Positions 1 through 64,000 of a stretch of DNA of 64,000 nucleotides are shown here, one piece after another (positions within the stretch are counted from its first letter, which is position 1; each line of letters opens with the position of its first letter). The notes beneath the pieces were generated by a model. That model was given only the letters and a program-made list of their open reading frames with translations. It had not been told where the DNA came from and searched no databases. The position numbers were made by a program, and so were the translations under genes. This stretch comes from Chitiniphilus purpureus. Its GTDB lineage: Bacteria > Pseudomonadota > Gammaproteobacteria > Burkholderiales > Chitinibacteraceae. The stretch spans positions 3,597,501-3,661,500 of the forward strand of contig NZ_CP106753.1 in NCBI RefSeq assembly GCF_025642115.1, given 5' to 3'.

Positions 1-737
1 GGGCGCGACACCCGGAAGCCCCGCAGCTGCCGCGCAAGGCCAGGCAGGTCATGGCCGGGCGGCAGGTCCGGGGCGTGCCGGCCTGCGGTCAGGCGTTCGA
101 GCAGGCGCAGCCGCCATTTGTCCGCCGGGTTGGTGTTGCCCAGCGCAGCCAGCAGCGCGCCGATCAGGTGACCGCGGTACTGTTCGATCAGTTGGATGGC
201 GCTGGCTGCGTCTCCATCCTCGATCTGCCCCAGGATGTCCAGGTGCAGCATGCCCAGATAGACCTGTGACAGGTCGAACAGGATGCGCGACAGCGTGCGC
301 GGTACGATCCGTGCCTGCCAGTCGGCCAACCGGGGGGCGCCGAACAGCGGGACACCTTGCCGCAGGTTGTGCAGCAGCTTGAGCTCGGCGGCCGAGAATG
401 CCGTGGCGGCGCGGCGTGGATCGACATCGTGGTCGGGCGCGAACCGCGCCAGCCGTCCGATCAGTGCCTCGATCCGCTCCGGTGCCACGATCTCCACGTC
501 CACCGGACAGGCCTCGAACGGAATGATCAGCACCGAGGCGAAGTCGGCGCGCGCCTCGAAGGTGCGCCCGGTGACCAGATAGACGTCGATGTCCGAGCGC
601 AGGTTGCCCAGGCCCTCCACCAGCGAGCCGGTCACATAGAGCACGTCGTCGCCGCAGGCGCCGGTCTCGTCGAGCAGCATGCAAGACAGCGCCTCCAGCC
701 CGGTATCGTGCCATTCCAGGTAGGCGTGGATATCCAT
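1..737 (-). CDS. Nucleotidyltransferase-fold protein (C-terminus off the window)
   Basis: The frame stays open from the ATG at 737 to the window edge, so about 245 residues are visible and the C-terminus is missing. Residues 37-51 read G-S-L-V-E-G-L-G-N-x-x-S-D-I-D, the metal-binding signature of the DNA polymerase beta-type nucleotidyltransferase superfamily, and a later D-V-E near residue 80 fits the third acidic position. This suggests transfer of a nucleotide to an unknown acceptor. The rest is helical, without recognised domains. It begins 15 bases after the stop of the TPR gene on the same strand, so the two are probably co-transcribed. Substrate and pathway cannot be told from the sequence. 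Confidence 0.75.
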   Translation of the reverse strand, partial: MDIHAYLEWHDTGLEALSCMLLDETGACGDDVLYVTGSLVEGLGNLRSDIDVYLVTGRTFEARADFASVLIIPFEACPVDVEIVAPERIEALIGRLARFAPDHDVDPRRAATAFSAAELKLLHNLRQGVPLFGAPRLADWQARIVPRTLSRILFDLSQVYLGMLHLDILGQIEDGDAASAIQLIEQYRGHLIGALLAALGNTNPADKWRLRLLERLTAGRHAPDLPPGHDLPGLARQLRGFRVSR

Positions 738-752
738 CGGTGGCGCGCCCGC

Positions 753-1400
753 TCACACCGCGGCGGCAAACTTGCTTGCCAGGTCGGCGATCGTGCCGCG
801 CAGACCGGGGCCGCTGCCGGCTTTCACCAGCCGCAGTGCGGCATGCAGCTCGGCGAACTCGGGGTGCTCGCCCATCTTCTTGGCCAGGTTCTGCGCCGCG
901 GCGATGTCGCCGCTGCCCAGATGCAGCTGCGCCAGACGGAACGCTGCATAGTCGTCGCCTGACTGCAGCTTGAGCGCCGCGGCATAGGCGGTCTTGGCAT
1001 CCTCGGCATTGCCGCTCTCGCGGTGGGCATCGCCCAGCACGGTCTGCACCGAGCGTGGGCGGCCGGTGATGTCGGAGAACTTGAACTTGGCGTTCTGCTG
1101 GGCCACTTCCAACGCGGTCTTGAGCGCGGTCGGGCGGCGGCGCTGCTTGGTATAGAGGATGGCCAGCCGCGCCTTGGCCTCCAGCGAGCCCGGGTCGTGC
1201 TGCAACGCCGCCTGGTAATGCTTCTGTGCCAGCTGGAACGTCTGCGCCACCTCGCGGATCTTGCCGGCGGCCACCAGGCGCGCGGCATCGCTTTGTGCCT
1301 GCTCCACCTCGCCGACCAGGCGCTGGAGCGCCGCTATGATTTCCCTGCCCTTGGCGGCCGCCAGCTGCAGATCGCTGCTGATATCTGGGACATCCTTCAT
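753..1400 (-). CDS. Tetratricopeptide-repeat protein
   Basis: This 215-residue protein has no signal peptide or membrane segment and is probably cytoplasmic. Residues about 55-180 contain degenerate TPR units, for example the segments with A-x-x-H-Y-Q-A-A-L-Q-H-D-P-G-S and A-K-T-A-Y-A-A-A-L-K-L. These normally form a helical scaffold for protein contacts. The N-terminal 50 residues look like a helix-rich or coiled-coil region. A good ribosome binding site, GAGGAG, lies about 7 bases before the ATG at 1400. It is followed 15 bases later by the nucleotidyltransferase-fold gene, so a joint role is possible, but no specific function can be assigned. Confidence 0.75.
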   Translation of the reverse strand: MKDVPDISSDLQLAAAKGREIIAALQRLVGEVEQAQSDAARLVAAGKIREVAQTFQLAQKHYQAALQHDPGSLEAKARLAILYTKQRRRPTALKTALEVAQQNAKFKFSDITGRPRSVQTVLGDAHRESGNAEDAKTAYAAALKLQSGDDYAAFRLAQLHLGSGDIAAAQNLAKKMGEHPEFAELHAALRLVKAGSGPGLRGTIADLASKFAAAV

Positions 1401-1688
1401 CGCCTATCTCCTCGGTTCGAATCGCCCGGGACAGCCGGGCTGCGAATGGCCGGCGCAGGACGCGGACAGCATATGCGCCGCGCCATGTGTTTCGGGGTAT
1501 AGCCGGGTGCGTTCAAACCGCAAGGCGCAACTCGTTGAACGGCAAGGTTGCGTACCCGTGACCGACAGATGGTTGACAAACCAGGACAGACAGAATCCAT
1601 GACGGATTGCACGATGACTGCGGCAAAACGCGCAACTTTGATCCAACCCGCTTGCCGCGCCCGACGGTGCAGCGCAGAATCGCCAGCT

Positions 1689-1762
1689 GACTCGGGGTGC
1701 CCCTGCCAGGGCTGAGACACACCCGCACCACCTGATCCGGATCATGCCGGCGTAGGGAAGTC
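1689..1762 (+). promoter_or_regulatory. TPP (thiamine pyrophosphate) riboswitch
   Basis: The stretch contains the conserved THI-element blocks in order: CTCGGGGTGCC at 1691, GCTGAGA at 1711, ACCTGATC near 1730, ATGCCGGCGTAGGGA at 1744, and a closing P1 helix GACT/AGTC. The layout closely matches the riboswitch in front of E. coli thiM. It ends 39 bases before the thiM start, which fits control of translation or early termination when TPP is plentiful. Confidence 0.95.
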
Positions 1763-1800
1763 CCAGGCGGCCTTTCCTGCACGGAACAAGGAGCCTGTCC

Positions 1801-2604
1801 ATGTCCCATCCCCCCACGCTGCCTTTCGTCGTGATCGCCGACGAGCTGGAAAGGCTGCGCGCCGAGCACCCACTGGTGCATGTGCTCACCAACGAGGTGG
1901 TGCAGGAGATCACCGCCAATGCGTTGCTGGCGGTCGGTGCCGCGCCGGCGATGATCGTGGCCGAGGAAGAGGCCGCCGAGTTCGCCGCGCTTGCCGGAGC
2001 GCTGCTGATCAACATCGGCACGCTCTACCCTGCCCGCTGGGCCGCCATGCAGCAGGCGGTGACGGCCGCCAACGCCGCCGGCGTACCCTGGACGCTCGAT
2101 CCGGTGGCGGTGGGGGTACTGGGCTACCGCACCGCCGCCTGCCGTGAGCTGCTGACGCAACACCCGGCCGCGATCCGCGGCAATGCCTCCGAGATCCTGG
2201 CGCTGGCCGGCTGGGGCGCAAGCGGACGCGGCGTGGACAGCACAGCCGGTTCGGCCAGCGCGCTGGCCGCCGCCGAGCAGCTGGCGCGCACCACCGGCGC
2301 GGTGGTCGCGGTCACCGGCGAGATCGACTACATCACCGATGGCGAGACCACCTGGGCTACCCCCTGGGGCCATCCGCTGATGACCCGGGTGGTGGGCACC
2401 GGCTGTGCGCTGTCGGCATTGGTCGCCGCATTCACGGCCCACACCGGCAACCGGCTCAACGCCGTAGCCGCCGCCTGTGCCGTGGCTGGTATCTGCGGCG
2501 AGCGCGCCCAGAGTGCGTGCGACGGCCCCGGCTCGTTCAGGTTTTCGTTCCTCGATGCGCTCTACGTGCTCAGTCCCAAGCAGCTGCGGGAGCTGTCGCT
2601 ATGA
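1801..2604 (+). CDS. thiM: Hydroxyethylthiazole kinase
   Basis: The enzyme phosphorylates 4-methyl-5-(2-hydroxyethyl)thiazole, the thiazole salvage step of thiamine synthesis, in the cytoplasm. The 267-residue length is typical for ThiM. Visible family features are H-V-L-T-N-E-V near residue 27, N-I-G-T-L in the middle, L-D-P-V-A-V-G near 100, and the C-terminal catalytic V-V-G-T-G-C-A-L-S. It is the first gene of thiM-thiE-thiD, lies directly behind the TPP riboswitch, and its stop overlaps the thiE start as ATGA. No thiazole biosynthesis genes are present here, so the operon is a salvage unit. Confidence 0.95.
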   Translation: MSHPPTLPFVVIADELERLRAEHPLVHVLTNEVVQEITANALLAVGAAPAMIVAEEEAAEFAALAGALLINIGTLYPARWAAMQQAVTAANAAGVPWTLDPVAVGVLGYRTAACRELLTQHPAAIRGNASEILALAGWGASGRGVDSTAGSASALAAAEQLARTTGAVVAVTGEIDYITDGETTWATPWGHPLMTRVVGTGCALSALVAAFTAHTGNRLNAVAAACAVAGICGERAQSACDGPGSFRFSFLDALYVLSPKQLRELSL

Positions 2605-3239
2605 AACACTGCGACCTGTCGCTGTACCTGGTGCTGGATCCGGTACTGTGCGGCGGCGCCGAGGGCATGGTCGATACCGCGCGCATTGCCGCGCAACACG
2701 GTGTCACGGTGGTGCAGCTGCGCGCGCCGCAATGGAAGAAGCGGCAGTGGTTGGATACCGCACAGGCGCTGAAGGCGGCGCTCGATCCCTTGGGCGTGCC
2801 CTTGATCATCAACGACCAGATCGATGTGGCGCTGGCGGTCGATGCCGCTGGCGTGCACCTGGGCCAGGCCGACCTGCCCCCGGCAGTCGCGCGCCGGCTG
2901 CTCGGGCCGGACAAGCTCATCGGGCTGTCCACTTCCAACGCGGTGCAATTGGCGCAGGCGCCGCTCGATCTGATCGACTACCTCGGCGTCGGCCCGGTCT
3001 ACCCCACCGGCACCAAGGCGGATGCCTCACCGGTGATCGGCCTGCCGCAGTTTGCAAGCCTGATGGCTGCCAGGACGCTGCCGGCGGTGGGCATCGGCGG
3101 GATCCAGGCCGGTGGCGCCGCCGCCGTCATCCAAGCCGGTGCCGACGGCGTGGCCGTGGTATCGGCGATCTGCGGCCAGCCCGACATCGCCGGCGCGGTG
3201 CGCGCCTTGCGCCAGGAAATCGAAGGAGCCCGCCCATGA
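2601..3239 (+). CDS. thiE: Thiamine-phosphate synthase
   Basis: ThiE joins HMP-diphosphate and thiazole phosphate into thiamine phosphate. From the ATG at 2601 the protein has 212 residues, the usual size of this TIM-barrel enzyme. Seen in order are Y-L-V-L-D-P at the N-terminus, V-V-Q-L-R near residue 38 (phosphate and pyrimidine binding), L-I-I-N-D-Q (active-site Asp), [19 protein letters not shown] and the phosphate loop V-G-I-G-G-I. The frame is open further upstream, but the ATG overlapping the thiM stop is the natural translationally coupled start. The stop overlaps the thiD start. Confidence 0.93.
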
Positions 3240-4033
3240 CGGTGCACGCACTGACCATTGCCGGTTCGGATTCGGGCGGCGGCGCCGGCATCCAGGCCGA
3301 CCTGAAGACCTTTTCCGCGCTGGGCGCCTATGGCATGACCGTGCTGACCGCACTGACCGCGCAGAACACCCGTGGCGTCAATGCGGTGCATGCCGTGCCG
3401 CCGGCGTTCGTACTGCAGCAGCTGGACGCGGTGTTCGACGACATCCGCGTCGATGCGGTCAAGCTTGGCATGCTGGCCAACGCCGCCATCGTGCACGCGG
3501 TGGCCGAGGGTCTGGCGCGTCACCGGCCGCGCTGGGTGGTACTGGATACGGTGATGATCGCCAAGGGCGGTCACCCGTTGCTGGCGCCCGAGGCGATCGC
3601 TGCGATCCGCGACACCTTGTTGCCACTGGCGGGGCTGGTCACGCCCAACCTGCCCGAGGCCGCGGCCTTGCTGGGTTGTGCGCCGGCGCAGACCGAAAGC
3701 CAGATGCGTGAACAGGGCGAGGCATTGCTGCAGGCGGGCGCGCAGGCGGTGCTGATGAAGGGTGGACACCTGGGCGGCGCCGAGAGTCCGGATTGGCTGA
3801 TCATCCCAACGGGCGCGGTGCGCTTTGCTCACCCGCGCATCCCGACCCGCCACACCCACGGCACCGGCTGCACCTTGTCCGCGGCGCTGACGGCGTTGCG
3901 TCCGCATCATCCGGATTGGGCGGCGACCGTACTGGCGGCACGCACCTACCTGCAGGACGCCCTGCACGCCGCAGACCGGCTGCAGGTCGGGCAAGGCGTC
4001 GGTCCGGTCCATCATTTCCATCGGTGGTGGTAA
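3236..4033 (+). CDS. thiD: Hydroxymethylpyrimidine / phosphomethylpyrimidine kinase
   Basis: ThiD phosphorylates the pyrimidine HMP twice, giving HMP-diphosphate for ThiE. The 265-residue ribokinase-fold protein starts [16 protein letters not shown], the substrate-binding signature. It also shows D-A-V-K-L-G-M-L near residue 75, V-T-P-N-L-P-E-A near 135 and the catalytic anion hole H-G-T-G-C-T-L-S-A near 205. It overlaps thiE by 4 bases and closes the operon. With ThiM and ThiE it makes a complete salvage route from thiazole and pyrimidine to thiamine phosphate. Confidence 0.95.
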
Positions 4034-4060
4034 GGCCCCGGCAATAGGTGCCCGCACGCG

Positions 4061-4084
4061 AAAAAGGCGAACGTGATGTTCGCC
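4061..4084 (-). terminator. Rho-independent terminator of the BON-domain gene
   Basis: A perfect 7-bp stem GGCGAAC/GTTCGCC with a 5-base loop (4066-4084) is followed, read on the minus strand, by TTTTT at 4061-4065. It lies 73 bases past the stop of the BON-domain gene. On the plus strand it has no T-run, so it would serve thiD less well. Confidence 0.8.
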
Positions 4085-4156
4085 AAATGGACCAGAATCC
4101 CTGAAAGGATGGAACGGGGCCGCTGCGCCACGCGCCGCAGCCCCGATGTGCGCGGC

Positions 4157-4495
4157 TTAGCTTGCCTTGACCGTCAGCGCGCTCTTGACGTCCTTCACGC
4201 CCTCGATGCCGGCGGCGATCTCAATGGCGCGCACGCCCGCATCGGGGGTGTCGACCGTGCCGGAGAGCATCACCACACCCTGCTCGGTGGTGACGTTCAC
4301 GCTGGTGGCGGATGCCTGTTTGTCCTTGAGCAGGGCGGCCTTGACCTTGGCCGTGATCGCTGCGTCATCGACATAGGCGCCGACAGCGGCAGTGCTGGTC
4401 GCGGCAGTGGTGCCAGTGGCAAATGCCGGCGACAGCATGGCGCCGGACAGTGCCAGCACGGCAACGCCGCGGGCCAGCAAGGTACGAGTCTTCAT
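4157..4495 (-). CDS. Secreted BON-domain protein (OsmY-like)
   Basis: This 112-residue precursor has a clear Sec signal peptide (K-T-R, a hydrophobic run, then S-P-A-F-A-T) cleaved near residue 26. The remainder is a single BON domain. It has D-D-A-A-I-T-A-K-V-K-A-A-L-L at the start and the glycine-centred G-V-V-M-L-S-G-T-V-D-T near residue 73. BON proteins such as OsmY are periplasmic and associate with membranes or help envelope proteins fold; OsmY has two domains, this has one. The gene is monocistronic with its own terminator. Its specific role is not visible. Confidence 0.85.
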   Translation of the reverse strand: MKTRTLLARGVAVLALSGAMLSPAFATGTTAATSTAAVGAYVDDAAITAKVKAALLKDKQASATSVNVTTEQGVVMLSGTVDTPDAGVRAIEIAAGIEGVKDVKSALTVKAS

Positions 4496-4743
4496 GGGTT
4501 TCTCCTTATCTGTTGCCCTTGCCGCAATGGCATGGGCACCTCATTCAAAACCGAGGCCGGGGACCGGCCGCCCCTACCAGACAGCAAGCCGCGTGCCAGA
4601 GCCGGAAAAACCCATACCTATCAACAACCTGCACGTTGGCATGCTGCTGATTGCCATGCGCTGCGCATAGGGGGCGGGAAGTGTTGTCGCCGACAAGCGA
4701 CAGCCAGGCTGCCGCCCATCCCAAGGCGTTGATCAGAAAAGGA

Positions 4744-6138
4744 TTATTCCTGTCGTCCGTCGGCAACAGCCTGCTGGTCGTCGCTGCGGAACAGCTCCGG
4801 GGCGAGCCCATGGCGTTGCAGCAGCCGATAGAACTCGGTGCGGTTGCGTTCAGCCAGCCGCGCGGCGTCGGCCACGTTGCCGTTGGTGAGCTTGAGCAGC
4901 TTGACCAGATAGTCGCGCTCGAAGCGCTGGCGCGCGTCGGCCAGGCTCAGCACCTCGATCGACGGCACGCGCAATGCGCGCTGCACCAGCGCGAGCGGCA
5001 CCAGCGGTGCGGTGGACAGCGCGCACACCTGTTCCACCACGTTGAAGAGCTGGCGCACGTTGCCCGGCCATGGCGCCATCGACAACGCCTCCAGCGCATC
5101 GGGGGCGAAGCCGTTCACCTGCCGGCCGTATTTCTCGGCCACGGTGGCAAGGAAATGATTGGCCAGCAACGGAATGTCCTCGCGTCGCTCGGACAAGGCC
5201 GGCAGTGCCAGCGTCACCACGTTCAGCCGGTAGTAGAGATCCTCGCGGAACTGCCCCTCAGCCATCGCCTGATCAAGGTCGCGATGGGTGGCCGACAGGA
5301 TGCGCACATCGATCTGTACCGCCTCGGCGCTGCCGACCGGGCGGACCGCGCGCTCCTGCAGCACACGCAGGAGCTTCACCTGCAGCGCCAGCGGCATGTC
5401 GCCGATCTCGTCCAGGAACAACGTACCGCCATGCGCGGCCTGGAACAGCCCACGGTGATTGGCCACGGCACCGGTGAAGGCGCCCTTCATATGGCCGAAC
5501 AGCTCGGATTCGAGCAGTTGCTCGGGGATGGCGCCGCAGTTGACCGCGATGAATGGGGCGTGGCTGCGCGCGCTGGCGCGATGGATGGCGCGCGCCAGCA
5601 CTTCCTTGCCGCTGCCGCTTTCGCCGCGGATCAGGATGCTTGCGTCGGTACCTGCCACCAGCTTGGCCTCGGCCAGAAGCTCGGCCATGCGCTGGCTGCG
5701 GCTGATCAGCCCCTCGCGCCATGCCTCGCCCTGCGCGGTGACGGTCTGGCTGGGTGCCGCCAGCGCCAGCGCCTGCGCGATCTTGTCCAGCAGCGCGCGG
5801 CCGTCGAACGGCTTGGTCAGGTAGGCGAACGCGCCGCGTGCGGTTGCATCCACCGCGTCGGGAATGTTGCCATGCGCGGTCAGCAGGATCACCGGCAGCG
5901 CCGGATGGCGGGCGCGGATCTCATCGAACAGCGCGAGGCCGTCGCGGTCGGGCAGCCGCACATCGCTGAGCACCAGCGCGGGGCGTTCGATATCCAGCCG
6001 GTTGAGCGCCGCCTGGGCACTCTCGGCGGTGCTGACCCGATAGCCCGCCGCGGTCAAACGGATGGTCAGGAGCCGCACGATGTCGGCGTCGTCATCGATC
6101 AGCAGCAGATGCGCGGGATGGGGTTCGGCATGGGCCAT
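4744..6138 (-). CDS. glrR: Sigma-54-dependent response regulator, GlrR/QseF type
   Basis: This NtrC-family activator of about 464 residues has three domains. A receiver domain comes first, with L-L-I-D-D-D near the start and the phospho-accepting Asp in [12 protein letters not shown]+ domain follows, with Walker A G-E-S-G-S-G-K-E, the sigma-54 contact loop G-A-F-T-G-A and Walker [11 protein letters not shown] Fis-type helix-turn-helix ends it ([11 protein letters not shown]). ATG 6138 is chosen over GTG 6150 because GAGG sits 6 bases before it. It is last in the order kinase, QseG-like lipoprotein, activator, the order of E. coli glrK-qseG-glrR, where GlrR activates sigma-54 promoters of envelope-stress small RNAs. 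Targets here are unknown. Confidence 0.9.
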
Positions 6139-6146
6139 TGCACACC

Positions 6147-6713
6147 TCACTTGGCAGCCGGCGCCCCGGGGCGCGCGGGCAGGGTGCTTTCGATCTTCTT
6201 GAGCGCATCGAGCTTGGCAATCGCCTCATCGGCGCGCCGCTGCTCGTCCTTGAGCTGCTGCCCCAGCCGGTCGGCCTGCTCGTCGCTGCGCCGGCGCTCG
6301 TTCAACTGCATCTGCAGCACGGTGGCCAGCGGCTTGAACGGCTGCAGCTCGGCATCGGCCGATTTGAGCAGACCGTCGAGCAGGCCGAGCGCACGGCCCA
6401 ATTCGCCGTTGCCGTGCATGCGCGAGAGCACCAGCACGCGCTTGAGCGTGGTCTGCGGGCCGGCCGGATTGGCCGCGAGCGCATTCAGCTCCTTGCCCAG
6501 CTCGGCCGCGGACAGGCTGCGGACCTTGCTGCCGTAATCCAGCACCTCGTCGACCACACTGGGCAGCTGCTCGACGTAGACCAAGGGCTCGGGTGCCGGG
6601 GTGGGCGTGGGTGGCGGGGTGGGCGCCGGTGGCGGCGGCAGCGGTGGTGGCGGACTGACGCAGCCGTTGAGCAGCAACGCCGCAGCCAGCAGAAAGGGAA
6701 GGATGGGTTTCAT
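6147..6713 (-). CDS. qseG: QseG-like lipoprotein of the GlrK/GlrR system
   Basis: The 188-residue precursor has a lipoprotein signal ending L-L-N-G-C. A proline-rich linker follows at residues 23-43 (P-P-P-P-L-P-P-P-P-A-P-T), then a helical domain ending in a coiled-coil-like stretch around residues 130-175. In enterobacteria QseG is an outer-membrane lipoprotein that touches the periplasmic part of kinase GlrK. Position between the kinase and activator genes, a 4-base overlap with the kinase and an 8-base gap to the activator support that identity, although sequence similarity in this family is low. The proline stretch could reach across the periplasm. Confidence 0.75.
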   Translation of the reverse strand: MKPILPFLLAAALLLNGCVSPPPPLPPPPAPTPPPTPTPAPEPLVYVEQLPSVVDEVLDYGSKVRSLSAAELGKELNALAANPAGPQTTLKRVLVLSRMHGNGELGRALGLLDGLLKSADAELQPFKPLATVLQMQLNERRRSDEQADRLGQQLKDEQRRADEAIAKLDALKKIESTLPARPGAPAAK

Positions 6714-8137
6714 AAGGGCAGTTCGATCCTGAAATGCGCGCCGCGTTCACTTGGGAGCAGCGCGACGCTCCCGCCATGGGCCGCGATGTATTCCTGCACG
6801 ATGGACAGGCCAATGCCGCTGCCATGGCGGGCGCCGGGCGGCTGGCGCCGCCCCTGGTAGAAGGGTTCGAAGATCCGCGGCGCGTCATCCTGCGCCACGC
6901 CCGGGCCTTCGTCGTAGCAATCGATCCGGACGCGGTCGGCCTGTTCGCTGACCACGAAGCGCACTTCGCCGCCCTCGGGGCTGAAGCGGATGGCGTTGGA
7001 CAACAGATTGCTGAACACCGCACCCAGTTGATCGGCGTCGGCCCGGATGGTCACCTCGTCGCCTTCGATGCTGACGGTGAGCGCGCGTGCCTGCCACTGC
7101 AGCTGCTGCGCATCGATCACGCCGGCAAGCTGCGCTACCAGCGGCAGCCGGCGATGCGCGGCGCGTCCGGCCTCGAACACCGCCGCGTTGTAGCGCAGCA
7201 GGCTCTCGATCTGCGACTGCAGGGCCGCCACATTCTGCCGCAGGATGCCGACCACCTCGTGCTGCGCCGGCGCCAGCGGTCCGGGCACCTCGTCGTCGAG
7301 CAGCGCCACGCCTTCGCGCAGCGCCGCCAGTGGGGTCTTCAATTCGTGCGACACATGGCGCAGGAAACGGGCCTTGTCGGCCTCCAGCGCCGCCAGCCGG
7401 CGACGCAGCCAATCGAGTTGCTCGGCTACCCGGCGCAGGTCGATCGGGCCACGGATCGCGATCTCGTCGTCGAAACGCCCCTCGCCCAACCGGGCGATCG
7501 CGCCTTCGATCCGCGCCAGGGGCCGTGTCAGCCACAGGCCGAAGCCCAGCGCCAGCAGCACCGCCAGCACCAGCGCCGCGGCGATCTGGGCAGCCAGCAG
7601 GCCGCGCTGACGCTCCAGCTCGGCGCTCAAGGCGTCGTTGGCCAGCTCGACCCGGCGTTTGGCGGCCAGGCTCAGCTCGGCGTTGATGCTGCGCAGGCGC
7701 GAGAAATGTTCGAACAACGCCGCCTCGCCGCCGCCGCGCCGCGGACGGACCCGGTCAAGCAGCACCCGCGCGCCGTCCCCATGCGCCTGCCACGCCTCGA
7801 ATTCATCCCGCGATACGCCGGGCAGCAGCCGCGCCAACGTGCGCAATGCCGTGCCCGCGTCCTGCCATGCCTCCTCGAACCGCTGGCGGAACTCCGGATC
7901 GTCCAGCACCAGGAACTGGCGTGCGCTGCGCTCCATGGTCAGCGTGCGCTCGCCCAGCCGCTCGGCCGCCTCGGTCAGCTTGACCGCCGCCTGCGCCGAT
8001 TCGCGGCTTTGCACCGCCAGGCGCTCCAGCGCGAGCAGCACATGGAACGAGCTGGCCGAGAGCACTGTGCCCACCAGCAGGAACGCCAGCAACAGCAGTT
8101 GCCGGAACGACAGGCGATACCACGAAAGGCGTCTCAT
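6710..8137 (-). CDS. glrK: Sensor histidine kinase, GlrK/QseE type
   Basis: From ATG 8137 the protein has 475 residues. A transmembrane helix lies at about 11-33, followed by a mostly helical periplasmic domain, a second helix near 170-195, and HAMP. The dimerisation domain has the phospho-accepting H in F-L-R-H-V-S-H-E-L-K-T-P-L. The ATPase domain has N-L-L-S-N-A-I-R-F-S (N box), D-E-G-P-G-V (G1) and G-S-G-I-G-L-S-I-V (G2). The frame is open further upstream, but ATG 8137 overlaps the stop of the MocR gene as ATGA and directly precedes the first membrane helix. It should phosphorylate the GlrR-like activator two genes downstream. Confidence 0.9.
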   Translation of the reverse strand: MRRLSWYRLSFRQLLLLAFLLVGTVLSASSFHVLLALERLAVQSRESAQAAVKLTEAAERLGERTLTMERSARQFLVLDDPEFRQRFEEAWQDAGTALRTLARLLPGVSRDEFEAWQAHGDGARVLLDRVRPRRGGGEAALFEHFSRLRSINAELSLAAKRRVELANDALSAELERQRGLLAAQIAAALVLAVLLALGFGLWLTRPLARIEGAIARLGEGRFDDEIAIRGPIDLRRVAEQLDWLRRRLAALEADKARFLRHVSHELKTPLAALREGVALLDDEVPGPLAPAQHEVVGILRQNVAALQSQIESLLRYNAAVFEAGRAAHRRLPLVAQLAGVIDAQQLQWQARALTVSIEGDEVTIRADADQLGAVFSNLLSNAIRFSPEGGEVRFVVSEQADRVRIDCYDEGPGVAQDDAPRIFEPFYQGRRQPPGARHGSGIGLSIVQEYIAAHGGSVALLPSERGAHFRIELPL

Positions 8138-9480
8138 GCCGCGACCCCCAGACCGCCCAGGCATTCGGCCAGCACCGCGGCAAACGCGGCGGTCTCCTCG
8201 CCGGACAGCGCAGCCGAGGTGATCCGCAGCGCACCGAGGCGCCGTGTCACCCGGAATGCATCGCCCGTGCGCACCAGATAGCCGCGCGCAGCGAGCGCCT
8301 GCGCCGCCATCGCGTCGTCCGCCAGCGGCAACCAGACGTTGAGCCCACCGCCGGGCAAGGCGGCAAGACCGCGCGCGGCCAGTGCCGCGACCAACGCGGC
8401 GTGCCGCTCGGCATAGCAGGCGCCGGCGCGCCGCCACAGCGCGGCCGTCCCGGGTGCCTGCAGCAGTGCCAGCGCCAGTCGCTGCAGCAGAAAGCTCGGC
8501 CAGCGCGGGCCCACATACTGGCGCCGCTGCACGCGGGCAAGGGTGGTGGCGTCGCCGGCGAGGAAAGCCAGCCGCAGATCGGGCCCCAGGCATTTGGACA
8601 GCGAGCGCACCGCCGCCCAACGCTCGCGCCCGGGCGTCGCCAGCGATGGCGTGGGCTGGGTGGCAAAGCCGGCGAAATGGTCATCCTCGACGATCAGCAG
8701 TTCGGGATGGGCATCGACCAGCTGGCGCAGCGCCGCAGCGCGGGTCGCCGAGGTGTTGGTGCCGGTGGGATTGTGCGAATACGGCGTCCACAGCAGCGCC
8801 TTGGGCTTGCGCGCCAGCGCGCCTTCCAGCGCGGCCGGCTCGATGCCTTCACCATCGAGCGTCAGTCCCACCAGATTGAACCCCATCTGCCGCAGCAGGT
8901 TGAGCGACCCGGGAAAGCACGGTTCCTCGACCAGCACCGTGTCGCCGGGGGCGAGCCAGACGGCCAGCACCCGCTCGATTCCGTCGAGCGCGCCATTGAC
9001 CAGCAGCGGATCGGCCAGGGGCGCGGCCAGCGTGCCGGTACGCTCCCACCACGCCCGGCCCCATGCCTGCAGCGCCGGCAGGTAGGCCGGCTGCCCGTAC
9101 AACGGGGTCGGCATCGGCGCCAGGTGCGGCAGCAAAGGCGCGAGCTCCGGCAACAGTGCCGGATCAGGGTTGCCCGAAGCCAGCTCCAGCATGCCGGGCG
9201 TCGGCAGGAAGGCGTGCACGCCCGTGGGCAGGCCCATGCGTGTGCGTTGCGCCACCCGGGTGCCGGCACGGCCCGCCGCTTCGGCAAGGCCGGCGGCCAC
9301 CAGCTTGCGGTAGGCGGCGGCCACGGTGTTGCGGTTCACCTCCAGCATCTGGGCCAGCTCGCGGATCGGCGGCAACGCCGCGCCCTGACCGAGCGTGCCG
9401 CCTTCGATCAGCGCACGGATGTGCCCGAAGATGTCCTCCGCACCACCCCCCTTGCAGAGAAAGAGGTCTGTTTGTACCAT
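8134..9480 (-). CDS. MocR-family regulator: GntR helix-turn-helix plus aminotransferase domain
   Basis: Residues 1-80 form a GntR-type winged helix (A-E-D-I-F-G-H-I-R near 14, L-P-P-I-R-E-L-A-Q-M-L, N-R-N-T-V-A-A-A-Y). Residues 100-448 form a fold-type I aminotransferase domain with S-H-N-P-T-G, V-E-D-D-H-F and the PLP-binding K in S-L-S-K-C-L-G. MocR proteins usually sense PLP or an amino compound and control a neighbouring, often divergent, gene. The divergent gene here is an MFS transporter starting 36 bases away across a TTTGTC/GACAAA dyad, a natural target. It is also joined by ATGA to the GlrK kinase gene, so it may drive the whole glr operon. No clear ribosome binding site is seen. Confidence 0.87.
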   Translation of the reverse strand: MVQTDLFLCKGGGAEDIFGHIRALIEGGTLGQGAALPPIRELAQMLEVNRNTVAAAYRKLVAAGLAEAAGRAGTRVAQRTRMGLPTGVHAFLPTPGMLELASGNPDPALLPELAPLLPHLAPMPTPLYGQPAYLPALQAWGRAWWERTGTLAAPLADPLLVNGALDGIERVLAVWLAPGDTVLVEEPCFPGSLNLLRQMGFNLVGLTLDGEGIEPAALEGALARKPKALLWTPYSHNPTGTNTSATRAAALRQLVDAHPELLIVEDDHFAGFATQPTPSLATPGRERWAAVRSLSKCLGPDLRLAFLAGDATTLARVQRRQYVGPRWPSFLLQRLALALLQAPGTAALWRRAGACYAERHAALVAALAARGLAALPGGGLNVWLPLADDAMAAQALAARGYLVRTGDAFRVTRRLGALRITSAALSGEETAAFAAVLAECLGGLGVAA

Positions 9481-9493
9481 TCAAAACACTTTA

Positions 9494-9509
9494 TTTGTCA
9501 TAGGACAAA
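9494..9509. promoter_or_regulatory. Inverted repeat TTTGTC-N4-GACAAA between mocR and MFS genes
   Basis: Two perfect 6-base arms are separated by ATAG in the 35-base gap between the divergent MocR and MFS genes. The right half covers the AGGA that would serve as the MFS ribosome binding site, so any promoter must overlap it. It is a candidate operator; binding by the MocR protein is inferred from position only. Confidence 0.45.
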
Positions 9510-9515
9510 ATTTTC

Positions 9516-10694
9516 ATGCAGCCAAGTCTGGCCAGACAAAACGCGATCCTGCTGGGACTATGCCAGTTCTGCTACATGGCGGCCACGGCGACCGGCATCT
9601 CATTCAGCGGTCTCGTCGGAATGCGCCTTGCAAGCGATGCAGCCTGGGCCACGCTGCCCTACCTGCTGATCACCGCCTGCACCGCGCTGTTGACGCTGGC
9701 GATGGGCCCGCTGATCAGCCGTACCGGCTATCGCGCCACCTTCGTGCTGGGCGTGCTGGCGGGTGCGGTGGGCGGGCTGGTCAGCGTGCTGGCGCTATGG
9801 TGGTCATCATTCGCGCTGTTCTGCCTGGGTGCGCCGCTGCAGGGGTTCTACCAGGCCACCGCGCTCTATTACCGCTATGCGGCGGCCGAAGGCGCGGCAG
9901 GCCAGGACAAGGGTACGGCGATGGCCTGGGTGCTCAGCGGGGGCATCCTGGCCGCACTGGTGGGGCCATGGCTTGCCGGCAGCACGCTGGATGCACTGCC
10001 GCAGGTGCGCTACGGCGGCAGCTTCATCGGCGTGGCCGTCGTGGCGTCGCTGTCGCTGTTGCCGCTGGCACTGGCGCGCCTGCCGCGGCCGGCGGCCCCG
10101 ACAGCCGATCCGCAGGCGGCAGCGGGTGTCCGGCCGAAGCTGACGCCACAGGCCTGGGGCGGCCTGTTCGCCTGCGCGGGCGGGTACGCGCTGATGATGT
10201 TCATGATGGTGGCGAGCCCGCTGGCGATCGCCGCCTGCGGCTTCACGCCGGTGCACGCGGCCAGCGTGATCCAGTGGCATATGTTGGGCATGTTCGCGCC
10301 CTCACTGGTCACCGGGCGCCTGATCGGCCGGTGGGGCGCCGTGCCGGTGGCGCTGGCCGGCAGTGCGCTCTATCTGGCGGCGGCGGCACTGGCGCTCGCC
10401 GGGCTGACGCTCAACCACTTCCACATCTCGCTGCTGCTGGTGGGCCTGGGCTGGAACCTGCTCTACATGAGCGGCAGCACGCTGATCGCGCAAAGCCCGG
10501 CGCCGCTGCGGCAGCGGTTGCTGCCGCTCAACGAGTTCCTGACCTTCGGCGCGGTGGCAGTGGCGGCCGGCGTGGCAGGCTGGTTGCATCAGACGCTGGG
10601 CTGGCAGGCGGTGGCGCTGTCCACGTTGGGATTGACACTGGGCTTGACGCTGGCCGCCTGGCTGTTGTGGCGCCGGGCCGTCGTTCAGTCCTGA
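9516..10694 (+). CDS. MFS transporter
   Basis: This 392-residue inner-membrane protein has about 12 hydrophobic helices in two halves joined by a polar loop around residues 190-210. The inter-helix G-P-L-I-S-R-T-G-Y-R motif near residue 68 is the MFS loop 2-3 signature, and L-I-G-R-W-G near 270 is its echo in the second half. Substrate is unknown. Divergent pairing with a MocR-type regulator suggests a solute related to amino acids, polyamines or B6 vitamers, as for other MocR neighbours, but that is inference. Its last 10 bases overlap the 3' end of the convergent PilZ gene. Confidence 0.85.
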   Translation: MQPSLARQNAILLGLCQFCYMAATATGISFSGLVGMRLASDAAWATLPYLLITACTALLTLAMGPLISRTGYRATFVLGVLAGAVGGLVSVLALWWSSFALFCLGAPLQGFYQATALYYRYAAAEGAAGQDKGTAMAWVLSGGILAALVGPWLAGSTLDALPQVRYGGSFIGVAVVASLSLLPLALARLPRPAAPTADPQAAAGVRPKLTPQAWGGLFACAGGYALMMFMMVASPLAIAACGFTPVHAASVIQWHMLGMFAPSLVTGRLIGRWGAVPVALAGSALYLAAAALALAGLTLNHFHISLLLVGLGWNLLYMSGSTLIAQSPAPLRQRLLPLNEFLTFGAVAVAAGVAGWLHQTLGWQAVALSTLGLTLGLTLAAWLLWRRAVVQS

Positions 10695-11149
10695 CGGACC
10701 GGCTGCGGTGCCGGATTGCGGTAGGACAGGTGGTAGCTCAGCGCCTCCCGGCCGTCGCCCTTGAAATCGACGAACTGCACGCCGGTGCGGAAGGCGCCGA
10801 ATTCGCTGGACAGCACCGTGTAGACCACCCGGCTCTTGACCTCGATCACCTTGGGCGGCTGGCCCACGTTGAGCGGTGGAATGGACAGCAGCACGGTCAC
10901 CCGGTCCGACACCGGCAGGCTGAAATCCGAATGCAGGCTGAAGCCACCCTTGGACACATCGAACGCCCGTCCGCGGAACGACAGGCGCTGCTCGCGTTCC
11001 TCGTAGACGATGGCCACCCGCCAGTTGACGAGGTAGCGCAGCTCCACCCGCTTGTCCGCCCATTCCGGGTCAGCGCCGGGCGCCAGCAGCAATGGGGAAG
11101 CGGACAGGCTGTCGTGCATGGGGTCGATCCGGTCGGGTGGCTGTTCCAT
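10685..11149 (-). CDS. PilZ-domain protein
   Basis: The 154-residue cytoplasmic protein shows a PilZ beta-barrel pattern: a basic segment near residues 33-37 (K-R-V-E-L-R), then D-V-S-K-G-G near residue 65, matching the D/N-x-S-x-x-G half of the cyclic-di-GMP site, and F-x-x-G-V-Q-F-V-D near 121. PilZ domains bind cyclic-di-GMP to control motility, polysaccharide or secretion. The first motif is not a clean R-x-x-x-R, so nucleotide binding should be tested rather than assumed. It stands alone and converges on the MFS gene with a 10-base overlap. Confidence 0.75.
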   Translation of the reverse strand: MEQPPDRIDPMHDSLSASPLLLAPGADPEWADKRVELRYLVNWRVAIVYEEREQRLSFRGRAFDVSKGGFSLHSDFSLPVSDRVTVLLSIPPLNVGQPPKVIEVKSRVVYTVLSSEFGAFRTGVQFVDFKGDGREALSYHLSYRNPAPQPVRQD

Positions 11150-11393
11150 TATGGGCCCGTCCTTGCAGGAAGTGGCAGCGCGCCCGGCAGCGCGGCTCCC
11201 GTCGGCGCATCATCCCGGCACATGCATCGCAGTCATGCCGCCGATGACGGCCATGCATGGCCAGGACGCGCTATAAAGCGGCATCAGACCCGTGCCATCC
11301 TGCGCCATGCGCCAGGACCTGTCCACGCTCCCCGCGCCCGGCGGGCCGGCGCGGCCGCCCGGGCCCGCCCCCGTCAACCGAGGAGTCTCGACC

Positions 11394-12278
11394 ATGCGCA
11401 GCCTGCTGCTCTGCCTGTGCAGCGCCCTTGCCCTGCCTGCCCAGGCGCAAGCGCTGTTCTTCGACGATTTCAGCCATGCCGATGCCAAGGCGCTGTCCAG
11501 CGCCGGCTGGACCATCCGCACCCAGACCGGCTGGCCCGGCGTGGCGGGTGCGCGCTGGTGGCACGAAGGGGTGCAACTGGTGGCCGATCCGGCCGGCGGC
11601 GGCAACCGGCTGCTGCGGCTGCGCGCCGCCAGCGACGGCACGCCGGCGGGCACGCGGCAGACGCAGCTGTGCCATGCACGCAAATACCTGGAAGGCACCT
11701 ACGCCGCGCGGGTGCGGTTCAGCGATGCACCGGTGACGGGCCCGGACGGTGACGCGATCGTGCAGACCTTCTACCTGATCAGTCCGCTCAAGGCGCCCAA
11801 GCACCCGGATTACAGCGAGGCCGATTTCGAATACCTGCCCAACGGCGGCTGGGGCGCCTCCGGCCCGGCACTGTATGCCACCACCTGGGAAACCTTCATC
11901 CCGGCACCGAATTTCTGGAAGGACAACCAGTACGACCGGCTCGCGGGCACGCAACAGGGCTGGCACACGCTGGTGCTGCAGATCGCCAAGGGCAAGGTGG
12001 ACTACTTCCTGGACGGCAAGCCCTACGCACGGCACGGCGGCGACTACTATCCCGAAGTCCCGATGTCGATCAACTTCAACCTGTGGTTCAGCGAGTTGAC
12101 CGCGTCGGGCAAGGGCGCGCGCGAGTACCACGAAGACGTGGACTGGGTGCTGCATGTCAAGGACGCGATCCTGAGCCCCGCCGAAGTCAGTGCGCAGGTG
12201 GCGGCACTGCGAGCCAAGGGCGTCGGTCGGGAAGACAGCGTTCCCGGCCGCAACCTGCCCTCGCCGTGCGATCTGTAG
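11394..12278 (+). CDS. Secreted GH16-like glycoside hydrolase
   Basis: The 294-residue precursor starts with a Sec signal (L-L-L-C-L-C-S-A-L-A-L-P-A-Q-A-Q-A) cleaved near residue 19. The mature part is a single concanavalin-like beta-sandwich. Near residue 142 it carries S-E-A-D-F-E-Y, matching the E-x-D-x-E catalytic motif of family GH16 (licheninase, laminarinase, agarase group), with the first Glu as nucleophile and the last as acid/base. W-H-T-L-V-L-Q and G-K-V-D-Y-F-L-D-G fit the later strands. ATG 11394 is preceded by AGGAG at 9 bases. The polysaccharide target cannot be read from sequence. No carbohydrate-binding module is attached. Confidence 0.7.
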   Translation: MRSLLLCLCSALALPAQAQALFFDDFSHADAKALSSAGWTIRTQTGWPGVAGARWWHEGVQLVADPAGGGNRLLRLRAASDGTPAGTRQTQLCHARKYLEGTYAARVRFSDAPVTGPDGDAIVQTFYLISPLKAPKHPDYSEADFEYLPNGGWGASGPALYATTWETFIPAPNFWKDNQYDRLAGTQQGWHTLVLQIAKGKVDYFLDGKPYARHGGDYYPEVPMSINFNLWFSELTASGKGAREYHEDVDWVLHVKDAILSPAEVSAQVAALRAKGVGREDSVPGRNLPSPCDL

Positions 12279-12622
12279 CGGCGCCCGCCCTTGCCTGCCC
12301 CTGGCCGCACCCGGCGGGACAACGCCGGGTGGCCATGAGTGCCCAGCGCCATGCACCGTGCCTTGCACGGCATCACAGCCGGTGAAGGCATCCGTTTCGC
12401 CAGGGGAATCGGGCGTCACCGGTCAACAACGGTGCATCATGCTGCCGGCAGCCGCGCCGTTCCTTGGGGGATCGGCAACGGGGACTTCATGGCCCTGCTC
12501 GGCAACGACATGCATGTCTTCAAGATCAGCCCCGGTGCACTGGGCCGGATGGCATGGCAATACCATGTCCATGCGCATCACCCGGTGCAGCGCGCGGCAC
12601 AAGCCAGGGCGCAGCGATAGGG
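12279..12622. other. Non-coding stretch after the GH16-like gene
   Basis: No convincing gene is seen. A hairpin with arms ACCCGGCG/CGCCGGGT at 12309-12330 lies 31 bases after the GH16-like stop and could end its transcript, but there is no T-run. The rest is ordinary high-GC sequence. Confidence 0.5.
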
Positions 12623-12745
12623 TTACCTGCAATCGGCCGACGCATGCGGGCAGGTCATATGCTGTTCCGAGACCTGGTGCCCGGGCGATGCGGCGGCGAA
12701 TCCGGCGACCCCGACCAGAACGGAAAAGACGATAGCCTTGAACAT
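12623..12745 (-). CDS. Small secreted peptide of the copper locus (40 residues)
   Basis: An ATG at 12745, with TAGGAG about 9 bases before it, opens a 40-codon frame. It encodes a signal-like N-terminus (M-F-K-A-I-V-F-S-V-L-V-G-V-A-G-F-A-A-A) followed by about 20 residues rich in metal ligands: H23, H29, M30, C32, H34 and C39. Its own promoter (TATATT at 12806-12811, minus strand) has the same upstream repeats as the copper operon at 15088-15143, so it is probably induced with it. It starts 111 bases past the stop of the sensor kinase gene on the same strand. The sequence resembles no family I can name. A role as a periplasmic metal-binding peptide is inference. Confidence 0.6.
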   Translation of the reverse strand: MFKAIVFSVLVGVAGFAAASPGHQVSEQHMTCPHASADCR

Positions 12746-12805
12746 GTTGTTGCTCCTAAGGGTTTTTGAGGAACCTTCGCAGTACGGCATCGCGAATGCA
12801 CGGCC

Positions 12806-12860
12806 AATATAAGCGTGCGCCGGATACCGACCGATTACCCGCTGATTACATCCGCGTCAC
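12806..12860 (-). promoter_or_regulatory. CopR/CusR-type promoter of the 40-residue peptide gene
   Basis: Read on the minus strand this holds GTGACG-N5-GTAAT (12860-12845), a second GTAATC (12838-12833) at 11-base period, 21 bases, then a -10 TATATT (12811-12806). The copper operon promoter has the same elements in the same order with a 22-base gap. The distal half overlaps the stop codon of the sensor kinase gene. Confidence 0.6.
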
Positions 12861-14263
12861 CTTGGGATGAGGGCAGCGGCCCCCTGGGAAGCACCGGGAA
12901 AACGCAGGCTGAAGGTGGTGGATTCATCGTCGCTGGCCACGGTCAGCATGCCGCCATGCAGTTGCATGATCGAGGCGGCGATCGCCAGCCCGAGTCCGGT
13001 GCCGCCGTCGTCGCGGCTGCGGGCCGGATTGACCCGGTAGAAGCGCTCGGCCAGGTGCGGCAGATGCGCTTCCGGGATGCGGTGGCCGCGGTTGGACACC
13101 ATGATCGCCGTGCCCCCTTCCCCACACGCCAGGATCACCTGCACCGTGCTGTCCGGATGGCCGTGGCGGATGGCGTTGGACAGCAGATTGGTCAGCGCCC
13201 GCTGCAACATGCCCTTGTCGGCCTCCACCGAGCCCTCGCCGCTCAGCGCCAGCGTGATGCCCTTGGCCTCGGCCAGCGCGTCGAAGAAATCGAACAGCCC
13301 TTCCACCAGCGGCCTGAGCGCGATCGGTTCGATGCGCAGTGCCTGCTGCGGCTGCTCGGCGCTGGCCAGGAACAACAGATCGGTGATCAGCCGGTTCAGG
13401 CGCTGCATCTCCTCCTCGGCCGAGGCGAGCACGGTCTGGTAGGTGGCAACGTCCCGCGGCTTGCCGAGGCAGACCTGTACCTCGCCCATCAGATTGGTCA
13501 GCGGTGTGCGCATCTCGTGTGCAAGGTCGGCGGAGAACTGCGACAGCCGCGACACGCTTTTCTCCAGGCGTTCGAGCATGTTGTTGAACGAATGCGCCAG
13601 ATCGCGCAGCTCGGCCGGCACATCCTCGGCCGACAGCCGCGAATGCAGCGACTGCGCGGTGATGCCGCCCACCAGCGTATTGAAGCGGCGCAACGGCCGC
13701 AGCGCGCGCCGCGCCACCACCCACGAGCCCAGCGCGATGAACACGATGACGAAGGGCAGCATCAACGCCAGCGACTTGCGGAAGGCCGCCAGCAGGCCGC
13801 CGTCGCCCCCGCGCTCGATGAAGCCGAGCAGCCAGCGCTCCTGGCCGCCGGCGAGCCGGCTGCGCCAGACCAGCACGCTCAAGGCATTGCCCGGGTCGAG
13901 CTCGCCCACCCCGGGCTGCAGCGGCTGGCGCAGCACCCGCGCGGCGGCGCGTGCCGCGAATGGGCCGGAACGCCCGGTCACCTTCGTGCCGTCGACGATG
14001 GCCCAATGCAGATAAGGGTGCCCCACCAGCAGCAGCGCCAGCTCCGCGTCGAGCGAGATACCGGGGCGCGGTTGCTCGATGGCGGACTGCACCAGCGCCA
14101 TCTTGCCGCTCAGCTCGGTCTCGGCCCGCCGCTCCAACGCCAGTTGCAGCAGACGATCCATGCCGACCCCGGCGATCAGCACCAGCAGGGCGCTGAACAG
14201 GCTCACCAGCCCGCCGACGCGCAGCGCCAGCGAGCGCCGGCGGCTCCGGGGCGGGCCCATCAT
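12857..14263 (-). CDS. copS: Heavy-metal sensor histidine kinase (CusS/CopS type)
   Basis: From ATG 14263 the protein has 468 residues. A membrane helix lies at about 12-37, followed by a periplasmic sensing domain of about 120 residues, a second helix near 170-190 and a HAMP region. The catalytic core has the phospho-accepting H in F-S-A-D-L-A-H-E-M-R-T-P-L-T, N-L-L-S-N-A-I-R-H, and G-G-T-G-L-G-L-A-I-A. A TTG at 14335 is in frame upstream, but it leads only into a short basic stretch with no good ribosome site, while AGGGG precedes 14263. It follows its regulator on the same strand. Location in a copper operon supports sensing of periplasmic Cu(I) or Ag(I). Confidence 0.88.
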   Translation of the reverse strand: MMGPPRSRRRSLALRVGGLVSLFSALLVLIAGVGMDRLLQLALERRAETELSGKMALVQSAIEQPRPGISLDAELALLLVGHPYLHWAIVDGTKVTGRSGPFAARAAARVLRQPLQPGVGELDPGNALSVLVWRSRLAGGQERWLLGFIERGGDGGLLAAFRKSLALMLPFVIVFIALGSWVVARRALRPLRRFNTLVGGITAQSLHSRLSAEDVPAELRDLAHSFNNMLERLEKSVSRLSQFSADLAHEMRTPLTNLMGEVQVCLGKPRDVATYQTVLASAEEEMQRLNRLITDLLFLASAEQPQQALRIEPIALRPLVEGLFDFFDALAEAKGITLALSGEGSVEADKGMLQRALTNLLSNAIRHGHPDSTVQVILACGEGGTAIMVSNRGHRIPEAHLPHLAERFYRVNPARSRDDGGTGLGLAIAASIMQLHGGMLTVASDDESTTFSLRFPGASQGAAALIPR

Positions 14264-14348
14264 GCGCGCCGGCCCCTGCCGCTGCGGCGCCGATCCGCAC
14301 CGCGGCCCGCATCGGGATGCGGCATCACCAGGCAAGCAGGTGGCATGG

Positions 14349-15029
14349 TCATTCGTCCTCGCGCACTTCGAACATATAGCCGGCGCCGCGCACGGTATGG
14401 ATCAACTTGTGCGGATAGTCGTCGTCCACCTTGGCGCGCAGCCGACGGATCGCCACGTCGACGATGTTGGTATCGGTATCGAAGTTCACATCCCACACGT
14501 GGGATGCGATCAGCGTACGCGTCAGCACTTCGCCGCTGCGCCGCATCAAGAGATGCAGCAGCGCGAACTCGCGGGCGGTCAGCTCGATCCTGTGTCCATC
14601 CCGGTAGGCCCGATGCTTGACCGGGTCCAGTTCCAGTCCACCCAGGCTCAGCACCTCGGCCGGGTTGACCTTGTTGTTGCGCTTGAGCAGCAGCTTGATC
14701 CGCGCCAGCAGCTCGGCGAATGCGAACGGCTTGATCAGATAGTCGTCCGCCCCCGACTCCAGCCCGCGCACGCGGTCATCGACCCGGCTGCGGGCAGTCA
14801 GCATCAGTACCGGGGTCTGCTTGCGTCGGCGCACGCCTTCGAGCACGCCCCAGCCATCGAGCAGCGGCAGCATCACATCGAGGATGATCAGATCGAAGTC
14901 CTCTTCCAGCGCCTTGTGCAACCCGTCGACCCCGTCGCAGGCGATGTCGACGGCATAGCCGCTTTCGCTCAGGCCCTGCTTCAGATAGCCCGCGGTCTTG
15001 GCCTCGTCCTCGACGATCAGAATGCGCAT
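14349..15029 (-). CDS. copR: OmpR-family response regulator (CusR/CopR type)
   Basis: The 226-residue regulator has a receiver domain with V-E-D-E near residue 7, the phospho-accepting D in L-I-I-L-D-V-M-L-P near 51 and the K in L-I-K-P-F-A near 101. A winged-helix domain follows, with the typical L-T-A-R-E-F-A-L-L near 150 and [13 protein letters not shown]. It is closest in pattern to CusR, IrlR and CopR. It lies 257 bases from the divergent copper operon, and a matching box sits in that gap. It precedes its partner kinase on the minus strand and probably activates the operon and the 40-residue peptide. Confidence 0.92.
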
Positions 15030-15087
15030 AGCGGCTCCCCATCCGGTTACCGGCATTCTAAATATGCAGACGGGCCGGCGCGCCAGC

Positions 15088-15143
15088 ATGACAATTTTGT
15101 AATGAACGGGTAATCGGGTCGGCCAGCGGTGGCTACCTATACT
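15088..15143 (+). promoter_or_regulatory. CopR/CusR box and promoter of the copper operon
   Basis: ATGACA-N5-GTAAT at 15088-15103 matches the Pseudomonas CopR site (CTGACA-N5-GTAAT as I recall it), and is also a near-perfect E. coli CusR palindrome (TGACAA-N2-TTGTCA; here TTGTAA). A second GTAATC follows at 15110-15115, and a -10 TATACT at 15138-15143. There is no good -35 hexamer, which fits an activator-dependent promoter. Confidence 0.75.
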
Positions 15144-15286
15144 GCGCAGGTCCAAACGACCCTCGGCCGCGCGGGCGCCCGGCGCCGCCCCCAGCAGTTG
15201 CAACGACACGAGTCAGGCCGGCTGGAACGCCGGCAACGGCGCGCCCGCCGCACCGCGGCACGAATCCCTACCGAAGCAGGCTGCAC

Positions 15287-15601
15287 ATGACATTGCCCCC
15301 GATCACCCGAATCCTGCTGCTGCCGGTGCTGACACTCGCCACCGCCGCCACGTTCGCTGCCACGCCCCCCGGGGAGCCGGAGCAGACGCTGCCGTACCAG
15401 TCGGTGTTCGACAGCTACCGCGTCTTCCACGATCAGGCGATCGCCGATTGGCGGCTCGCCAACCGTACCGTTGGTGAGATCGGCGGCTGGCGCGCCTATG
15501 CCAGGGAAGCCCAGGGCGCGGCACGCACCGATGCCGACCAGCCAGGGGCAGTCGATGCGCAGGCAGATGACCGGCCGCATCAGCACGGGGGCACGCAATG
15601 A
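15287..15601 (+). CDS. Small periplasmic protein of the copper operon
   Basis: The 104-residue precursor has a signal peptide (I-T-R-I-L-L-L-P-V-L-T-L-A-T-A-A-T-F-A-A) cleaved near residue 25. The mature part contains L-P-Y-Q-S-V-F-D-S-Y-R-V-F and D-W-R-L-A-N-R-T-V-G-E-I-G-G-W-R-A-Y-A-R-E-A, then an acidic His-containing tail. Proteins with this Y-x-S-x-F-x-x-Y plus G-G-W-R-x-Y-x-x-E-A pattern often accompany TolC-like and multicopper-oxidase genes in metal operons, but I know no tested function. It is first in the operon and its stop overlaps the TolC-like start by 4 bases. Confidence 0.75.
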   Translation: MTLPPITRILLLPVLTLATAATFAATPPGEPEQTLPYQSVFDSYRVFHDQAIADWRLANRTVGEIGGWRAYAREAQGAARTDADQPGAVDAQADDRPHQHGGTQ

Positions 15602-17031
15602 ACCTGTTCCGTGCAGCGCACCTGCGCGGCAGGCGCCTGGCCATCGGTGCCGGGGCTCTGCTGCTTGCCGGCTGTGCCAGTGTCGATTTCGAGGAATCGG
15701 TACGGCAGACCAACCAGGATGCCGCCGGCTTCACCCAAGGCCGACTGGCGCTGGCGGGCACGCCGGCACAGCGCGAGGTGATGGCACGCGAGGCCGATGC
15801 ACTGCTGGCACAACCGCTGGGGCAGGATGAAGCGGTCCGGCTGGCGCTGCTCAACAGCCCGGCATTGCAGGCACTGCTTGCCAACAACTGGTCCGAGGCC
15901 GCCACCGCCGCGCAAGGCGCGCGCATCGCCAACCCGGTGTTCACCTTTGAACGCATGCGCTCGCCCGACGAAGTCGAATTCGGCCGGATGCTCGCCTTCG
16001 GTCTGCTCGACCTGATCACCCTGCCGCACCGTTACGGTGTTGCCCGTCGCCAGATCGCCCAGGCCCAGCTGCGGCTGACCACCGAAGTGGTCGACCAGGT
16101 CACCCGGATACGCCAGACCTGGGTCAACGCGGTGGCCGCGCAGCAAAAGCAAAGCTACGCCGAACAGGTCTACGAGGCCGCCGATGCCGGCGCCGAATTG
16201 GCGCAGCGGCTGCAGGCGGTGGGCAATATCACGCGGCTGCAGCGCGCCCGCCATCAGGCGTTCTACGCCGATGCGGCAACCCAGCTTGCCGGTGCGCGGC
16301 ACGCGGCATTGGCGGCGCGCGAGGCCCTGGTGCGGCAGCTGGGGCTGACCGACGCGCAGGCGGCCCGGCTGCAGCTGCCCGGACAGCTGCCGCCATTGCC
16401 GGCAGCACCACGCACCGCCGGACAGGTGGCGCAGGCCACCACCGAACAGCGGCTGGACGTGCGCCAGGCCCGGCTCGGTTTTGACGCTGCGGCCAAGGCG
16501 CAGGGGCTGACGGCCGTCACCAGCCTGACCGACATCGAACTGGGCGTGCGCCGCGACCAGACCTTCGACAAGGCCGAAGGCCACACCGAACGGGCGCGCG
16601 GCTACGAGATCGAAGTGCGGCTGCCGCTGTTCGATTGGGGCGGCATGCAGCGCGACAGCATGAATGCGCGCACGCTGGCGGCAGCCAATGCACTGGAGGC
16701 CACCTTGCGGGCCGCCGGCTCGGAACTGCGGGAAAGCTATTCGGCCTACCGCACCGGCTACGACATCGCGCGGCACTATCGCGACGAGGTGCTGCCGCTC
16801 AGCAAGGCGATCTCCGAGGAGAACACGCTGCGCTACAACGGCATGCTGATCGGGGTGTTCGAGCTATTGGCCGACAGCCGCGAGCAGATCGGCGCAGTGG
16901 TCAACGCCATCAACGCCCAGCAGCAGTTCTGGCTGGCGGACGCGGCCCTGCAGGCCGCGGTGCTGGGCAAGCCCACCGCAGTGGCGGTCGGTCTTGCCGC
17001 CGCCCCCGGCGCCGCCGAAGCGGGCCATTGA
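15598..17031 (+). CDS. TolC-family outer-membrane lipoprotein (CusC/CzcC-like)
   Basis: The 477-residue protein has a lipoprotein signal ending L-L-L-A-G-C (Cys26). Two copies of the long helical hairpins typical of outer-membrane efflux channels follow, for example A-L-L-N-S-P-A-L-Q-A-L near residue 83 and the second-repeat stretch F-D-A-A-A-K-A-Q-G-L near 295. Such channels form trimers linking periplasmic pumps to the outside. No RND pump or membrane-fusion gene is in this operon, so the channel either pairs with a pump elsewhere or serves export of oxidised copper. It overlaps the preceding small protein and lies 31 bases before the multicopper oxidase. Confidence 0.88.
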   Translation: MNLFRAAHLRGRRLAIGAGALLLAGCASVDFEESVRQTNQDAAGFTQGRLALAGTPAQREVMAREADALLAQPLGQDEAVRLALLNSPALQALLANNWSEAATAAQGARIANPVFTFERMRSPDEVEFGRMLAFGLLDLITLPHRYGVARRQIAQAQLRLTTEVVDQVTRIRQTWVNAVAAQQKQSYAEQVYEAADAGAELAQRLQAVGNITRLQRARHQAFYADAATQLAGARHAALAAREALVRQLGLTDAQAARLQLPGQLPPLPAAPRTAGQVAQATTEQRLDVRQARLGFDAAAKAQGLTAVTSLTDIELGVRRDQTFDKAEGHTERARGYEIEVRLPLFDWGGMQRDSMNARTLAAANALEATLRAAGSELRESYSAYRTGYDIARHYRDEVLPLSKAISEENTLRYNGMLIGVFELLADSREQIGAVVNAINAQQQFWLADAALQAAVLGKPTAVAVGLAAAPGAAEAGH

Positions 17032-17062
17032 AGCGCGCCGCGCAGCAATCAAGGATGAACAC

Positions 17063-18478
17063 ATGACTTCGAGAAGAACGTTTCTGCAGGCCCTGGGCAT
17101 CAGCGGGGGCGCGGTGGCGGCCGCCGGGGTGGGCAAGGCCGCACTGGCGGCCCTGCCCGAGCCGGTGATCCAGACCAAGCCGGACACCATGGCACCGCTG
17201 CTGCCGCAGACCGGCCGTCCCTACAATCCGGTAGTGACGCTCAATGGCTGGACGCTGCCATGGCGCATGAACAACGGCGTCAAGGAATTCCATCTGGTGG
17301 CCGAACCGGTGGTACGCGAGATGGCGCCGGGCTTCACCGCGCACCTGTGGGGCTACAACGGCCAGAGCCCGGGCCCGACCATCGAGGTGGTCGAGGGCGA
17401 TCGCGTGCGCATCTTCGTCACCAACCGGCTGCCCGAGCACACCAGCATCCACTGGCATGGCCAGCGGCTGCCCAACGGCATGGACGGCGTGGCCGGCCTC
17501 AACCAGCCGGCGATCCCGTCGGGCAAGACCTATGTATACGAATTCGTCGCCCGCCGCCCCGGTACCTTCATGTATCACCCGCACGCCGACGAGATGGTGC
17601 AGATGGCGATGGGCATGATGGGCTTCTGGGTCACGCACCCCAAGGGCAGGCATCCGCTGATCGACGAGGTCGACCGGGATTTCTGCTTCCTGCTCAACGC
17701 CTACGACATCGACCCGGGCAGCTATACGCCCAAGATCATGACCATGCTCGACTTCAACCTGTGGAGCTGGAACAGCCGCATCTTTCCGGGCATCGATTCG
17801 CTGAACGTGCGGTTGAACGACAAGGTGCGCATCCGGATCGGCAACCTGACCATGACCAACCACCCCATCCATCTGCACGGGCATGAGTTCCTGGTCACCG
17901 GCACCGACGGTGGGCCGACCCCCAAGGGCACCCGCTGGTACGAGGTCACCACCGACGTGGCGGTCGGTCAGATGCGGCAGATCGAGTTCCGCGCCGACGA
18001 GGAAGGCGACTGGGCCTTCCATTGCCACAAGAGCCACCACACGATGAACGCCATGGGTCACGATGTTCCGACCCTGATCGGCGTCGATCATCGCGGCATC
18101 GCCAAGAAGATCAGCAAGCTGGTGCCGGACTACATGGTGATGGGCGAGCGCGGCATGGCCGACATGACCGAGATGGACATGCCGATCCCGGACAACACCG
18201 TGCCGATGATGACCGGCGACGGGCCGTTCGGCAGCGTGGAAATGGGCGGGATGTTCAGCGTGGTCAAGGTGCGCCGGGACCAGAAGCCGGGCGACTACAG
18301 CAACCCGGGCTGGTTCAAGCATCCACCCGGCACCATGGCCCGCGAGTTCGATGGCGCCGTCCAGACGCCGCATCGTCAATCCGGCGCCGGCGGTGGACAA
18401 TCGATGCCCCGTGCGCGGCAGGACGCGTCGGACGTTGAAGTGCACGTGCGCAAACCGACCCACAAAGCCGGCCATTGA
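17063..18478 (+). CDS. Tat-exported multicopper oxidase
   Basis: The 471-residue protein starts with a Tat signal (T-S-R-R-T-F-L-Q-A-L-G-I). It carries all four copper-binding blocks: H-W-H-G at residues 130-133, H-P-H at 172-174, H-P-I-H-L-H-G-H near 290, and H-C-H-K-S-H-H near 340 with the type-1 Cys. Such enzymes oxidise Cu(I) to less toxic Cu(II) in the periplasm using oxygen. A methionine-rich tail region (residues about 370-415, M-A-D-M-T-E-M-D-M, V-P-M-M) resembles the Cu(I)-binding segments of CopA and CueO. It is shorter than typical CopA (about 600 residues). AAGGA lies 8 bases before the start. Confidence 0.93.
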   Translation: MTSRRTFLQALGISGGAVAAAGVGKAALAALPEPVIQTKPDTMAPLLPQTGRPYNPVVTLNGWTLPWRMNNGVKEFHLVAEPVVREMAPGFTAHLWGYNGQSPGPTIEVVEGDRVRIFVTNRLPEHTSIHWHGQRLPNGMDGVAGLNQPAIPSGKTYVYEFVARRPGTFMYHPHADEMVQMAMGMMGFWVTHPKGRHPLIDEVDRDFCFLLNAYDIDPGSYTPKIMTMLDFNLWSWNSRIFPGIDSLNVRLNDKVRIRIGNLTMTNHPIHLHGHEFLVTGTDGGPTPKGTRWYEVTTDVAVGQMRQIEFRADEEGDWAFHCHKSHHTMNAMGHDVPTLIGVDHRGIAKKISKLVPDYMVMGERGMADMTEMDMPIPDNTVPMMTGDGPFGSVEMGGMFSVVKVRRDQKPGDYSNPGWFKHPPGTMAREFDGAVQTPHRQSGAGGGQSMPRARQDASDVEVHVRKPTHKAGH

Positions 18479-18512
18479 ACCGGCAGCGCTTTTCCACCCC
18501 TGGAGGTTGAGT

Positions 18513-19016
18513 ATGAATACCCAGCAATTGGCCCTCTCCCTGATCGGCCTGAGCCTGAGCGCCGCGGTGCTCGCCAGCGGCTCGCACGCCGGCGGCCACG
18601 GTGACCATGGCGACCATGGCAACGCGGCGGTCGGCAAACCCGGCGTGGCCGCCAAGGCAAGCCGCACCGTCACCGTCAACATGACCGACAACATGCGCTA
18701 CAACCCGGCCCGCATCCAGGTCAAGCAAGGCGAGACGGTGCGCTTCGTGATCAGGAACTCGGGCAAGATCAAGCACGAGTTCGTGCTCGGCACCCAGCAG
18801 GAATTGGAAGAACACTACGAGCAGATGAAGAAATTCCCGGAGATGGAGCACGCCGACCCCAACCTGGTGACGCTGGCGCCGGGCAAGACCGGCGAGGTGG
18901 TGTGGCAGTTCACCAAGGCCGGCGTCGTCGACTTCGCCTGCCTGCAGCCTGGCCACTACGAAGCGGGCATGAAGGGCCAGGTGAACGTGGCCGGCGGCAG
19001 GAAAGCGGCCAAATAA
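18513..19016 (+). CDS. Periplasmic cupredoxin
   Basis: The 167-residue precursor has a signal peptide to about residue 22. A His/Gly-rich linker (H-A-G-G-H-G-D-H-G-D-H-G) comes next, then a blue-copper beta-sandwich. The type-1 copper ligands are visible as H in K-I-K-H-E-F, C and H in D-F-A-C-L-Q-P-G-H-Y, and M in E-A-G-M. It could pass electrons from the multicopper oxidase or buffer copper. It lies 34 bases after the oxidase gene, with TGGAGG before the start. The His-rich linker could bind further metal. Confidence 0.9.
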   Translation: MNTQQLALSLIGLSLSAAVLASGSHAGGHGDHGDHGNAAVGKPGVAAKASRTVTVNMTDNMRYNPARIQVKQGETVRFVIRNSGKIKHEFVLGTQQELEEHYEQMKKFPEMEHADPNLVTLAPGKTGEVVWQFTKAGVVDFACLQPGHYEAGMKGQVNVAGGRKAAK

Positions 19017-19067
19017 CCCAGAACCCGGGGGCACATGCCCCGTTCCGATCCAACAAAGGAGTACCTC

Positions 19068-19412
19068 ATGACCCACCTTCACCCGATCGCCGCGGTGCTG
19101 GCCTCGCTGCTGCTGCTCGCGCCGGCGCTGCACGCAAACGAGGACCACTCGGGGCACGCCACCCACGGCGAACACGCGGCCGCGATGGCGCTGACCGATG
19201 GCGAAGTGCGCAAGATCGACCAGGCCAACGGCAAGATCACGCTCAAGCACGGCGAGATCAGGAACCTGGACATGCCGGGCATGACCATGGTGTTCACGGT
19301 CAAGGACAAGGCGCTGCTCGACAAGGTCAAGGTCGGCGACAGGATCAGATTCAAGGCGGCCCGCGCCGAGGGCAAGATGCTGGTCACCGAGATCCAGCCC
19401 GCGGCGCAATAA
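19068..19412 (+). CDS. CusF-like periplasmic copper-binding protein
   Basis: The 114-residue precursor has a signal peptide ending L-H-A-N and a His-rich start (E-D-H-S-G-H-A-T-H-G-E-H). The rest is a small OB-fold barrel of the CusF family. Its Cu(I)/Ag(I) site is seen as H61 (L-K-H-G-E) and M72/M74 in D-M-P-G-M-T-M-V-F. The tryptophan that caps the metal in E. coli CusF is replaced here by Met69, giving a possible fourth sulfur ligand. It is the last gene of the copper operon. In E. coli CusF hands metal to an RND pump, but none is present nearby. Confidence 0.9.
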   Translation: MTHLHPIAAVLASLLLLAPALHANEDHSGHATHGEHAAAMALTDGEVRKIDQANGKITLKHGEIRNLDMPGMTMVFTVKDKALLDKVKVGDRIRFKAARAEGKMLVTEIQPAAQ

Positions 19413-19427
19413 GGCGGCGGCGACCGG

Positions 19428-21023
19428 TCAGATCGCCTCGTACAGCGGCAGCGTGAGGAACTCGGCGAATTCAGCGCTGGTGCTCATCTCCTCGAAAATG
19501 GCAGCGGCGCGGGCATAGGGCACCCGCCCGAACACCGCGTCGCCGTGCTCGGCGCGGATTGCCTCCAGCACCTGCGGGATCATGGTGCGCACCAGCTCGG
19601 CGGTCACCTTGCGGCCATCGTCGAGCACCCCCTTGGGGCTGCGGATCCACTGCCACACCTGCGAGCGGCTGATCTCGGCGGTGGCCGCATCCTCCATCAG
19701 GTTGTGGATCGGCACGCAGCCGTTGCCGGCCAGCCACGAGCCCAGGTACTGGATGCCCACATCGATGTTCATCCTGAGGCCCGCCTCGGTGATCGGCTGC
19801 GCGGGCCGGAAGTCAAGCAGGTCCGCCGCGCGGGTGACCACATCGTCGCGCTGCCGGCCGATCTGGTTGGGCGCATCGCCCAGCACCTTCACCCACTCCT
19901 CCATCGCGATCGGCACAAGACCGGGATGGGCCACCCAGCCACCATCGAAGCCATCGCCAGCATCGCGGGTCTTGTCGGCGCGCACGGCGGCCATGGCCTT
20001 CTCGTTGGCCGCCGGATCGTGCTTGATCGGGATCAGCGCGCTCATGCCGCCGATGGCGGGCGCACCGCGCTTGTGGCAGGTCTTGACCAGATTCAGCGCA
20101 TAGGCGCGCATGAAGGGCACGGTCATGGTGATCTGCGCGCGATTGGCGAGGCAGAACTCGGCGTTGGTCTTGAACTTCTTGATGCAGCTGAAGATGTAAT
20201 CCCAGCGCCCGGCGTTGAGCCCGGCCGAATGCGCGCGCAATTCATACAGGATTTCCTCCATCTCGAACGCGGCGAGGATGGTCTCGACCAGCACGGTGGC
20301 CTTGATCGTGCCCTGGGCGATGCCCAACTCGGCCTGCGCGGCGACGAAGATGTCGTTCCACAGCCGCGCTTCCAGGTGCGATTCCAGCTTGGGCAGATAA
20401 AAATACGGCCCGGTGCCGCGCGCCAGCTGCTCACGGGCGTTGTGGAACAGGAACAGCGCAAAATCGAACAGGCCGCCCGATACCCGCTCACCATCGACGG
20501 TGACGTGCTTCTCATCGAGGTGCCAACCGCGGGGGCGCACCACCAGCGTGGCGATCCTGTCGTTGAGCCTGTATTCCTTGCCCGCCTCGTTGCGAAACGC
20601 CAGTGTGCGGCGCACGGCGGCCTTCAGGTTCACCTGCCCCTGGATCTGGTTGTGCCAGTTGGGCGTGTTGGCATCCTCGAAGTCGGTCATGTAGCTGTCC
20701 GCGCCGGAATTGAGCGCGTTGATGATCATCTTGGCCTCCACCGGGCCGGTGATCTCCACGCGGCGCAACGCCAGATCCGCTGGCAGCGGCGCAATGCGCC
20801 AGTCGCCTTTGCGGATATGCGCCGTCTGCGGCAAGAAGTCCGGCTGCTGGCCGGCATCCAGATCGGCCTGGCGCAGCGTGCGCACCGCCAGGAGCTCCCG
20901 GCGCCGGCCGTTGAACTGGCGCTGCAGCTTGGCCACGAAAGCCAGCGCCTCGGGCGTGAGGATCTCGGCAAAGGCGGGGGTGATCTCGGCATGGACTTGG
21001 ACGCCGGCGGGCAAGGTGGACAT
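19428..21023 (-). CDS. aceB: Malate synthase A
   Basis: The enzyme condenses glyoxylate and acetyl-CoA to malate, the second step of the glyoxylate shunt used for growth on acetate or fatty acids. From ATG 21023 (AGGAG 7 bases upstream) it has 531 residues, the normal length of form A. It contains the family signature [12 protein letters not shown] near residue 270, and the C-terminal [19 protein letters not shown] catalytic block. Its partner aceA is about 4.5 kb away on the same strand with three unrelated genes between, so the two are not in one operon. Confidence 0.95.
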
Positions 21024-21333
21024 GCGGTGCTCCTGGAGGTGTGCGGCGGGATGTTGCATTGCAGTGTAGTGCGCCGCGGCATCGCGAAAAAGCGCTAAGG
21101 TGCAACAGGTGCTTTGCCTGCAAGCGGCAAGCGCGGCTGGGCGCCAGGCTGCGGATGCAGGCTACGCGTCACGTCACGCTTGATCCCTCGGCTTCCCGAA
21201 AGCAGCTCCATTACTGGATGGAGCATTTCTTAACGCGCTTTAAATTGGCAACGCTCGAAACGCGCAGCTGACCGTGGTCTTGACGCGTAGGCCCCCCGCC
21301 CACACCTCCCAAGCTCCCCCTGCGGAGTCCCCC

Positions 21334-21699
21334 ATGCCCCACCTCACCCTCGAATACACCAACAACCTGCCCGATTACGACGCCCAGGCCGCGCTGCGCA
21401 CACTGGCGCAGGCCATGTTCGAATCGGGCCTGTTTGGCGAAGCCGATATCAAGGGCCGGGCGCATTGCCTAGCCACCTATCTCGTCGGCACTTCGGATAC
21501 CGCAACGGCGTTTGTCCACCTGCAGGTGGCGCTGCTCTCCGGCCGCTCGGCCGAGCAGAAGCAGGCGCTGGGCCAACACTTGCTGGCGGCGTTGCGCACG
21601 ACCCTGCCGCCGGGCCACGGCGCGGTGCAGCTCACCGTGGATACGCGGGATATGGATCGGCAGAGCTACGCCAAGGCGGTGCTCGCGGCGGTCAGTTGA
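21334..21699 (+). CDS. 5-carboxymethyl-2-hydroxymuconate isomerase family protein
   Basis: This 121-residue protein of the tautomerase superfamily starts with M-P-H-L, leaving the catalytic N-terminal proline after Met removal, and continues L-E-Y-T-N-N-L. The middle and C-terminal blocks (F-V-H-L-Q-V-A-L-L-S-G-R-S and V-D-T-R-D-M-D-R-Q-S-Y) match the family that isomerises CHM in homoprotocatechuate breakdown. No other hpa genes are nearby, so the true substrate is uncertain. The start is ATG 21334, since the frame upstream lacks a plausible ribosome site. Its 3' end overlaps the convergent NHL-repeat gene by 8 bases. Confidence 0.85.
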   Translation: MPHLTLEYTNNLPDYDAQAALRTLAQAMFESGLFGEADIKGRAHCLATYLVGTSDTATAFVHLQVALLSGRSAEQKQALGQHLLAALRTTLPPGHGAVQLTVDTRDMDRQSYAKAVLAAVS

Positions 21700-22711
21700 G
21701 CGGGTTGTGCCTGCCATCAATGGCAAACGGGATGGACTGCACGGTAAACGGCACTTGGTCCGGGATCGCGGTAGGGTTTTGGGCGTGGCGCAGCAGCAGG
21801 TCGTATTTGGATTCGATGAACCACAGCCGGCCGCGCGCGTAGGTGCCGGACGAGGGTGCGTCGAGCCCCTGCACCAGGGTGTGCAGCGTGGCTTGGCTGC
21901 CATCAAGGCGCAGCTCGGTGATCACGCCTTCGTTGCGTCTGTCGCCGAAGGCATTGCTCTCGAACACCAACAGCCGGCCCGGCCCGAGCATGCGCAGGGC
22001 ATCAGCGTTGCGCAGCGGCCGTGGCATCTGCAGCCGGGTGCTGGGGCCTGCCTGGCCATCCTGGCCGATGTCGATGCGCCATAGCCATGGCACGGCGGCC
22101 ACGGCGCTCAGGTAGAGCCGGTCACCATCGAGGGCGATGCCGTTGAAGGTGAAGCGCTTGCCGTTCATTTCCAGCCTGGGGCTGTCGGCCAGCAGCGCGG
22201 GCCGCTCCAGCCAGACGGCGGGCGCACTGTCGTTCGGCCGCAGCCGCAACACGCGCGGATGGTAGGAATCGGTGAGGTAGACCGTGCCGGCGCCATCCAC
22301 CACCAGATCGTTGCAATAGCCGTCATCGGGCAGCGGGTAGCTCGCCTGTGCCTGGCCGGTGGCCAGGTCGTAGCGCTTGAGCGCGCTGGGCGTGGCGGGC
22401 ACCGTGGTCAGGCCCAGGTTGCCGGAGCACACCCACAGCGTATGCCGCGCCTCGTCCACGGCAATGCCCTGCGTGTTGGCGAGCCCACCGCGGCCGGGCG
22501 GCACCAGCACCCGGGTGGCGCCGTCGGGGCGGATGCGCACCACGGCACCCTGACGCCAGCTGCCGACGTAGAGCGTGCCGTCGCGGGCGGCTGCCACGCT
22601 TTCCGGATACCAGTCCGGTGGCAGCATATGGGCGTTGGCAGCGGCCAGCGTGGCAGCGCTGGTCAACCAACCGGCAAGCAGCGTGATGCATACGGCGTTG
22701 CGAGATTGCAT
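21692..22711 (-). CDS. Secreted SMP-30/NHL-repeat beta-propeller protein
   Basis: The 339-residue precursor has a signal peptide to about residue 27. Repeated propeller blades follow: P-E-S-V-A-A-A-R-D-G-T-L-Y-V-G, N-T-Q-G-I-A-V-D-E-A, N-D-L-V-V-D-G-A-G-T-V-Y-L-T-D-S and F-N-G-I-A-L-D-G-D-R-L-Y. The N-D-L-V-V-D and T-D-S motifs resemble the metal-binding residues of SMP-30/gluconolactonase-like proteins, so lactone hydrolysis is possible but unproven. It is divergent from the LysR gene with a 97-base gap, which makes it the likely target of that regulator. Confidence 0.8.
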   Translation of the reverse strand: MQSRNAVCITLLAGWLTSAATLAAANAHMLPPDWYPESVAAARDGTLYVGSWRQGAVVRIRPDGATRVLVPPGRGGLANTQGIAVDEARHTLWVCSGNLGLTTVPATPSALKRYDLATGQAQASYPLPDDGYCNDLVVDGAGTVYLTDSYHPRVLRLRPNDSAPAVWLERPALLADSPRLEMNGKRFTFNGIALDGDRLYLSAVAAVPWLWRIDIGQDGQAGPSTRLQMPRPLRNADALRMLGPGRLLVFESNAFGDRRNEGVITELRLDGSQATLHTLVQGLDAPSSGTYARGRLWFIESKYDLLLRHAQNPTAIPDQVPFTVQSIPFAIDGRHNPLN

Positions 22712-22808
22712 GTCCTGATCCTGGTGATGGAACAGCCATCATTCTTTTCCCGCTTATCCTCTTGATAAAGCATGCAACAATTCAATCACTATCAAGCATG
22801 GATTGGGA

Positions 22809-23711
22809 ATGGACCGACTGACCAGCATGGCGGTGTTTGTATGCGTGGCCGAACGCGGCAGCTTTGCCGCGGCGGGCGCCGCGCTGCGCTTGTCCGGCAC
22901 CATGGTGGCCAATCATGTGGCGGCGTTGGAGCGGCATCTGGGCGCCACGCTGATCCACCGCACCACGCGACGGCATGCGCTTACCGCCGTCGGCACGGCG
23001 TATCTGGAGCGCTGTCGCGATGTGCTGGCCAGTGTGGCGGCGGCAGACCGGGTGGCGGACCAGCTCACCGCCGAGCCCAGCGGGCTGTTGCGGGTGACCG
23101 CGCCGGTCAGCTATGGCGTGCACCGGCTGACGCCGCTGCTGCGGGCGTATCAACAGCGCTATCCGGCGGTACAGGTGGCGTTGAACCTGAATGACCGGCT
23201 GGTGGATCTGGAAGAGGAAGGCTACGACCTGGCCATCCGCTCCGGCACACCCGCGCCGGATTGCCCACTGGTCGCACGCCTGCTGCAGACCAGCCGTATG
23301 CGGATCGCCGCGAGCGCGGACTACCTGGCCCGCCATGGCACGCCGGCGCATCCGCAGGATCTGGCCAGCCACAACGTGCTCGGCTTTGCCGCGTGGGGCG
23401 ATGCGCCGCAGCTGCGCTTCAGCCGCGACGGCGAAACGGTGTGCCTGCCGTTCAAACCCGGCCTCACCATCAACAATGGTCAGGCGCTGCTGGTGGCGGC
23501 GCTGGCCGGGCACGGCATCGTGGTGCAGGCGGATGTGTTGCTGGATGAGCCGATCGCGACCGGGCTGCTGCAGCCCCTGCTGCCCGGTTGGACGCTGCCG
23601 CAGCGGCCGGTCTACGTGATGCGCAAACCGGATCGGGTACCGGGCGCGCGGGTACGCAGCTTTGTCGACTTCCTGGTGGCCGCGCTGGCAGGCGCGCAGG
23701 CGACGGAATAA
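22809..23711 (+). CDS. LysR-family transcriptional regulator
   Basis: The 300-residue protein has an N-terminal winged helix (M-A-V-F-V-C-V-A-E-R-G-S-F-A-A-A-G-A-A-L and T-L-I-H-R-T-T-R-R-H-A-L-T) and a two-lobed effector domain (G-L-L-R-V-T-A-P-V-S near residue 95, I-A-A-S-A-D-Y-L-A-R-H-G near 165). This is the CrgA-like subgroup. ATG 22809 is chosen; a TTG two codons upstream is less likely. It faces the NHL-repeat gene across a short gap with AT-rich sequence and probably regulates it. A role in controlling the flanking glyoxylate genes cannot be excluded. Confidence 0.9.
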   Translation: MDRLTSMAVFVCVAERGSFAAAGAALRLSGTMVANHVAALERHLGATLIHRTTRRHALTAVGTAYLERCRDVLASVAAADRVADQLTAEPSGLLRVTAPVSYGVHRLTPLLRAYQQRYPAVQVALNLNDRLVDLEEEGYDLAIRSGTPAPDCPLVARLLQTSRMRIAASADYLARHGTPAHPQDLASHNVLGFAAWGDAPQLRFSRDGETVCLPFKPGLTINNGQALLVAALAGHGIVVQADVLLDEPIATGLLQPLLPGWTLPQRPVYVMRKPDRVPGARVRSFVDFLVAALAGAQATE

Positions 23712-23914
23712 ACGTGCCACTCATCCAGGTTGAAACGAGCGGCAGCATGGTGCGGCGGCCGGGCTTGCGGTAACGGCGGCTGGCGCTGCCGGCAACCCGC
23801 CCGGACAGGGCCGGCCCCCGCTGCCTGCGCCCCATCCGCGGCTGGGCCGGGTGGATGACGCGGGCGCTTGCTACCGCGCCCCAACAGGCAGCGCCGCCGG
23901 GCGGTGCACGCCGC

Positions 23915-25195
<1,281 letters not shown>

Positions 25196-25261
25196 GGCTT
25201 GCTCCCGCAAAACGCCGGCCTCCCGGCCAGCCTGCCCCGTGCACTTGTCGTGCCCTCATAT

Positions 25262-25287
25262 TGCGACGCAGCAAATTTTGCGTCGCA
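25262..25287. promoter_or_regulatory. Inverted repeat upstream of aceA (9-base arms)
   Basis: Perfect arms TGCGACGCA/TGCGTCGCA are separated by 8 AT-rich bases, 67 bases before the aceA start. The size and position suit a dimeric repressor downstream of the promoter, though a leader RNA hairpin is also possible. Confidence 0.55.
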
Positions 25288-25294
25288 CCATGAA

Positions 25295-25321
25295 ATTGTA
25301 GTCAACACAGTCCAACTACAA
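25295..25321 (-). promoter_or_regulatory. Candidate aceA promoter with TTGTAGT/ACTACAA dyad
   Basis: On the minus strand a -10-like TACAAT (25300-25295) lies within an inverted repeat with 7-base arms (25296-25302 and 25315-25321, 12 bases between). A protein bound to the dyad would cover the promoter. The -35 element is weak, so the exact start is uncertain. Confidence 0.4.
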
Positions 25322-25471
25322 GTCAGGCGTTGTACCTATGCAGGCAGGGTGAGCACCAGCCATGGCGCAGCGCGCGCTGCGTGGGCAGCGGGGCCGGGCC
25401 TGGCCGGCGGACAGGCGATTGCAACAGGCGAGGCGCCAGGATTGGTGGGACAAGGCGCCGCCGTGCCGGCG

Positions 25472-26890
25472 CTATGGCTGGGCGGGCTTCGTCTCGATCC
25501 TGCCGCGCACCGTGCGGCTGGCCCAGGCCCACCACGCCCATTGCATCGCAACGGCCAGCAACAGGCATTGCAGCGGTCTGAACGGGATGGCGTAACGGGG
25601 CTCCGCCTGCAGCGTCCAATACACCAGGAAACCGAACAGCAGCAAAAGCAGCAATGCAGCGATGGTGGTGTCACGCGGGTCAGCCAGCGTGGGTGCCCCG
25701 GTCCGGAGTCGCCGGAGCAGCGCCAGCGCACCGCAGGCCAGGGCGATCAGGGTCAGGCCGGTCAGGAAAGGATTGATCGCCCGGAATACAGCGGCCAGCG
25801 CCATCCAAGGGGCTTTGTTCTGGAACGGCGCATTGGCGGTCGGGTAGACGAAGATGTCGTAGTACCCCATGCGGATATCCCAGTCCCAGAACAGGAACGG
25901 CTTGTGGATGAGGTACCAGCCGATGTGGCGGCCCGGATCGGCAGCCAGCCGTGCGCCCATCGTGGCAAGACCCTGTGCGCGGTCACGCCGCAGCAGGTCG
26001 ATCTCCTCGTTGATCCGTGCCTGGGTCCGCTGGCCCGCCGCCACGCCGGCCAGCCCTTCACGCCACGAGGAATGGTAGTCCGGCCAGCTGCCCTGGACGA
26101 AATTCATCAACGCGCGATCGGTGGAGCCCAGACCGGTAGCGAGCGTGGCATTGCGGGCGCCCCACAATGCCGGCAGCAGCGCGGCCACGGCAATCAATGC
26201 CAGTACCTGTCGGCGATCCGCCCGCCGCTGCCAGAGCAGCACCAGGCCAAGCAGCAGCGCAAACGGCAGCAGCACTGCATTCACCATGGCCGCACAACCG
26301 AAACCCAGCCCCGCGGCGATCCACCACCGCAGCCGCTGCCGTGCCGCGGCCTGGGAGAACAGCAGCAACGCCAGCACCAGCAAGGTGCCGAACAGTGTTT
26401 CCGTCAACAGATAACCGCTGATCACCACATGATGCGGCCACACCGCCGCCAGCAAGCCCGCCAGCAGCGCCATGCCGGGCGGGAGCAGCCGTCTGCCCAG
26501 CACCAGCACACCCGCCACCGTGGCCACCCCCAGCAACACCTGCAGCAACAGCACCGTCTGATACCAGGCGTCCCAATCCGGGGTCAGTGCCATCACGGCG
26601 GCGAGGAACAATGGATAGCCCGGATCGCGGAAGCTGTCGGCAATCACCGGCCCGGTATCGGGCGGCACGCTGGAAAACACACCATGGTGCAGCAGATTCC
26701 AGGCATAGCTCACGTGCTGGATGGCGTCGCCCCGGACCGGTGAATCGACGTCGGCAATCAACACATGCATCAGCCGCAGCAGCAACGCCAGCGCAATGAT
26801 CAGGCAATAGCCGATACGCAGCCATCCGGGCGCTTTGGCATGCGGCTGGCTGGGTGGTGCCGCTGGCGTTGCAATGGGCCAGGAAATCAT
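25472..26890 (-). CDS. Membrane glycosyltransferase, GT39/ArnT-like
   Basis: From ATG 26890 the protein has 472 residues and about 11 hydrophobic helices. After the first helix comes a periplasmic loop with D-V-D-S-P-V-R-G-D-A-I-Q-H, matching the catalytic acidic loop of PMT/ArnT-type enzymes. These move a sugar from a polyprenyl-phosphate carrier to an acceptor on the outer face of the inner membrane. G-Y-L-L-T-E-T-L-F near residue 140 is typical of the family. Another ATG in frame at 26929 would add 13 residues; the start is not certain. No sugar-carrier synthesis genes are adjacent, so the acceptor is unknown. Confidence 0.75.
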   Translation of the reverse strand: MISWPIATPAAPPSQPHAKAPGWLRIGYCLIIALALLLRLMHVLIADVDSPVRGDAIQHVSYAWNLLHHGVFSSVPPDTGPVIADSFRDPGYPLFLAAVMALTPDWDAWYQTVLLLQVLLGVATVAGVLVLGRRLLPPGMALLAGLLAAVWPHHVVISGYLLTETLFGTLLVLALLLFSQAAARQRLRWWIAAGLGFGCAAMVNAVLLPFALLLGLVLLWQRRADRRQVLALIAVAALLPALWGARNATLATGLGSTDRALMNFVQGSWPDYHSSWREGLAGVAAGQRTQARINEEIDLLRRDRAQGLATMGARLAADPGRHIGWYLIHKPFLFWDWDIRMGYYDIFVYPTANAPFQNKAPWMALAAVFRAINPFLTGLTLIALACGALALLRRLRTGAPTLADPRDTTIAALLLLLLFGFLVYWTLQAEPRYAIPFRPLQCLLLAVAMQWAWWAWASRTVRGRIETKPAQP

Positions 26891-27379
26891 GTCAGGGCAT
26901 ATCCTTCGAGATTGAATTGGAACATCCATCACACCGCCGCGCGCCACGGTCCGACGATCCGGGCAACAGGAATCCGCCGCTGATCGCCGGCACCATGGCT
27001 CTGGCGCACGCCCCTGCCCCCTTGCGGACGATAGTGCCAGACGGCAGGGACACCGGCCCGGGCGGGTGGCAACACAGCGGGTCCGGCAGCAGGCGGCCTT
27101 AGCGCCGCGCCACAATGCCACGGCTGATATGACGTTTTCAACTGAGCGCGGCCCGCCAGCCATGGGCCCGGCTGCGCCACCACGGCTCCTGACGGCGTGC
27201 ACCGCCCGTGCCCGGTGCGATCGGCAAGCGCTGCTGCCATTCAGCCACGCTGCGACGCTGCAGCGCGCCAGGCAGGCAGGCGGCATTGCATCGGCGATCC
27301 CCTCCCGAAGCCCGGTTCATCCGGGGAGCATCCGGTCCCCTGCATGCGCGATGCATTGACCCTGATTGCAATAGGGCCT
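26891..27379. other. Long gap before grpE
   Basis: About 490 bases lie between the glycosyltransferase start and the grpE promoter. I see no gene with a credible start and composition and no strong repeat. Upstream signals for the minus-strand gene should lie at its left end. Confidence 0.5.
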
Positions 27380-27407
27380 CTTGAAAAGTGGCGGGCGGCG
27401 CCCATTT
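27380..27407 (+). promoter_or_regulatory. Sigma-32 (heat-shock) promoter of grpE
   Basis: CTTGAA at 27380-27385, 15 bases, then CCCATTT at 27401-27407 match the RpoH consensus (CTTGAA, 13-15 bases, CCCCAT-n-T). A transcript from here would have a leader of about 30 bases before grpE. Confidence 0.85.
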
Positions 27408-27442
27408 CGCTCAGCATTGCGAAGTTTTGTAGGGAGCAGACC

Positions 27443-28003
27443 ATGAGCAACGAACAGAAACCTGAAGACTTGCACGCCCCGGTCGATCAGGGCGACACCG
27501 CGCCAGCCGCAGCCGACGAGGCCTCGTCGGCGCTGGCGCAGGAAGAAGATCCGTCCACCCGCCTGGCCGCACTGACTGCCGAATTGGAAAAGGCGCGCCA
27601 GGACGTGCTGTATGCCAAGGCCGAGGGCGAGAACATCCGCCGCCGCGCCGCGGAAGAGGTGGACAAGGCCCGCCGGTTCGCCGTCGAGAAGTTCGCACGC
27701 GAACTGCTGTCGGTGAAGGACGCGATGGACATGGCGCTGCTGGATCAATCCGGCAACTTCGAGGCGCTGAAGATGGGCGTCGATCTCACTGCCAAGGCGC
27801 TGACCAGCGCCTTCGAGAAATTCGAGCTGCTGGAAGTGGCGCCGCAGGCCGGCGACAGGCTCGATCCCAATTTGCATCAGGCCATTTCGATGGAACCTGC
27901 GGCGCAGGAGCCGAACACCGTGGTGCGGGTGCTGCAAAAGGGCTACACCCTCTCGGGCCGCGTGCTGCGCCCGGCCATGGTCATCGTTGCCAAGGGCGAG
28001 TGA
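27443..28003 (+). CDS. grpE: Nucleotide exchange factor GrpE
   Basis: GrpE releases ADP from DnaK in the chaperone cycle. The 186-residue protein has an acidic, disordered start (residues 1-40), a long coiled-coil ([21 protein letters not shown] near 55-75), and the C-terminal beta domain with [21 protein letters not shown]. The start ATG 27443 follows AGGGAG. The gene has its own sigma-32 promoter and is followed by dnaK 158 bases on. Confidence 0.96.
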
Positions 28004-28066
28004 TCCGCACCGCGTACGGAATCGGCCCCGACCCTGCCGCAAGGCAGCGCCGCATTGCATGTTTCA

Positions 28067-28094
28067 CTTGAAACGCAACGGGCCATCCCCACTT
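28067..28094 (+). promoter_or_regulatory. Sigma-32 (heat-shock) promoter of dnaK
   Basis: CTTGAA at 28067-28072, 14 bases, then CCCCACTT at 28087-28094 fit the RpoH consensus almost exactly. It gives dnaK a heat-shock start separate from the grpE promoter. Confidence 0.87.
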
Positions 28095-28161
28095 TCCGAA
28101 CAAGGTTATTGAATAGGCCGCCGTGCCGGTTGGGCGCGGCGCGAATGAAAGGAATCTGAAA

Positions 28162-30090
28162 ATGGCAAAAATCATCGGTATCGATCTGGGCACCACCAAC
28201 AGCTGTGTGGCCGTCATCGAGAACGGGCAGCCCAAAGTCATCGAAAATGCAGAAGGCGCACGCACCACGCCGTCCATCATTGCCTATCAGGATGACGGCG
28301 AGATCCTGGTCGGCGCGCCGGCCAAGCGCCAGGCGGTGACCAATCCGCGCAACACGCTCTACGCCGTCAAGCGCCTGATCGGCCGCAAGTTCGAAGAGAA
28401 AGAGGTACAGAAGGACATCGACCTGATGCCCTACAGCATCGTCAAGGCGGACAACGGCGATGCCTGGGTGGAAGTGCGCGGCGACAAGAAGGCGCCGCCG
28501 CAGATCAGCGCCGAAGTGCTGCGCAAGATGAAGAAGACCGCCGAGGACTACCTTGGCGAGGAAGTGACCGAAGCCGTGATCACCGTACCGGCCTACTTCA
28601 ACGACAGCCAGCGCCAGGCCACCAAGGATGCCGGCCGCATCGCCGGTCTTGAGGTGAAGCGCATCATCAACGAGCCGACCGCCGCGGCGCTCGCGTTCGG
28701 CATGGACAAGAGCGAGAAGGGCGACCGCAAGATCGCCGTGTATGACCTGGGCGGCGGCACCTTCGACATCTCGATCATCGAGATCGCCGATGTCGATGGC
28801 GACAAGCAGTTCGAAGTGCTGGCCACCAACGGCGATACCTTCCTCGGCGGCGAGGACTTCGACCAACGCCTGATCGATTACATCATCGGCGAGTTCCAGA
28901 AGGATCAGGGCATCGACCTGAAGAAGGACGTGATGGCGCTGCAGCGGCTGAAGGAAGCCGCCGAGAAAGCCAAGATCGAGCTGTCGTCGAGCGCGCAGAC
29001 CGAAGTGAACTTGCCGTACATCACCATGGACGCCACCGGTCCCAAGCACCTGGTGCTGAAGATCACCCGCGCCAAGTTCGAGTCGCTGGTGGACGACCTG
29101 ATCGAACGCTCGATCGAGCCGTGCCGCATCGCGCTGAAGGACGCCGGCCTCAAGGCATCCGACATCGACGACGTGATCCTGGTCGGCGGCCAGACCCGGA
29201 TGCCCAAGGTGCAGGACAAGGTGAAGGAGTTCTTCGGCAAGGAGCCGCGCCGTGATGTGAACCCGGATGAGGCCGTGGCCGTCGGCGCCGCGATCCAGGG
29301 CGCCGTGCTCGGTGGCGATCGCAAGGACGTGCTGCTGCTGGACGTGACCCCGCTGAGCCTGGGCATCGAGACGCTGGGTGGCGTGATGACCAAGCTGATC
29401 CAGAAGAACACCACGATCCCGACCAAGGCATCGCAGGTGTTCTCGACGGCGGATGACAACCAGAGCGCGGTGACCATCCACGTGCTGCAGGGCGAGCGCG
29501 AGAAGGCGGGGGCCAACAAGAGCCTGGGCCAATTCAACCTGACCGACATCCCGCCGGCACCGCGCGGCACGCCGCAGATCGAGGTGACCTTCGACATCGA
29601 CGCCAACGGCATCCTGCATGTGTCGGCCAAGGACAAGGCCACCGGCAAGGAGAACAAGATCAAGATCCAGGCGTCCTCGGGCCTCTCCGAGGAGGAGATC
29701 CAGCGCATGGTGCGCGACGCCGAGCTCAATGCCGAAGAGGACAAGAAGCTCTCCGAGCTGGTCACCGCCCGCAACCAGGGCGACGCGATGATCCACTCGG
29801 TCAGGAAATCGCTGACCGAATTCGGCGACAAGATCGCCGCCGACGAGAAGGCCGCCATCGAGACCGCGATCAGCGAGCTCGAAGCGGTGGTGAAGGGCGA
29901 CGACAAGGACGCGATCGAAGCCAAGACCAACGCACTGATGCAGGCATCGCACAAGCTGGCTGAACAGATGTACGGCCAGCAGGGTGCCGAGGGCGCGGCA
30001 GCCGCCGGGGCCGCCGGCGGCGAGGCCGGCAAGGGCGACGACGGCAATGTGGTCGATGCCGAGTTCACCGAGGTGAAAGAGAACAAGTGA
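28162..30090 (+). CDS. dnaK: Chaperone DnaK (Hsp70)
   Basis: The 642-residue ATP-driven chaperone starts [15 protein letters not shown]. It has the usual ATPase-domain phosphate and adenosine motifs ([10 protein letters not shown] near 195, L-V-G-G-Q-T-R-M-P near 340), the substrate-binding domain ([12 protein letters not shown] near 393) and a Gly/Ala-rich C-terminal tail ending [12 protein letters not shown] 28162 follows AAAGGA. Its TGA stop lies inside the first unit of the heptad array that borders the four-helix-bundle gene, so the insertion reaches exactly to its end. Confidence 0.97.
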
Positions 30091-30114
30091 GGCGTAAGGA
30101 GTGAGGGGTGAGGC
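30087..30114 (+). repeat. Upstream heptad array, (GTRAGGN)x4
   Basis: Four tandem 7-base units, GTGAGGC, GTAAGGA, GTGAGGG and GTGAGGC, run without gaps from the dnaK stop codon (TGA at 30088-30090) to the GTG start of the next gene (30108). Unit 2 and 3 together supply its ribosome site AAGGAG. The array is an inverted partner of the CCTCACA array at 30473-30500. Confidence 0.9.
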
Positions 30115-30461
30115 GTAAACATCATGACTTGCTGGCGTGGCAGACAGCCATGCGTTTGGTCGAGATGGTCTACGCCTTCACCTCCACGCTTTCACGCGAT
30201 GAAGCTTTCAATCTGACCAGCCAGATGCGACGCGCCGCCGTATCTGTGCCAAGCAATATCGCAGAAGGTGCCGCCCGGATGACTGAAAAGGAATTCGGGC
30301 ATTTTCTTGGTATTGCCCGAGGTTCGCTAAGCGAGCTGGAAACCCAGTATTTGCTGGTGTGCCGGCTAGGTTTGGCTGAGCCCTCTCACGAATTGGAGGA
30401 AGGTTTGAATGAAGTGTTCGGTTTGCTCGGTGGCCTGATACGCTCGCTCAAGCGGGAATAG
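30108..30461 (+). CDS. Four-helix-bundle protein (23S rRNA intervening-sequence / Avd-like family)
   Basis: This 117-residue helical protein belongs to the family often encoded in intervening sequences of 23S rRNA genes and related to the Avd accessory protein of diversity-generating retroelements. Hallmarks are L-L-A-W-Q-T-A-M-R-L-V at residue 8, Q-M-R-R-A-A-V-S-V-P-S-N-I-A-E-G near 39 and R-G-S-L-S-E-L-E-T-Q near 71. Family members form pentameric barrels and may bind nucleic acid; their cellular function is unknown. The start must be GTG 30108, since the next ATG would remove the first motif. By hand count bases 30121-30420 are about 54% G+C, below the neighbours. It sits between dnaK and dnaJ and is bordered by inverted heptad arrays, which points to acquisition as a unit. 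Confidence 0.88.
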   Translation: MRRKHHDLLAWQTAMRLVEMVYAFTSTLSRDEAFNLTSQMRRAAVSVPSNIAEGAARMTEKEFGHFLGIARGSLSELETQYLLVCRLGLAEPSHELEEGLNEVFGLLGGLIRSLKRE

Positions 30462-30472
30462 CAGACGGACCA

Positions 30473-30500
30473 CCTCACACCTCACACCTCACACCTCACA
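30473..30500 (+). repeat. Downstream heptad array, (CCTCACA)x4
   Basis: Four perfect tandem CCTCACA units end 3 bases before the dnaJ ATG. Read on the other strand they are TGTGAGG, inverted relative to the array at 30087-30114. The two could pair in the transcript into a stem of up to 28 bases around the four-helix-bundle gene. The array occupies the place where the dnaJ ribosome site should be. Confidence 0.92.
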
Positions 30501-30503
30501 TAC

Positions 30504-31628
30504 ATGTCCAAAAAAGACTTTTACGACGTCCTCGGTGTCAATCGCGATGCCAGCGACGATGACATCAAGAAGGCCTACCGCAAGCTGGCGATGAAGTACC
30601 ACCCGGACCGCAATCCGGACAGCAAGGAAGCCGAGGAGAAGTTCAAGGAGGCCAAGGAGGCCTACGAGATCCTGTCCGAGCCGCAAAAGCGCGCCGCCTA
30701 CGACCAGTACGGCCACGCCGGGGTCGATCCGCAGGCGGGCGTGGGGGGCGGTTTCGGTGGTGGGGGCTTTGCCGATGCGTTCTCCGACATCTTCGGCGAC
30801 ATCTTCGGCGGTGGCCGCGGCGGTGGCGGTGGGCGCTCCAATGTGTATCGCGGTGCCGACCTGCGTTACAACATGGAAATCACGTTGGAGGAGGCCGCCC
30901 GGGGCATCGAGAAGCAGATCAAGATCCCGTCGCACGAAGAATGCGGCACCTGCCACGGCAGCGGCGCCAAGCCGGGCACCGAAGCCAAGACCTGCCATAC
31001 CTGCGGCGGGCACGGCCAGGTACGCGTCTCGCAAGGCTTCTTCAGCATCCAGCAGACCTGCCCCACCTGCCATGGCAGCGGCAAGTACATCCCCGATCCG
31101 TGCCGCACCTGCGGCGGCAACGGGCGCGTGCAGACGGCCAAGACGCTGGCGGTCAAGATTCCGGCCGGCGTCGATGAAGGCGACCGCATCCGCCTTTCCG
31201 GTGAGGGTGAACCGGGCGTCAACGGCGGCCCGCCGGGCGATCTGTATGTGGTGGTCCACCTCAAGGCGCACGGCGTGTTCGAGCGCGAGGGCAACGACCT
31301 GCATTGCGAGATGCCGATCAGCATCACCGTGGCGGCGCTGGGTGGCGAGATCGAGATCCCGACGCTCGACGGCAAGGCGCGGATCAGTATTCCGGCCGGC
31401 ACGCAGACCGGCCAGGTGTTCCGGCTGCGCAGCAAGGGCATCAAGGGCGTGCGCAGCGCCATCACCGGCGACCTGATGTGCCATGTGGTGGTGGAAACGC
31501 CGGTCAACCTGACCAGTCGCCAGAAGGAACTGCTGAAGGAATTCGAGGAGATCAGCGCCGGCGACGCCGCCAAGCACAACCCGCGCGCCAAGTCCTTCAT
31601 GGACAAGGTGAAGGACTTCTTCTCCTGA
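30504..31628 (+). CDS. dnaJ: Co-chaperone DnaJ (Hsp40)
   Basis: DnaJ delivers substrates to DnaK and triggers its ATPase. The 374-residue type I protein has the J domain with H-P-D near residue 33 and a Gly/Phe-rich linker (G-G-G-F-G-G-G-G-F). Four zinc repeats follow ([32 protein letters not shown]), then C-terminal substrate domains. The gene is intact. Unusually, no Shine-Dalgarno sequence precedes ATG 30504: the 28 bases upstream are CCTCACA repeats. No promoter of its own is evident, so it depends on read-through from dnaK across the inserted gene. Confidence 0.96.
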
Positions 31629-31663
31629 CCGGCGCGGCAGCCTCATCCCGCTGAGACGCTTTG

Positions 31664-31692
31664 CATATCGCCCCGCTTCGGGGCGATATGCA
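31664..31692 (+). terminator. Terminator of the dnaK-dnaJ transcript
   Basis: A perfect 12-bp stem (GCATATCGCCCC/GGGGCGATATGC) with loop GCTTC lies 35 bases after the dnaJ stop. The T-run is short (ATTTGTGT), so efficiency may be moderate. Confidence 0.75.
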
Positions 31693-31930
31693 TTTGTGTC
31701 GTCCGATGCCGCATCGCCGTGGGCCGCGACGCCACCAACAGTGATACGCCCCATCCGCATGCAGCGGGTCAGGGCGGCCCAACGGCTCCGGCACCTCGCA
31801 CCTGCCCTGCTCCGCGCACCGCGCACCGCATCGGGGCGCTGTGCTGCGTTCCAGGCTGCGTCGGCAGCAGACGGCAAGGCCGCCTGGCGCGGCAATGTGC
31901 CTCCCCAGGCGGCCTTGCGGCTACAACGCC
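31693..31930. other. Gap between dnaJ and the chitin-binding gene, with a 14-bp-stem inverted repeat
   Basis: The two convergent genes are about 300 bases apart. At 31874-31918, 12 bases past the stop of the minus-strand gene, perfect 14-base arms (GCAAGGCCGCCTGG and its complement) enclose a 17-base loop. It may act as a terminator for that gene despite lacking a T-run. No gene is seen. Confidence 0.6.
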
Positions 31931-32989
31931 CTAGGGCTGCACGTACTGCGGCGTGCCCACCGCATCCGCCCCCATGCGCGCATGATCAAGCAACGTGCTG
32001 GGACGGCACTGATCGCCGATGCACGACCAGACGCTGACGAAGCGCGGCCCTGCCGGCACCTTGGCGGTGCCGCGCAGCAAGGTGGCGGCACTGTTGGTCT
32101 GCAGCACGGTGCCCGCCGGCACCGGGCAGCTGCCGTCCGGCGCACGCACTGGCGGCGGCGGCGGGGGCTGCGTGCCCGAATTCAGCACATCGGTCAGCGC
32201 GGCGTTGTACAGCCGTGCCCCATCCACGTGCACTTCCCAACGCTCCGCAAGCTTGGCCGGTGTCGATGCCTCGGTCGCGACACGGCAATCGGCCGTCACC
32301 CGGTGCGTGTATTGCGTGACCACCTGCGCCTGGTAGTTGAGCGTCAGCTCGCCACCCGCCTTGCTCACCGTCACCGAATACAGACCGGGCAGGGCTCCCA
32401 GGTTGATCTGCCCCGCCGGCGCGTTGCCCAGCAGGTTCCACGCGCCCCAGCCCACCGCCGGCTGCTCGTTCTGCGTCCACCAGCGCGCCTGGAAGAGCTT
32501 GCCGTCGAACAGCACGCGCTCACCGGCCTGATAATTGCGGTTGGCGGACCATGCCGTCGGCAGGGCGCTGCCCTCCTCATACTGCCAGGCGCCCCAGGCC
32601 GAGCCGGGCGCCTCACCGTGCGTCCACCAGCGTGCCTGGTAATTGGCCCCCTGGTAGGACACCCGATCGCCCGCGTTGTACACCTGCGCCGATTGCCACG
32701 GCGCGGCCAGCGGCACCACATCGCTGCCGAAACGGGCGACAAGCTCACTGTCGGAAAGACCGGCAATGGTTCCCCGATAGGCGAAGCGGGCCGCCGTGGG
32801 GCACATGCCCGGCGTCGGCGCCGGGATGAACGGATAGCGCGGGTCCAGCTCGGGCGCGACGACGGGCAGCTTGCCATCGGGGCCGGCCGGCAGTTTGACG
32901 ACCTGCGGCGGTGGCGGCGTGCAGGCCAGTGCCGGGGCGGCCACACCGGCCGTGCAAAGCAGCACGGCCAACAGTTGACTGATTCTCAT
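31931..32989 (-). CDS. Secreted protein with two chitin-binding type-3 (CBM5/12) modules
   Basis: From ATG 32989 (GAGGAG 7 bases upstream) the precursor has 352 residues with a signal peptide ending A-P-A-L-A. Two adjacent modules match CBM5/12: W-Q-S-A-Q-V-Y-N-A-G-D-R-V-S-Y-Q-G-A-N-Y and W-S-A-N-R-N-Y-Q-A-G-E-R-V-L-F-D-G. Each is followed by Q-A-R-W-W-T-x-x-E-x-P and W-G-A-W, the aromatic chitin-binding face. No catalytic domain is recognised; the C-terminal 140 residues have Cys pairs (T-A-D-C-R, G-S-C-P-V, W-S-C-I-G-D-Q-C) after a proline-rich linker. It is probably a chitin-attachment protein. Confidence 0.82.
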   Translation of the reverse strand: MRISQLLAVLLCTAGVAAPALACTPPPPQVVKLPAGPDGKLPVVAPELDPRYPFIPAPTPGMCPTAARFAYRGTIAGLSDSELVARFGSDVVPLAAPWQSAQVYNAGDRVSYQGANYQARWWTHGEAPGSAWGAWQYEEGSALPTAWSANRNYQAGERVLFDGKLFQARWWTQNEQPAVGWGAWNLLGNAPAGQINLGALPGLYSVTVSKAGGELTLNYQAQVVTQYTHRVTADCRVATEASTPAKLAERWEVHVDGARLYNAALTDVLNSGTQPPPPPPVRAPDGSCPVPAGTVLQTNSAATLLRGTAKVPAGPRFVSVWSCIGDQCRPSTLLDHARMGADAVGTPQYVQP

Positions 32990-33288
32990 GAATGCACTCC
33001 TCGAATTATGGTTATCGCGCCATGCATTGAGCATGGGCCAGGTAAGCGTCGATGGCGATCGGCCGGGTGTCAAGGGTCGCGGGCCGCACCCAGCGGGCTG
33101 CAGCGGCAGCGGATGGCATGAACGGTGGTCAACGAGGGGCCGAGCGGCAGCCGCTCCGTGTGATGCGAAGCGCGCCGGCATCGGTGCACAGCAGGCAGGC
33201 CGCCGGCCCTGCCCTCGCCATACCGGCACTGCCGACGGCACCAGTGGGCAACAGGTCACGGTTGATGGGCAGGACGGTGCCGGATGCT

Positions 33289-34062
33289 TCAGCCAAAGCG
33301 ATAGAGGTCCATCGCCAGCGCGCGGTCGCTGACCTTGTCATACAGGCGCCGGGCCGGATCGCCGTGGGCGGCGCCCAGCGCCACGAAGAGCGGCAGCAGA
33401 TGCTCCTCGGTCGGGTGGGCGCGCGCCGCCTGGGGCGCATGACGCCGGTAGTCGAGCAGCGCCTGCCGCTCACCGCGCACCAGGTGGTCATGCATCCACG
33501 CCTGGAAGGGCGCGACATAGTCCAGCGGCTCATCCATTGGATTGAATACATCCTGCAGATTGTGGGTCAGGCTGCCGGAACCGATGATGAGCACCTGCTC
33601 GTCGCGCAGTGCGGCAAGGGCCTGACCCAGCGTCTCGTGCCAGGCTGGGCCTTGCCGCATATCCAACGCCAGCTGCACCACGGGTACGTCCGCCTGCGGA
33701 TACATCACCTGCAGCGGCACCCAGGCGCCGTGATCCAATCCGCGCACCGGATCACTGTGCGCGGCGAACCCATGCTGCCGCAGCAACTGCAGTACCTGCT
33801 CCGCCAGCGCCGGATCACCGGGCGCGGGATACCGCAGCGCATACAGCGCAGGGGGAAAGCCGCGAAAGTCATGGATGGTTTCCGGAGACGGGTGAGCCGT
33901 GACCGCGCTGCCCGGTACATGCCAATGCGCCGATGCAATCAACACCGCACGGACTTGCGGCAGCGAACGGGCCAACTCGTCCCAGCTGCGGCCGACAGCG
34001 CCCGCATCCAGCGCCAGCATCGGTGAGCCATGGGAGATGAACAACGTCGGCAGTCGAGACAT
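33289..34062 (-). CDS. Extradiol ring-cleavage dioxygenase (LigB/DODA family)
   Basis: The 257-residue protein matches the YgiD/4,5-DOPA dioxygenase family. It begins P-T-L-F-I-S-H-G-S-P-M with an iron-binding His, has S-A-H-W-H near residue 45, G-L-D-H-G-A-W-V-P-L near 110 with a second metal His, and G-S-G-S-L-T-H-N-L near 160. Members open catechol-type rings next to the hydroxyls. ATG 34062 is preceded by AAGGAG at 8 bases. It stands alone; the natural substrate is unknown. Confidence 0.88.
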   Translation of the reverse strand: MSRLPTLFISHGSPMLALDAGAVGRSWDELARSLPQVRAVLIASAHWHVPGSAVTAHPSPETIHDFRGFPPALYALRYPAPGDPALAEQVLQLLRQHGFAAHSDPVRGLDHGAWVPLQVMYPQADVPVVQLALDMRQGPAWHETLGQALAALRDEQVLIIGSGSLTHNLQDVFNPMDEPLDYVAPFQAWMHDHLVRGERQALLDYRRHAPQAARAHPTEEHLLPLFVALGAAHGDPARRLYDKVSDRALAMDLYRFG

Positions 34063-34532
34063 GAGACAACTCCTTGTGGCAGTCACGGTAGCGCCAAGCG
34101 GCAAGCGTCCACAGGCGCGCAGGCGATCCGGTCACTGCTGCCCTGCCTATCAGCGTCAGACCACGACTGAGTCGGCACCCCAGGGCAGCAGCAACATTTG
34201 CTTACATATCCAAGCCCGTGGAACAGCCCTGTTTTCCATATCGCGGGCAGTGGCGCAGCAGTTGCGAAAAGTCGACATCGGTGTCCCATGCCGCGCTGGG
34301 ACACCCCGCTTTTCGCCTCTGCCACGCGGTCATCCAATGGGCCTCAATACGCCCGGAAAACCTCCCCATACCATTGATAATAAACAGCTTCATGCCGTTT
34401 ACTTACACCTTGCCGTTCACACCCGCACAGCAGGCATAACCCCGATGTCAACTGAAAGGTGCGCTTGTATTCCAATCCTTTCAGATAATCATGATTTTCT
34501 AATTCATTGAATTCTTATATTCATTGCAGAAA
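34063..34532. other. AT-richer non-coding stretch before the first PEP-CTERM gene
   Basis: No credible gene is seen. Composition shifts toward A+T from about 34360. An inverted repeat CTGAAAGG/CCTTTCAG (arms 34452-34459 and 34477-34484) sits about 50 bases before the promoter of the first PEP-CTERM gene and could be a regulator site. Confidence 0.5.
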
Positions 34533-34582
34533 TTGTAATTCTCCCGCTACGCCTTTAGCATATGCGCGCCGGACAGTCTGGC
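34533..34582 (+). promoter_or_regulatory. Promoter and leader dyad of PEP-CTERM gene 1
   Basis: A -35 TTGTAA (34533-34538), 17 bases, and a -10 TAGCAT (34556-34561) are followed by GCCGGAC-A-GTCTGGC (34568-34582) near the expected start of transcription. The second PEP-CTERM gene has the same -35, spacing, -10 and dyad, which supports these as functional. Confidence 0.7.
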
Positions 34583-34675
34583 CTTAATCCTTTGCATGCG
34601 CGCAATGCAATCCGGCCAGCGCAAGTCGAACAAGAACCGGTTCTTTCAACCTTTCCTTAGATCTTTGGAGCATCA

Positions 34676-35254
34676 ATGCGAACCTTCAAGTTGTCCCTGA
34701 TCGCAGCAGCACTGCTGCTGGCCAGCCAAGCCCAAGCAGCTGTCACGACCATCACCTTCGACGACGTTCCGGGCGCCAACGCCGGCTCGTCGAACAACCA
34801 ACTGGTGGACTACGCCGGCTTCCAATGGAGCAACACCTACGCGCTGCACCAGTCCTACCATCCGGGTTCGGGCTACGACGTCGGCACCGTTTCCGGTGAC
34901 TGGGTCGGCTACACCGCCTGGGCGAGCCCGATCAGCTTCTCCGCAAGCGGCGCCTTCGATTTCTACGGCGGCTACTTCACCTCCGCCTGGGACGACACCC
35001 TGACCGTCAAGATCGCCGGCTTCCGCAATGGCGTCGAGATCTACAGTCAGGACATCGTGGTCAACAATGACTACCCGCAACTGTTCGGCCTGAACTTCCG
35101 CGGCGTCGATCGCGTGTCGTTCACCTCGCTGGGCCAGCACGTGGCCTTCGACAACCTGCAAGTGACCACGCCGGTGCCGGAACCCGAAACCTACGCCCTG
35201 ATGGGCCTGGGCCTCGTCGGCCTGCTGGCTGCCCGCCGCCGCAAGGCCAAGTAA
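34676..35254 (+). CDS. PEP-CTERM secreted protein 1
   Basis: The 192-residue precursor has a signal peptide ending A-S-Q-A-Q-A and a beta-rich domain (T-I-T-F-D-D-V-P near residue 24, F-D-F-Y-G-G-Y-F-T-S-A-W, V-A-F-D-N-L). It ends with a classic sorting signal: V-P-E-P-E-T-Y-A-L-M-G-L-G-L-V-G-L-L and A-R-R-R. PEP-CTERM proteins are cut and attached by an exosortase and usually accompany exopolysaccharide or biofilm formation. It is nearly identical to the gene 700 bases downstream in the signal, core and tail. No exosortase is in the window. Confidence 0.9.
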   Translation: MRTFKLSLIAAALLLASQAQAAVTTITFDDVPGANAGSSNNQLVDYAGFQWSNTYALHQSYHPGSGYDVGTVSGDWVGYTAWASPISFSASGAFDFYGGYFTSAWDDTLTVKIAGFRNGVEIYSQDIVVNNDYPQLFGLNFRGVDRVSFTSLGQHVAFDNLQVTTPVPEPETYALMGLGLVGLLAARRRKAK

Positions 35255-35269
35255 TCCGCCTGCGGTACC

Positions 35270-35301
35270 TGCAGACACCCGCCACCCGGCGGGTGTCTGC
35301 A
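35270..35301 (+). terminator. Terminator of PEP-CTERM gene 1
   Basis: A perfect 14-bp stem (TGCAGACACCCGCC and its complement) with loop ACCC lies 15 bases after the stop codon. It has no T-run, unlike the copy behind gene 2. Confidence 0.75.
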
Positions 35302-35797
35302 ATCCGGTCCCTGTGCCGGTTTTCCTGCCCGCGCACCACCAGCACTGATGTGTACCCGCAATCCCTTCGGGCACGCATCGCGCCTTGCACCATTCCATCA
35401 CCTGACGCACTGCAGTATCCGTCTGGGCTGCCCACCGATGCCCTCCAGCAGGAGCCCTATCCTGCCCCGTTGCCCATCCCCATTGGGCATCACCCATCAC
35501 CCAGTCAGCCTTGCGCTGACGTGAATGGGACGATGGACCAGGACTTGCTCTGGATTGCGCCAGCGGCTGTCAAACCAAGGTGGCCCGATCCCAAGCCTTG
35601 GTCGACGACAGACGGTTTGACAAAAATTGCATCCATCGTAATTCCGGCCTTCTGCGTCAGGGGCTTATATCCCGGAACAGCAGTGGCTCACTATGAACCG
35701 GGCGTCAGTGAGGTGCCCGCTTTATATCGCCATGCCATCGGACTGCAACAAAGTCTGTCTTAAAACTGCAATGTTAAATTTCTACCAAGCAATATTT
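35302..35797. other. Intergenic region with a compound inverted repeat
   Basis: This 500-base gap lies between the PEP-CTERM paralogues. At 35568-35622 outer arms TGTCAAACC/GGTTTGACA enclose inner arms CCAAGG/CCTTGG. An open frame of about 156 codons crosses it, but it has no ribosome site and unlikely composition, so I do not call a gene. Confidence 0.5.
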
Positions 35798-35859
35798 TTG
35801 TTGCAACAATTGTAATTATCCGCAGACACATCTAGCATGTGCGGGCCGGATAGTCTGGC
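35798..35859 (+). promoter_or_regulatory. Promoter, palindrome and leader dyad of PEP-CTERM gene 2
   Basis: A perfect palindrome TTGTTGCAACAA (35798-35809) abuts the -35 TTGTAA (35810-35815). The spacer is 17 bases, the -10 is TAGCAT (35833-35838), and the dyad GCCGGAT-A-GTCTGGC follows at 35845-35859. Gene 1 has the related TTGCA-AATTGTAA without the full palindrome. Confidence 0.7.
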
Positions 35860-35953
35860 CCTGACTGTTGTCCGGTTTCGGACACCGTCCGGGTCAACGC
35901 AGTATGAAATAACACCGGCACTTCTAGCTTCTTTCCCAAACTTTGGAGCTCAC

Positions 35954-36532
35954 ATGCGAACCTTCAAGTTGTCCTTGATCGCAGCCGCCCTGCTGCTGGC
36001 CAGCCAAGCGCAAGCCGCAGTCACCACGCTGACCTTTGACGATGTCCCCGGTGCCAATCCCGGTACCAATCTGAACGCGCTCGGCAACTACGGCGGCTTT
36101 ACTTGGGACAACACCTACGCCCTGCACCAGTCCTACCACCCGGGTTCGGGCTACGACCGTGGCGCGGTTTCCGGCGAATGGGTTGCCTACACCGCCTATG
36201 CCAACCCGATCAGCTTCTCGGCAGGCAACGCCTTCGACTTCTACGGTGGCTACTTCACCTCGGCCTGGGACAGCTCGCTGACCGTCAAGATCGCCGGCTT
36301 CCGCAATGGCGTCGAGATCTACAGCCAGGACATCGTGCTGAACAACCAGTATCCGCAGCTGTTCGGCCTGAACTTCCGCGGCGTGGACAAGGTTTCGTTC
36401 ACTTCGCTGGGCCAGCACGTGGCCTTCGACAACCTGCAAGTGACCACGCCGGTACCGGAACCCGAAACCTACGCCCTGATGGGCCTGGGTCTCGTGGGCC
36501 TGATGGCTGCACGCCGCCGCAAGGCCAAGTAA
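35954..36532 (+). CDS. PEP-CTERM secreted protein 2 (tandem paralogue)
   Basis: The 192-residue precursor has the same length and plan as PEP-CTERM protein 1: identical signal peptide through A-A-V-T-T, T-F-D-D-V-P-G-A-N, F-D-F-Y-G-G-Y-F-T-S-A-W and the tail P-V-P-E-P-E-T-Y-A-L-M-G-L-G. Differences cluster at residues about 34-65 (N-P-G-T-N-L-N-A-L-G against N-A-G-S-S-N-N-Q-L). It starts at ATG 35954 after TTGGAG; the longer upstream frame runs through the promoter. It has its own promoter and terminator, so the two paralogues are separate transcripts from a duplicated cassette. Confidence 0.9.
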   Translation: MRTFKLSLIAAALLLASQAQAAVTTLTFDDVPGANPGTNLNALGNYGGFTWDNTYALHQSYHPGSGYDRGAVSGEWVAYTAYANPISFSAGNAFDFYGGYFTSAWDSSLTVKIAGFRNGVEIYSQDIVLNNQYPQLFGLNFRGVDKVSFTSLGQHVAFDNLQVTTPVPEPETYALMGLGLVGLMAARRRKAK

Positions 36533-36548
36533 TCCGCCTGCGGTTATC

Positions 36549-36585
36549 TGCAAACACCCGCCTTCTGGGCGGGTGTTTGCATTTT
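36549..36585 (+). terminator. Terminator of PEP-CTERM gene 2
   Basis: A 14-bp stem (TGCAAACACCCGCC and its complement) with a 5-base loop is followed by TTTT at 36582-36585. It is clearly a diverged copy of the terminator behind gene 1. Confidence 0.88.
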
Positions 36586-37090
36586 CGGCGCAGGCTTGTG
36601 CCGGCAATTGCCAAGCCAACCCGACACACTGATTGCATGCCTGTCCTCAGCCTTTACGATCACCATGAAGGATCCAGCTGATCGATGGGCTGGCTGTGTT
36701 TCCCACCTGTCCATGTGCATCCGTCTTGGCACTGCGGTTGTAGCCAGCGCTGCAAGCAGGAAAATCAATTACACATCAAGTCAATATAATTCTTTCATAT
36801 TCTCTACAAAATAAAGCCCTACAATCTACTTTCATCACAAATACTTTCAAAAAAATTTCAACAAACCGAACGTCAACGATAATATGACGTTTGGCGCTTC
36901 TTCCGGCCCTTCAACCGTGAAGATTGCACGCTCAGCAAAAATCCTTTGATCAGAACAATTTAGGCCAACTAGATTGGTCTTGGGCACAGGGCTCGGCATG
37001 CATCGAATGAGGCTATTGCGATGCCGCGCAGGCAACAGCAAGCCAAGCCTTGAAATGACCCCAGGTACCGTCATGATGAAGGAGACCGCG
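36586..37090. other. AT-rich intergenic region with an inverted repeat
   Basis: Bases about 36760-36890 are strikingly A+T-rich for this window. At 36869-36891, arms AACGTCA/TGACGTT enclose 9 bases; one mismatch extends them to 10. No gene is seen. It may be foreign DNA or the control region of the gene at 37091. Confidence 0.55.
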
Positions 37091-37360
37091 ATGAGCACGA
37101 CGCCGCTGGACCCATTGATCGAAACCCAGGAGACCGGGGGGCTGCACCGCTACCTGGATACGGTGGAAGCCGCACTGGATTATGCGTTCGCCAAGAAGCA
37201 AAGCCGACATACACCCAATCCGGAAACCTGGAGCGTGGTGCTTACCACATTGGCTCACGCCATATCGAGCAAGGCACCGGAGGATCTGGCCGTCGCCCAT
37301 CGCAAGCTGACCGACGCCATCGGCCAGACACTGCGCGCCACAGGGCGCGCGCATTATTGA
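37091..37360 (+). CDS. Hypothetical protein, 89 residues
   Basis: ATG 37091 follows GGAG at 6 bases. The protein is soluble, without signal peptide or membrane segment, and mostly helical: L-H-R-Y-L-D-T-V-E-A-A-L-D-Y-A-F-A-K-K near residue 18 and a second helix pair from W-S-V-V-L-T-T-L-A-H-A-I-S. I recognise no family. It stands alone after an AT-rich region and converges on the antiporter gene. In-frame ATGs upstream at 37073 and 37076 are possible but worse placed. Confidence 0.6.
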   Translation: MSTTPLDPLIETQETGGLHRYLDTVEAALDYAFAKKQSRHTPNPETWSVVLTTLAHAISSKAPEDLAVAHRKLTDAIGQTLRATGRAHY

Positions 37361-37523
37361 ACGAACACGCCCTGCGCTGCCCGGTTCGCAGCATCGCCCA
37401 TCCTTCCCCTTCCCTGCGGCATCACGACGGCCGGGCATGTCCCGGCCGGCTCGACCACCTGGGCCACACCGCCAATGGTTCGGACGCTTCAGCAGGCACG
37501 GTCCCCTGGGTAGCCGGATCGCG

Positions 37524-38822
37524 CTAGTGTGGCTTGCGCTGCTGATAGCGGCGCATCAGTGGCGTCACCGAAATGCCATGCAGGACGATGGAAGTGGCCA
37601 CCGTCGTCAACGTCAGCGCGGTCAGCTCCTGGGCCAGCGGTTGCGGCAGACCATGGTTGATCGCGAACATCAGGTAGTAGATCGAACCGACACCGCGGAT
37701 GCCGAACCAGCCGGTCAACAGACGTCGGCCACGCGGCATGCCGGACCCGGCCAGACCCAAGGCCACCGCTATTGGCCTGATCAGCAGGAACAGCAGCGGA
37801 ACGAACCAGATTGCGCTGACCGGTGGCGCAACGAACGCAAGCAACGCGCCAAGCAGCAGCACCAGCGCCACTTCGCCGATCCGCTCCAGTTGTTCGTTGA
37901 ACGACAGCATGGCATGGCGCATGTAACAACCTGCCAGTTCCGGCGTGGTTGCCACCCCTTCCAGCACTTCGCGTGGCGGCGCAGCCGGCAACGTGGGCTC
38001 GGTCGGCGGCCGCTCGGTCGCACTGGTGCGGCGCAATGCAAGGCCTGCGGCAAACACTGCCAGAAATCCATAGGTATGGCATAACAACGCCACGCCATAG
38101 GCCAGGGCGATCAGCCCGAGCGCCAGGAATTCGTCCAGCCCCACCGCTTCGCGGTGCCGGATGCGCAGATACACGACCAGCCGGCCAATGCAGCCGCCCA
38201 ACAAGGTGCCGATCAATAGCCCGCCTGCCACGGCCCACAGCACATCGCGCAGCCACCAGCGCCAACCCCAGTCACCCAGATCATGCAGGCCCAGCAGCCC
38301 CAATCCCAGCATGACCAGTGGAAAAGCGGTCCCATCGTTCAACCCGCCCTCGCCGGTCAGGCAAAAGCGCAGTTCGTCGCGGTCCTCCGGGTGTTCCACC
38401 TGCACATCGGAAGCCAATACCGGATCGGTGGGCGCAAGGATGGCCCCCAGCAACACGGCCGCTCCCAGCGGCAACCCCAACGCAAAACAGGCCACCAGTG
38501 CGATCAACGCCACTGTCAGCAACATCGATCCGACCGCCAGCCGCAGCGTTGCGCGCCAACGGCGGTCGGAAAGCGGGGCGCCAAGCTTGAGTCCAGCCAC
38601 AAACAATGACACCAGTACCGCCACTTCGGCCAGGCGTTCCAGCAACATGGCGTGGCGGGCCGGGTCTGGGCGCAACAGCCCCCAACCGTCTTCACCGATG
38701 GCATAGCCGACCGCCAGATAGAGCATCGCCATGCTGACCGGCAGGCGCTTGAGCAGCGAGCCGGCCAAGGCCATGACGATCATCAGGCCGCCGATCAAGG
38801 ACGCCCAGACCGCGAACAGCAT
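37524..38822 (-). CDS. Cation/proton antiporter (CPA1, NhaP-like)
   Basis: From ATG 38822 (GAGGGGG upstream) the inner-membrane protein has 432 residues and about 12 hydrophobic segments. The conserved ion-path motifs are A-P-T-D-P-V-L-A-S-D near residue 125 and G-E-G-G-L-N-D-G-T-A-F-P near 150, as in NhaP-type Na+(K+)/H+ exchangers. G-W-F-G-I-R-G-V-G-S near 380 is the conserved C-terminal block. It exchanges cytoplasmic Na+ or K+ for protons. The frame extends further upstream, but the extension is basic and unlike the family. It is a single gene. Confidence 0.88.
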   Translation of the reverse strand: MLFAVWASLIGGLMIVMALAGSLLKRLPVSMAMLYLAVGYAIGEDGWGLLRPDPARHAMLLERLAEVAVLVSLFVAGLKLGAPLSDRRWRATLRLAVGSMLLTVALIALVACFALGLPLGAAVLLGAILAPTDPVLASDVQVEHPEDRDELRFCLTGEGGLNDGTAFPLVMLGLGLLGLHDLGDWGWRWWLRDVLWAVAGGLLIGTLLGGCIGRLVVYLRIRHREAVGLDEFLALGLIALAYGVALLCHTYGFLAVFAAGLALRRTSATERPPTEPTLPAAPPREVLEGVATTPELAGCYMRHAMLSFNEQLERIGEVALVLLLGALLAFVAPPVSAIWFVPLLFLLIRPIAVALGLAGSGMPRGRRLLTGWFGIRGVGSIYYLMFAINHGLPQPLAQELTALTLTTVATSIVLHGISVTPLMRRYQQRKPH

Positions 38823-38994
38823 CGATTCCCCCTCTCCACAGCGGACCCTGCCCCTCACGTTAGGTGGCGGCAAGCATCTTGGTAAGTTGACGATTACCGG
38901 TGAGGATGCAGCGACAACGCGGTATCCGGCGTGACCGCGTCCCTGGAACAGGAACGCCGGACGCCGGCGGGAAGGCGGGAAGGCAATGGCAACG

Positions 38995-39025
38995 AAAAAG
39001 GGCCTGCGCATCAGCGCAGGCCCTT
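38995..39025 (-). terminator. Terminator after tRNA-Glu
   Basis: A perfect 12-bp stem (AAGGGCCTGCGC/GCGCAGGCCCTT) with a 4-base loop at 38998-39025 is followed on the minus strand by TTTTT. It ends the tRNA-Arg/tRNA-Glu transcript. Confidence 0.9.
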
Positions 39026-39033
39026 CTGGGATC

Positions 39034-39109
39034 TGGCGTCCCCACGGGGATTCGAACCCCGGTTATCGCCGTGAAAGGGCGGTGTCCTAGGCCTCTAGAC
39101 GATGGGGAC
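39034..39109 (-). tRNA. tRNA-Glu (anticodon TTC)
   Basis: The 76-base gene includes an encoded CCA (39034-39036). Acceptor arms GTCCCCA/GGGGACG pair with one G-U, the T loop is GGTTCGAATC, and the anticodon loop CTTTCAC gives TTC. Confidence 0.95.
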
Positions 39110-39148
39110 GAGGCGCGCTGCCGTCAGGAACGGCAACGGGACTGAAGC

Positions 39149-39225
39149 TGGCGCACCCGGAGCGATTCGAACGCCCGACCCTCTGGTTCGTAGCCAGATA
39201 CTCTATCCAACTGAGCTACGGGTGC
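39149..39225 (-). tRNA. tRNA-Arg (anticodon ACG)
   Basis: The 77-base gene includes an encoded CCA (39149-39151). The acceptor stem is GCACCCG/CGGGTGC and the anticodon stem-loop C-T-G-G-C-T-A-C-G-A-A-C-C-A-G gives ACG, whose A34 is normally deaminated to inosine. It lies 39 bases before tRNA-Glu on the same strand, and both probably share the terminator at 38995. Confidence 0.95.
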
Positions 39226-39791
39226 GCGGGTTACTGCAGATTCCCGGTGATGACGGAACCAGGCCGTTTCAAGCCCAACGCCGTTTCACGCGAGACCGAA
39301 ACAATAGCAAAGACATGGATTTACGCGCAAGTGCTATCGCTGCATTTCTTCGCGTTGCCTAACCTCGGATCAGCAATCCGGGCAGGTGCAACCGTCTCCA
39401 GTCATATGGAACCGCCCCGCGCCGCCAGGGCCGCGGTTGAAGCCGCCGGTAGCCGCTTCGGTCCTACCCGCCGATCTGCACAACCGGGTGGGCTGCACCA
39501 TGCAGACCGATTCCCGAAACCTCCCGGCGATCACCGCGGCCACGTTGCTCACCCCGCAAGACGGGGTGCCGGGCCTGGATAGCCACCCGCGCCCGGACCG
39601 TTGCTGCGCCACGGGGCCAGGTTCAGAGTCGACGCGCCACATGCACCTTCCTTGCCAGAAGATCGACGATCCATGGTAAGGCAGATCGGCATGGCGGGCA
39701 CTGCTGATCCGAGCAGTCCGGCGAAACAGCGCGGCGGTCATGCCGGCAATTCACAGGAAGAGCGGGGGGCGGCAGCCCCCACCCTTGAGAC
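39226..39791. other. Non-coding stretch between tRNA-Arg and the nitrite-reductase module
   Basis: About 560 bases hold no gene I can support. A small hairpin GGGGGC/GCCCCC at 39765-39780 follows the end of the minus-strand module and might terminate it. The tRNA promoter should lie at the left end. Confidence 0.45.
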
Positions 39792-40169
39792 TCAAGGCGC
39801 CATCGTCTTGAGCAGTTCCACCTGGACATGCCGGCCGGCCTGCGTCGCAATCAAATCAACGGCGCCTTCCGGCGTCTGCCTGGCAGGATCAAGCGAGAAC
39901 GACAGCGCAGCCGGTTGCAAGGAAGTACGGATGCTCCGGGGGTCCACGCCTGGCACCGCCTGCGCCGCTGCCCGCAGCTGCTCGGCTGAAACGACGCCTT
40001 TCACCTCGCAGAACACCACCCAATGCCTGCGGCTCGCCGCCTGCCGCACCACAGCGTCATCATAGGTTGCAGCCATCCTGTCCTCGACACACACACCACA
40101 GGCCATGGCCTGCGTGGCAAGGAGGATCGCAGCAAAAGCGCACGCCAGCGAAGACAGCAACGGCTTCAT
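39792..40169 (-). CDS. Small secreted Cys-containing protein of the nitrite-reductase module
   Basis: The 125-residue precursor has a signal peptide (L-L-S-S-L-A-C-A-F-A-A-I-L-L-A-T-Q-A-M-A). The mature protein starts C-G-V-C-V-E-D, followed by a roughly 90-residue alpha/beta part with V-V-F-C-E-V-K-G-V-V. The C-x-x-C at the mature N-terminus could bind copper or a redox partner. The fold of the rest faintly resembles heavy-metal-associated domains. It starts 10 bases after the nirK stop on the same strand, so it may help copper insertion, but that is inference from position. Confidence 0.7.
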   Translation of the reverse strand: MKPLLSSLACAFAAILLATQAMACGVCVEDRMAATYDDAVVRQAASRRHWVVFCEVKGVVSAEQLRAAAQAVPGVDPRSIRTSLQPAALSFSLDPARQTPEGAVDLIATQAGRHVQVELLKTMAP

Positions 40170-40179
40170 GGGGCCTCTC

Positions 40180-41742
40180 CTAGTGCTTGTGCCCGGAGGT
40201 CGTCGCTGGAGACGGTGGCTGCTTGGATTCCGCCGGCAACGGCACCGCGGATTTGGTCTGGGAAGGCGGCAGCGCGGCATCCGGTGTTGCAGGCTGAGGC
40301 TGACTGGTGCCCTTGGGCTTCAGATGGGTATCTGCCCACCGGAAGTAGGCCAGATACTGTTCGATCTCCTGCTCAGACAGGTTCTGGTTCGGCATCGGTA
40401 CCTTGTACTTTTCCAGCATCTGCTTGGCGATCGGATCGTCACTGGCCGCCATCTGCTCCGGATTGCGCATCCATTTCACCAGCCAGGCTTCGCTGCGCCG
40501 CTTCGTCACGCCATACAGATCCGGCCCCAGCCTCTCGCCGCCCGCAATGGAATGGCATGCCAGGCACTTTGACTCAAAATCAAGCTTGCCGCGTTGCGCA
40601 ACCGGATCGGTCGGCGCGGCCGTCGCCGGGATGTTGTGGTGCTCCGGATCACCCGCAGGTGCATGCTCACCGGCCCCGCCCCCTGCGGCGATAAGGCCGA
40701 TGGCCCCCTGGGAAGCATTGGCGAAATGATGGTCGACCATCACGTAGCTGCCCTTCTCCGGCACCAGGAATTCAACGATGGCGGCATTGCTGGAACCCAG
40801 CAGGACCGTCTGTGCCCCCCGCCATTGATTGTCCGGATTGCCCTCCATCCAGACGCGGTCAAAGATGGTGCCCACGACGTGGAAGCTTGAGGTATTGGAA
40901 GGTCCGACGTTCAGCACGAACAGCCGGACCCGCTCCCCGGGCTTGGCGGGCAACGGGTTGTCGACAAAGCCGTTGTATTTGCCGTTGAAGACCGTGTACG
41001 TCGGCGCCTTGGCACGGACACGATCGCCGTCCAGTAGGTACAGCGGAACGCCATCCACCTGCCGTTTTTCGGGGTCGGGCTTAGTGTAGAACTCGCTTTG
41101 GACGATGGCGTACTCCCGGTCCACCTTGGTCGGATAGCCTTTGCGCGGCTCAACGATCATCATCCCGTACATGCCCGAAGCGATGTGCTCGAGCACCATG
41201 GGTGTACCGCAGTGGTACATGTACACGCCCGGATAGTTCGCGGTGAACTCGAACGAAATGGTCTGGCCAGGCGCAATGGAGCGGTACTTGTCCTGCGGTG
41301 AGACCATGGCCGAGTGAAAGTCCATCGAGTGCATCATCGGCGCCGCGGTGACGCGTACGCCCGGCACCGGCTCATCGGATCGGTTGGTCATGGTGAAGCG
41401 GATGCGATCCCCGACCTTCGCCCGGACGACCGGGCCGGGCACGGTGTCGCCGAAGGTCCATGCGCTGAACTTCACGCCGGGTGCCAGATCGATGAGTTTG
41501 TGCGTCGTATCCAGCCGCACCTCCTTGACCGGCTCAGGCGACAATGGCTTGACGTAGGCGTCCATGCTCAGCGCGCTGCCCGCGGCAAAGGGCCCGGTGT
41601 AGCGTTCGTTGCTGATCACCGCCGGTTTCGGACTCAGATCCATCTTGCGGATGTCATACGGATCGTCGCTGATGGCGCATGCGACGAGCAGCACACAGCC
41701 AAGCAGGGCTGCACACACCTTGGTACGTTGCTTGAAGCGCAT
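40180..41742 (-). CDS. nirK: Copper nitrite reductase fused to cytochrome c (lipoprotein)
   Basis: The enzyme reduces nitrite to nitric oxide. The 520-residue precursor has a lipoprotein signal ending L-V-A-C (Cys22). Two cupredoxin domains carry all expected ligands: type-1 copper H138, C178, H186 and M191, and type-2 copper H143, H177 and H338. Catalytic D141 and H288 are present. A C-terminal class I cytochrome c domain has heme motif C-L-A-C-H at 393-397, followed by a Pro-rich tail ending G-H-K-H. Such three-domain NirK enzymes, as in Ralstonia pickettii, take electrons through the attached heme. GGAGG precedes ATG 41742. It follows a cytochrome c gene. No nitric oxide reductase is in the window. 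Confidence 0.93.
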   Translation of the reverse strand: MRFKQRTKVCAALLGCVLLVACAISDDPYDIRKMDLSPKPAVISNERYTGPFAAGSALSMDAYVKPLSPEPVKEVRLDTTHKLIDLAPGVKFSAWTFGDTVPGPVVRAKVGDRIRFTMTNRSDEPVPGVRVTAAPMMHSMDFHSAMVSPQDKYRSIAPGQTISFEFTANYPGVYMYHCGTPMVLEHIASGMYGMMIVEPRKGYPTKVDREYAIVQSEFYTKPDPEKRQVDGVPLYLLDGDRVRAKAPTYTVFNGKYNGFVDNPLPAKPGERVRLFVLNVGPSNTSSFHVVGTIFDRVWMEGNPDNQWRGAQTVLLGSSNAAIVEFLVPEKGSYVMVDHHFANASQGAIGLIAAGGGAGEHAPAGDPEHHNIPATAAPTDPVAQRGKLDFESKCLACHSIAGGERLGPDLYGVTKRRSEAWLVKWMRNPEQMAASDDPIAKQMLEKYKVPMPNQNLSEQEIEQYLAYFRWADTHLKPKGTSQPQPATPDAALPPSQTKSAVPLPAESKQPPSPATTSGHKH

Positions 41743-41781
41743 CGGTTCATCCTCCAACGAGACAGTGGGATCGCCACCCAT

Positions 41782-42102
41782 CTACTGCTGCTTGAGAATC
41801 CACTTCACAAGGGTATGCGCTTCAGCGTCGCTGACTGCCTGAGGCGGCATGGGAACCGCACCCCATACGCCCGAGCCACCCTTCATCACTTTCGTGACAA
41901 GCAGGTTCACCGAGTCCTTCTGGCCCGCGTACTTCTTTGCCACGTCCTTGTAGGAGGGCCCGACCAGCTTTTTGTCCATCGCATGACAGGCGAGACAGTT
42001 CTTCTCCCGGGCCAGCTTGGCACCGACGTCTTCCGCCTTTGCACCCACGGACGAAACATTGAAGACCACTGCAAGTGCTGCCAGGGATGTGTATCGACGC
42101 AT
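41782..42102 (-). CDS. Class I cytochrome c (c551/c552-like)
   Basis: The 106-residue precursor has a signal peptide ending S-V-G-A-K-A. The mature part is a small monoheme cytochrome with C-L-A-C-H near residue 36, V-G-P-S-Y-K-D-V-A-K-K-Y, and the axial Met in V-P-M-P-P-Q. In size and pattern it matches c551 electron donors of nitrite reductases. AAGGAG lies 8 bases before ATG 42102, and nirK starts 39 bases after its stop. It is therefore the likely periplasmic electron donor to the NirK heme domain. Confidence 0.9.
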   Translation of the reverse strand: MRRYTSLAALAVVFNVSSVGAKAEDVGAKLAREKNCLACHAMDKKLVGPSYKDVAKKYAGQKDSVNLLVTKVMKGGSGVWGAVPMPPQAVSDAEAHTLVKWILKQQ

Positions 42103-42687
42103 TGCCTTTCTCCTTGCTGTTGCAATTGCTGCAGGGCACAAACGGCACCTGAACAACAACAAGGTAGTGCCTGGGATCGCGGTGGCACGACATAACCGGA
42201 ACTGCGTTCTGCCGAACGGCTGACGCGTGCAGCGGCGCGTCATGATTGGCTTGGCCGGGCCATGGCCAATTCGAAGCACCCTGTCATGCACGATCAAAGA
42301 CCGGATCGCGTGGCGCCGGCTGGCGCCGGCATCGGCGCCTACACCTGCGCGGCCCAGACAACGCGGTGATCCGTCCGCGACATCACCGCCCCGCCGTTCA
42401 AAGACATACAAAAGGCGACAGCAGCGTGGCGCCACCTTGCACACGGGTGATACCGCCTGGACCGGAACACGGCGTGCCATCGCCCTCGTTGCCGGCAGTG
42501 AAGCACTGCCGCGCGCAGAGCCAGCAGCAAGGGCAAGCAGGATGGACGCGGCTGCGCGACGCCTTCGTCCACCCGCATCAATGAGGTGGGCCCGCACCGA
42601 TCATGTGTCGTTGCAAGCGATGCGGGGACCGACGGGCCATGCCGTGAAGCCACGGTCAAGAACAGCTGCGCTGCTGGAAGCCGGAAA
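42103..42687. other. Upstream region of the nitrite-reductase module
   Basis: About 580 bases without a supported gene. I looked for an FNR/DNR box (TTGAT-N4-ATCAA) and found only a weak TTGAT-N4-CATGA on the minus strand near 42290, so anaerobic or nitric-oxide control cannot be claimed from sequence. Confidence 0.45.
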
Positions 42688-42712
42688 ACAAAAAAGCCAC
42701 CCGAAGGCGGCT
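42688..42712 (-). terminator. Terminator after tRNA-Ser
   Basis: Stem AGCCGCC/GGTGGCT with loop TTCG (one G-U pair) is followed by a T-run on the minus strand, 39 bases past the tRNA end. Confidence 0.85.
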
Positions 42713-42750
42713 CGATCGCTTTCCAAGTCGATGACTTGGGAGAATGTTCC

Positions 42751-42844
42751 TGGCGGAGACGGAGGGATTCGAACCCTCGATACAGGTTTAAGCCCGTATG
42801 CCTCCTTAGCAGGGAGGTGATTTCAGCCACTCATCCACGTCTCC
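42751..42844 (-). tRNA. tRNA-Ser (anticodon GCT)
   Basis: The 94-base gene has an encoded CCA (42751-42753), a GGAGACG acceptor arm, the long variable arm of class II tRNAs (ATACGGGCTTAAACCTGTAT) and anticodon loop CTGCTAA. Confidence 0.95.
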
Positions 42845-42933
42845 GCGAGGAAGCGGGATATTACCGTGGCCCCCCCTACCCGTCAATGACAATCGCCGTC
42901 ACGAAAAGGGGCGGCACCACGCGCGGACAAACG

Positions 42934-42966
42934 AAAAACGCCCGCCACCGTTGCCGGTGCGGGCGC
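42934..42966 (-). terminator. Terminator of lysC
   Basis: A GC-rich stem, CGCCCGC-ACC paired with GGT-G-GCGGGCG (one bulged G), is followed on the minus strand by TTTTT. It begins 19 bases past the lysC stop. Confidence 0.85.
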
Positions 42967-42984
42967 TTGCGGTGACCGCAGCGG

Positions 42985-44208
42985 TCAGTCGCGGTCCAGG
43001 CCGAAGGCGCGGTGCAGCACACGCACCGCCAGCTCCAGGTATTTCTCGTCCACGATCACCGAAATCTTGATCTCGGAGGTGGAGATCATCTGGATGTTGA
43101 TGCCTTCCTCGGCCAGCGTACGGAACATGGTGGACGCGACGCCGACGTGGCTGCGCATGCCCACGCCCACGATGGAGACCTTGCAGATCTTGTCGTCGCC
43201 GACGACGCTGCGCGCGCCGATGTGATTCTGCACGCCTTCGAGCACCTTGATCGCGCGGGCAAGATCGTTCTTCGGCACGGTGAAGCTGAAGTCGGTGGTG
43301 CCGTCCTGCCCCAGATTCTGGATGATCATGTCGACATCGATATTGGCATCGGCCACCGGGCCCAGGATCTGGTACGCAATGCCGGGCTTGTCGGGCACGC
43401 CGGTGACGTTGACGCGCGCTTCGTCACGGTTGAAGGCGATGCCGGAGACGACGGGCTTTTCCATAGTGGGATCTTCCTCGAAGGTAATCAGCGTGCCCTC
43501 GCCTTCTTCCTGGAAGGACGACAGCACGCGCAATTTCACGTTGTACTTGCCGGCAAACTCCACCGAGCGGATCTGCAGCACCTTGGAACCCAGACTCGCC
43601 ATTTCGAGCATTTCCTCGAAGGTGACGGTCTTGAGCTTGCGCGCCTCAGGCACCACGCGCGGATCGGTGGTGTAGACGCCATCGACATCGGTGTAGATCT
43701 GGCATTCGTCGGCCTTCAGCGCAGCAGCGAGCGCCACACCGGATGTATCCGACCCACCGCGGCCCAGCGTGGTGATGTTGCCTTCGGCATCGACCCCCTG
43801 GAAACCGGCGACGATCACCACGCGCCCGGCGGCAAGGTCGGCGCGCATCGCCTCGTCGTCGATCGACTGGATACGGGCCTTGGTGAAAGTGGAGTCGGTC
43901 AGGACCTTGACCTGGGCACCGGTATAGGAACGGGCATCGACGCCCAGCTCCTTGAGCGCCATCGCCAAGAGGCCGATGGTGACCTGCTCACCGGTGGAGA
44001 TCACCACGTCAAGCTCGCGCGGGTCCGGATTCGCCTGGACTTCCTTGGCCAGCGCGATCAGGCGGTTGGTCTCGCCGCTCATGGCGGAGACGACCACGAC
44101 GAGATCGTGCCCCTGCGCCTTGAACTTGGCCACGCGCCGCGCCACGTTCTTGATGCGCTCCGGCGAGCCGACCGAGGTGCCGCCGTATTTCTGGACAATC
44201 AATGCCAT
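42985..44208 (-). CDS. lysC: Aspartate kinase
   Basis: The enzyme makes aspartyl phosphate, the first step to lysine, methionine, threonine and diaminopimelate. From ATG 44208 it has 407 residues, the size of lysine-sensitive monofunctional kinases. K-Y-G-G-T-S-V-G at residue 7 and the active-site S-T-G-E-Q-V and G-R-G-G-S-D-T-S motifs are seen. Two C-terminal ACT domains ([10 protein letters not shown] and [16 protein letters not shown]) give allosteric feedback. It is a single gene with a good terminator. Confidence 0.96.
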
Positions 44209-44321
44209 GTTGCAACCTGTAGGTTGGAGAATACGCAAGACGCCGCCGCGCGCCGCACGCTGGGGCAGCGGCGACGGCAAAAATGGGCATTGTAAAGAAA
44301 GCAGCAGGGCTTTTCGAGGGC

Positions 44322-45392
44322 TCAGCCAGTGAGCACCGGCACTCTGGGGGCAATCGCGCACATTAATTCGTAACCGATCGTACCGGCTGCGGCGGCCACG
44401 GCATCGATCGCCAATCCGGCACCCCACAGCTCCACCGGCGTACCGACCCCCGCCTGGGGCACCGCCGTCAGATCGACCGCCAGCATATCCATCGACACCC
44501 GCCCCACCAGGTAACTCGGCATGCCGTCGACCAGCACGGGCGTACCGGTGGGTGCGTGGCGCGGGTAGCCATCGGCGTAGCCGCAGGCCACGATGCCCAC
44601 CATCATCGGTGCCGTGGCGGCAAAGGTCGCGCCGTAGCCGACCGTGTCACCCGGCTGAAGCTGCTGCACGCCGATCACCCGCGAGCGCAGCGTCATCGCC
44701 GGCTGCAGTCCGAGCGCAGCAGCAGTGCGGTGCGCGAACGGCGAGCTGCCGTACAGGATGATGCCGGGCCGGACCCAGCCGCGCCGCGCCGCAGGGTAAT
44801 CGATCAGCGCAGCCGAGTTGGCCAGCGAGACCGGCAGCCCCAACCCATCGACAGCGGCATCGAATCGGGCCGCCTGCGCCGCGATGCCACGCTCAGGCTC
44901 GTCGGCCGTCGCAAAATGGGTCATCACGGTGACACCGGCCACATTGGCGCAGCGACGCAGCCGTGCCGCCAGTGCCGGCGCCTGGGCCGCCGGAAAGCCG
45001 AGCCGGTTCATGCCGCTGTTGAGCTTGAGGAATACCTGCACCGGCCGTGCAAGCCGCATCGACTCAAGCCACGCGAGTGCGCGGTCCTCATGCAGCACCA
45101 GCCATAGATCATGGTGTGCGGCAAGCGCCAGCTCGGCTTCGGAAAACACCCCTTCGAGCAGCAGGATGGGTTGCGTCAGGCCCATCCGGCGCAGCGCCAG
45201 CGCGCCCTCGATTTCCAGGATGGCAAAGCCGTCTGCCTCGGCCAATGCCTGCGCCACGCGTGTCAGACCATGCCCGTAGGCATTGGCCTTGACCACGGCG
45301 AAGGCGAGGCATTGCGGCGCCAGCGACTTCGCCAGGCGGTAGTTGTGGCGGATCGCCGCCTCGTGGATCACCAATTCCAGCGGACGGCTCAC
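44322..45392 (-). CDS. alr: Alanine racemase
   Basis: The PLP enzyme interconverts L- and D-alanine for peptidoglycan. The 356-residue protein has the PLP-binding K in [11 protein letters not shown] near residue 35 and N-S-A-A near 190. The second catalytic base Y is in V-G-Y-G-A-T-F, and V-G-R-V-S-M-D-M near 295. The start is a GTG at 45392 that overlaps the dedA stop (GTGA), so translation is coupled. Length and motifs are normal for the biosynthetic enzyme. Confidence 0.95.
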
Positions 45393-46015
45393 AGCATGGC
45401 CTCATCGGCACGACGCTCCCGGCGGCGACGCCAGTACCAGATCGCCAGCACGGCAAGCAGCAGCCCGAGCGCCACCAGAATGCCGGTCTGGCCGCGCTTG
45501 ATCCATGTGAGCAGCCATTCGTGGTTGTGCGCGCCGAAGTGGCCGAGGTAGACCCATACCGGCACACTGACGAGCGCGGCCAGGCCATCGAGCAGCAGAA
45601 AGCGCCAGAATGGCACGCATTGGCTCATGCCGGCGGTCAGGAAGATCGGGGAGCGCAACCCTGGCAGGAATCGGGCGATGAACAGCACCCGCTTGCCGTA
45701 GCGGGCGAATTTGTCCTGCACCGCCTCGTAGCGTTCCGGCGTGAGCACATGGGCCACCCAGCGCCATCGGAGCACCCGGGTGCCGTAGTGGCGGCCCAGC
45801 CAGAACATGATCGAATCACCGACCAGCACGCCGGCCATGCCGACGGCAAACATCACATGCACGTTGGCGTACCCCAGGCCGGAGATGATGCCGCCGGCCA
45901 CGAGGGTGACGTCCTCAGGGATGGGGACACCGAATCCACAGACCAGCAGCACCAGAAAAACCGCAAGGTAGCCGTAATCTGTGAAGATGGTGACAAGGTA
46001 TTGCAGGATATCCAT
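45389..46015 (-). CDS. DedA-family membrane protein
   Basis: The 208-residue inner-membrane protein has 4-5 hydrophobic segments and the family signature block: G-V-P-I-P-E-D-V-T-L near residue 30, G-D-S-I-M-F-W-L-G-R near 67, and F-I-A-R-F-L-P-G-L-R-S-P near 110. DedA proteins are linked to undecaprenyl phosphate or phospholipid movement across the membrane and to proton-motive force. ATG 46015 is chosen over 46054 because the first helix starts directly after it. It is coupled to alr by a 4-base overlap, so both may serve cell-wall synthesis. Confidence 0.88.
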   Translation of the reverse strand: MDILQYLVTIFTDYGYLAVFLVLLVCGFGVPIPEDVTLVAGGIISGLGYANVHVMFAVGMAGVLVGDSIMFWLGRHYGTRVLRWRWVAHVLTPERYEAVQDKFARYGKRVLFIARFLPGLRSPIFLTAGMSQCVPFWRFLLLDGLAALVSVPVWVYLGHFGAHNHEWLLTWIKRGQTGILVALGLLLAVLAIWYWRRRRERRADEAML

Positions 46016-46186
46016 CAGGTACAAGCCTGGCGCCGCTGCGCGATGGCGGATCATAGCATGGGCATCTCAAGCCACCAGCAAGTTCCCGGGCGTGCTGCCG
46101 CTGTCCGCTTACAGGATGGACGCCTGCCACGCCATGAGTGATTTGCGTGTGTTATAACCAGCCGAACTAGCAGCCTGGACATCCAG

Positions 46187-47479
46187 ATGGATCGCGGTTT
46201 TTTCCTGATTCTTGGCGCGCAGTTCCTCTCGGCGCTGGCCGACAACGCACTGTTCATCGCCGCACTGGCGCTCCTGAAGGAGCTGCGGGCCCCCGAATGG
46301 CATCTGTCGATGCTGTTGTGGAGCTTCACAGTGTCGTACGTGGTGCTGGCGCCGTTTGCCGGGGCCTTTGCCGATGCCTGGCACAAGGGGCAGGCGATGA
46401 TGATCTGCAACGGCATCAAGATCGCGGGCTGTGTGGCCATGCTGATCGGGCTGCCGCCGATCTTCGCCTATGCACTGGTCGGCTTTGGCGCGGCCGCCTA
46501 CTCACCGGCCAAGTACGGCCTGATCACCGAATACCTCCCCCACGAGCAGTTGGTGGCCGCCAACGGCTGGTTGGAAGGTGCGACGGTGGCCGCGATCATC
46601 TTCGGTACCGTGCTCGGGGGGCTGCTCGCGGGCGATCGCGCCGGCGTGCTGCTGCATGCCTGGCTGCCCGCCACCGGTTTGTCGCAGGGGCAGTGGGCGA
46701 TCGCGGTAATTTTGCTGGTCTACCTGGCGGCGGCCTGGGTGAACCTGTACATCCCCCGGCTCAATGTCCAGCTCAAGCCGCTGCGCCTCGCACCATGGAC
46801 GCTGATCCGGGAGTTTTGCTGGTGCGTGACCCGGTTGTGGCGTGATCCGCAGGGCCAGCTGTCGCTGGCGGTGACCACGCTGTTCTGGGGAGCGGGAGCG
46901 AGCATGCGGCTGGTGGTGCTCAACTGGGCGGTGATCTGGCTGCATTTCACGATGGAACAGGCAACCCGGCTCATCGCCGTGGTGGCATTCGGAACGGCGT
47001 TCGGCGCGCTGATCGCCGGGCGCTATATCCCGCTCAAGCGGGCCTTCGCCGTGCTGCCGGCCGGGGTGTTGATGGGTGTGCTCGTGATCGGGATGCTGTT
47101 TGTCAACCAGACGGCGCTGGCCGCGTTGCTGATGTTTCTGATCGGGGCGCTGGCCGGCTTCTTCGTGGTTCCCCTCAATGCAATGCTGCAGCATCGGGGG
47201 CATCTGCTGATGGGCGCCGGCCATTCGATCGCGGTACAGAACTTCAATGAAAACCTCGGCATCCTCGTCATGGTCGGCACGCACGCCCTGTTGGTGAAAT
47301 TCATGAGCAGCCCGCTGCCGCCCGACGCCCCCGCGGTCATCGCCCGCCAGTTCCAGGCCAGCGGCATGCCACCCATGCACTGGATCATCTGCGGCTTCGG
47401 CCTGTTTGTGGCGCTGACCATGGTCTGGATCATCCACCGTTACCGCAAGGGCCTGCGCGCAGGCATCATGCATGACTAG
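46187..47479 (+). CDS. lplT: Lysophospholipid transporter LplT
   Basis: This 430-residue MFS protein matches LplT, which flips lysophosphatidylethanolamine into the cell for re-acylation. It opens F-L-I-L-G-A-Q-F-L-S-A-L-A-D-N-A-L-F-I-A, the LplT hallmark. It also has A-A-A-Y-S-P-A-K-Y-G-L-I-T-E near residue 105 and N-F-N-E-N-L-G-I-L near 350. In enterobacteria lplT is joined to the acyltransferase gene aas; here it instead overlaps an RND adaptor gene by 8 bases. A TTATAA lies upstream near 46152 as a possible -10. Confidence 0.92.
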   Translation: MDRGFFLILGAQFLSALADNALFIAALALLKELRAPEWHLSMLLWSFTVSYVVLAPFAGAFADAWHKGQAMMICNGIKIAGCVAMLIGLPPIFAYALVGFGAAAYSPAKYGLITEYLPHEQLVAANGWLEGATVAAIIFGTVLGGLLAGDRAGVLLHAWLPATGLSQGQWAIAVILLVYLAAAWVNLYIPRLNVQLKPLRLAPWTLIREFCWCVTRLWRDPQGQLSLAVTTLFWGAGASMRLVVLNWAVIWLHFTMEQATRLIAVVAFGTAFGALIAGRYIPLKRAFAVLPAGVLMGVLVIGMLFVNQTALAALLMFLIGALAGFFVVPLNAMLQHRGHLLMGAGHSIAVQNFNENLGILVMVGTHALLVKFMSSPLPPDAPAVIARQFQASGMPPMHWIICGFGLFVALTMVWIIHRYRKGLRAGIMHD

Positions 47480-48587
47480 AACGTTGATCACCGCGCTGGC
47501 GTTCGCGCTGGCGTTGGGCGGTTGCGCCAAGCGCGAGCGCGACGCCGCCCCCCGCAATCCCACACCCAAGGTCAGCATCGTCACGGCCGTACGCGAGGAC
47601 GTGCCGATCACCCTGGCGGCGCAAGGCAACGTGGTGGCGATCAACCAGGTGCAGATCCGCCCCAAGATCTCCTCCACCGTGCGCAGCGTCGAAATCCGCG
47701 AAGGACAGGACGTGCGCGCCGGCCAGTTGCTGTTCACGCTGGATGCGCGTGAGGACGAAACCGTGTTGACGCGCAGCGCCGCGTTGATCCGCAAGATCGA
47801 GGCCGATCTTGCGCTGGCGCAGCAGACCCTGGATCGCAACCGCACGCTGGCCGCATCGGGATTCCTCTCGCCTAGCGCCGTCGATACCACGCAAAGCCAG
47901 GTGGCCGCGTTGCAGGCGGAGCTTGCCGCCGCACGCTCGGAGCGCGCCACCAACCAGGTCAAGGTGTCGTACAACCGGATCGCCGCACCGTTCGCCGGCC
48001 GCGCCGGCGCCATCAACGTGCACCCGGGCAGCCTGGTGCAGCCCGGCAGCGCCGACCCGATGGTGACGCTGGCACAGCTCGATCCGATCCAGGTCGAATT
48101 CACCGCGCCCGAGCGGGATCTGCCGCTGCTGCTCGCCACGCAGACGCGCGGCGCGCTCACCGCCCGTGTCCGGCTGGCAGACGGCAGTGAACGCACAGGC
48201 AAGGTGGTGTTCATCGACAACGCGGTCGATCCGGATGCGGGCACCATCAGGCTCAAGGCCGAGTTCGCCAATGCGGACCGGCAGTTGTGGCCTGGGCTGT
48301 TCGCACGCGTCGAGATCGACGCCGGCGTCGAACAGGGCGTGGTGGTGATCCCGGCCGAAGCGGTGCTGAGCGGCCCGGAACGGCGCTTCGTCTACGTGCT
48401 GCAAGGCGACGGCAGCGTGCGCGACCAGCAGGTCGAGGTGGTGCGGGTGGTTGACGAGCGGGCGGTGGTCAACCGGCTCACCCCAGGCGCCGTCGTGGTA
48501 CGTGAGGGCGGGCAGAACCTGCGCCCGGGCATGAAGGTGGCCCCGGTGCGACCGGCCGGCCGGCCCGCGCGCGGAGCGGGCGCATGA
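47472..48587 (+). CDS. RND efflux membrane-fusion (adaptor) lipoprotein
   Basis: The 371-residue precursor has a lipoprotein signal ending A-L-G-G-C. It then has the lipoyl-type half-motifs (V-Q-I-R-P-K-I-S-S-T-V and I-R-E-G-Q-D-V-R-A-G-Q-L-L-F), a helical hairpin at about residues 100-165, and beta-barrel domains (I-A-A-P-F-A-G-R-A-G near 173). Adaptors link an inner-membrane RND pump to a TolC channel. It overlaps lplT by 8 bases and the pump gene by 4 bases, so all three form one operon. No outer-membrane channel follows. Confidence 0.93.
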   Translation: MTRTLITALAFALALGGCAKRERDAAPRNPTPKVSIVTAVREDVPITLAAQGNVVAINQVQIRPKISSTVRSVEIREGQDVRAGQLLFTLDAREDETVLTRSAALIRKIEADLALAQQTLDRNRTLAASGFLSPSAVDTTQSQVAALQAELAAARSERATNQVKVSYNRIAAPFAGRAGAINVHPGSLVQPGSADPMVTLAQLDPIQVEFTAPERDLPLLLATQTRGALTARVRLADGSERTGKVVFIDNAVDPDAGTIRLKAEFANADRQLWPGLFARVEIDAGVEQGVVVIPAEAVLSGPERRFVYVLQGDGSVRDQQVEVVRVVDERAVVNRLTPGAVVVREGGQNLRPGMKVAPVRPAGRPARGAGA

Positions 48588-51500
48588 ATGTCTCCGAGCT
48601 GTGCATCCGCCGGCCGGTCGCCACCTATCTGATCTGGCTGGCCGTGGTGGTCGCCGGGGTGGCCGCCTGGTTCAAGCTGCCGATCGCCGCGTTGCCCACC
48701 TACGATACGCCGACCATCAATGTCTCGGCCAACCTGCCCGGCGCCAGCCCCGAGACCATGGCCACCTCGGTGGCCACACCACTGGAGAAGCAGTTCTCCA
48801 CCATCCCGGGACTGAGCGTGATCACGTCATCCAGCACGCTGGGCAGCACATCGATCACGCTGGAGTTCGATACCAGCCGCGACATCGATTCGGCGGCGGG
48901 GGACGTGCAGGCGGCGCTGTATCGCGCCAGCCGTGCGCTGCCGGACGACATGACCAGCCCGCCGTCCTACCGCAAGGTCAACCCGTCGGACGCGCCCATC
49001 CTGCTGATCGCGCTGTCCTCGCCTTCGCTGTCGCTGGCCGAGCTGAACGACTACTCGGACAACCTGGTCGGCCCCGCGTTGTCCACCATCAGCGGGGTGG
49101 CGCAGGTCAACGTATTCGGCCAGAAGAAGTATGCGGTGCGCGTCGAAGTCGACCCCGAGCGGCTGGCGGCGCGTGACCTGACGCTGCCGGAACTCGCGGG
49201 CGCCCTGCGCTCGGCCAACTCCAACTCCCCGGTGGGGCAGCTTGAAGGCCGGCGCCAGGTGCTGATCCTGCAGACCGGGCAGCTCAAGCAGGCATCCGAC
49301 TTCACGCCACTGATCGTCGCGGTCAAGAACGGCCAGCCGGTGCGGTTGCGCGACGTGGCCAAGGTGCAGGACAGCGTGGAGAACGTCAAAAGCGGCAGCT
49401 GGGTCAACGGCGAACGCTCGATCGTGCTGGCCATCCAGCGTCAGCCCGGCGCCAACACGGTGGCAGTGGTCGATGCGATCCGCGCAACGTTGCCCCGGCT
49501 CAAGTCGCAATTGCCCGGCTCGATCGAGATCCGCGAGCTGAACGACCGCTCGCGCTCGGTGCGCGAGGCCATCCACGATGTGAACCTCACGCTGCTGCTC
49601 ACCATCGCGCTGGTGGTGCTGGTGATCCTGCTGTTCCTGCGCCGGCTCTCGGCCACGCTGATCCCTTCGGTGTCGGTGCCGCTGTCCATCCTTGCCACCT
49701 TCGCGCTGATGCTGTGGCTGGGCTACAGCCTGGACAACATCTCGTTGATGGGGCTGACCATCGCAGTGGGCCTGGTGGTCGACGACGCCATTGTGGTGCT
49801 GGAGAACATCGTGCGCCATATCGAGGACGGCATGCAGCCATTCGAGGCCGCCGTACGCGGCGCGCGCGAAGTGGGTTTCACCGTGGTGTCGATCTCAGTG
49901 TCGCTGGTGGCGGTGTTCATCCCGATCTTCTTCATGCCCGGGGTGATCGGCCGGCTGTTCCACGAGTTCGCGGCGGTGGTGTCGCTGTCCATCCTGGTCT
50001 CGGCGGCGGTGTCGCTGACCCTGGTGCCGCTCCTGGCCTCGCGCTTCATCCGGCACGGACACGACGGGGCGCAACGGCGCCCGCCCGCCTGGAGCCGTTT
50101 CTTCGAGCAGGCGTTCGAGCGCACGCTTGCCGGCTACCGGCGCTCGCTCGACTGGGCGCTGGCCCATCGTACCCCGGTGCTGCTGCTGGCGCTGGCCACC
50201 TTCGGGCTGACCGCGTGGCTCTACATGATCTCGCCCAAGGGCTTTTTTCCGCAGGAGGACATCGGCCAGATCCAGGGCACGGTGGAAGGCCCGCAGGACA
50301 TCGCCTATCCCGCGCTGCTGGCGGCCCAGCAGGAGATCGCGCGCCGGGTGCAGCACAATCCCAACGTGGCCTACGTGGTGTCCAACGTCGGCAACTCGGG
50401 CAACAGCGGCCGCCTCTTCATCACGCTCAAACCACGCGGCGAGCGTGCGCCGATGCAGCAGGCGCTGGCCAGCCTGCGCCGCGACACCGGCGGTGTGCCA
50501 GGCGTGAAGGTGTTCTTCCGCCCGACGCAGAATCTGAATGTCGGCGCCCGCTCGTCGTCGTCGAGCTACCAGTACACCTTGCAGGCGGTGCGGGCGGACG
50601 ATCTCTATCTGTGGGCGGACAGGCTGCTCGCGGCACTGCGTCAGTCCGGCACCCTCACCGATCTCAATTCGGACGTGAAACGGGACGGGCTGCAGGCGCG
50701 GCTCGCCATCGACACCGACCGCGCCCAGCTCCTGGGCGTGGACATGCAGACACTGCGCGACACGCTGTACGCTGCATTCGGCAGCCGCGAGGTCTCGACG
50801 CTCTATCTGGCGCAGGACAGCTACCCGGTGATCATGGAGCTGGATGGGCGCTACCGGCGCGACGAGGCGGACCTTGACGCGATCCGTGTGCGCAGCCGCG
50901 ACGGCACGCTGGTACCGCTGTCCAGCTTCATCACCGTGACGCGCCAGCCGGTCAACACCGCCGTCAACCATCAGGCCCAGTTACCGGCGGTCACGCTGTC
51001 GTTCAACCTCGCCCCCGGCCATGCGCTGTCCGATGCCGCGGCCGCCATCGCCGCCGCCGAACGGCGCATCGGCCTGCCCGGCCATGTGTTCGGCAGCTTT
51101 TCCGGCGAGGCGGCGCTGTTCGCCCAGACCCAGAACACCCAGCTGTGGCTGATCCTGATCGCGGTGGCGGTGATCTATCTGGTGCTGGGCATCCTGTACG
51201 AAAGCTGGGTGCATCCGATCACCATCCTGGCCGGCATCCCTTCGGCCGCGATCGGCGCGCTGCTGTCGCTGCAGCTGGTGGGGCTGGAGCTGAGCTTCAT
51301 CGCCATGGTCGGCATCCTGCTGCTGGTGGGCATCGTCAAGAAGAACGCGATCATGATGATCGATTTCGCGCTGGAGGCGCAGCGCAACCAGGGGCTTGCA
51401 CCGCAGGAGGCAATCCGCCAGGCGTGCCATCTGCGCTTCCGGCCCATCCTGATGACCACCTTCGCCGCAGCGATGGGCGCACTGCCGATCGCGCTCGGCA

Positions 51501-51676
51501 TCGGTGCCGGCGCCGAATTGCGCCAGCCGCTCGGCGTCGCGGTGGTGGGTGGGCTGCTGTTCTCGCAGCTGATCACGCTGTACATCACCCCGGTGCTGTT
51601 CCTCGGCTTTGACGCCCTCTCCCGCCGCTGGCGACGCGAACAGCCGATCGCGCTGCACGACCGGCTGCCGCACTGA
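48584..51676 (+). CDS. RND multidrug efflux pump
   Basis: The 1030-residue pump of the HAE1 family has a hydrophobic helix at residues 10-30, two large periplasmic loops and 12 membrane helices in two repeats. The proton-relay region G-L-V-V-D-D-A-I-V-V-L-E-N-I-V near residue 405 carries the two essential Asp. L-P-T-Y-D-T-P-T-I near 38 and G-I-V-K-K-N-A-I-M-M-I-D-F near 915 are also typical. By pattern it is closer to the MdtB/MdtC or MuxB group than to AcrB. It probably exports organic compounds with the adaptor encoded before it and a TolC channel from elsewhere. Confidence 0.94.
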   Translation: MNVSELCIRRPVATYLIWLAVVVAGVAAWFKLPIAALPTYDTPTINVSANLPGASPETMATSVATPLEKQFSTIPGLSVITSSSTLGSTSITLEFDTSRDIDSAAGDVQAALYRASRALPDDMTSPPSYRKVNPSDAPILLIALSSPSLSLAELNDYSDNLVGPALSTISGVAQVNVFGQKKYAVRVEVDPERLAARDLTLPELAGALRSANSNSPVGQLEGRRQVLILQTGQLKQASDFTPLIVAVKNGQPVRLRDVAKVQDSVENVKSGSWVNGERSIVLAIQRQPGANTVAVVDAIRATLPRLKSQLPGSIEIRELNDRSRSVREAIHDVNLTLLLTIALVVLVILLFLRRLSATLIPSVSVPLSILATFALMLWLGYSLDNISLMGLTIAVGLVVDDAIVVLENIVRHIEDGMQPFEAAVRGAREVGFTVVSISVSLVAVFIPIFFMPGVIGRLFHEFAAVVSLSILVSAAVSLTLVPLLASRFIRHGHDGAQRRPPAWSRFFEQAFERTLAGYRRSLDWALAHRTPVLLLALATFGLTAWLYMISPKGFFPQEDIGQIQGTVEGPQDIAYPALLAAQQEIARRVQHNPNVAYVVSNVGNSGNSGRLFITLKPRGERAPMQQALASLRRDTGGVPGVKVFFRPTQNLNVGARSSSSSYQYTLQAVRADDLYLWADRLLAALRQSGTLTDLNSDVKRDGLQARLAIDTDRAQLLGVDMQTLRDTLYAAFGSREVSTLYLAQDSYPVIMELDGRYRRDEADLDAIRVRSRDGTLVPLSSFITVTRQPVNTAVNHQAQLPAVTLSFNLAPGHALSDAAAAIAAAERRIGLPGHVFGSFSGEAALFAQTQNTQLWLILIAVAVIYLVLGILYESWVHPITILAGIPSAAIGALLSLQLVGLELSFIAMVGILLLVGIVKKNAIMMIDFALEAQRNQGLAPQEAIRQACHLRFRPILMTTFAAAMGALPIALGIGAGAELRQPLGVAVVGGLLFSQLITLYITPVLFLGFDALSRRWRREQPIALHDRLPH

Positions 51677-51767
51677 TCGCAATCGCGGACACGACGCAGG
51701 CAATCCAGGCAAAGCACGGGCGCGGTGCCGGACGCATGATTCCGGCATCGTCCTTCATGCCCACCCC

Positions 51768-52628
51768 ATGCAAAGCAGCCCTCGACAGCTTCGTATCGAG
51801 CGCGCCGTCGACCTCATCAACCGCGGCTATCGCAACGCGCTGACGCTGGATGAGCTTGCCGCCGCCGCCTGCTACTCCAGTTGCCATTTCGTGTGTGCCT
51901 TCGAAGCGGAGGTGGGCGAGGCCCCGTTCGAGACGCTGCGCAAGCGTCGGCTCTACAGCTGTGCCTACCGGCTGCTGGCTGAACCGGGGCTGGCGATCGG
52001 CACCCTCGCAGCGGAGTCGGGCTTCTGCTACGCCACTTCACTGGCCAAGGGCTTCCGCCGGCATTTCGGCATGAGCGCAAGCGACTGGCGGCAAGGCGGC
52101 TGGAACGACTGGGCCGGCCGTGCCCGTGCCGCCATGGCCCCTAACCCGGAGCTGCTCGCCGACGGCACGGCCCCCGATCCGGCCCGACTCCGGCTGGTAC
52201 GGCAGCCCTCCATGCGGGTGATCTATCGACGTTTTCGCGGCGTGTGGGGAGCGCACCTCATCGCTGCGGCACAGGCGGCCCTGGACAGCGCCCGCTACCC
52301 GGTTGCGGGCTTCTATGGCGCCCGCCAGGATCTATTGCACCTGCGAGGCGGGCACGAAGCCTGCTATGACCTTTGCATTCCACTGGCTGCCGGCGCGGCG
52401 CTGCCGCGTCACTACGCGATCGGCGAGCTGCCCGGCGGTCTGTACGCCGCCTACGATCTGTTGCCGGGTGAGCCCTACCGCAGCTGGCGCAGCCTGTTCG
52501 GCCTGTGGCCGCCCAACCGCCGCTTTGTCCCGGACCCTGCCCGGCCCATGCTCGAAGCCTACCCGGACCGATCCCACCCCCTGGTCTGCCGTACCTTGTA
52601 CCTGCCCCTCGTCACGCGGCAGCGTTGA
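51768..52628 (+). CDS. AraC-family regulator with GyrI-like domain, copy 1
   Basis: The 286-residue protein has an N-terminal AraC-type double helix-turn-helix (R-I-E-R-A-V-D-L-I-N-R-G-Y near residue 9, T-L-D-E-L-A-A-A-A-C-Y-S, G-F-C-Y-A-T-S-L-A-K-G-F-R-R-H-F-G). Its C-terminal half resembles the GyrI/BmrR effector-binding fold (V-I-Y-R-R-F-R-G-V-W-G, C-Y-D-L-C-I-P). Such regulators usually respond to small hydrophobic ligands. It is paralogous to the gene at 55348 over its whole length. It directly precedes the beta-propeller gene, 33 bases away, and follows the RND operon, which may be its target. Confidence 0.88.
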   Translation: MQSSPRQLRIERAVDLINRGYRNALTLDELAAAACYSSCHFVCAFEAEVGEAPFETLRKRRLYSCAYRLLAEPGLAIGTLAAESGFCYATSLAKGFRRHFGMSASDWRQGGWNDWAGRARAAMAPNPELLADGTAPDPARLRLVRQPSMRVIYRRFRGVWGAHLIAAAQAALDSARYPVAGFYGARQDLLHLRGGHEACYDLCIPLAAGAALPRHYAIGELPGGLYAAYDLLPGEPYRSWRSLFGLWPPNRRFVPDPARPMLEAYPDRSHPLVCRTLYLPLVTRQR

Positions 52629-52660
52629 ATCCTTCCACCCTGCATCGCCCCGGAGTCGCC

Positions 52661-53737
52661 ATGCGAGCCCCCTTGTACGCCCTTGCCTTGTCCGCAGCTG
52701 CCCTCCATGTCCAAGCCGCCCCCGGCGACATCCGCTGGCAACTCGCCACCGGTGCACCGATACGTGCCGCGCCACTGCGCATCGATGACCTGATCGTCGT
52801 CGGCAACTTCAAAGGGCTGGTGCAGGCCCATGCAGCCGGCGATCGCCAGCTGCGCTGGCAGACCCAGCTCAAGGGTTCGCTCAGCAGCCAGCCGGCGCGC
52901 AGCGGTGATGCGCTGATCGTGCAGACCAGCCGCCAGCTGTATGCGCTGTCCGGCAAGGACGGCCGGGTGCTGTGGCAGCGCGATCTGGGCGACCAGGGCG
53001 ACTGGTCCATGTTCAAGTTGTGGGACAGCTATCAGGCAAGCCCCATAGTGCGCGGCGATATGCTCCTGGTCGCGTTCGGCAACGCGCTGCACGCGCTTGA
53101 CGCACAATCGGGGCAAACGCGCTGGCGATATGCCGCCAGCGATCGCATCATGGCCACGCCCACCGTCGCCGGCACCCAGGTGCTGGTCGCCGACGCGGGC
53201 GGGCGGCTTGCTGCGGTCCGTCTCGCCGACGGCAAGCCCACCTGGCAGCAACAGCCCAACCGCGACACCATCCAATCCGCCATCGCCACCTGGCAACAAT
53301 TGGGTATCTATGGCAGCCGCGACGCGGCCGTGCACGCGGTCGACCTCGCCAGCGGCAAGCCGCGCTGGCAAGTAAGCCATGGCACCGATTGGGTGGTGGC
53401 CACACCGCTGGTGCACGGCAACACCGTCTATGTCGGTTCGTCTGACGGGCTGTTCCTGCAGGCGCTGGCGGCCAAGGATGGCAAGGCGCTGTGGCGGGTG
53501 AACACCGGGCAGAACGCCTTCACCGCGCCGCTGGCCTACGATGGCCAGATCGTCCTCGCCACCGGCGACGCCTATCGCCCGCAGGCGCCGGGCAAGGTGA
53601 GCGCGGTGGGACAGGATGGCAAGCTGCGCTGGCAGGCCACGCTGCCAGCGGGGTTGTTCGGCCAGCCGGTGATCGATGGCGACACACTGCTGGTCGGTGC
53701 TGAGGATGGCACGCTCTACGGCGTGGCGCTGCGCTGA
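52661..53737 (+). CDS. Secreted PQQ-like beta-propeller protein
   Basis: The 358-residue precursor has a signal peptide ending H-V-Q-A-A. It consists of repeated PQQ-type blades: D-L-I-V-V-G-N-F-K-G-L-V-Q-A, Q-L-Y-A-L-S-G-K-D-G-R-V-L-W-Q, L-H-A-L-D-A-Q-S-G-Q-T-R-W-R and V-H-A-V-D-L-A-S-G-K-P-R-W-Q. The W-docking motifs are regular, as in BamB and related scaffold proteins. Residues needed for PQQ or calcium catalysis are not evident, so a structural or binding role is more likely than an oxidoreductase. It lies just behind the AraC-type regulator. Confidence 0.82.
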   Translation: MRAPLYALALSAAALHVQAAPGDIRWQLATGAPIRAAPLRIDDLIVVGNFKGLVQAHAAGDRQLRWQTQLKGSLSSQPARSGDALIVQTSRQLYALSGKDGRVLWQRDLGDQGDWSMFKLWDSYQASPIVRGDMLLVAFGNALHALDAQSGQTRWRYAASDRIMATPTVAGTQVLVADAGGRLAAVRLADGKPTWQQQPNRDTIQSAIATWQQLGIYGSRDAAVHAVDLASGKPRWQVSHGTDWVVATPLVHGNTVYVGSSDGLFLQALAAKDGKALWRVNTGQNAFTAPLAYDGQIVLATGDAYRPQAPGKVSAVGQDGKLRWQATLPAGLFGQPVIDGDTLLVGAEDGTLYGVALR

Positions 53738-54191
53738 ACGGCCTGGGCAGCAGCAGGCGATGCGGCCGCGGCGACAGCCGTACGCAGGGGCGTCGTTGAT
53801 GCCGCCAGTACGACCCCACACATCGCCCGGTCTGGGCATGGTGCCGGCCTGGCACCGGCTGCCCGACCTGCTGGGCGAGCCGGCCTGCCCGCACCGGCTT
53901 CGCCGCCCCTCATCGCAGTGCTGCTCCGTGGTGTGGATGCGCGGGCCGACACGGGTTGCAGCGTGCGCCTCCTGCCCCAGTCTCCTGTTCGAGCCCCGCC
54001 GCGCTGTTGTGAAAATGCCGAAAGCATGACGGTGGCGGGCAGCATATTTGTCCGCATTTGCGTTGATGGGCCGGGCTTTGTCCGCGCTTGCGCTGCGGCG
54101 GGCCGGCACCGCAGCCACGATTGCCCGTGGCGTTACGCTGATCCGACAGCCCGACTTTGCAGGGCTGGTGAATCACACAGAGGATAACGCC
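53738..54191. other. Gap between the beta-propeller and porin genes
   Basis: About 450 bases without a gene, clear terminator or strong repeat. The porin promoter must lie in its right part, but no hexamers stand out. Confidence 0.4.
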
Positions 54192-55205
54192 ATGATTCAA
54201 CGCATTTTTCTGGCAGGGGCCGTGGCCGCCTGCGTCACCACACCGGCGCTGGCCGACGTCTCGATCAGCGGCTCGGCCGAGATGGACCTGTTCTACCTGA
54301 GTGGCCCGGACACGTTCAACGAAGAGATCGCCATCGTGATCAATGTGCACGGCCAAGACCAACTCGACACCGGGGATATGCTCAAGTGGCGCCTGGCGCA
54401 AAAGGTGGCCACCAACTACCGCTTCGACTCCTGGGGCAACCGTGAAGCCTGGATCGGCTACAGCGGCAACTGGGGCGAGCTGCGCTTTGGCAACCAGTTT
54501 TCCAACACCTACCTGCTGGCCGACTGGCCCTATGGCGTGAAGGGGCTGGGCAATCTCATGGCCGATACGGTGGTTGCCGTGGGGGGCGATTTCATCTCCT
54601 ATTTCTCTCCCAACCTCAATGGTCTGAGCTTTGCGGCGCAGTACGATCTGGGGCTGGGCGGCAAGGATGGCCAGGCCTTCGACCTGACCGCCAACTACAG
54701 CAACGGCGGCCTGCATGTGAATGCGGGCTACTACGGCACCCGGGATGCGACCACCGCATTTGCCGGCAACGGCAATGGCCACCGTCTGAGCTACGCCGCG
54801 GGGACTGACAACAGCTACTGGCTGCTGGGCGCTCGCTACCTGCTGGACAACGGCTGGCAGTTCGCCGGCGCCTATCGCAGCACCGGGCTGTCCGCGCCGG
54901 GTGCCGACCGCGAACAGGAGCAGTTCCTGGTGCGCGCCGCCTACACCTTGGGCAAACACAACCTGTCCTTGGGCTACCAGGAGATGCTGGACAGCACGCT
55001 CAACGGCGGCAAGGTGAACGACGGCGTGCAGCAGATCGCCGCGCAATGGACCTATACGCTCTCCAGGCAAAGCGAGGCATTCATGCAGGTGCGCTACCAG
55101 CGGTTCGACGGCGCCAATCCCGCGGCAGGCTTCGGCTTCGATGGCAGGCAGGCCTCGGAGGACGACAGCGCCCGCGTGCTGGTGGGCACCTGGACCGGCT
55201 TCTGA
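54192..55205 (+). CDS. Outer-membrane porin
   Basis: The 337-residue precursor has a signal peptide ending T-P-A-L-A. Alternating amphipathic strands follow, and it ends in W-T-G-F, the terminal Phe recognised by the BAM assembly machinery. The length and motifs (V-S-I-S-G-S-A-E-M-D at the mature start, W-G-N-R-E-A-W-I-G-Y-S-G-N-W-G-E-L-R-F-G-N-Q near residue 78) match the 16-strand general porins of betaproteobacteria. ATG 54192 follows GAGGATAACGC. Which solute it favours is unknown. It lies between two AraC-family paralogues. Confidence 0.9.
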   Translation: MIQRIFLAGAVAACVTTPALADVSISGSAEMDLFYLSGPDTFNEEIAIVINVHGQDQLDTGDMLKWRLAQKVATNYRFDSWGNREAWIGYSGNWGELRFGNQFSNTYLLADWPYGVKGLGNLMADTVVAVGGDFISYFSPNLNGLSFAAQYDLGLGGKDGQAFDLTANYSNGGLHVNAGYYGTRDATTAFAGNGNGHRLSYAAGTDNSYWLLGARYLLDNGWQFAGAYRSTGLSAPGADREQEQFLVRAAYTLGKHNLSLGYQEMLDSTLNGGKVNDGVQQIAAQWTYTLSRQSEAFMQVRYQRFDGANPAAGFGFDGRQASEDDSARVLVGTWTGF

Positions 55206-55347
55206 GTCCACCAACCACATCACCCGTTATGTCATTGCCAGGGTGCCCGGCCAAGCCGGCAACCCCGGTACAGCCACAGTGGCAGCCCCGGTGCATCATG
55301 GCCGGGACCTTTTGCAACCCAGGGCGCCGCCCTTTGCCTGAGCTGCC

Positions 55348-56229
55348 ATGCACAGCCGTCACCGCACCGTGCGTATCGAACGCGCCGTCGATTGCATCAA
55401 CGCCCGCTATGGCCAGGCCCTGACGCTGGATGAATTGGCGGCCCGGGCCTGCTACTCAACCTGGCATTTCGTACGCGCCTTCGAAGAGGAAGTGGGCGAA
55501 GCACCGTTCGACTTCCTGCGCAAGCGCCGCTTCTTCGCCGCCGCCTACCAGTTGCTGTCCGATCGGCAGTTGCCGGTGGCCGACCTGGCCGCTCAGTGCG
55601 GGTTCGAGTACGCCAGCTCTTTTGCCAAGGGTTTCCGCCGCCTGTTCGGCATGAGCGCACGCGATTGGCGCGCCGGTGGCTGGCAGGACTGGAGCGACGG
55701 GCAGGCCTGGCGCAGGCCAGGCTGCCCGCGCGACGACAGCGCACGCGGCGCGGAGTACGACGCCAGCCAGGTGCGTCGGGTCGATCCGAACAGCATCCGG
55801 CTCGAAATCGTGCCCGAGCAGCCGGTGGTGTACCGGCGGCTGCGCGGCCTATGGGGTCCCGCGCTCAAGCCGACGGTGATCGATATGCTGCGCGCCTCGC
55901 CCGTGCCGGTGCCGCGCTTCATCGGCGCCCGGCACGATCTGCTGCACCTGCGCGGCCCGCAGGAGTCCTGCTACGACGTCTGCGTACCGGTGGCACCGGG
56001 CTATGTTGCCCTGCCGACGCTGGGCCACACCCGGCTGTTCAGCGGCCTGTACGCGGTGCGGCGGCTGCAGCCGGGCGAGCCTTACCTGAGCTGGCGCAGC
56101 CTGGTGGACAGCTGGCCGCGCCAGGGGCGCTTTGCCATCGACCCCCGCCGCCCGATGCTCGAAGACTTCGACTGCACGCAGGACGACATGCGCTGCATCG
56201 CACTCTACCTGCCGCTCACCCTGGGCTGA
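55348..56229 (+). CDS. AraC-family regulator with GyrI-like domain, copy 2
   Basis: The 293-residue protein is a paralogue of the AraC gene at 51768: R-I-E-R-A-V-D-C-I-N-A-R-Y-G-Q-A-L-T-L-D-E-L-A-A near residue 9, then G-F-E-Y-A-S-S-F-A-K-G-F-R-R-L-F-G-M-S-A-R-D-W-R. The C-terminal domain again has V-V-Y-R-R-L-R-G-L-W-G and S-C-Y-D-V-C-V-P, the GyrI-like ligand pocket. The main difference is a linker around residues 118-140. It follows the porin gene by about 140 bases and converges on the hybrid kinase gene. Targets are unknown. Confidence 0.88.
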   Translation: MHSRHRTVRIERAVDCINARYGQALTLDELAARACYSTWHFVRAFEEEVGEAPFDFLRKRRFFAAAYQLLSDRQLPVADLAAQCGFEYASSFAKGFRRLFGMSARDWRAGGWQDWSDGQAWRRPGCPRDDSARGAEYDASQVRRVDPNSIRLEIVPEQPVVYRRLRGLWGPALKPTVIDMLRASPVPVPRFIGARHDLLHLRGPQESCYDVCVPVAPGYVALPTLGHTRLFSGLYAVRRLQPGEPYLSWRSLVDSWPRQGRFAIDPRRPMLEDFDCTQDDMRCIALYLPLTLG

Positions 56230-56246
56230 GCAGCCAAGGCTATGGC

Positions 56247-58103
56247 CTATTGCGCGCCACGGCGGGCCGCCACCTGCGCCAGCAGCGCTTCCAGCCTGTC
56301 CTGCCGCAACGGTTTTTCCAGGTAGTCGTCGATCCCCGCCTGCTGGCAGGCCCGCCGGTCGGCCTCATGCACATTGGCCGACAGCACCACGATGGGCTGA
56401 CGCGGCTGGCCGTTGGCCGCCTCGTAGGCACGGATCAGCCGGCTGGCCTCGATGCCCCCAAGCTCGGGCATCTGCAGATCCATCAGGATCAGGTCGAAAT
56501 GCTGCGTCTCGGCCGCCTGCACCGCTTCGACCCCGTTGGTCGCCACTGTCACGCTGTGCCCGCCCAGCGCCAGAAAGCGCTCGGCCACCATGCAGTTGAC
56601 CGGGTTGTCCTCGACCAGCAGCACCCGCAGCGCCGCCACCTCGCTGCCCGGCGCCGGCAGCGCGCGTGTCGCCGCGGCGAGCCGGACATAGAAACGGAAG
56701 ATGCTGCCGCCACCCGGATTGTCCTCCACCCAGATGCGTCCCTGCATCAACCCCACCAGCCGCGCGACGATGGAAAGCCCCAGCCCGGTGCCGCCGTACT
56801 CACGCGTGATGGAGCTGTCGCCCTGCAGGAACGGCTCGAAGATGCGCTCGCGCAGATGGATCGGCACGCCGATGCCGCTGTCGCGCACTTCGGCCTGCCA
56901 CAGATAGCCGCCGTCCTTCTGTCGTACCACCTCGGCGTAGGCGCTGACCTGCCCTTGCGCAGTGAACTTGAATGCATTGCCCAGCAGATTGACGAACACC
57001 TGTTTGAGCCGCGTGACGTCTCCTTGCAGGCAGGCGGGCACGTTGTCGGCCAGTGTGCAGGACAGGATCACGCCGCGCGCCTGGGCAAAGGGATCGAACA
57101 TGCGCTGCAGGTCCGCCATCAGCTCGGCCGGGGCAAATGGTGCGGGATCGAGTTCGAAGCGGTCGGCTTCGATCTTGGAGAGGTCGAGCACATCGTTGAC
57201 CAATGTCAGCAGCGCATCCGCCGATCCGCGCAGGATCTCCACCTGCTCACGCAGCGCCGGATCGAGCGGATGCCGGGCCAGCAGCTGTGCCATGCCCAGG
57301 ATGCCATTCATCGGGGTACGGATCTCGTGGCTGATGTTGGCCAGGAATTCGCCCTTGGCGTGGCTGGCCTCCTCGGCCTGTACCTTGGCCCGCTGCAGGT
57401 CGGTCACCAGCCGGCTCTTTTCACTGGAGAGCGCAAAGCTCTCGATCAATACCTGATGAAAGTAGCTGGCACTCTTCAACACGGCGAACAGGAACAGCAG
57501 GCACATCAGGCCGAAGGTCATTCCCAGCGATGTGCCGTCCAGCGCCGCCATCAATGCCACCGGCAGCACCAGCGTCAACGCGAACCACACCAGCGCCGGC
57601 AGCACCGGCGCGAGAATGGGGACGGCACCGGCCACCATGCCCGAGAACAGGAAGGCGATGAAATAGCGGACGGTCTCGGGCGACCCATACATGAAGTACA
57701 ACCCGCCGCCGCCCCACCAGATGCCGGCGAATATCGTGCCGATGAGGTATTGGCGCCGCCACTCGGGTGCCTGGGCGACGGTGACATTGTGCTGGTCAAA
57801 GCGCCGGGCGAGGCAGAAGCGATAGCCGGCGATCACCGTCACCGTGCTCCACCAGATCAGGATCGCGCCTTGCGGCTCGATCCACCACAGGGCATAGGCC
57901 AACAGCGATGCATTCAGAAAGGTGGCGGCCTGGCCCAACGCGGCATTGCGGTACAGCAGGCGCGTGGTATGCAGTATGACTTCGGGATCCTGGCGCAGAC
58001 GCTTCATCCGGGGCAGACAACGAGGTAGAAGCTCATAGAGTACATCGCGGCGCGCGGCTTGCCAGCCTTGTGCGAACCGGCTAATTTCGTCGGGCCTGCC
58101 CAT
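56247..58103 (-). CDS. Hybrid sensor histidine kinase with receiver domain
   Basis: The 618-residue protein starts with a membrane domain of about 6 helices (residues 55-215). The kinase core follows, with the phospho-accepting H in [14 protein letters not shown] near 255, N-L-L-G-N-A-F-K-F, and [10 protein letters not shown] near 425. A C-terminal receiver domain has D in [11 protein letters not shown] near 550. No separate regulator or phosphotransfer gene is adjacent, so it is an orphan whose output is unknown. ATG 58103 and ATG 58007 are both possible starts; neither has a strong ribosome site. Confidence 0.87.
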
Positions 58104-58136
58104 GCAACTTGTCTTCCCTGTCCCGCTCTATCCGCC

Positions 58137-58460
58137 ATGCCCCTGCACCGCTGCCTCCTGTTGCTGCTGATCTGCCTGCTGCCGCTGCACAGCCTGGCAC
58201 TGGCGGCACCGCGGCTGCAAAGCAGCGCTGCAGTGCACGCCACACAGTGCCAAGCCGCTGCCGAGATCCCCGATCCGGCCGACCATGACGCGGCCCGGGC
58301 GCAGGACCAGGCCGACTGCACCCAATGCGCCTGCCACCCACCGCTGCAGGTCATGCCGCAGCACGCGTCTCCCGGCGCCACCGCCATGCCTGCCACCGGC
58401 CCCTTGCAATTGACCTCGGCCGAGTGCCGCCTGCCGTTCCGCCCCCCCATCGCGGGCTGA
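58137..58460 (+). CDS. Small secreted His/Cys protein
   Basis: The 107-residue precursor has a signal peptide (C-L-L-L-L-L-I-C-L-L-P-L-H-S-L-A-L-A). The rest is rich in possible metal ligands: H and C in V-H-A-T-Q-C, D-H-D, D-C-T-Q-C-A-C-H and V-M-P-Q-H-A. The pattern recalls small DUF2946-like proteins found with copper genes, but the match is loose. The gene lies just before a DUF411 protein on the same strand, so a metal-related role is inferred. Divergent from the hybrid kinase with about 30 bases between starts. Confidence 0.6.
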   Translation: MPLHRCLLLLLICLLPLHSLALAAPRLQSSAAVHATQCQAAAEIPDPADHDAARAQDQADCTQCACHPPLQVMPQHASPGATAMPATGPLQLTSAECRLPFRPPIAG

Positions 58461-58682
58461 AACGCCGATACGTGGCGCCGTGCACGCGACCCGCGCTGTG
58501 CGGGCAGGCGGTCCGCGCCGCTGGCCTGCGTCCAACGTATCGCAGCCGTTGCAAGGCACCGCGCCGCACTGCCTGCCCTGTTGGGCAACGTCGGCGCCGG
58601 CATTTCCGATGGGCGAGGTGGCCTGCATGCCCCAAGCCCGCCATTGCCCGGCCCCCGGCCGGGCCCAGATTGGAGTAATCGC

Positions 58683-59096
58683 ATGAAATCCATCGTTCTC
58701 ACCCTGTTGCTGGCAAGTGGCCTGGCCCAGGCCGCGCCGGCCCAGCTGTTCAAGAGCGCCACCTGCGGCTGCTGCGCCGACTACGTCACCTACCTCAACC
58801 AGAACGGCATCCGCCCCCAGGTGGAAAACCGCGACGATATGGATGCCATCAAGCACCGCTACGGCAGCGCCGGTGCGGCCAGCTGCCATACGCTGGTCAT
58901 CGGCGGCTATACCGTGGAAGGCCACGTACCGGTCAGCGCCATCAAGAAGCTGCTGCGGGAGAAACCCGACCTGCGCGGCATCGCCGTGCCCGGCATGCCG
59001 GCCACCTCGCCCGGCATGGGCACGCATACGCCGGGCACGCTGCCGGTGGTGGCAATCACCAGAAGCGGCCAGATCAAGGACTGGGGGAAGTACTGA
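58683..59096 (+). CDS. DUF411 periplasmic metal-binding protein
   Basis: The 137-residue precursor has a signal peptide ending L-A-Q-A-A-P-A. The mature part carries the DUF411 hallmarks: K-S-A-T-C-G-C-C near residue 26, S-C-H-T-L near 70, V-E-G-H-V-P near 81, and P-G-M-P-A-T-S-P-G-M with two Met. DUF411 proteins occur beside copper and silver resistance genes and are thought to bind Cu(I); exact function is unsettled. It follows the small His/Cys protein by about 220 bases. This is a second metal locus, 39 kb from the copper operon. Confidence 0.88.
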   Translation: MKSIVLTLLLASGLAQAAPAQLFKSATCGCCADYVTYLNQNGIRPQVENRDDMDAIKHRYGSAGAASCHTLVIGGYTVEGHVPVSAIKKLLREKPDLRGIAVPGMPATSPGMGTHTPGTLPVVAITRSGQIKDWGKY

Positions 59097-59351
59097 CCCC
59101 CATTCCGGCATCGCGACGCCGCGCCGTACCGGCGGCGTGTACGATGCAGGCCGGCGCGGTTGCCGGCAGGTCACTCAGCACGGCGAAAGGAGCGGTCCGG
59201 CCCCAGGGCCGGCCGCCGCCAGGCGCATCCGGCAGCTGATGACGGTGTAGCACGGTACGGGTCCAGACCGGATCGCGGTCGCGCCGGCAGATGGCGATGG
59301 CGCCATATGCGTTGCCGCCATCCCGGCGCGTCGCGCCAGTCGTTCTACGCA

Positions 59352-60149
59352 TTACTGTGAGGCGGCCTGGGGTCGCGGTGCATCGGTGGGCAGCACCGAC
59401 ACCTCGTCGCGGTTGTCGGCGAGGATATTGAGCGTGACGCGCCGGTTGCGCGCGCGGCCGCTGTCGCGGTCGTTGGACTCCACCGGCCGGTATTCGCCGT
59501 ATCCCAACGCCACCATGCGCTGCGGCGCCACCCCTTCCTCGGCGAACAAGCGCACCACCGACGCGGCACGGGCGGCCGACAGTTCCCAGTTGGATGGATA
59601 CTGCTGCGAGCGGATCGGCTGGTTGTCGGTATGGCCTTCGATCTGGATCAGATTGTCATTGGCGCGCAGCAGCTGGGCCACTGCCGTCAGCGCCGCCACC
59701 GAGTCCGGCTGCAGCTCGGCCTGCGCGGTGTTGAACAGCACCGAATCGCTGATCTCCACCGCGATGCCGCGCCGGGACTGGGTGACCCGTACCTTGCCCT
59801 GGTTGATCAGCGGTCCGAGCGCGGCGCGCAGATCACCGGCCATGCCGCGCATGCGCCGCGTTTCCTCCTGCAGTGCCGGACTGGCAGGCTGGGACGACGA
59901 TTGCAACGCCACCACCTGCCGCGGCTTGCCAGCCGCCTGCTCGTAACGCACCGTGACCATCTCAGCCGACGGATTGTTGCGGAACGCATTGACCAGCGAA
60001 TCGGACAGCACGCGGTACTTGCCCTCGTTGACCGACGAGATCGCATACATCACCACGAAGAACGCGAACAGCAGCGTGATGAAGTCGGCATACGAAACCA
60101 GCCAGCGCTCGTGGTTTTCGTGCTCTTCAGGACGCCTGCGCCGGGCCAT
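59352..60149 (-). CDS. MotB/MotD-like flagellar motor stator protein
   Basis: The 265-residue protein has an N-terminal membrane helix with W-L-V-S-Y-A-D-F-I-T-L-L, where D22 is the proton-carrying Asp of MotB-type stators. A linker follows, then an OmpA-type peptidoglycan-binding domain (I-E-G-H-T-D-N-Q-P-I near 176, N-W-E-L-S-A-A-R-A near 193, G-E-Y-R-P-V). The charged start R-R-R-R-P-E-E-H and the D-R-D-S-G-R-A-R-N-R-R-V block are typical of MotD. MotD normally works with MotC encoded next to it; the upstream gene here is a peptidase, so no partner is adjacent. Confidence 0.85.
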   Translation of the reverse strand: MARRRRPEEHENHERWLVSYADFITLLFAFFVVMYAISSVNEGKYRVLSDSLVNAFRNNPSAEMVTVRYEQAAGKPRQVVALQSSSQPASPALQEETRRMRGMAGDLRAALGPLINQGKVRVTQSRRGIAVEISDSVLFNTAQAELQPDSVAALTAVAQLLRANDNLIQIEGHTDNQPIRSQQYPSNWELSAARAASVVRLFAEEGVAPQRMVALGYGEYRPVESNDRDSGRARNRRVTLNILADNRDEVSVLPTDAPRPQAASQ

Positions 60150-60164
60150 CGCCGCGCCTCGGGC

Positions 60165-61100
60165 TCAGCGCAGATTCAGGTCGAGGCGGGCGCCCAGGTG
60201 CGCGGCTGCCGCCACCCCTACCCGCTTGGCCAGCCGGTCCAGGTAGTCAGGCTGCGGCGTGAAGTCGACCACGTCCTCGGCCTTGACCACCTCGCGGGCG
60301 ATGCTGCCCACCGAACCCAGGCCATCGACCAGCCCGAGCTGCACGCTTCTTTCACCGCTCCAGACCAGCCCGGAGAACAGATCCGGATCGTTGGCAAGGC
60401 GCTTGCCGCGCCCGTTCTTGACCACCTGGATGAACTGCGCATGGATCTCGCCCAGCATCTGCTGCGCCTTGGCGCGCTGCACCTCGGTCAACGGCGAGAA
60501 CGGATCGAGGAAGCCCTTGTTCTCGCCGGCGGTGAGCAGCCGGCGCTCCACGCCGAGTTTCTCCATCGCGCCGGTGAAGCCGAAACTGTCCATCAGTACG
60601 CCGATCGAGCCGACGATGCTGGCCTTGTCGGCATAGATCTTGTCGGCGGCCACGGCGCTGTAATAGCAGCCCGAGGCGCAGATATCCTCGACCACTACAT
60701 AGAGCGGGGTGCGGGGGTACTGCCGCTTCAGGCGCAGCATCTCGTCGTGCAGCTGCCCGGCCTGCACCGGGCTGCCGCCCGGGCTGTTCACACGCAGGAT
60801 CACGCCCCGTGTGTTGTCGTCCTCGAAGGCGTCGCGCAGGCCCTGCACCACCACGCCGATGTCGGCTTCGCCGCCGGCCTGGATCACGCCCTCCAGGTTG
60901 ACGAGCGCGGTATGCGGTCCGCGTGCGGCCTCCTCGGCGCTGCGCTCGCCGGCCCATCCCATCACCAGCGCCAGCAACACGAACAGATAACCAAAGCCGA
61001 TCAGCTTGAAGAAGATGCTCCAGCGCCGCGCACTGCGCTGCTCCTTGATCCCGGCCTGCAGCAGTTCGGTCAGTGCCTGACGTTCCCAGTTGTCTTGCAT
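60165..61100 (-). CDS. sppA: Signal peptide peptidase SppA (S49 family)
   Basis: The 311-residue protease has one N-terminal membrane helix (about residues 30-50) and a periplasmic S49 domain. The nucleophile Ser is in D-I-C-A-S-G-C-Y-Y near 157. The general-base Lys follows about 50 residues later in the G-S-I-G-V-L-M-D-S-F region. R-V-N-S-P-G-G-S-P near 110 forms the oxyanion area. This is the short (67K-half) form common in betaproteobacteria. It cleaves leftover signal peptides. ATG 61100 follows GGAAA. It is last of a run rluC, HAD, Rieske, sppA on the minus strand. Confidence 0.92.
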   Translation of the reverse strand: MQDNWERQALTELLQAGIKEQRSARRWSIFFKLIGFGYLFVLLALVMGWAGERSAEEAARGPHTALVNLEGVIQAGGEADIGVVVQGLRDAFEDDNTRGVILRVNSPGGSPVQAGQLHDEMLRLKRQYPRTPLYVVVEDICASGCYYSAVAADKIYADKASIVGSIGVLMDSFGFTGAMEKLGVERRLLTAGENKGFLDPFSPLTEVQRAKAQQMLGEIHAQFIQVVKNGRGKRLANDPDLFSGLVWSGERSVQLGLVDGLGSVGSIAREVVKAEDVVDFTPQPDYLDRLAKRVGVAAAAHLGARLDLNLR

Positions 61101-61129
61101 ATTTCCAGATCTCGATAGAGGGATTGCGG

Positions 61130-61510
61130 TTAATCGAAAACAGCGGGTTCCCCGGCCAGATACACTTGACCATCGCGCTCTTGCAAGCACACTGGGGTCA
61201 AACTGCGCCCCGGGCAGGGCCCGCCCAGACATAGGCCGCTCTCGGGGGCATAGTAGGCGCCGTGGGTAGCGCAGACAAGATAAGCACCGGAGAGATCGAA
61301 GAAATCGCCGGCCCGGTAGTCCAACTCTATCGGGATATGGGCACAGCTGTTCAGATAACCGTACACCCGGCCCTGAAACCGCACCGCGAATGCCTGGCGC
61401 CGCTCACCGGCATACTCAATCGCGAAGCGCACCCCCAGGCCGCGTTCGACCAGCCTTTGGGCGTCGCAGATCACGCCGCCCGGTGCGATCAGCGGGTCAC
61501 TCTGGGTCAT
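61130..61510 (-). CDS. Rieske [2Fe-2S] protein
   Basis: The 126-residue soluble protein is a stand-alone Rieske domain. Its cluster ligands are C-A-H near residue 55 and C-A-T-H-G near 80, with the usual 15-20-residue spacing. The Y-L-N-S-C-A-H start fits ferredoxins of the NirD/biphenyl type. Its start overlaps the HAD phosphatase stop by 4 bases and it is followed by sppA. In several betaproteobacteria the same order rluC, phosphatase, Rieske, sppA is kept; its electron partner is unknown. Confidence 0.9.
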   Translation of the reverse strand: MTQSDPLIAPGGVICDAQRLVERGLGVRFAIEYAGERRQAFAVRFQGRVYGYLNSCAHIPIELDYRAGDFFDLSGAYLVCATHGAYYAPESGLCLGGPCPGRSLTPVCLQERDGQVYLAGEPAVFD

Positions 61511-62163
61511 GCCGCCTCCCACAACCAGCGCGCCAGCGCGTCGAAATCGTCGAAATGCCTGACCGGTGCCAGCAACAGCATCTGATCGAGCGGATGCGCG
61601 CCATAGGTCATCGCCACGCTGGCGGTGCCCGCGTTCTGCGCCAGCTGCAGATCATGGGTGGTATCGCCGATCATCAGCGCCCGCTCGGGCGCCACCGACA
61701 GGTAGTCGAGGATGTAGTGCAGCATTGCCGGATGCGGCTTCGAAAAAGCCTCATCCGCAGTGCGGGTCACGTCAAAGAGGGCCCCCAGACCGCTGTGGGT
61801 CAGCGCGCGCTCCAATCCGACCCGCGATTTGCCGGTGGCCACCGCAAGCAGATAGCCTGCTTCGCGCAGCCTGGGCAACCACTCGCGCACCCCATCGAAC
61901 AACACCAGGGCCTGATCCTGCGCCAGGTAATAGTGGCGATAGGCGGCGACGATGCGCTCGATGGTGGCGGCATCGGCCTGTGGCGCCAGATGGGCCATCG
62001 CCTCGCTCAGCCCATAGCCGATCACGTAGCGCGCCTCGACATCGCTGGGCACCGGCAGGCCCACGTCGGCGAAGGCACGCTGGATCGCCTGGGCAATGGT
62101 GGCGGTGGAATCCATCAAGGTGCCGTCCCAGTCAAAGACGAGCAGATCAAAAGGCTTGGGCAT
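61507..62163 (-). CDS. HAD-family phosphatase (phosphoglycolate phosphatase-like)
   Basis: The 218-residue hydrolase begins L-V-F-D-W-D-G-T-L-M-D-S, the catalytic D-x-D-G-T motif I. It has motif II A-V-A-T-G-K-S near residue 110, the Lys in F-S-K-P-H-P, and motif III M-I-G-D-T-T-H-D near 165. The alpha-helical cap fits the Gph/YcjU-like subgroup. Substrate is probably a small phosphate ester. It overlaps rluC as TAATG and the Rieske gene by 4 bases, so translation of the run is coupled. Confidence 0.92.
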   Translation of the reverse strand: MPKPFDLLVFDWDGTLMDSTATIAQAIQRAFADVGLPVPSDVEARYVIGYGLSEAMAHLAPQADAATIERIVAAYRHYYLAQDQALVLFDGVREWLPRLREAGYLLAVATGKSRVGLERALTHSGLGALFDVTRTADEAFSKPHPAMLHYILDYLSVAPERALMIGDTTHDLQLAQNAGTASVAMTYGAHPLDQMLLLAPVRHFDDFDALARWLWEAA

Positions 62164-63128
62164 TACGCTTCCTTGGCTTGGCTCGCGTCGAGCGCGGTGA
62201 GGTATTGCGTCAGTTCCGGCGGCAGCGGCGCCTCCAGTGTCAGCGGCTGGCCGGTGAGCGGATGCGCGAACATCAGCCGCCATGCGTGCAGAAACATGCG
62301 CTTGAGGCCAGTACGGACCAACGCCTTGTTGAGCGGGAAATCACCGTATTTTTCATCGCCGAGGATGGGATGGCCGGCACTGGCCAGATGCACGCGGATC
62401 TGATGGGTGCGCCCGGTCTTGAGCTCGCACTCGAGCAACGCACAATCGCGCCATACGCGACGTCGGTAGACGATGGTGTGCGCCTCCTGGCCATCAGGCG
62501 CCACGCGTACCCGGCGCTCGCCCTCGGGCGTGGTGTATTTGAACAGCTTGTAGCGCAGGTGGCGCTTCTCATCCGGCCATGCGCCCTTGACCAGGGCCAG
62601 ATAGCGCTTGTCGATCGCATGCCCGTCACGCAGCACCTCGTGCAGGGCGGTGAGCGCACTGCGCTTCTTGGCCACCAGCAGGAGCCCGGAGGTTTCGCGG
62701 TCCAGCCGGTGCACCAGCTCCAAAAACCTGGCCTGCGGGCGCTGTGCGCGCAACAGCTCGATCACGCCGAACGATACGCCCGATCCCCCATGCACCGCGA
62801 GGCCGGCAGGTTTGTCCACCACCAGCAGCGCCTCGTCCTCGTACACCACGGGCAGATCGATGCGCCCGCTTGCAGCCTCGGCCGGTGCCGTGTCCGGCCG
62901 CTCAGCCAGACGCACCGGCGGCACCCGCACCAGATCACCGGCAAGCAGCCGGTAGGTGGCGTCGGCACGCCCCTTGTTGACCCGCACCTCACCGCCACGG
63001 ATCAGCTTGTACACCCGGCTCTTGGGCACACCCTTGAGCTCGCGCAGCAGGAAATTGTCCAGCCGCTGCCCGGCGTCCTCCTGACCGATCGTAATAAAGG
63101 AAACGGACGCTTTGCTAGTCTGTGACAT
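62163..63128 (-). CDS. rluC: 23S rRNA pseudouridine synthase RluC
   Basis: RluC makes pseudouridine at positions 955, 2504 and 2580 of 23S rRNA in E. coli. The 321-residue protein has an N-terminal S4 RNA-binding domain (G-Q-R-L-D-N-F-L-L-R near residue 20) and the catalytic block L-V-H-R-L-D-R-E-T-S-G-L-L near 140 with the essential Asp. G-R-T-H-Q-I-R-V-H is near 240. It is divergent from rne across about 600 bases, the arrangement also found in E. coli. Confidence 0.95.
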   Translation of the reverse strand: MSQTSKASVSFITIGQEDAGQRLDNFLLRELKGVPKSRVYKLIRGGEVRVNKGRADATYRLLAGDLVRVPPVRLAERPDTAPAEAASGRIDLPVVYEDEALLVVDKPAGLAVHGGSGVSFGVIELLRAQRPQARFLELVHRLDRETSGLLLVAKKRSALTALHEVLRDGHAIDKRYLALVKGAWPDEKRHLRYKLFKYTTPEGERRVRVAPDGQEAHTIVYRRRVWRDCALLECELKTGRTHQIRVHLASAGHPILGDEKYGDFPLNKALVRTGLKRMFLHAWRLMFAHPLTGQPLTLEAPLPPELTQYLTALDASQAKEA

Positions 63129-63732
63129 CTTGACATATACTCTGTTGCACGCTGCAACGCGGTCGGAACGGGCTCGCTCTTCGAACCTCGCCGCTTTCGT
63201 GTTGCAGCGCGTTTTTCCCGTTCTTTGGCCATTCCGGCCGCATACGCCAGCGATTACTCTCCCGCCGTACCTTTATCAGTACCCCTTCCGGCGCCGCTTA
63301 TCGGCATTTTCACGGGAGTGCGTGCGCGGGTCTCGCAGCGGCGCGTCCGGGTCGGCCCCGGTCCGGGAAGCGGTTAAGCCTTGCTCACCGCAAAAAAGTA
63401 GCGATGGTAATTGATTTGTACACGTAACGCACTCGCACGGTTTACGCCGCGCGGCCTGGCGCCTGATGGTGCAGGCCACGCAGCAAGAACGTGGATGCCA
63501 GGCTGACGCACCCGCCGCGCCCTTCGCGCCGCAGCCAGCCCTGGTGACCCCGGCTCCGATACGCGCCTTCAAGCGCGCCTTTAAGGACATCTCGCACACC
63601 ACAACCCGCCTCTCACCCCATTGCCTGGGGGCCGGTGATCGATTTCCGGCTCCCGCCACTGCGATCGATCCGGGTTGCTGGCGCCTGCGCGCCGGGGCTC
63701 CCTGCCGTTGGAGTGCGTGCAGGAGCCTTTTC
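63129..63732 (+). other. Divergent rluC-rne region; probable long rne leader
   Basis: A possible promoter sits at its left end: TTGCTA, 18 bases, TATACT near 63111-63140, or TTGACA at 63130. It is followed by a small dyad GTTGCA-CGC-TGCAAC (63144-63158). That would leave a leader of nearly 590 bases. The known E. coli rne leader is also long and is where RNase E limits its own mRNA. Open frames crossing this region on both strands lack ribosome sites and are not called. Confidence 0.5.
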
Positions 63733-64000
63733 ATGAAGAGAATGTTGTTCAACGCCACGCAGGCCGAAGAGCTGCGCGTGGCCATCGTCGATGGTCAGAA
63801 ACTGATCGACCTCGACATCGAGACCGTCGGCAAGGAGCAACGCAAGTCCAACATCTACAAAGGGGTCATCACCCGTATCGAGCCCAGTCTCGAGGCCTGC
63901 TTTGTCGACTATGGTTGTGAACGCCACGGTTTCCTGCCCTTCAAGGAGATCGCCCGCTCCTACATGAGCGAAGGTGAAGGCAGCCGCGGCCGCGTGGCCG
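63733..64000 (+). CDS. rne: Ribonuclease E (N-terminus only; runs off the window)
   Basis: About 89 residues are visible from ATG 63733, with AGGAG 7 bases before it. The sequence [21 protein letters not shown] matches the RNase E/G N-terminus. [22 protein letters not shown] begins the S1 RNA-binding domain. [10 protein letters not shown], typical of RNase E, follows. The enzyme starts most mRNA decay and matures rRNA and tRNA. Divergence from rluC supports rne rather than rng. Confidence 0.93.

What the first reader, a model, noticed from the sequence alone, without database searches (positions are those of the whole stretch)
30087..30500. A four-helix-bundle gene enclosed by inverted heptad arrays is inserted exactly between dnaK and dnaJ
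Four GTRAGGN units run from the dnaK stop codon to the GTG start of the small gene, and four perfect CCTCACA units run to 3 bases before dnaJ. The arrays are inverted to each other. The array bases are reused as the dnaK stop, the ribosome site AAGGAG and the start codon of the insert. The enclosed gene is about 54% G+C over 30121-30420 by hand count and belongs to the rRNA intervening-sequence/Avd-like family of unknown function. Together this looks like a 414-bp transposable or spliceable unit with tandem-repeat ends, in a chaperone operon that is normally contiguous.
Basis: partly seen in the sequence, partly recalled or inferred. Interest (0 to 1): 0.8.

Follow-up and report, generated by a model that had tools for sequence, protein, structure and literature searches.

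The report
Mobile gene bounded by seven-base repeats
A small gene sitting between two chaperone genes is fenced on both sides by inverted runs of a seven-letter DNA word, and the same layout recurs around its relatives in many bacterial groups and as gene-less copies, which points to an overlooked kind of small mobile element.

Summary

It is not a local oddity. Of 117 distinct PF05635 loci from many bacterial groups, 91 have a period-7 array on at least one side. The arrays have consensus GKGANKN, most often four units per arm, and the two arms of a locus tend to be matched inverted copies although the heptad differs between loci.

In relatives the junction is a 67-83 bp spacer; in occupied genomes that spacer is gone, replaced by the unit. 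Occupied species are scattered among congeners that keep the native spacer, and a relative with 90%-identical flanks holds a different unit with other heptads. A tree of the unit alone does not reject vertical descent.

Gene-less inverted heptad units fill other intergenic gaps of the same genomes, and arrays are associated with PF05635 genes. One relative has a PF05635 gene inside 23S rRNA (classical IVS). No RVT_1 reverse transcriptase was found in this genome.

Best reading: a mobile IVP/heptad element with miniature derivatives, rRNA intervening sequences being one subset. How it moves is inference.

The parts
28162..30090 (+). dnaK, upstream neighbour; its TGA stop is supplied by the first heptad
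   Evidence: translation (named from its recognisable sequence, no HMM run); the empty relatives with the 67-83 bp spacer end in TAA
30087..30114 (+). upstream arm, four heptads GTGAGGC GTAAGGA GTGAGGG GTGAGGC
30096..30101 (+). AAGGAG ribosome-site-like sequence inside the arm, 6 nt before GTG
   Evidence: read directly
30108..30461 (+). IVP gene, 117 aa, PF05635 / TIGR02436 four-helix bundle, Avd-like fold
30473..30500 (+). downstream arm, CCTCACA x4, inverted to the upstream arm
30087..30500 (+). whole 414-bp unit; stands in place of the 67-83 bp dnaK-dnaJ spacer of relatives
30504..31628 (+). dnaJ, downstream neighbour; no ribosome-site-like stretch seen between arm and ATG
   Evidence: read by eye; named from its recognisable sequence

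Best explanation
The 414-bp unit is an IVP/heptad element: a small mobile or horizontally exchanged intergenic element made of two inverted arms of four GKGANKN heptads around a gene for an Avd-like four-helix-bundle protein. SHOWN: the arms, their generality over the PF05635 family, their matching within a locus, and the replacement of the native spacer. SUPPORTED BUT NOT PROVEN: repeated gain or exchange of the unit (scattered occupancy among congeners; another unit between near-identical flanks); gene-less inverted heptad units as miniature derivatives. INFERRED: the IVP protein, a pentamer in its solved relative, binds the heptad arms as RNA or DNA and is the specificity factor by which units end up next to stop codons in operons; host recombination or repair does the joining; in transcripts the arms pair into a hairpin that RNase III can cut, as in 23S rRNA intervening sequences, which makes a unit between operon genes tolerable.
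For: 120 PF05635 loci (117 distinct): at least 17/21 matches at lag 7 in 62 upstream and 80 downstream flanks, 94 on either side; controls 16/705 and 14/616. 55 representatives below 60% identity: 41 with an array; control windows behind other stop codons 54/961. Lag 7 and its harmonic 14 alone stand out among lags 3-15. Own arms' inverted score median 20 against 9 for swapped partners; arms agree at heptad positions 2, 5, 6 in 0.90/0.78/0.81 of 67 loci against 0.48/0.32/0.38 shuffled. Four-heptad mode, 47/89 and 50/84 arms. Left arm at the stop codon of a co-oriented ORF in 58/77 loci against 36/975 random positions. Scattered occupancy: G009 occupied, congeners G007, G008, G011, G012 empty; G026 occupied, G024, G025 empty; G040 occupied, G039, G041, G042 empty. 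Unit 56.2% alike between flanks 89.8/90.6% alike, G000-G002. Four-heptad arrays in 24/57 PF05635+ against 9/217 PF05635- class genomes, p 4.6e-12. Empty and occupied sites of two gene-less units.
Against: A DNA tree of six units does not reject vertical grouping of G000, G001 and G040 (p-AU 0.31), while the flank tree does reject G000 with G009 and G017 (p 0.0076), so tree conflict is not shown. The unit's higher identity than dnaK in G000-G017 (83.0 against 69.6) may owe something to base composition; against dnaJ it is 75.9 (p 0.008), and in G000-G009 not significant (p 0.16). No transposase, nuclease or RT domain in the unit; no RVT_1 in this genome. No target duplications seen by eye. Single gene copy here; the two of four G126 copies that my script printed are of different types. 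The six-base core is the same in both arms in 37 of 67 loci only. Heptad core follows IVP similarity only above about 70% identity and is near random below 60%. Within the family, 13 of 28 genomes without PF05635 also have an array of one of two types, 14 of 15 with it (p 0.003); G004, G010 and G042 are array-rich without the gene.
Confidence: 0.62

Rival explanations
1. Heptad arrays are independent simple-sequence repeats or regulatory hairpins that expand by slippage; the IVP gene is a passenger that recombines between arrays it did not make.
For: Long one-sided arrays; 9 of 217 PF05635- class genomes and 13 of 28 PF05635- family genomes with arrays; array-rich G004, G010, G042 without the gene; mosaic arrays that switch heptad in blocks in G316; weak tie of heptad core to IVP sequence below 60% identity.
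Against: PF05635 genes of many groups lie between matched inverted arms with a four-unit mode, which a passenger would not need; class-level association with the gene.
Confidence: 0.22
2. The unit acts mainly as an RNA: an IVS-like insert cut out of the dnaK-dnaJ transcript by RNase III, with no DNA mobility of its own today; its scattered presence comes from vertical descent, loss and ordinary recombination through the conserved flanks.
For: Outer heptads pair in the predicted fold, z -6.85 for the whole 427 nt, coding part included; PF05635 in 23S rRNA of G027; unit tree compatible with vertical descent; RNase III excision and heptamers of the Coxiella IVS (PMC4990558, abstract, sections 3 and 19, passages).
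Against: Loss would have to restore the native spacer several times; recombination in G002 would have to end close to the arms; gene-less units lie in other operons too.
Confidence: 0.27
3. A reverse-transcription element like a diversity-generating retroelement, with IVP in the role of Avd and a resident RT copying the unit.
For: Fold match to DGR Avd, 8ub8 and 4dwl, TM 0.79 and 0.76, E about 0.02; homology of PF05635 and Avd stated in PMC10053308 (passages); RVT_1 present in G009, G010, G026, G040.
Against: No RVT_1 in G000, G001, G002, G004, G017, which have arrays or the gene; four of these are draft assemblies.
Confidence: 0.06
4. An old resident gene with chance repeats at its borders.
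For: Several relatives carry the gene at the same junction.
Confidence: 0.02

Closest known systems
23S rRNA intervening sequences (IVS) with S23p/IVP open reading frame
   Same: Inverted complementary ends, same protein family, replacement of a small native segment, heptamers before the ORF recorded in Coxiella (PMC4990558, sections 3 and 19, passages)
   Different: Here the unit lies between protein genes, has four heptads per arm, and gene-less units are dispersed in the genome
GGGAATC heptad repeats of Xanthomonas and GGGGA(C/T)T of Nostoc (PMC4692102, passages and section 10)
   Same: Seven-base unit, four units the commonest, 70 and 75 inverted pairs in the two Xanthomonas, mostly intergenic, close to the upstream ORF
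   Different: Treated there as quadruplex repeats; only a few inverted pairs in Nostoc; the words S23 and four helix do not occur in its main text
REPIN / RAYT systems
   Same: Dispersed palindromic units and a gene bounded by the same repeats (recalled; abstracts in the listing)
   Different: RAYT is a Y1 transposase (recalled); IVP matches only PF05635 and has no known nuclease
TAACTGA heptamers of Beggiatoaceae, cyanobacteria, Bacteroidetes (PMC4679880, passages)
   Same: Intergenic heptamer arrays, scattered distribution, horizontal transfer suspected there
   Different: Direct arrays; S23 and four helix do not occur in its main text; a link to PF05635 was not tested here
DGR accessory protein Avd
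   Same: Four-helix bundle fold (4DWL, 8UB8)
   Different: No RVT_1 in this genome; no template repeat looked for

Membership tests
23S rRNA IVS | lies inside an rRNA gene | tested here: not met
   unit lies between dnaK and dnaJ; no Rfam match at E 0.1 in 29900-30700
23S rRNA IVS | inverted complementary ends | tested here: met
23S rRNA IVS | S23p/IVP ORF (optional in the class) | tested here: met
   PF05635 107 bits
23S rRNA IVS | excised by RNase III without ligation | not testable with these tools
   predicted fold only
DGR | reverse transcriptase | tested here: not met
   no RVT_1 (PF00078) in G000
DGR | Avd-like four-helix bundle | tested here: met
DGR | template and variable repeats | not tested
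REPIN/RAYT | Y1 (HUH) transposase gene bounded by the repeats | tested here: not met
   only PF05635 matches the enclosed ORF
REPIN/RAYT | dispersed palindromic gene-less units | tested here: met
insertion sequence / MITE | transposase in the autonomous copy | tested here: not met
insertion sequence / MITE | target-site duplication | tested here: inconclusive
   none seen by eye; native bases are replaced
group I or II intron | Rfam ribozyme core | tested here: not met
   no Rfam match at E 0.1

The most novel reading that the evidence does not exclude
A widespread, unnamed class of mobile DNA that carries neither transposase nor reverse transcriptase: matched inverted arms of four GKGANKN heptads are the recognition ends, an Avd-like pentamer is the trans-acting factor that places gene-bearing and gene-less units at stop codons of operon genes, and rRNA intervening sequences, the Xanthomonas and Nostoc heptad repeats and perhaps the cyanobacterial STRR heptamers (recalled) are all products of it.
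Probability: 0.38. Interest if true: 0.95.

Novelty: new variant of a known kind. Interest (0 to 1): 0.83.

Why it matters
PF05635 is a large family (7,981 proteins at E 0.001 or better among the 7,994 candidates scored) without known function. The origin of rRNA intervening sequences is called unclear in PMC4990558 (section 19), and the heptad repeats of Xanthomonas and Nostoc have been described without a maker (PMC4692102, passages and section 10). The finding ties the three together with one anatomy and gives a direct test: does the protein bind the heptads that bound its own gene. It could also explain many intergenic hairpins inside bacterial operons.

Tried and rejected
Chance repeats: rejected. 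Plain insertion into the spacer: rejected, the spacer is gone. RT-driven spread in this genome: disfavoured. Phage link: no match in 50,697 phage records. Defence gene: no PADLOC match. Known RNA family at the unit: none. Strict protein-heptad co-evolution: not shown. Tree conflict between unit and flanks: not shown. Pairing between the inner borders of gene-less units beyond a shared border consensus: not shown, 5.55 of 14 against 5.48 re-paired; that call used 20 of the 26 distinct inner sequences, leaving out five of 7-18 bases and one whose border the array call had swallowed.

Rows dropped or doubled: the 120 loci are 80, 27 of 29 class loci (L220 and L238 dropped as the frame was unclear) and 13 family loci. 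Three loci are in twice (L171/L054, L180/L056, L187/L058); without the doubles the counts become 61, 77 and 91 of 117. The split G001 gene and five further G027 copies were not among them. Short contig ends leave 112 loci, 77, 74 (the last two also need a detected arm). In one search a locus's own pairing was in the top 5% of all partners in 62.5% of loci only. The flank counts typed into one search were derived from the percentages.

Controls that are not clean: the reversed pattern also hits mainly PF05635+ genomes (21 of 57 against 10 of 217), as it reads as another heptad type. The 57 include 5 genomes below the family's cut-off. The 24 genomes were picked for GKGA-type arms, so 24 of 24 is not an unbiased rate; hits run from 1 to 245, 17 of 24 genomes having 20 or more, and the reversed pattern hits many of them too. 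In one search the listed places show arrays away from the gene in 12 of the 13 PF05635+ genomes listed (my reading); the other 11 positives were not listed. One of the six CCTCAC-type family genomes (G026) has a single hit, which may be its own arm.

Paper searches about this link, papers listed of papers found: 15 of 813; 18 of 18; 15 of 200; 15 of 19; 20 of 1,382; 2 of 2; 6 of 6; 10 of 29. No listed title or abstract start joins heptad arrays to PF05635 genes outside the Coxiella IVS paper. I opened five papers, not whole. The library lacks most subscription journals.

Full report
What is there. The unit 30087-30500 is as described, to the base. The host genome (G000, 4.19 Mb) belongs with Chitinibacteraceae, judged from the names of the nearest proteins and from G002 of the same genus, whose contig length equals that of a Chitiniphilus shinanonensis scaffold. 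The gene is a PF05635 / TIGR02436 protein. Its predicted structure (pLDDT 94) matches 2GSC, the Xanthomonas XCC0516 protein, then 2RLD, then, at E about 0.02, Avd of a diversity-generating retroelement; that 2GSC is a pentamer is stated in PMC4990558 (section 3). It is the only PF05635 match in the genome. Its G+C is 54.8% and GC3 0.61, against GC3 0.89 for dnaK.

The arms are general. I gathered 120 PF05635 loci, 117 of them distinct: 80 from named genomes, the rest from the class and family searches. At 21 of 24 matches, lag 7 is seen in 31 of 119 upstream and 47 of 117 downstream flanks, with 0 of 113 and 0 of 101 in controls 1 kb away; among lags 3-15 only the harmonic 14 is also high, lags 8 and 9 have at most 2. 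At 17 of 21 matches, 94 of 120 loci (91 of 117 distinct) have an array on a side. After thinning to 55 representatives below 60% identity 41 remain positive; control windows behind other stop codons of the same loci give 54 of 961. Six cyanobacterial plasmid copies looked at by eye have heptad-like inverted flanks of varying regularity.

The arms are matched. Within a locus the upstream flank aligns to the reverse complement of the downstream flank with median score 20 (112 loci); swapped partners and regions 1 kb away give 9; the own pairing is in the top 5% of partners in 62.5% of loci. Rotation-aligned heptads of 173 arms give G-K-G-A-N-K-N, 5.43 bits against at most 4.45 in 200 shuffles. 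Position 7 varies most inside arrays (17%). Positions 2, 5 and 6 differ between loci but agree between the arms of a locus in 0.90, 0.78 and 0.81 of 67 loci; the whole six-base core is equal in 37 of 67. The commonest arm has four heptads, 47 of 89 upstream and 50 of 84 downstream.

Empty and occupied sites. The search returned 30 of the 43 family dnaJ loci. Of these 30, 17 have a 67-83 bp spacer, 16 of them with a GGCAC...GTGCC hairpin by my reading, ending in a purine-rich ribosome-site-like stretch; three have longer spacers (126, 228, 1176 bp); six are occupied; in four the dnaK end was not found. In the occupied ones an arm starts at or just after the dnaK stop and the other ends a few bases before dnaJ, with no native spacer left. 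G009 is a seventh occupied case. Over the wider set the left arm's outer edge lies within -10 to +20 of the stop of a co-oriented ORF of 120 codons or more in 58 of 77 loci (32 stops before the arm, 26 inside it) against 36 of 975 random positions. The right arm is followed by an ATG start of such an ORF in 34 of 74 (control 183 of 937) or meets a convergent stop in 30 of 74 (control 63 of 937); 48 of 74 have either. Since many heptads carry a stop triplet, part of the stops inside the arm is expected.

Gain or exchange. Occupied species are scattered: G009 among empty congeners G007, G008, G011, G012; G026 among G024, G025; G040 among G039, G041, G042; in the window's genus all three are occupied (genus codes, sites). 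Loss of the unit would have to restore the shared native spacer each time, so repeated gain or exchange is the simpler account. G002 has flanks 90% identical to G000 but a unit only 56% alike, with CCCTTCC heptads. Between G000 and G017 the unit is 83.0% identical while dnaK is 69.6% and dnaJ 75.9% (p 2e-7 and 0.008); G000-G009 gives 81.3 against 72.1 and 77.4, the second not significant; for G000-G001 and G000-G040 the unit is a little less alike than dnaK, not significantly. IVP proteins of G000 and G017 are 91% identical, of G000 and G040 79%, while DnaJ N-termini are 88% and 94%. But a DNA tree of six units does not reject a vertical grouping of G000, G001 and G040 (p 0.31), whereas the flank tree rejects G000 with G009 and G017 (p 0.0076; composition warnings). 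Transfer between these genera is thus suggested, not proven.

Gene-less units. G000 has 12 other inverted heptad pairs, some with short arms, and 4 one-sided arrays (my count; search). G009 likewise has pairs and long one-sided arrays. Two units were compared with relatives, in 14 and 8 of the 21 genomes searched. Between odhB and lpdA, G000, G002, G004 and G040 have CCTCAC units, G001 a GGGAAG-type unit, G015 and G039 weak traces, seven none. Between sucC and sucD, G000, G001 and G040 are occupied and five are empty with a short spacer; an AGGA-containing site before sucD is kept in both states. (Gene names recognised from sequence.) Borders next to the arms share NGTAAANCC: G in 39, T in 30, A in 27 of 40 borders; the inside of the window's unit starts CGTAAAC.

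Association. In 274 class genomes, four-heptad GKGANKN arrays occur in 24 of 57 with PF05635 and 9 of 217 without (p 4.6e-12). In the family the six genomes with a CCTCAC-type IVP all have CCTCAC arrays (G026 a single hit) against 7 of 37 others (p 0.0003); taking either of two array types, 14 of 15 with PF05635 and 13 of 28 without (p 0.003). Geotalea (G316) has arrays that switch from one heptad to another in blocks.

The rRNA member. G027 has six PF05635 matches of equal score. Rfam LSU covers 286-3324 of the one locus tested, and two more show the same flanks. Its ends are inverted and only weakly heptadic, 14 and 13 of 21. PMC4990558 (abstract, sections 3 and 19, passages) reports three GACAGAT heptamers, variable between strains, before the S23p ORF of the Coxiella IVS, RNase III excision, and an unclear origin.

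Published neighbours. PMC4692102 (passages and section 10) describes 186 and 183 GGGAATC-type arrays in two Xanthomonas, most with four units, and 70 and 75 inverted pairs, but only a few pairs in Nostoc; S23 and four helix do not occur in its main text. Xanthomonas PF05635 genes here have arms built of such units, with variants (L156, L159, L169, L183). PMC4679880 (passages) describes TAACTGA arrays. Cyanobacterial STRR heptamers are recalled; PMC4692102 mentions three heptanucleotides of Calothrix.

Mechanism. No enzyme for movement is visible: only PF05635 in the unit, no RVT_1 in G000, G001, G002, G004, G017, though G009, G010, G026 and G040 have one. The most likely working is that the IVP pentamer recognises the GKGA part of the heptads and acts as a placing or accessory factor, host recombination doing the chemistry; pairing of the outer heptads in RNA makes the insert cuttable and so tolerable in an operon. 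These last steps are inference.

Noticed in passing
G316 (Geotalea), C7:73037-73105 and others: Mosaic arrays in which blocks of one heptad (GTGATTG) switch to another (GTGACGA, GTGAGGA, GTGAAGA), as if added in runs.
   Followed up: no
L051 (G001) about 2361-2716: The IVP gene of G001 at dnaK-dnaJ is split between two frames while both arms are present.
   Followed up: partly
G000:C1:2507635-2507711 and 1925373-1925428; G009:C1:1147429-1147560: Long heptad arrays (8 to about 20 units) without an inverted partner, or in the G009 case with one of four units.
   Followed up: no
L239, L240 (two plasmids of Calothrix brevissima NIES-22): The same IVP unit with a phage-integrase gene upstream occurs on both plasmids, near-identical in the stretches printed.
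   Followed up: partly
P0001: A protein 93% identical to the window's IVP is named from Chitiniphilus shinanonensis, while G002, whose contig length equals a scaffold of that species, has a 52% one: perhaps two unit types within a species, or a naming issue.
   Followed up: no
window 34676-35254 and 35837-36532: Two neighbouring paralogous genes with PEP-CTERM-like tails (recognised by eye).
   Followed up: no
G027, six places (L061, L067, L069-L072): Six PF05635 matches of equal score in one genome of the family; the one tested lies inside a 23S rRNA gene.
   Followed up: partly
window 1683-1775: TPP riboswitch (Rfam RF00059).
   Followed up: no
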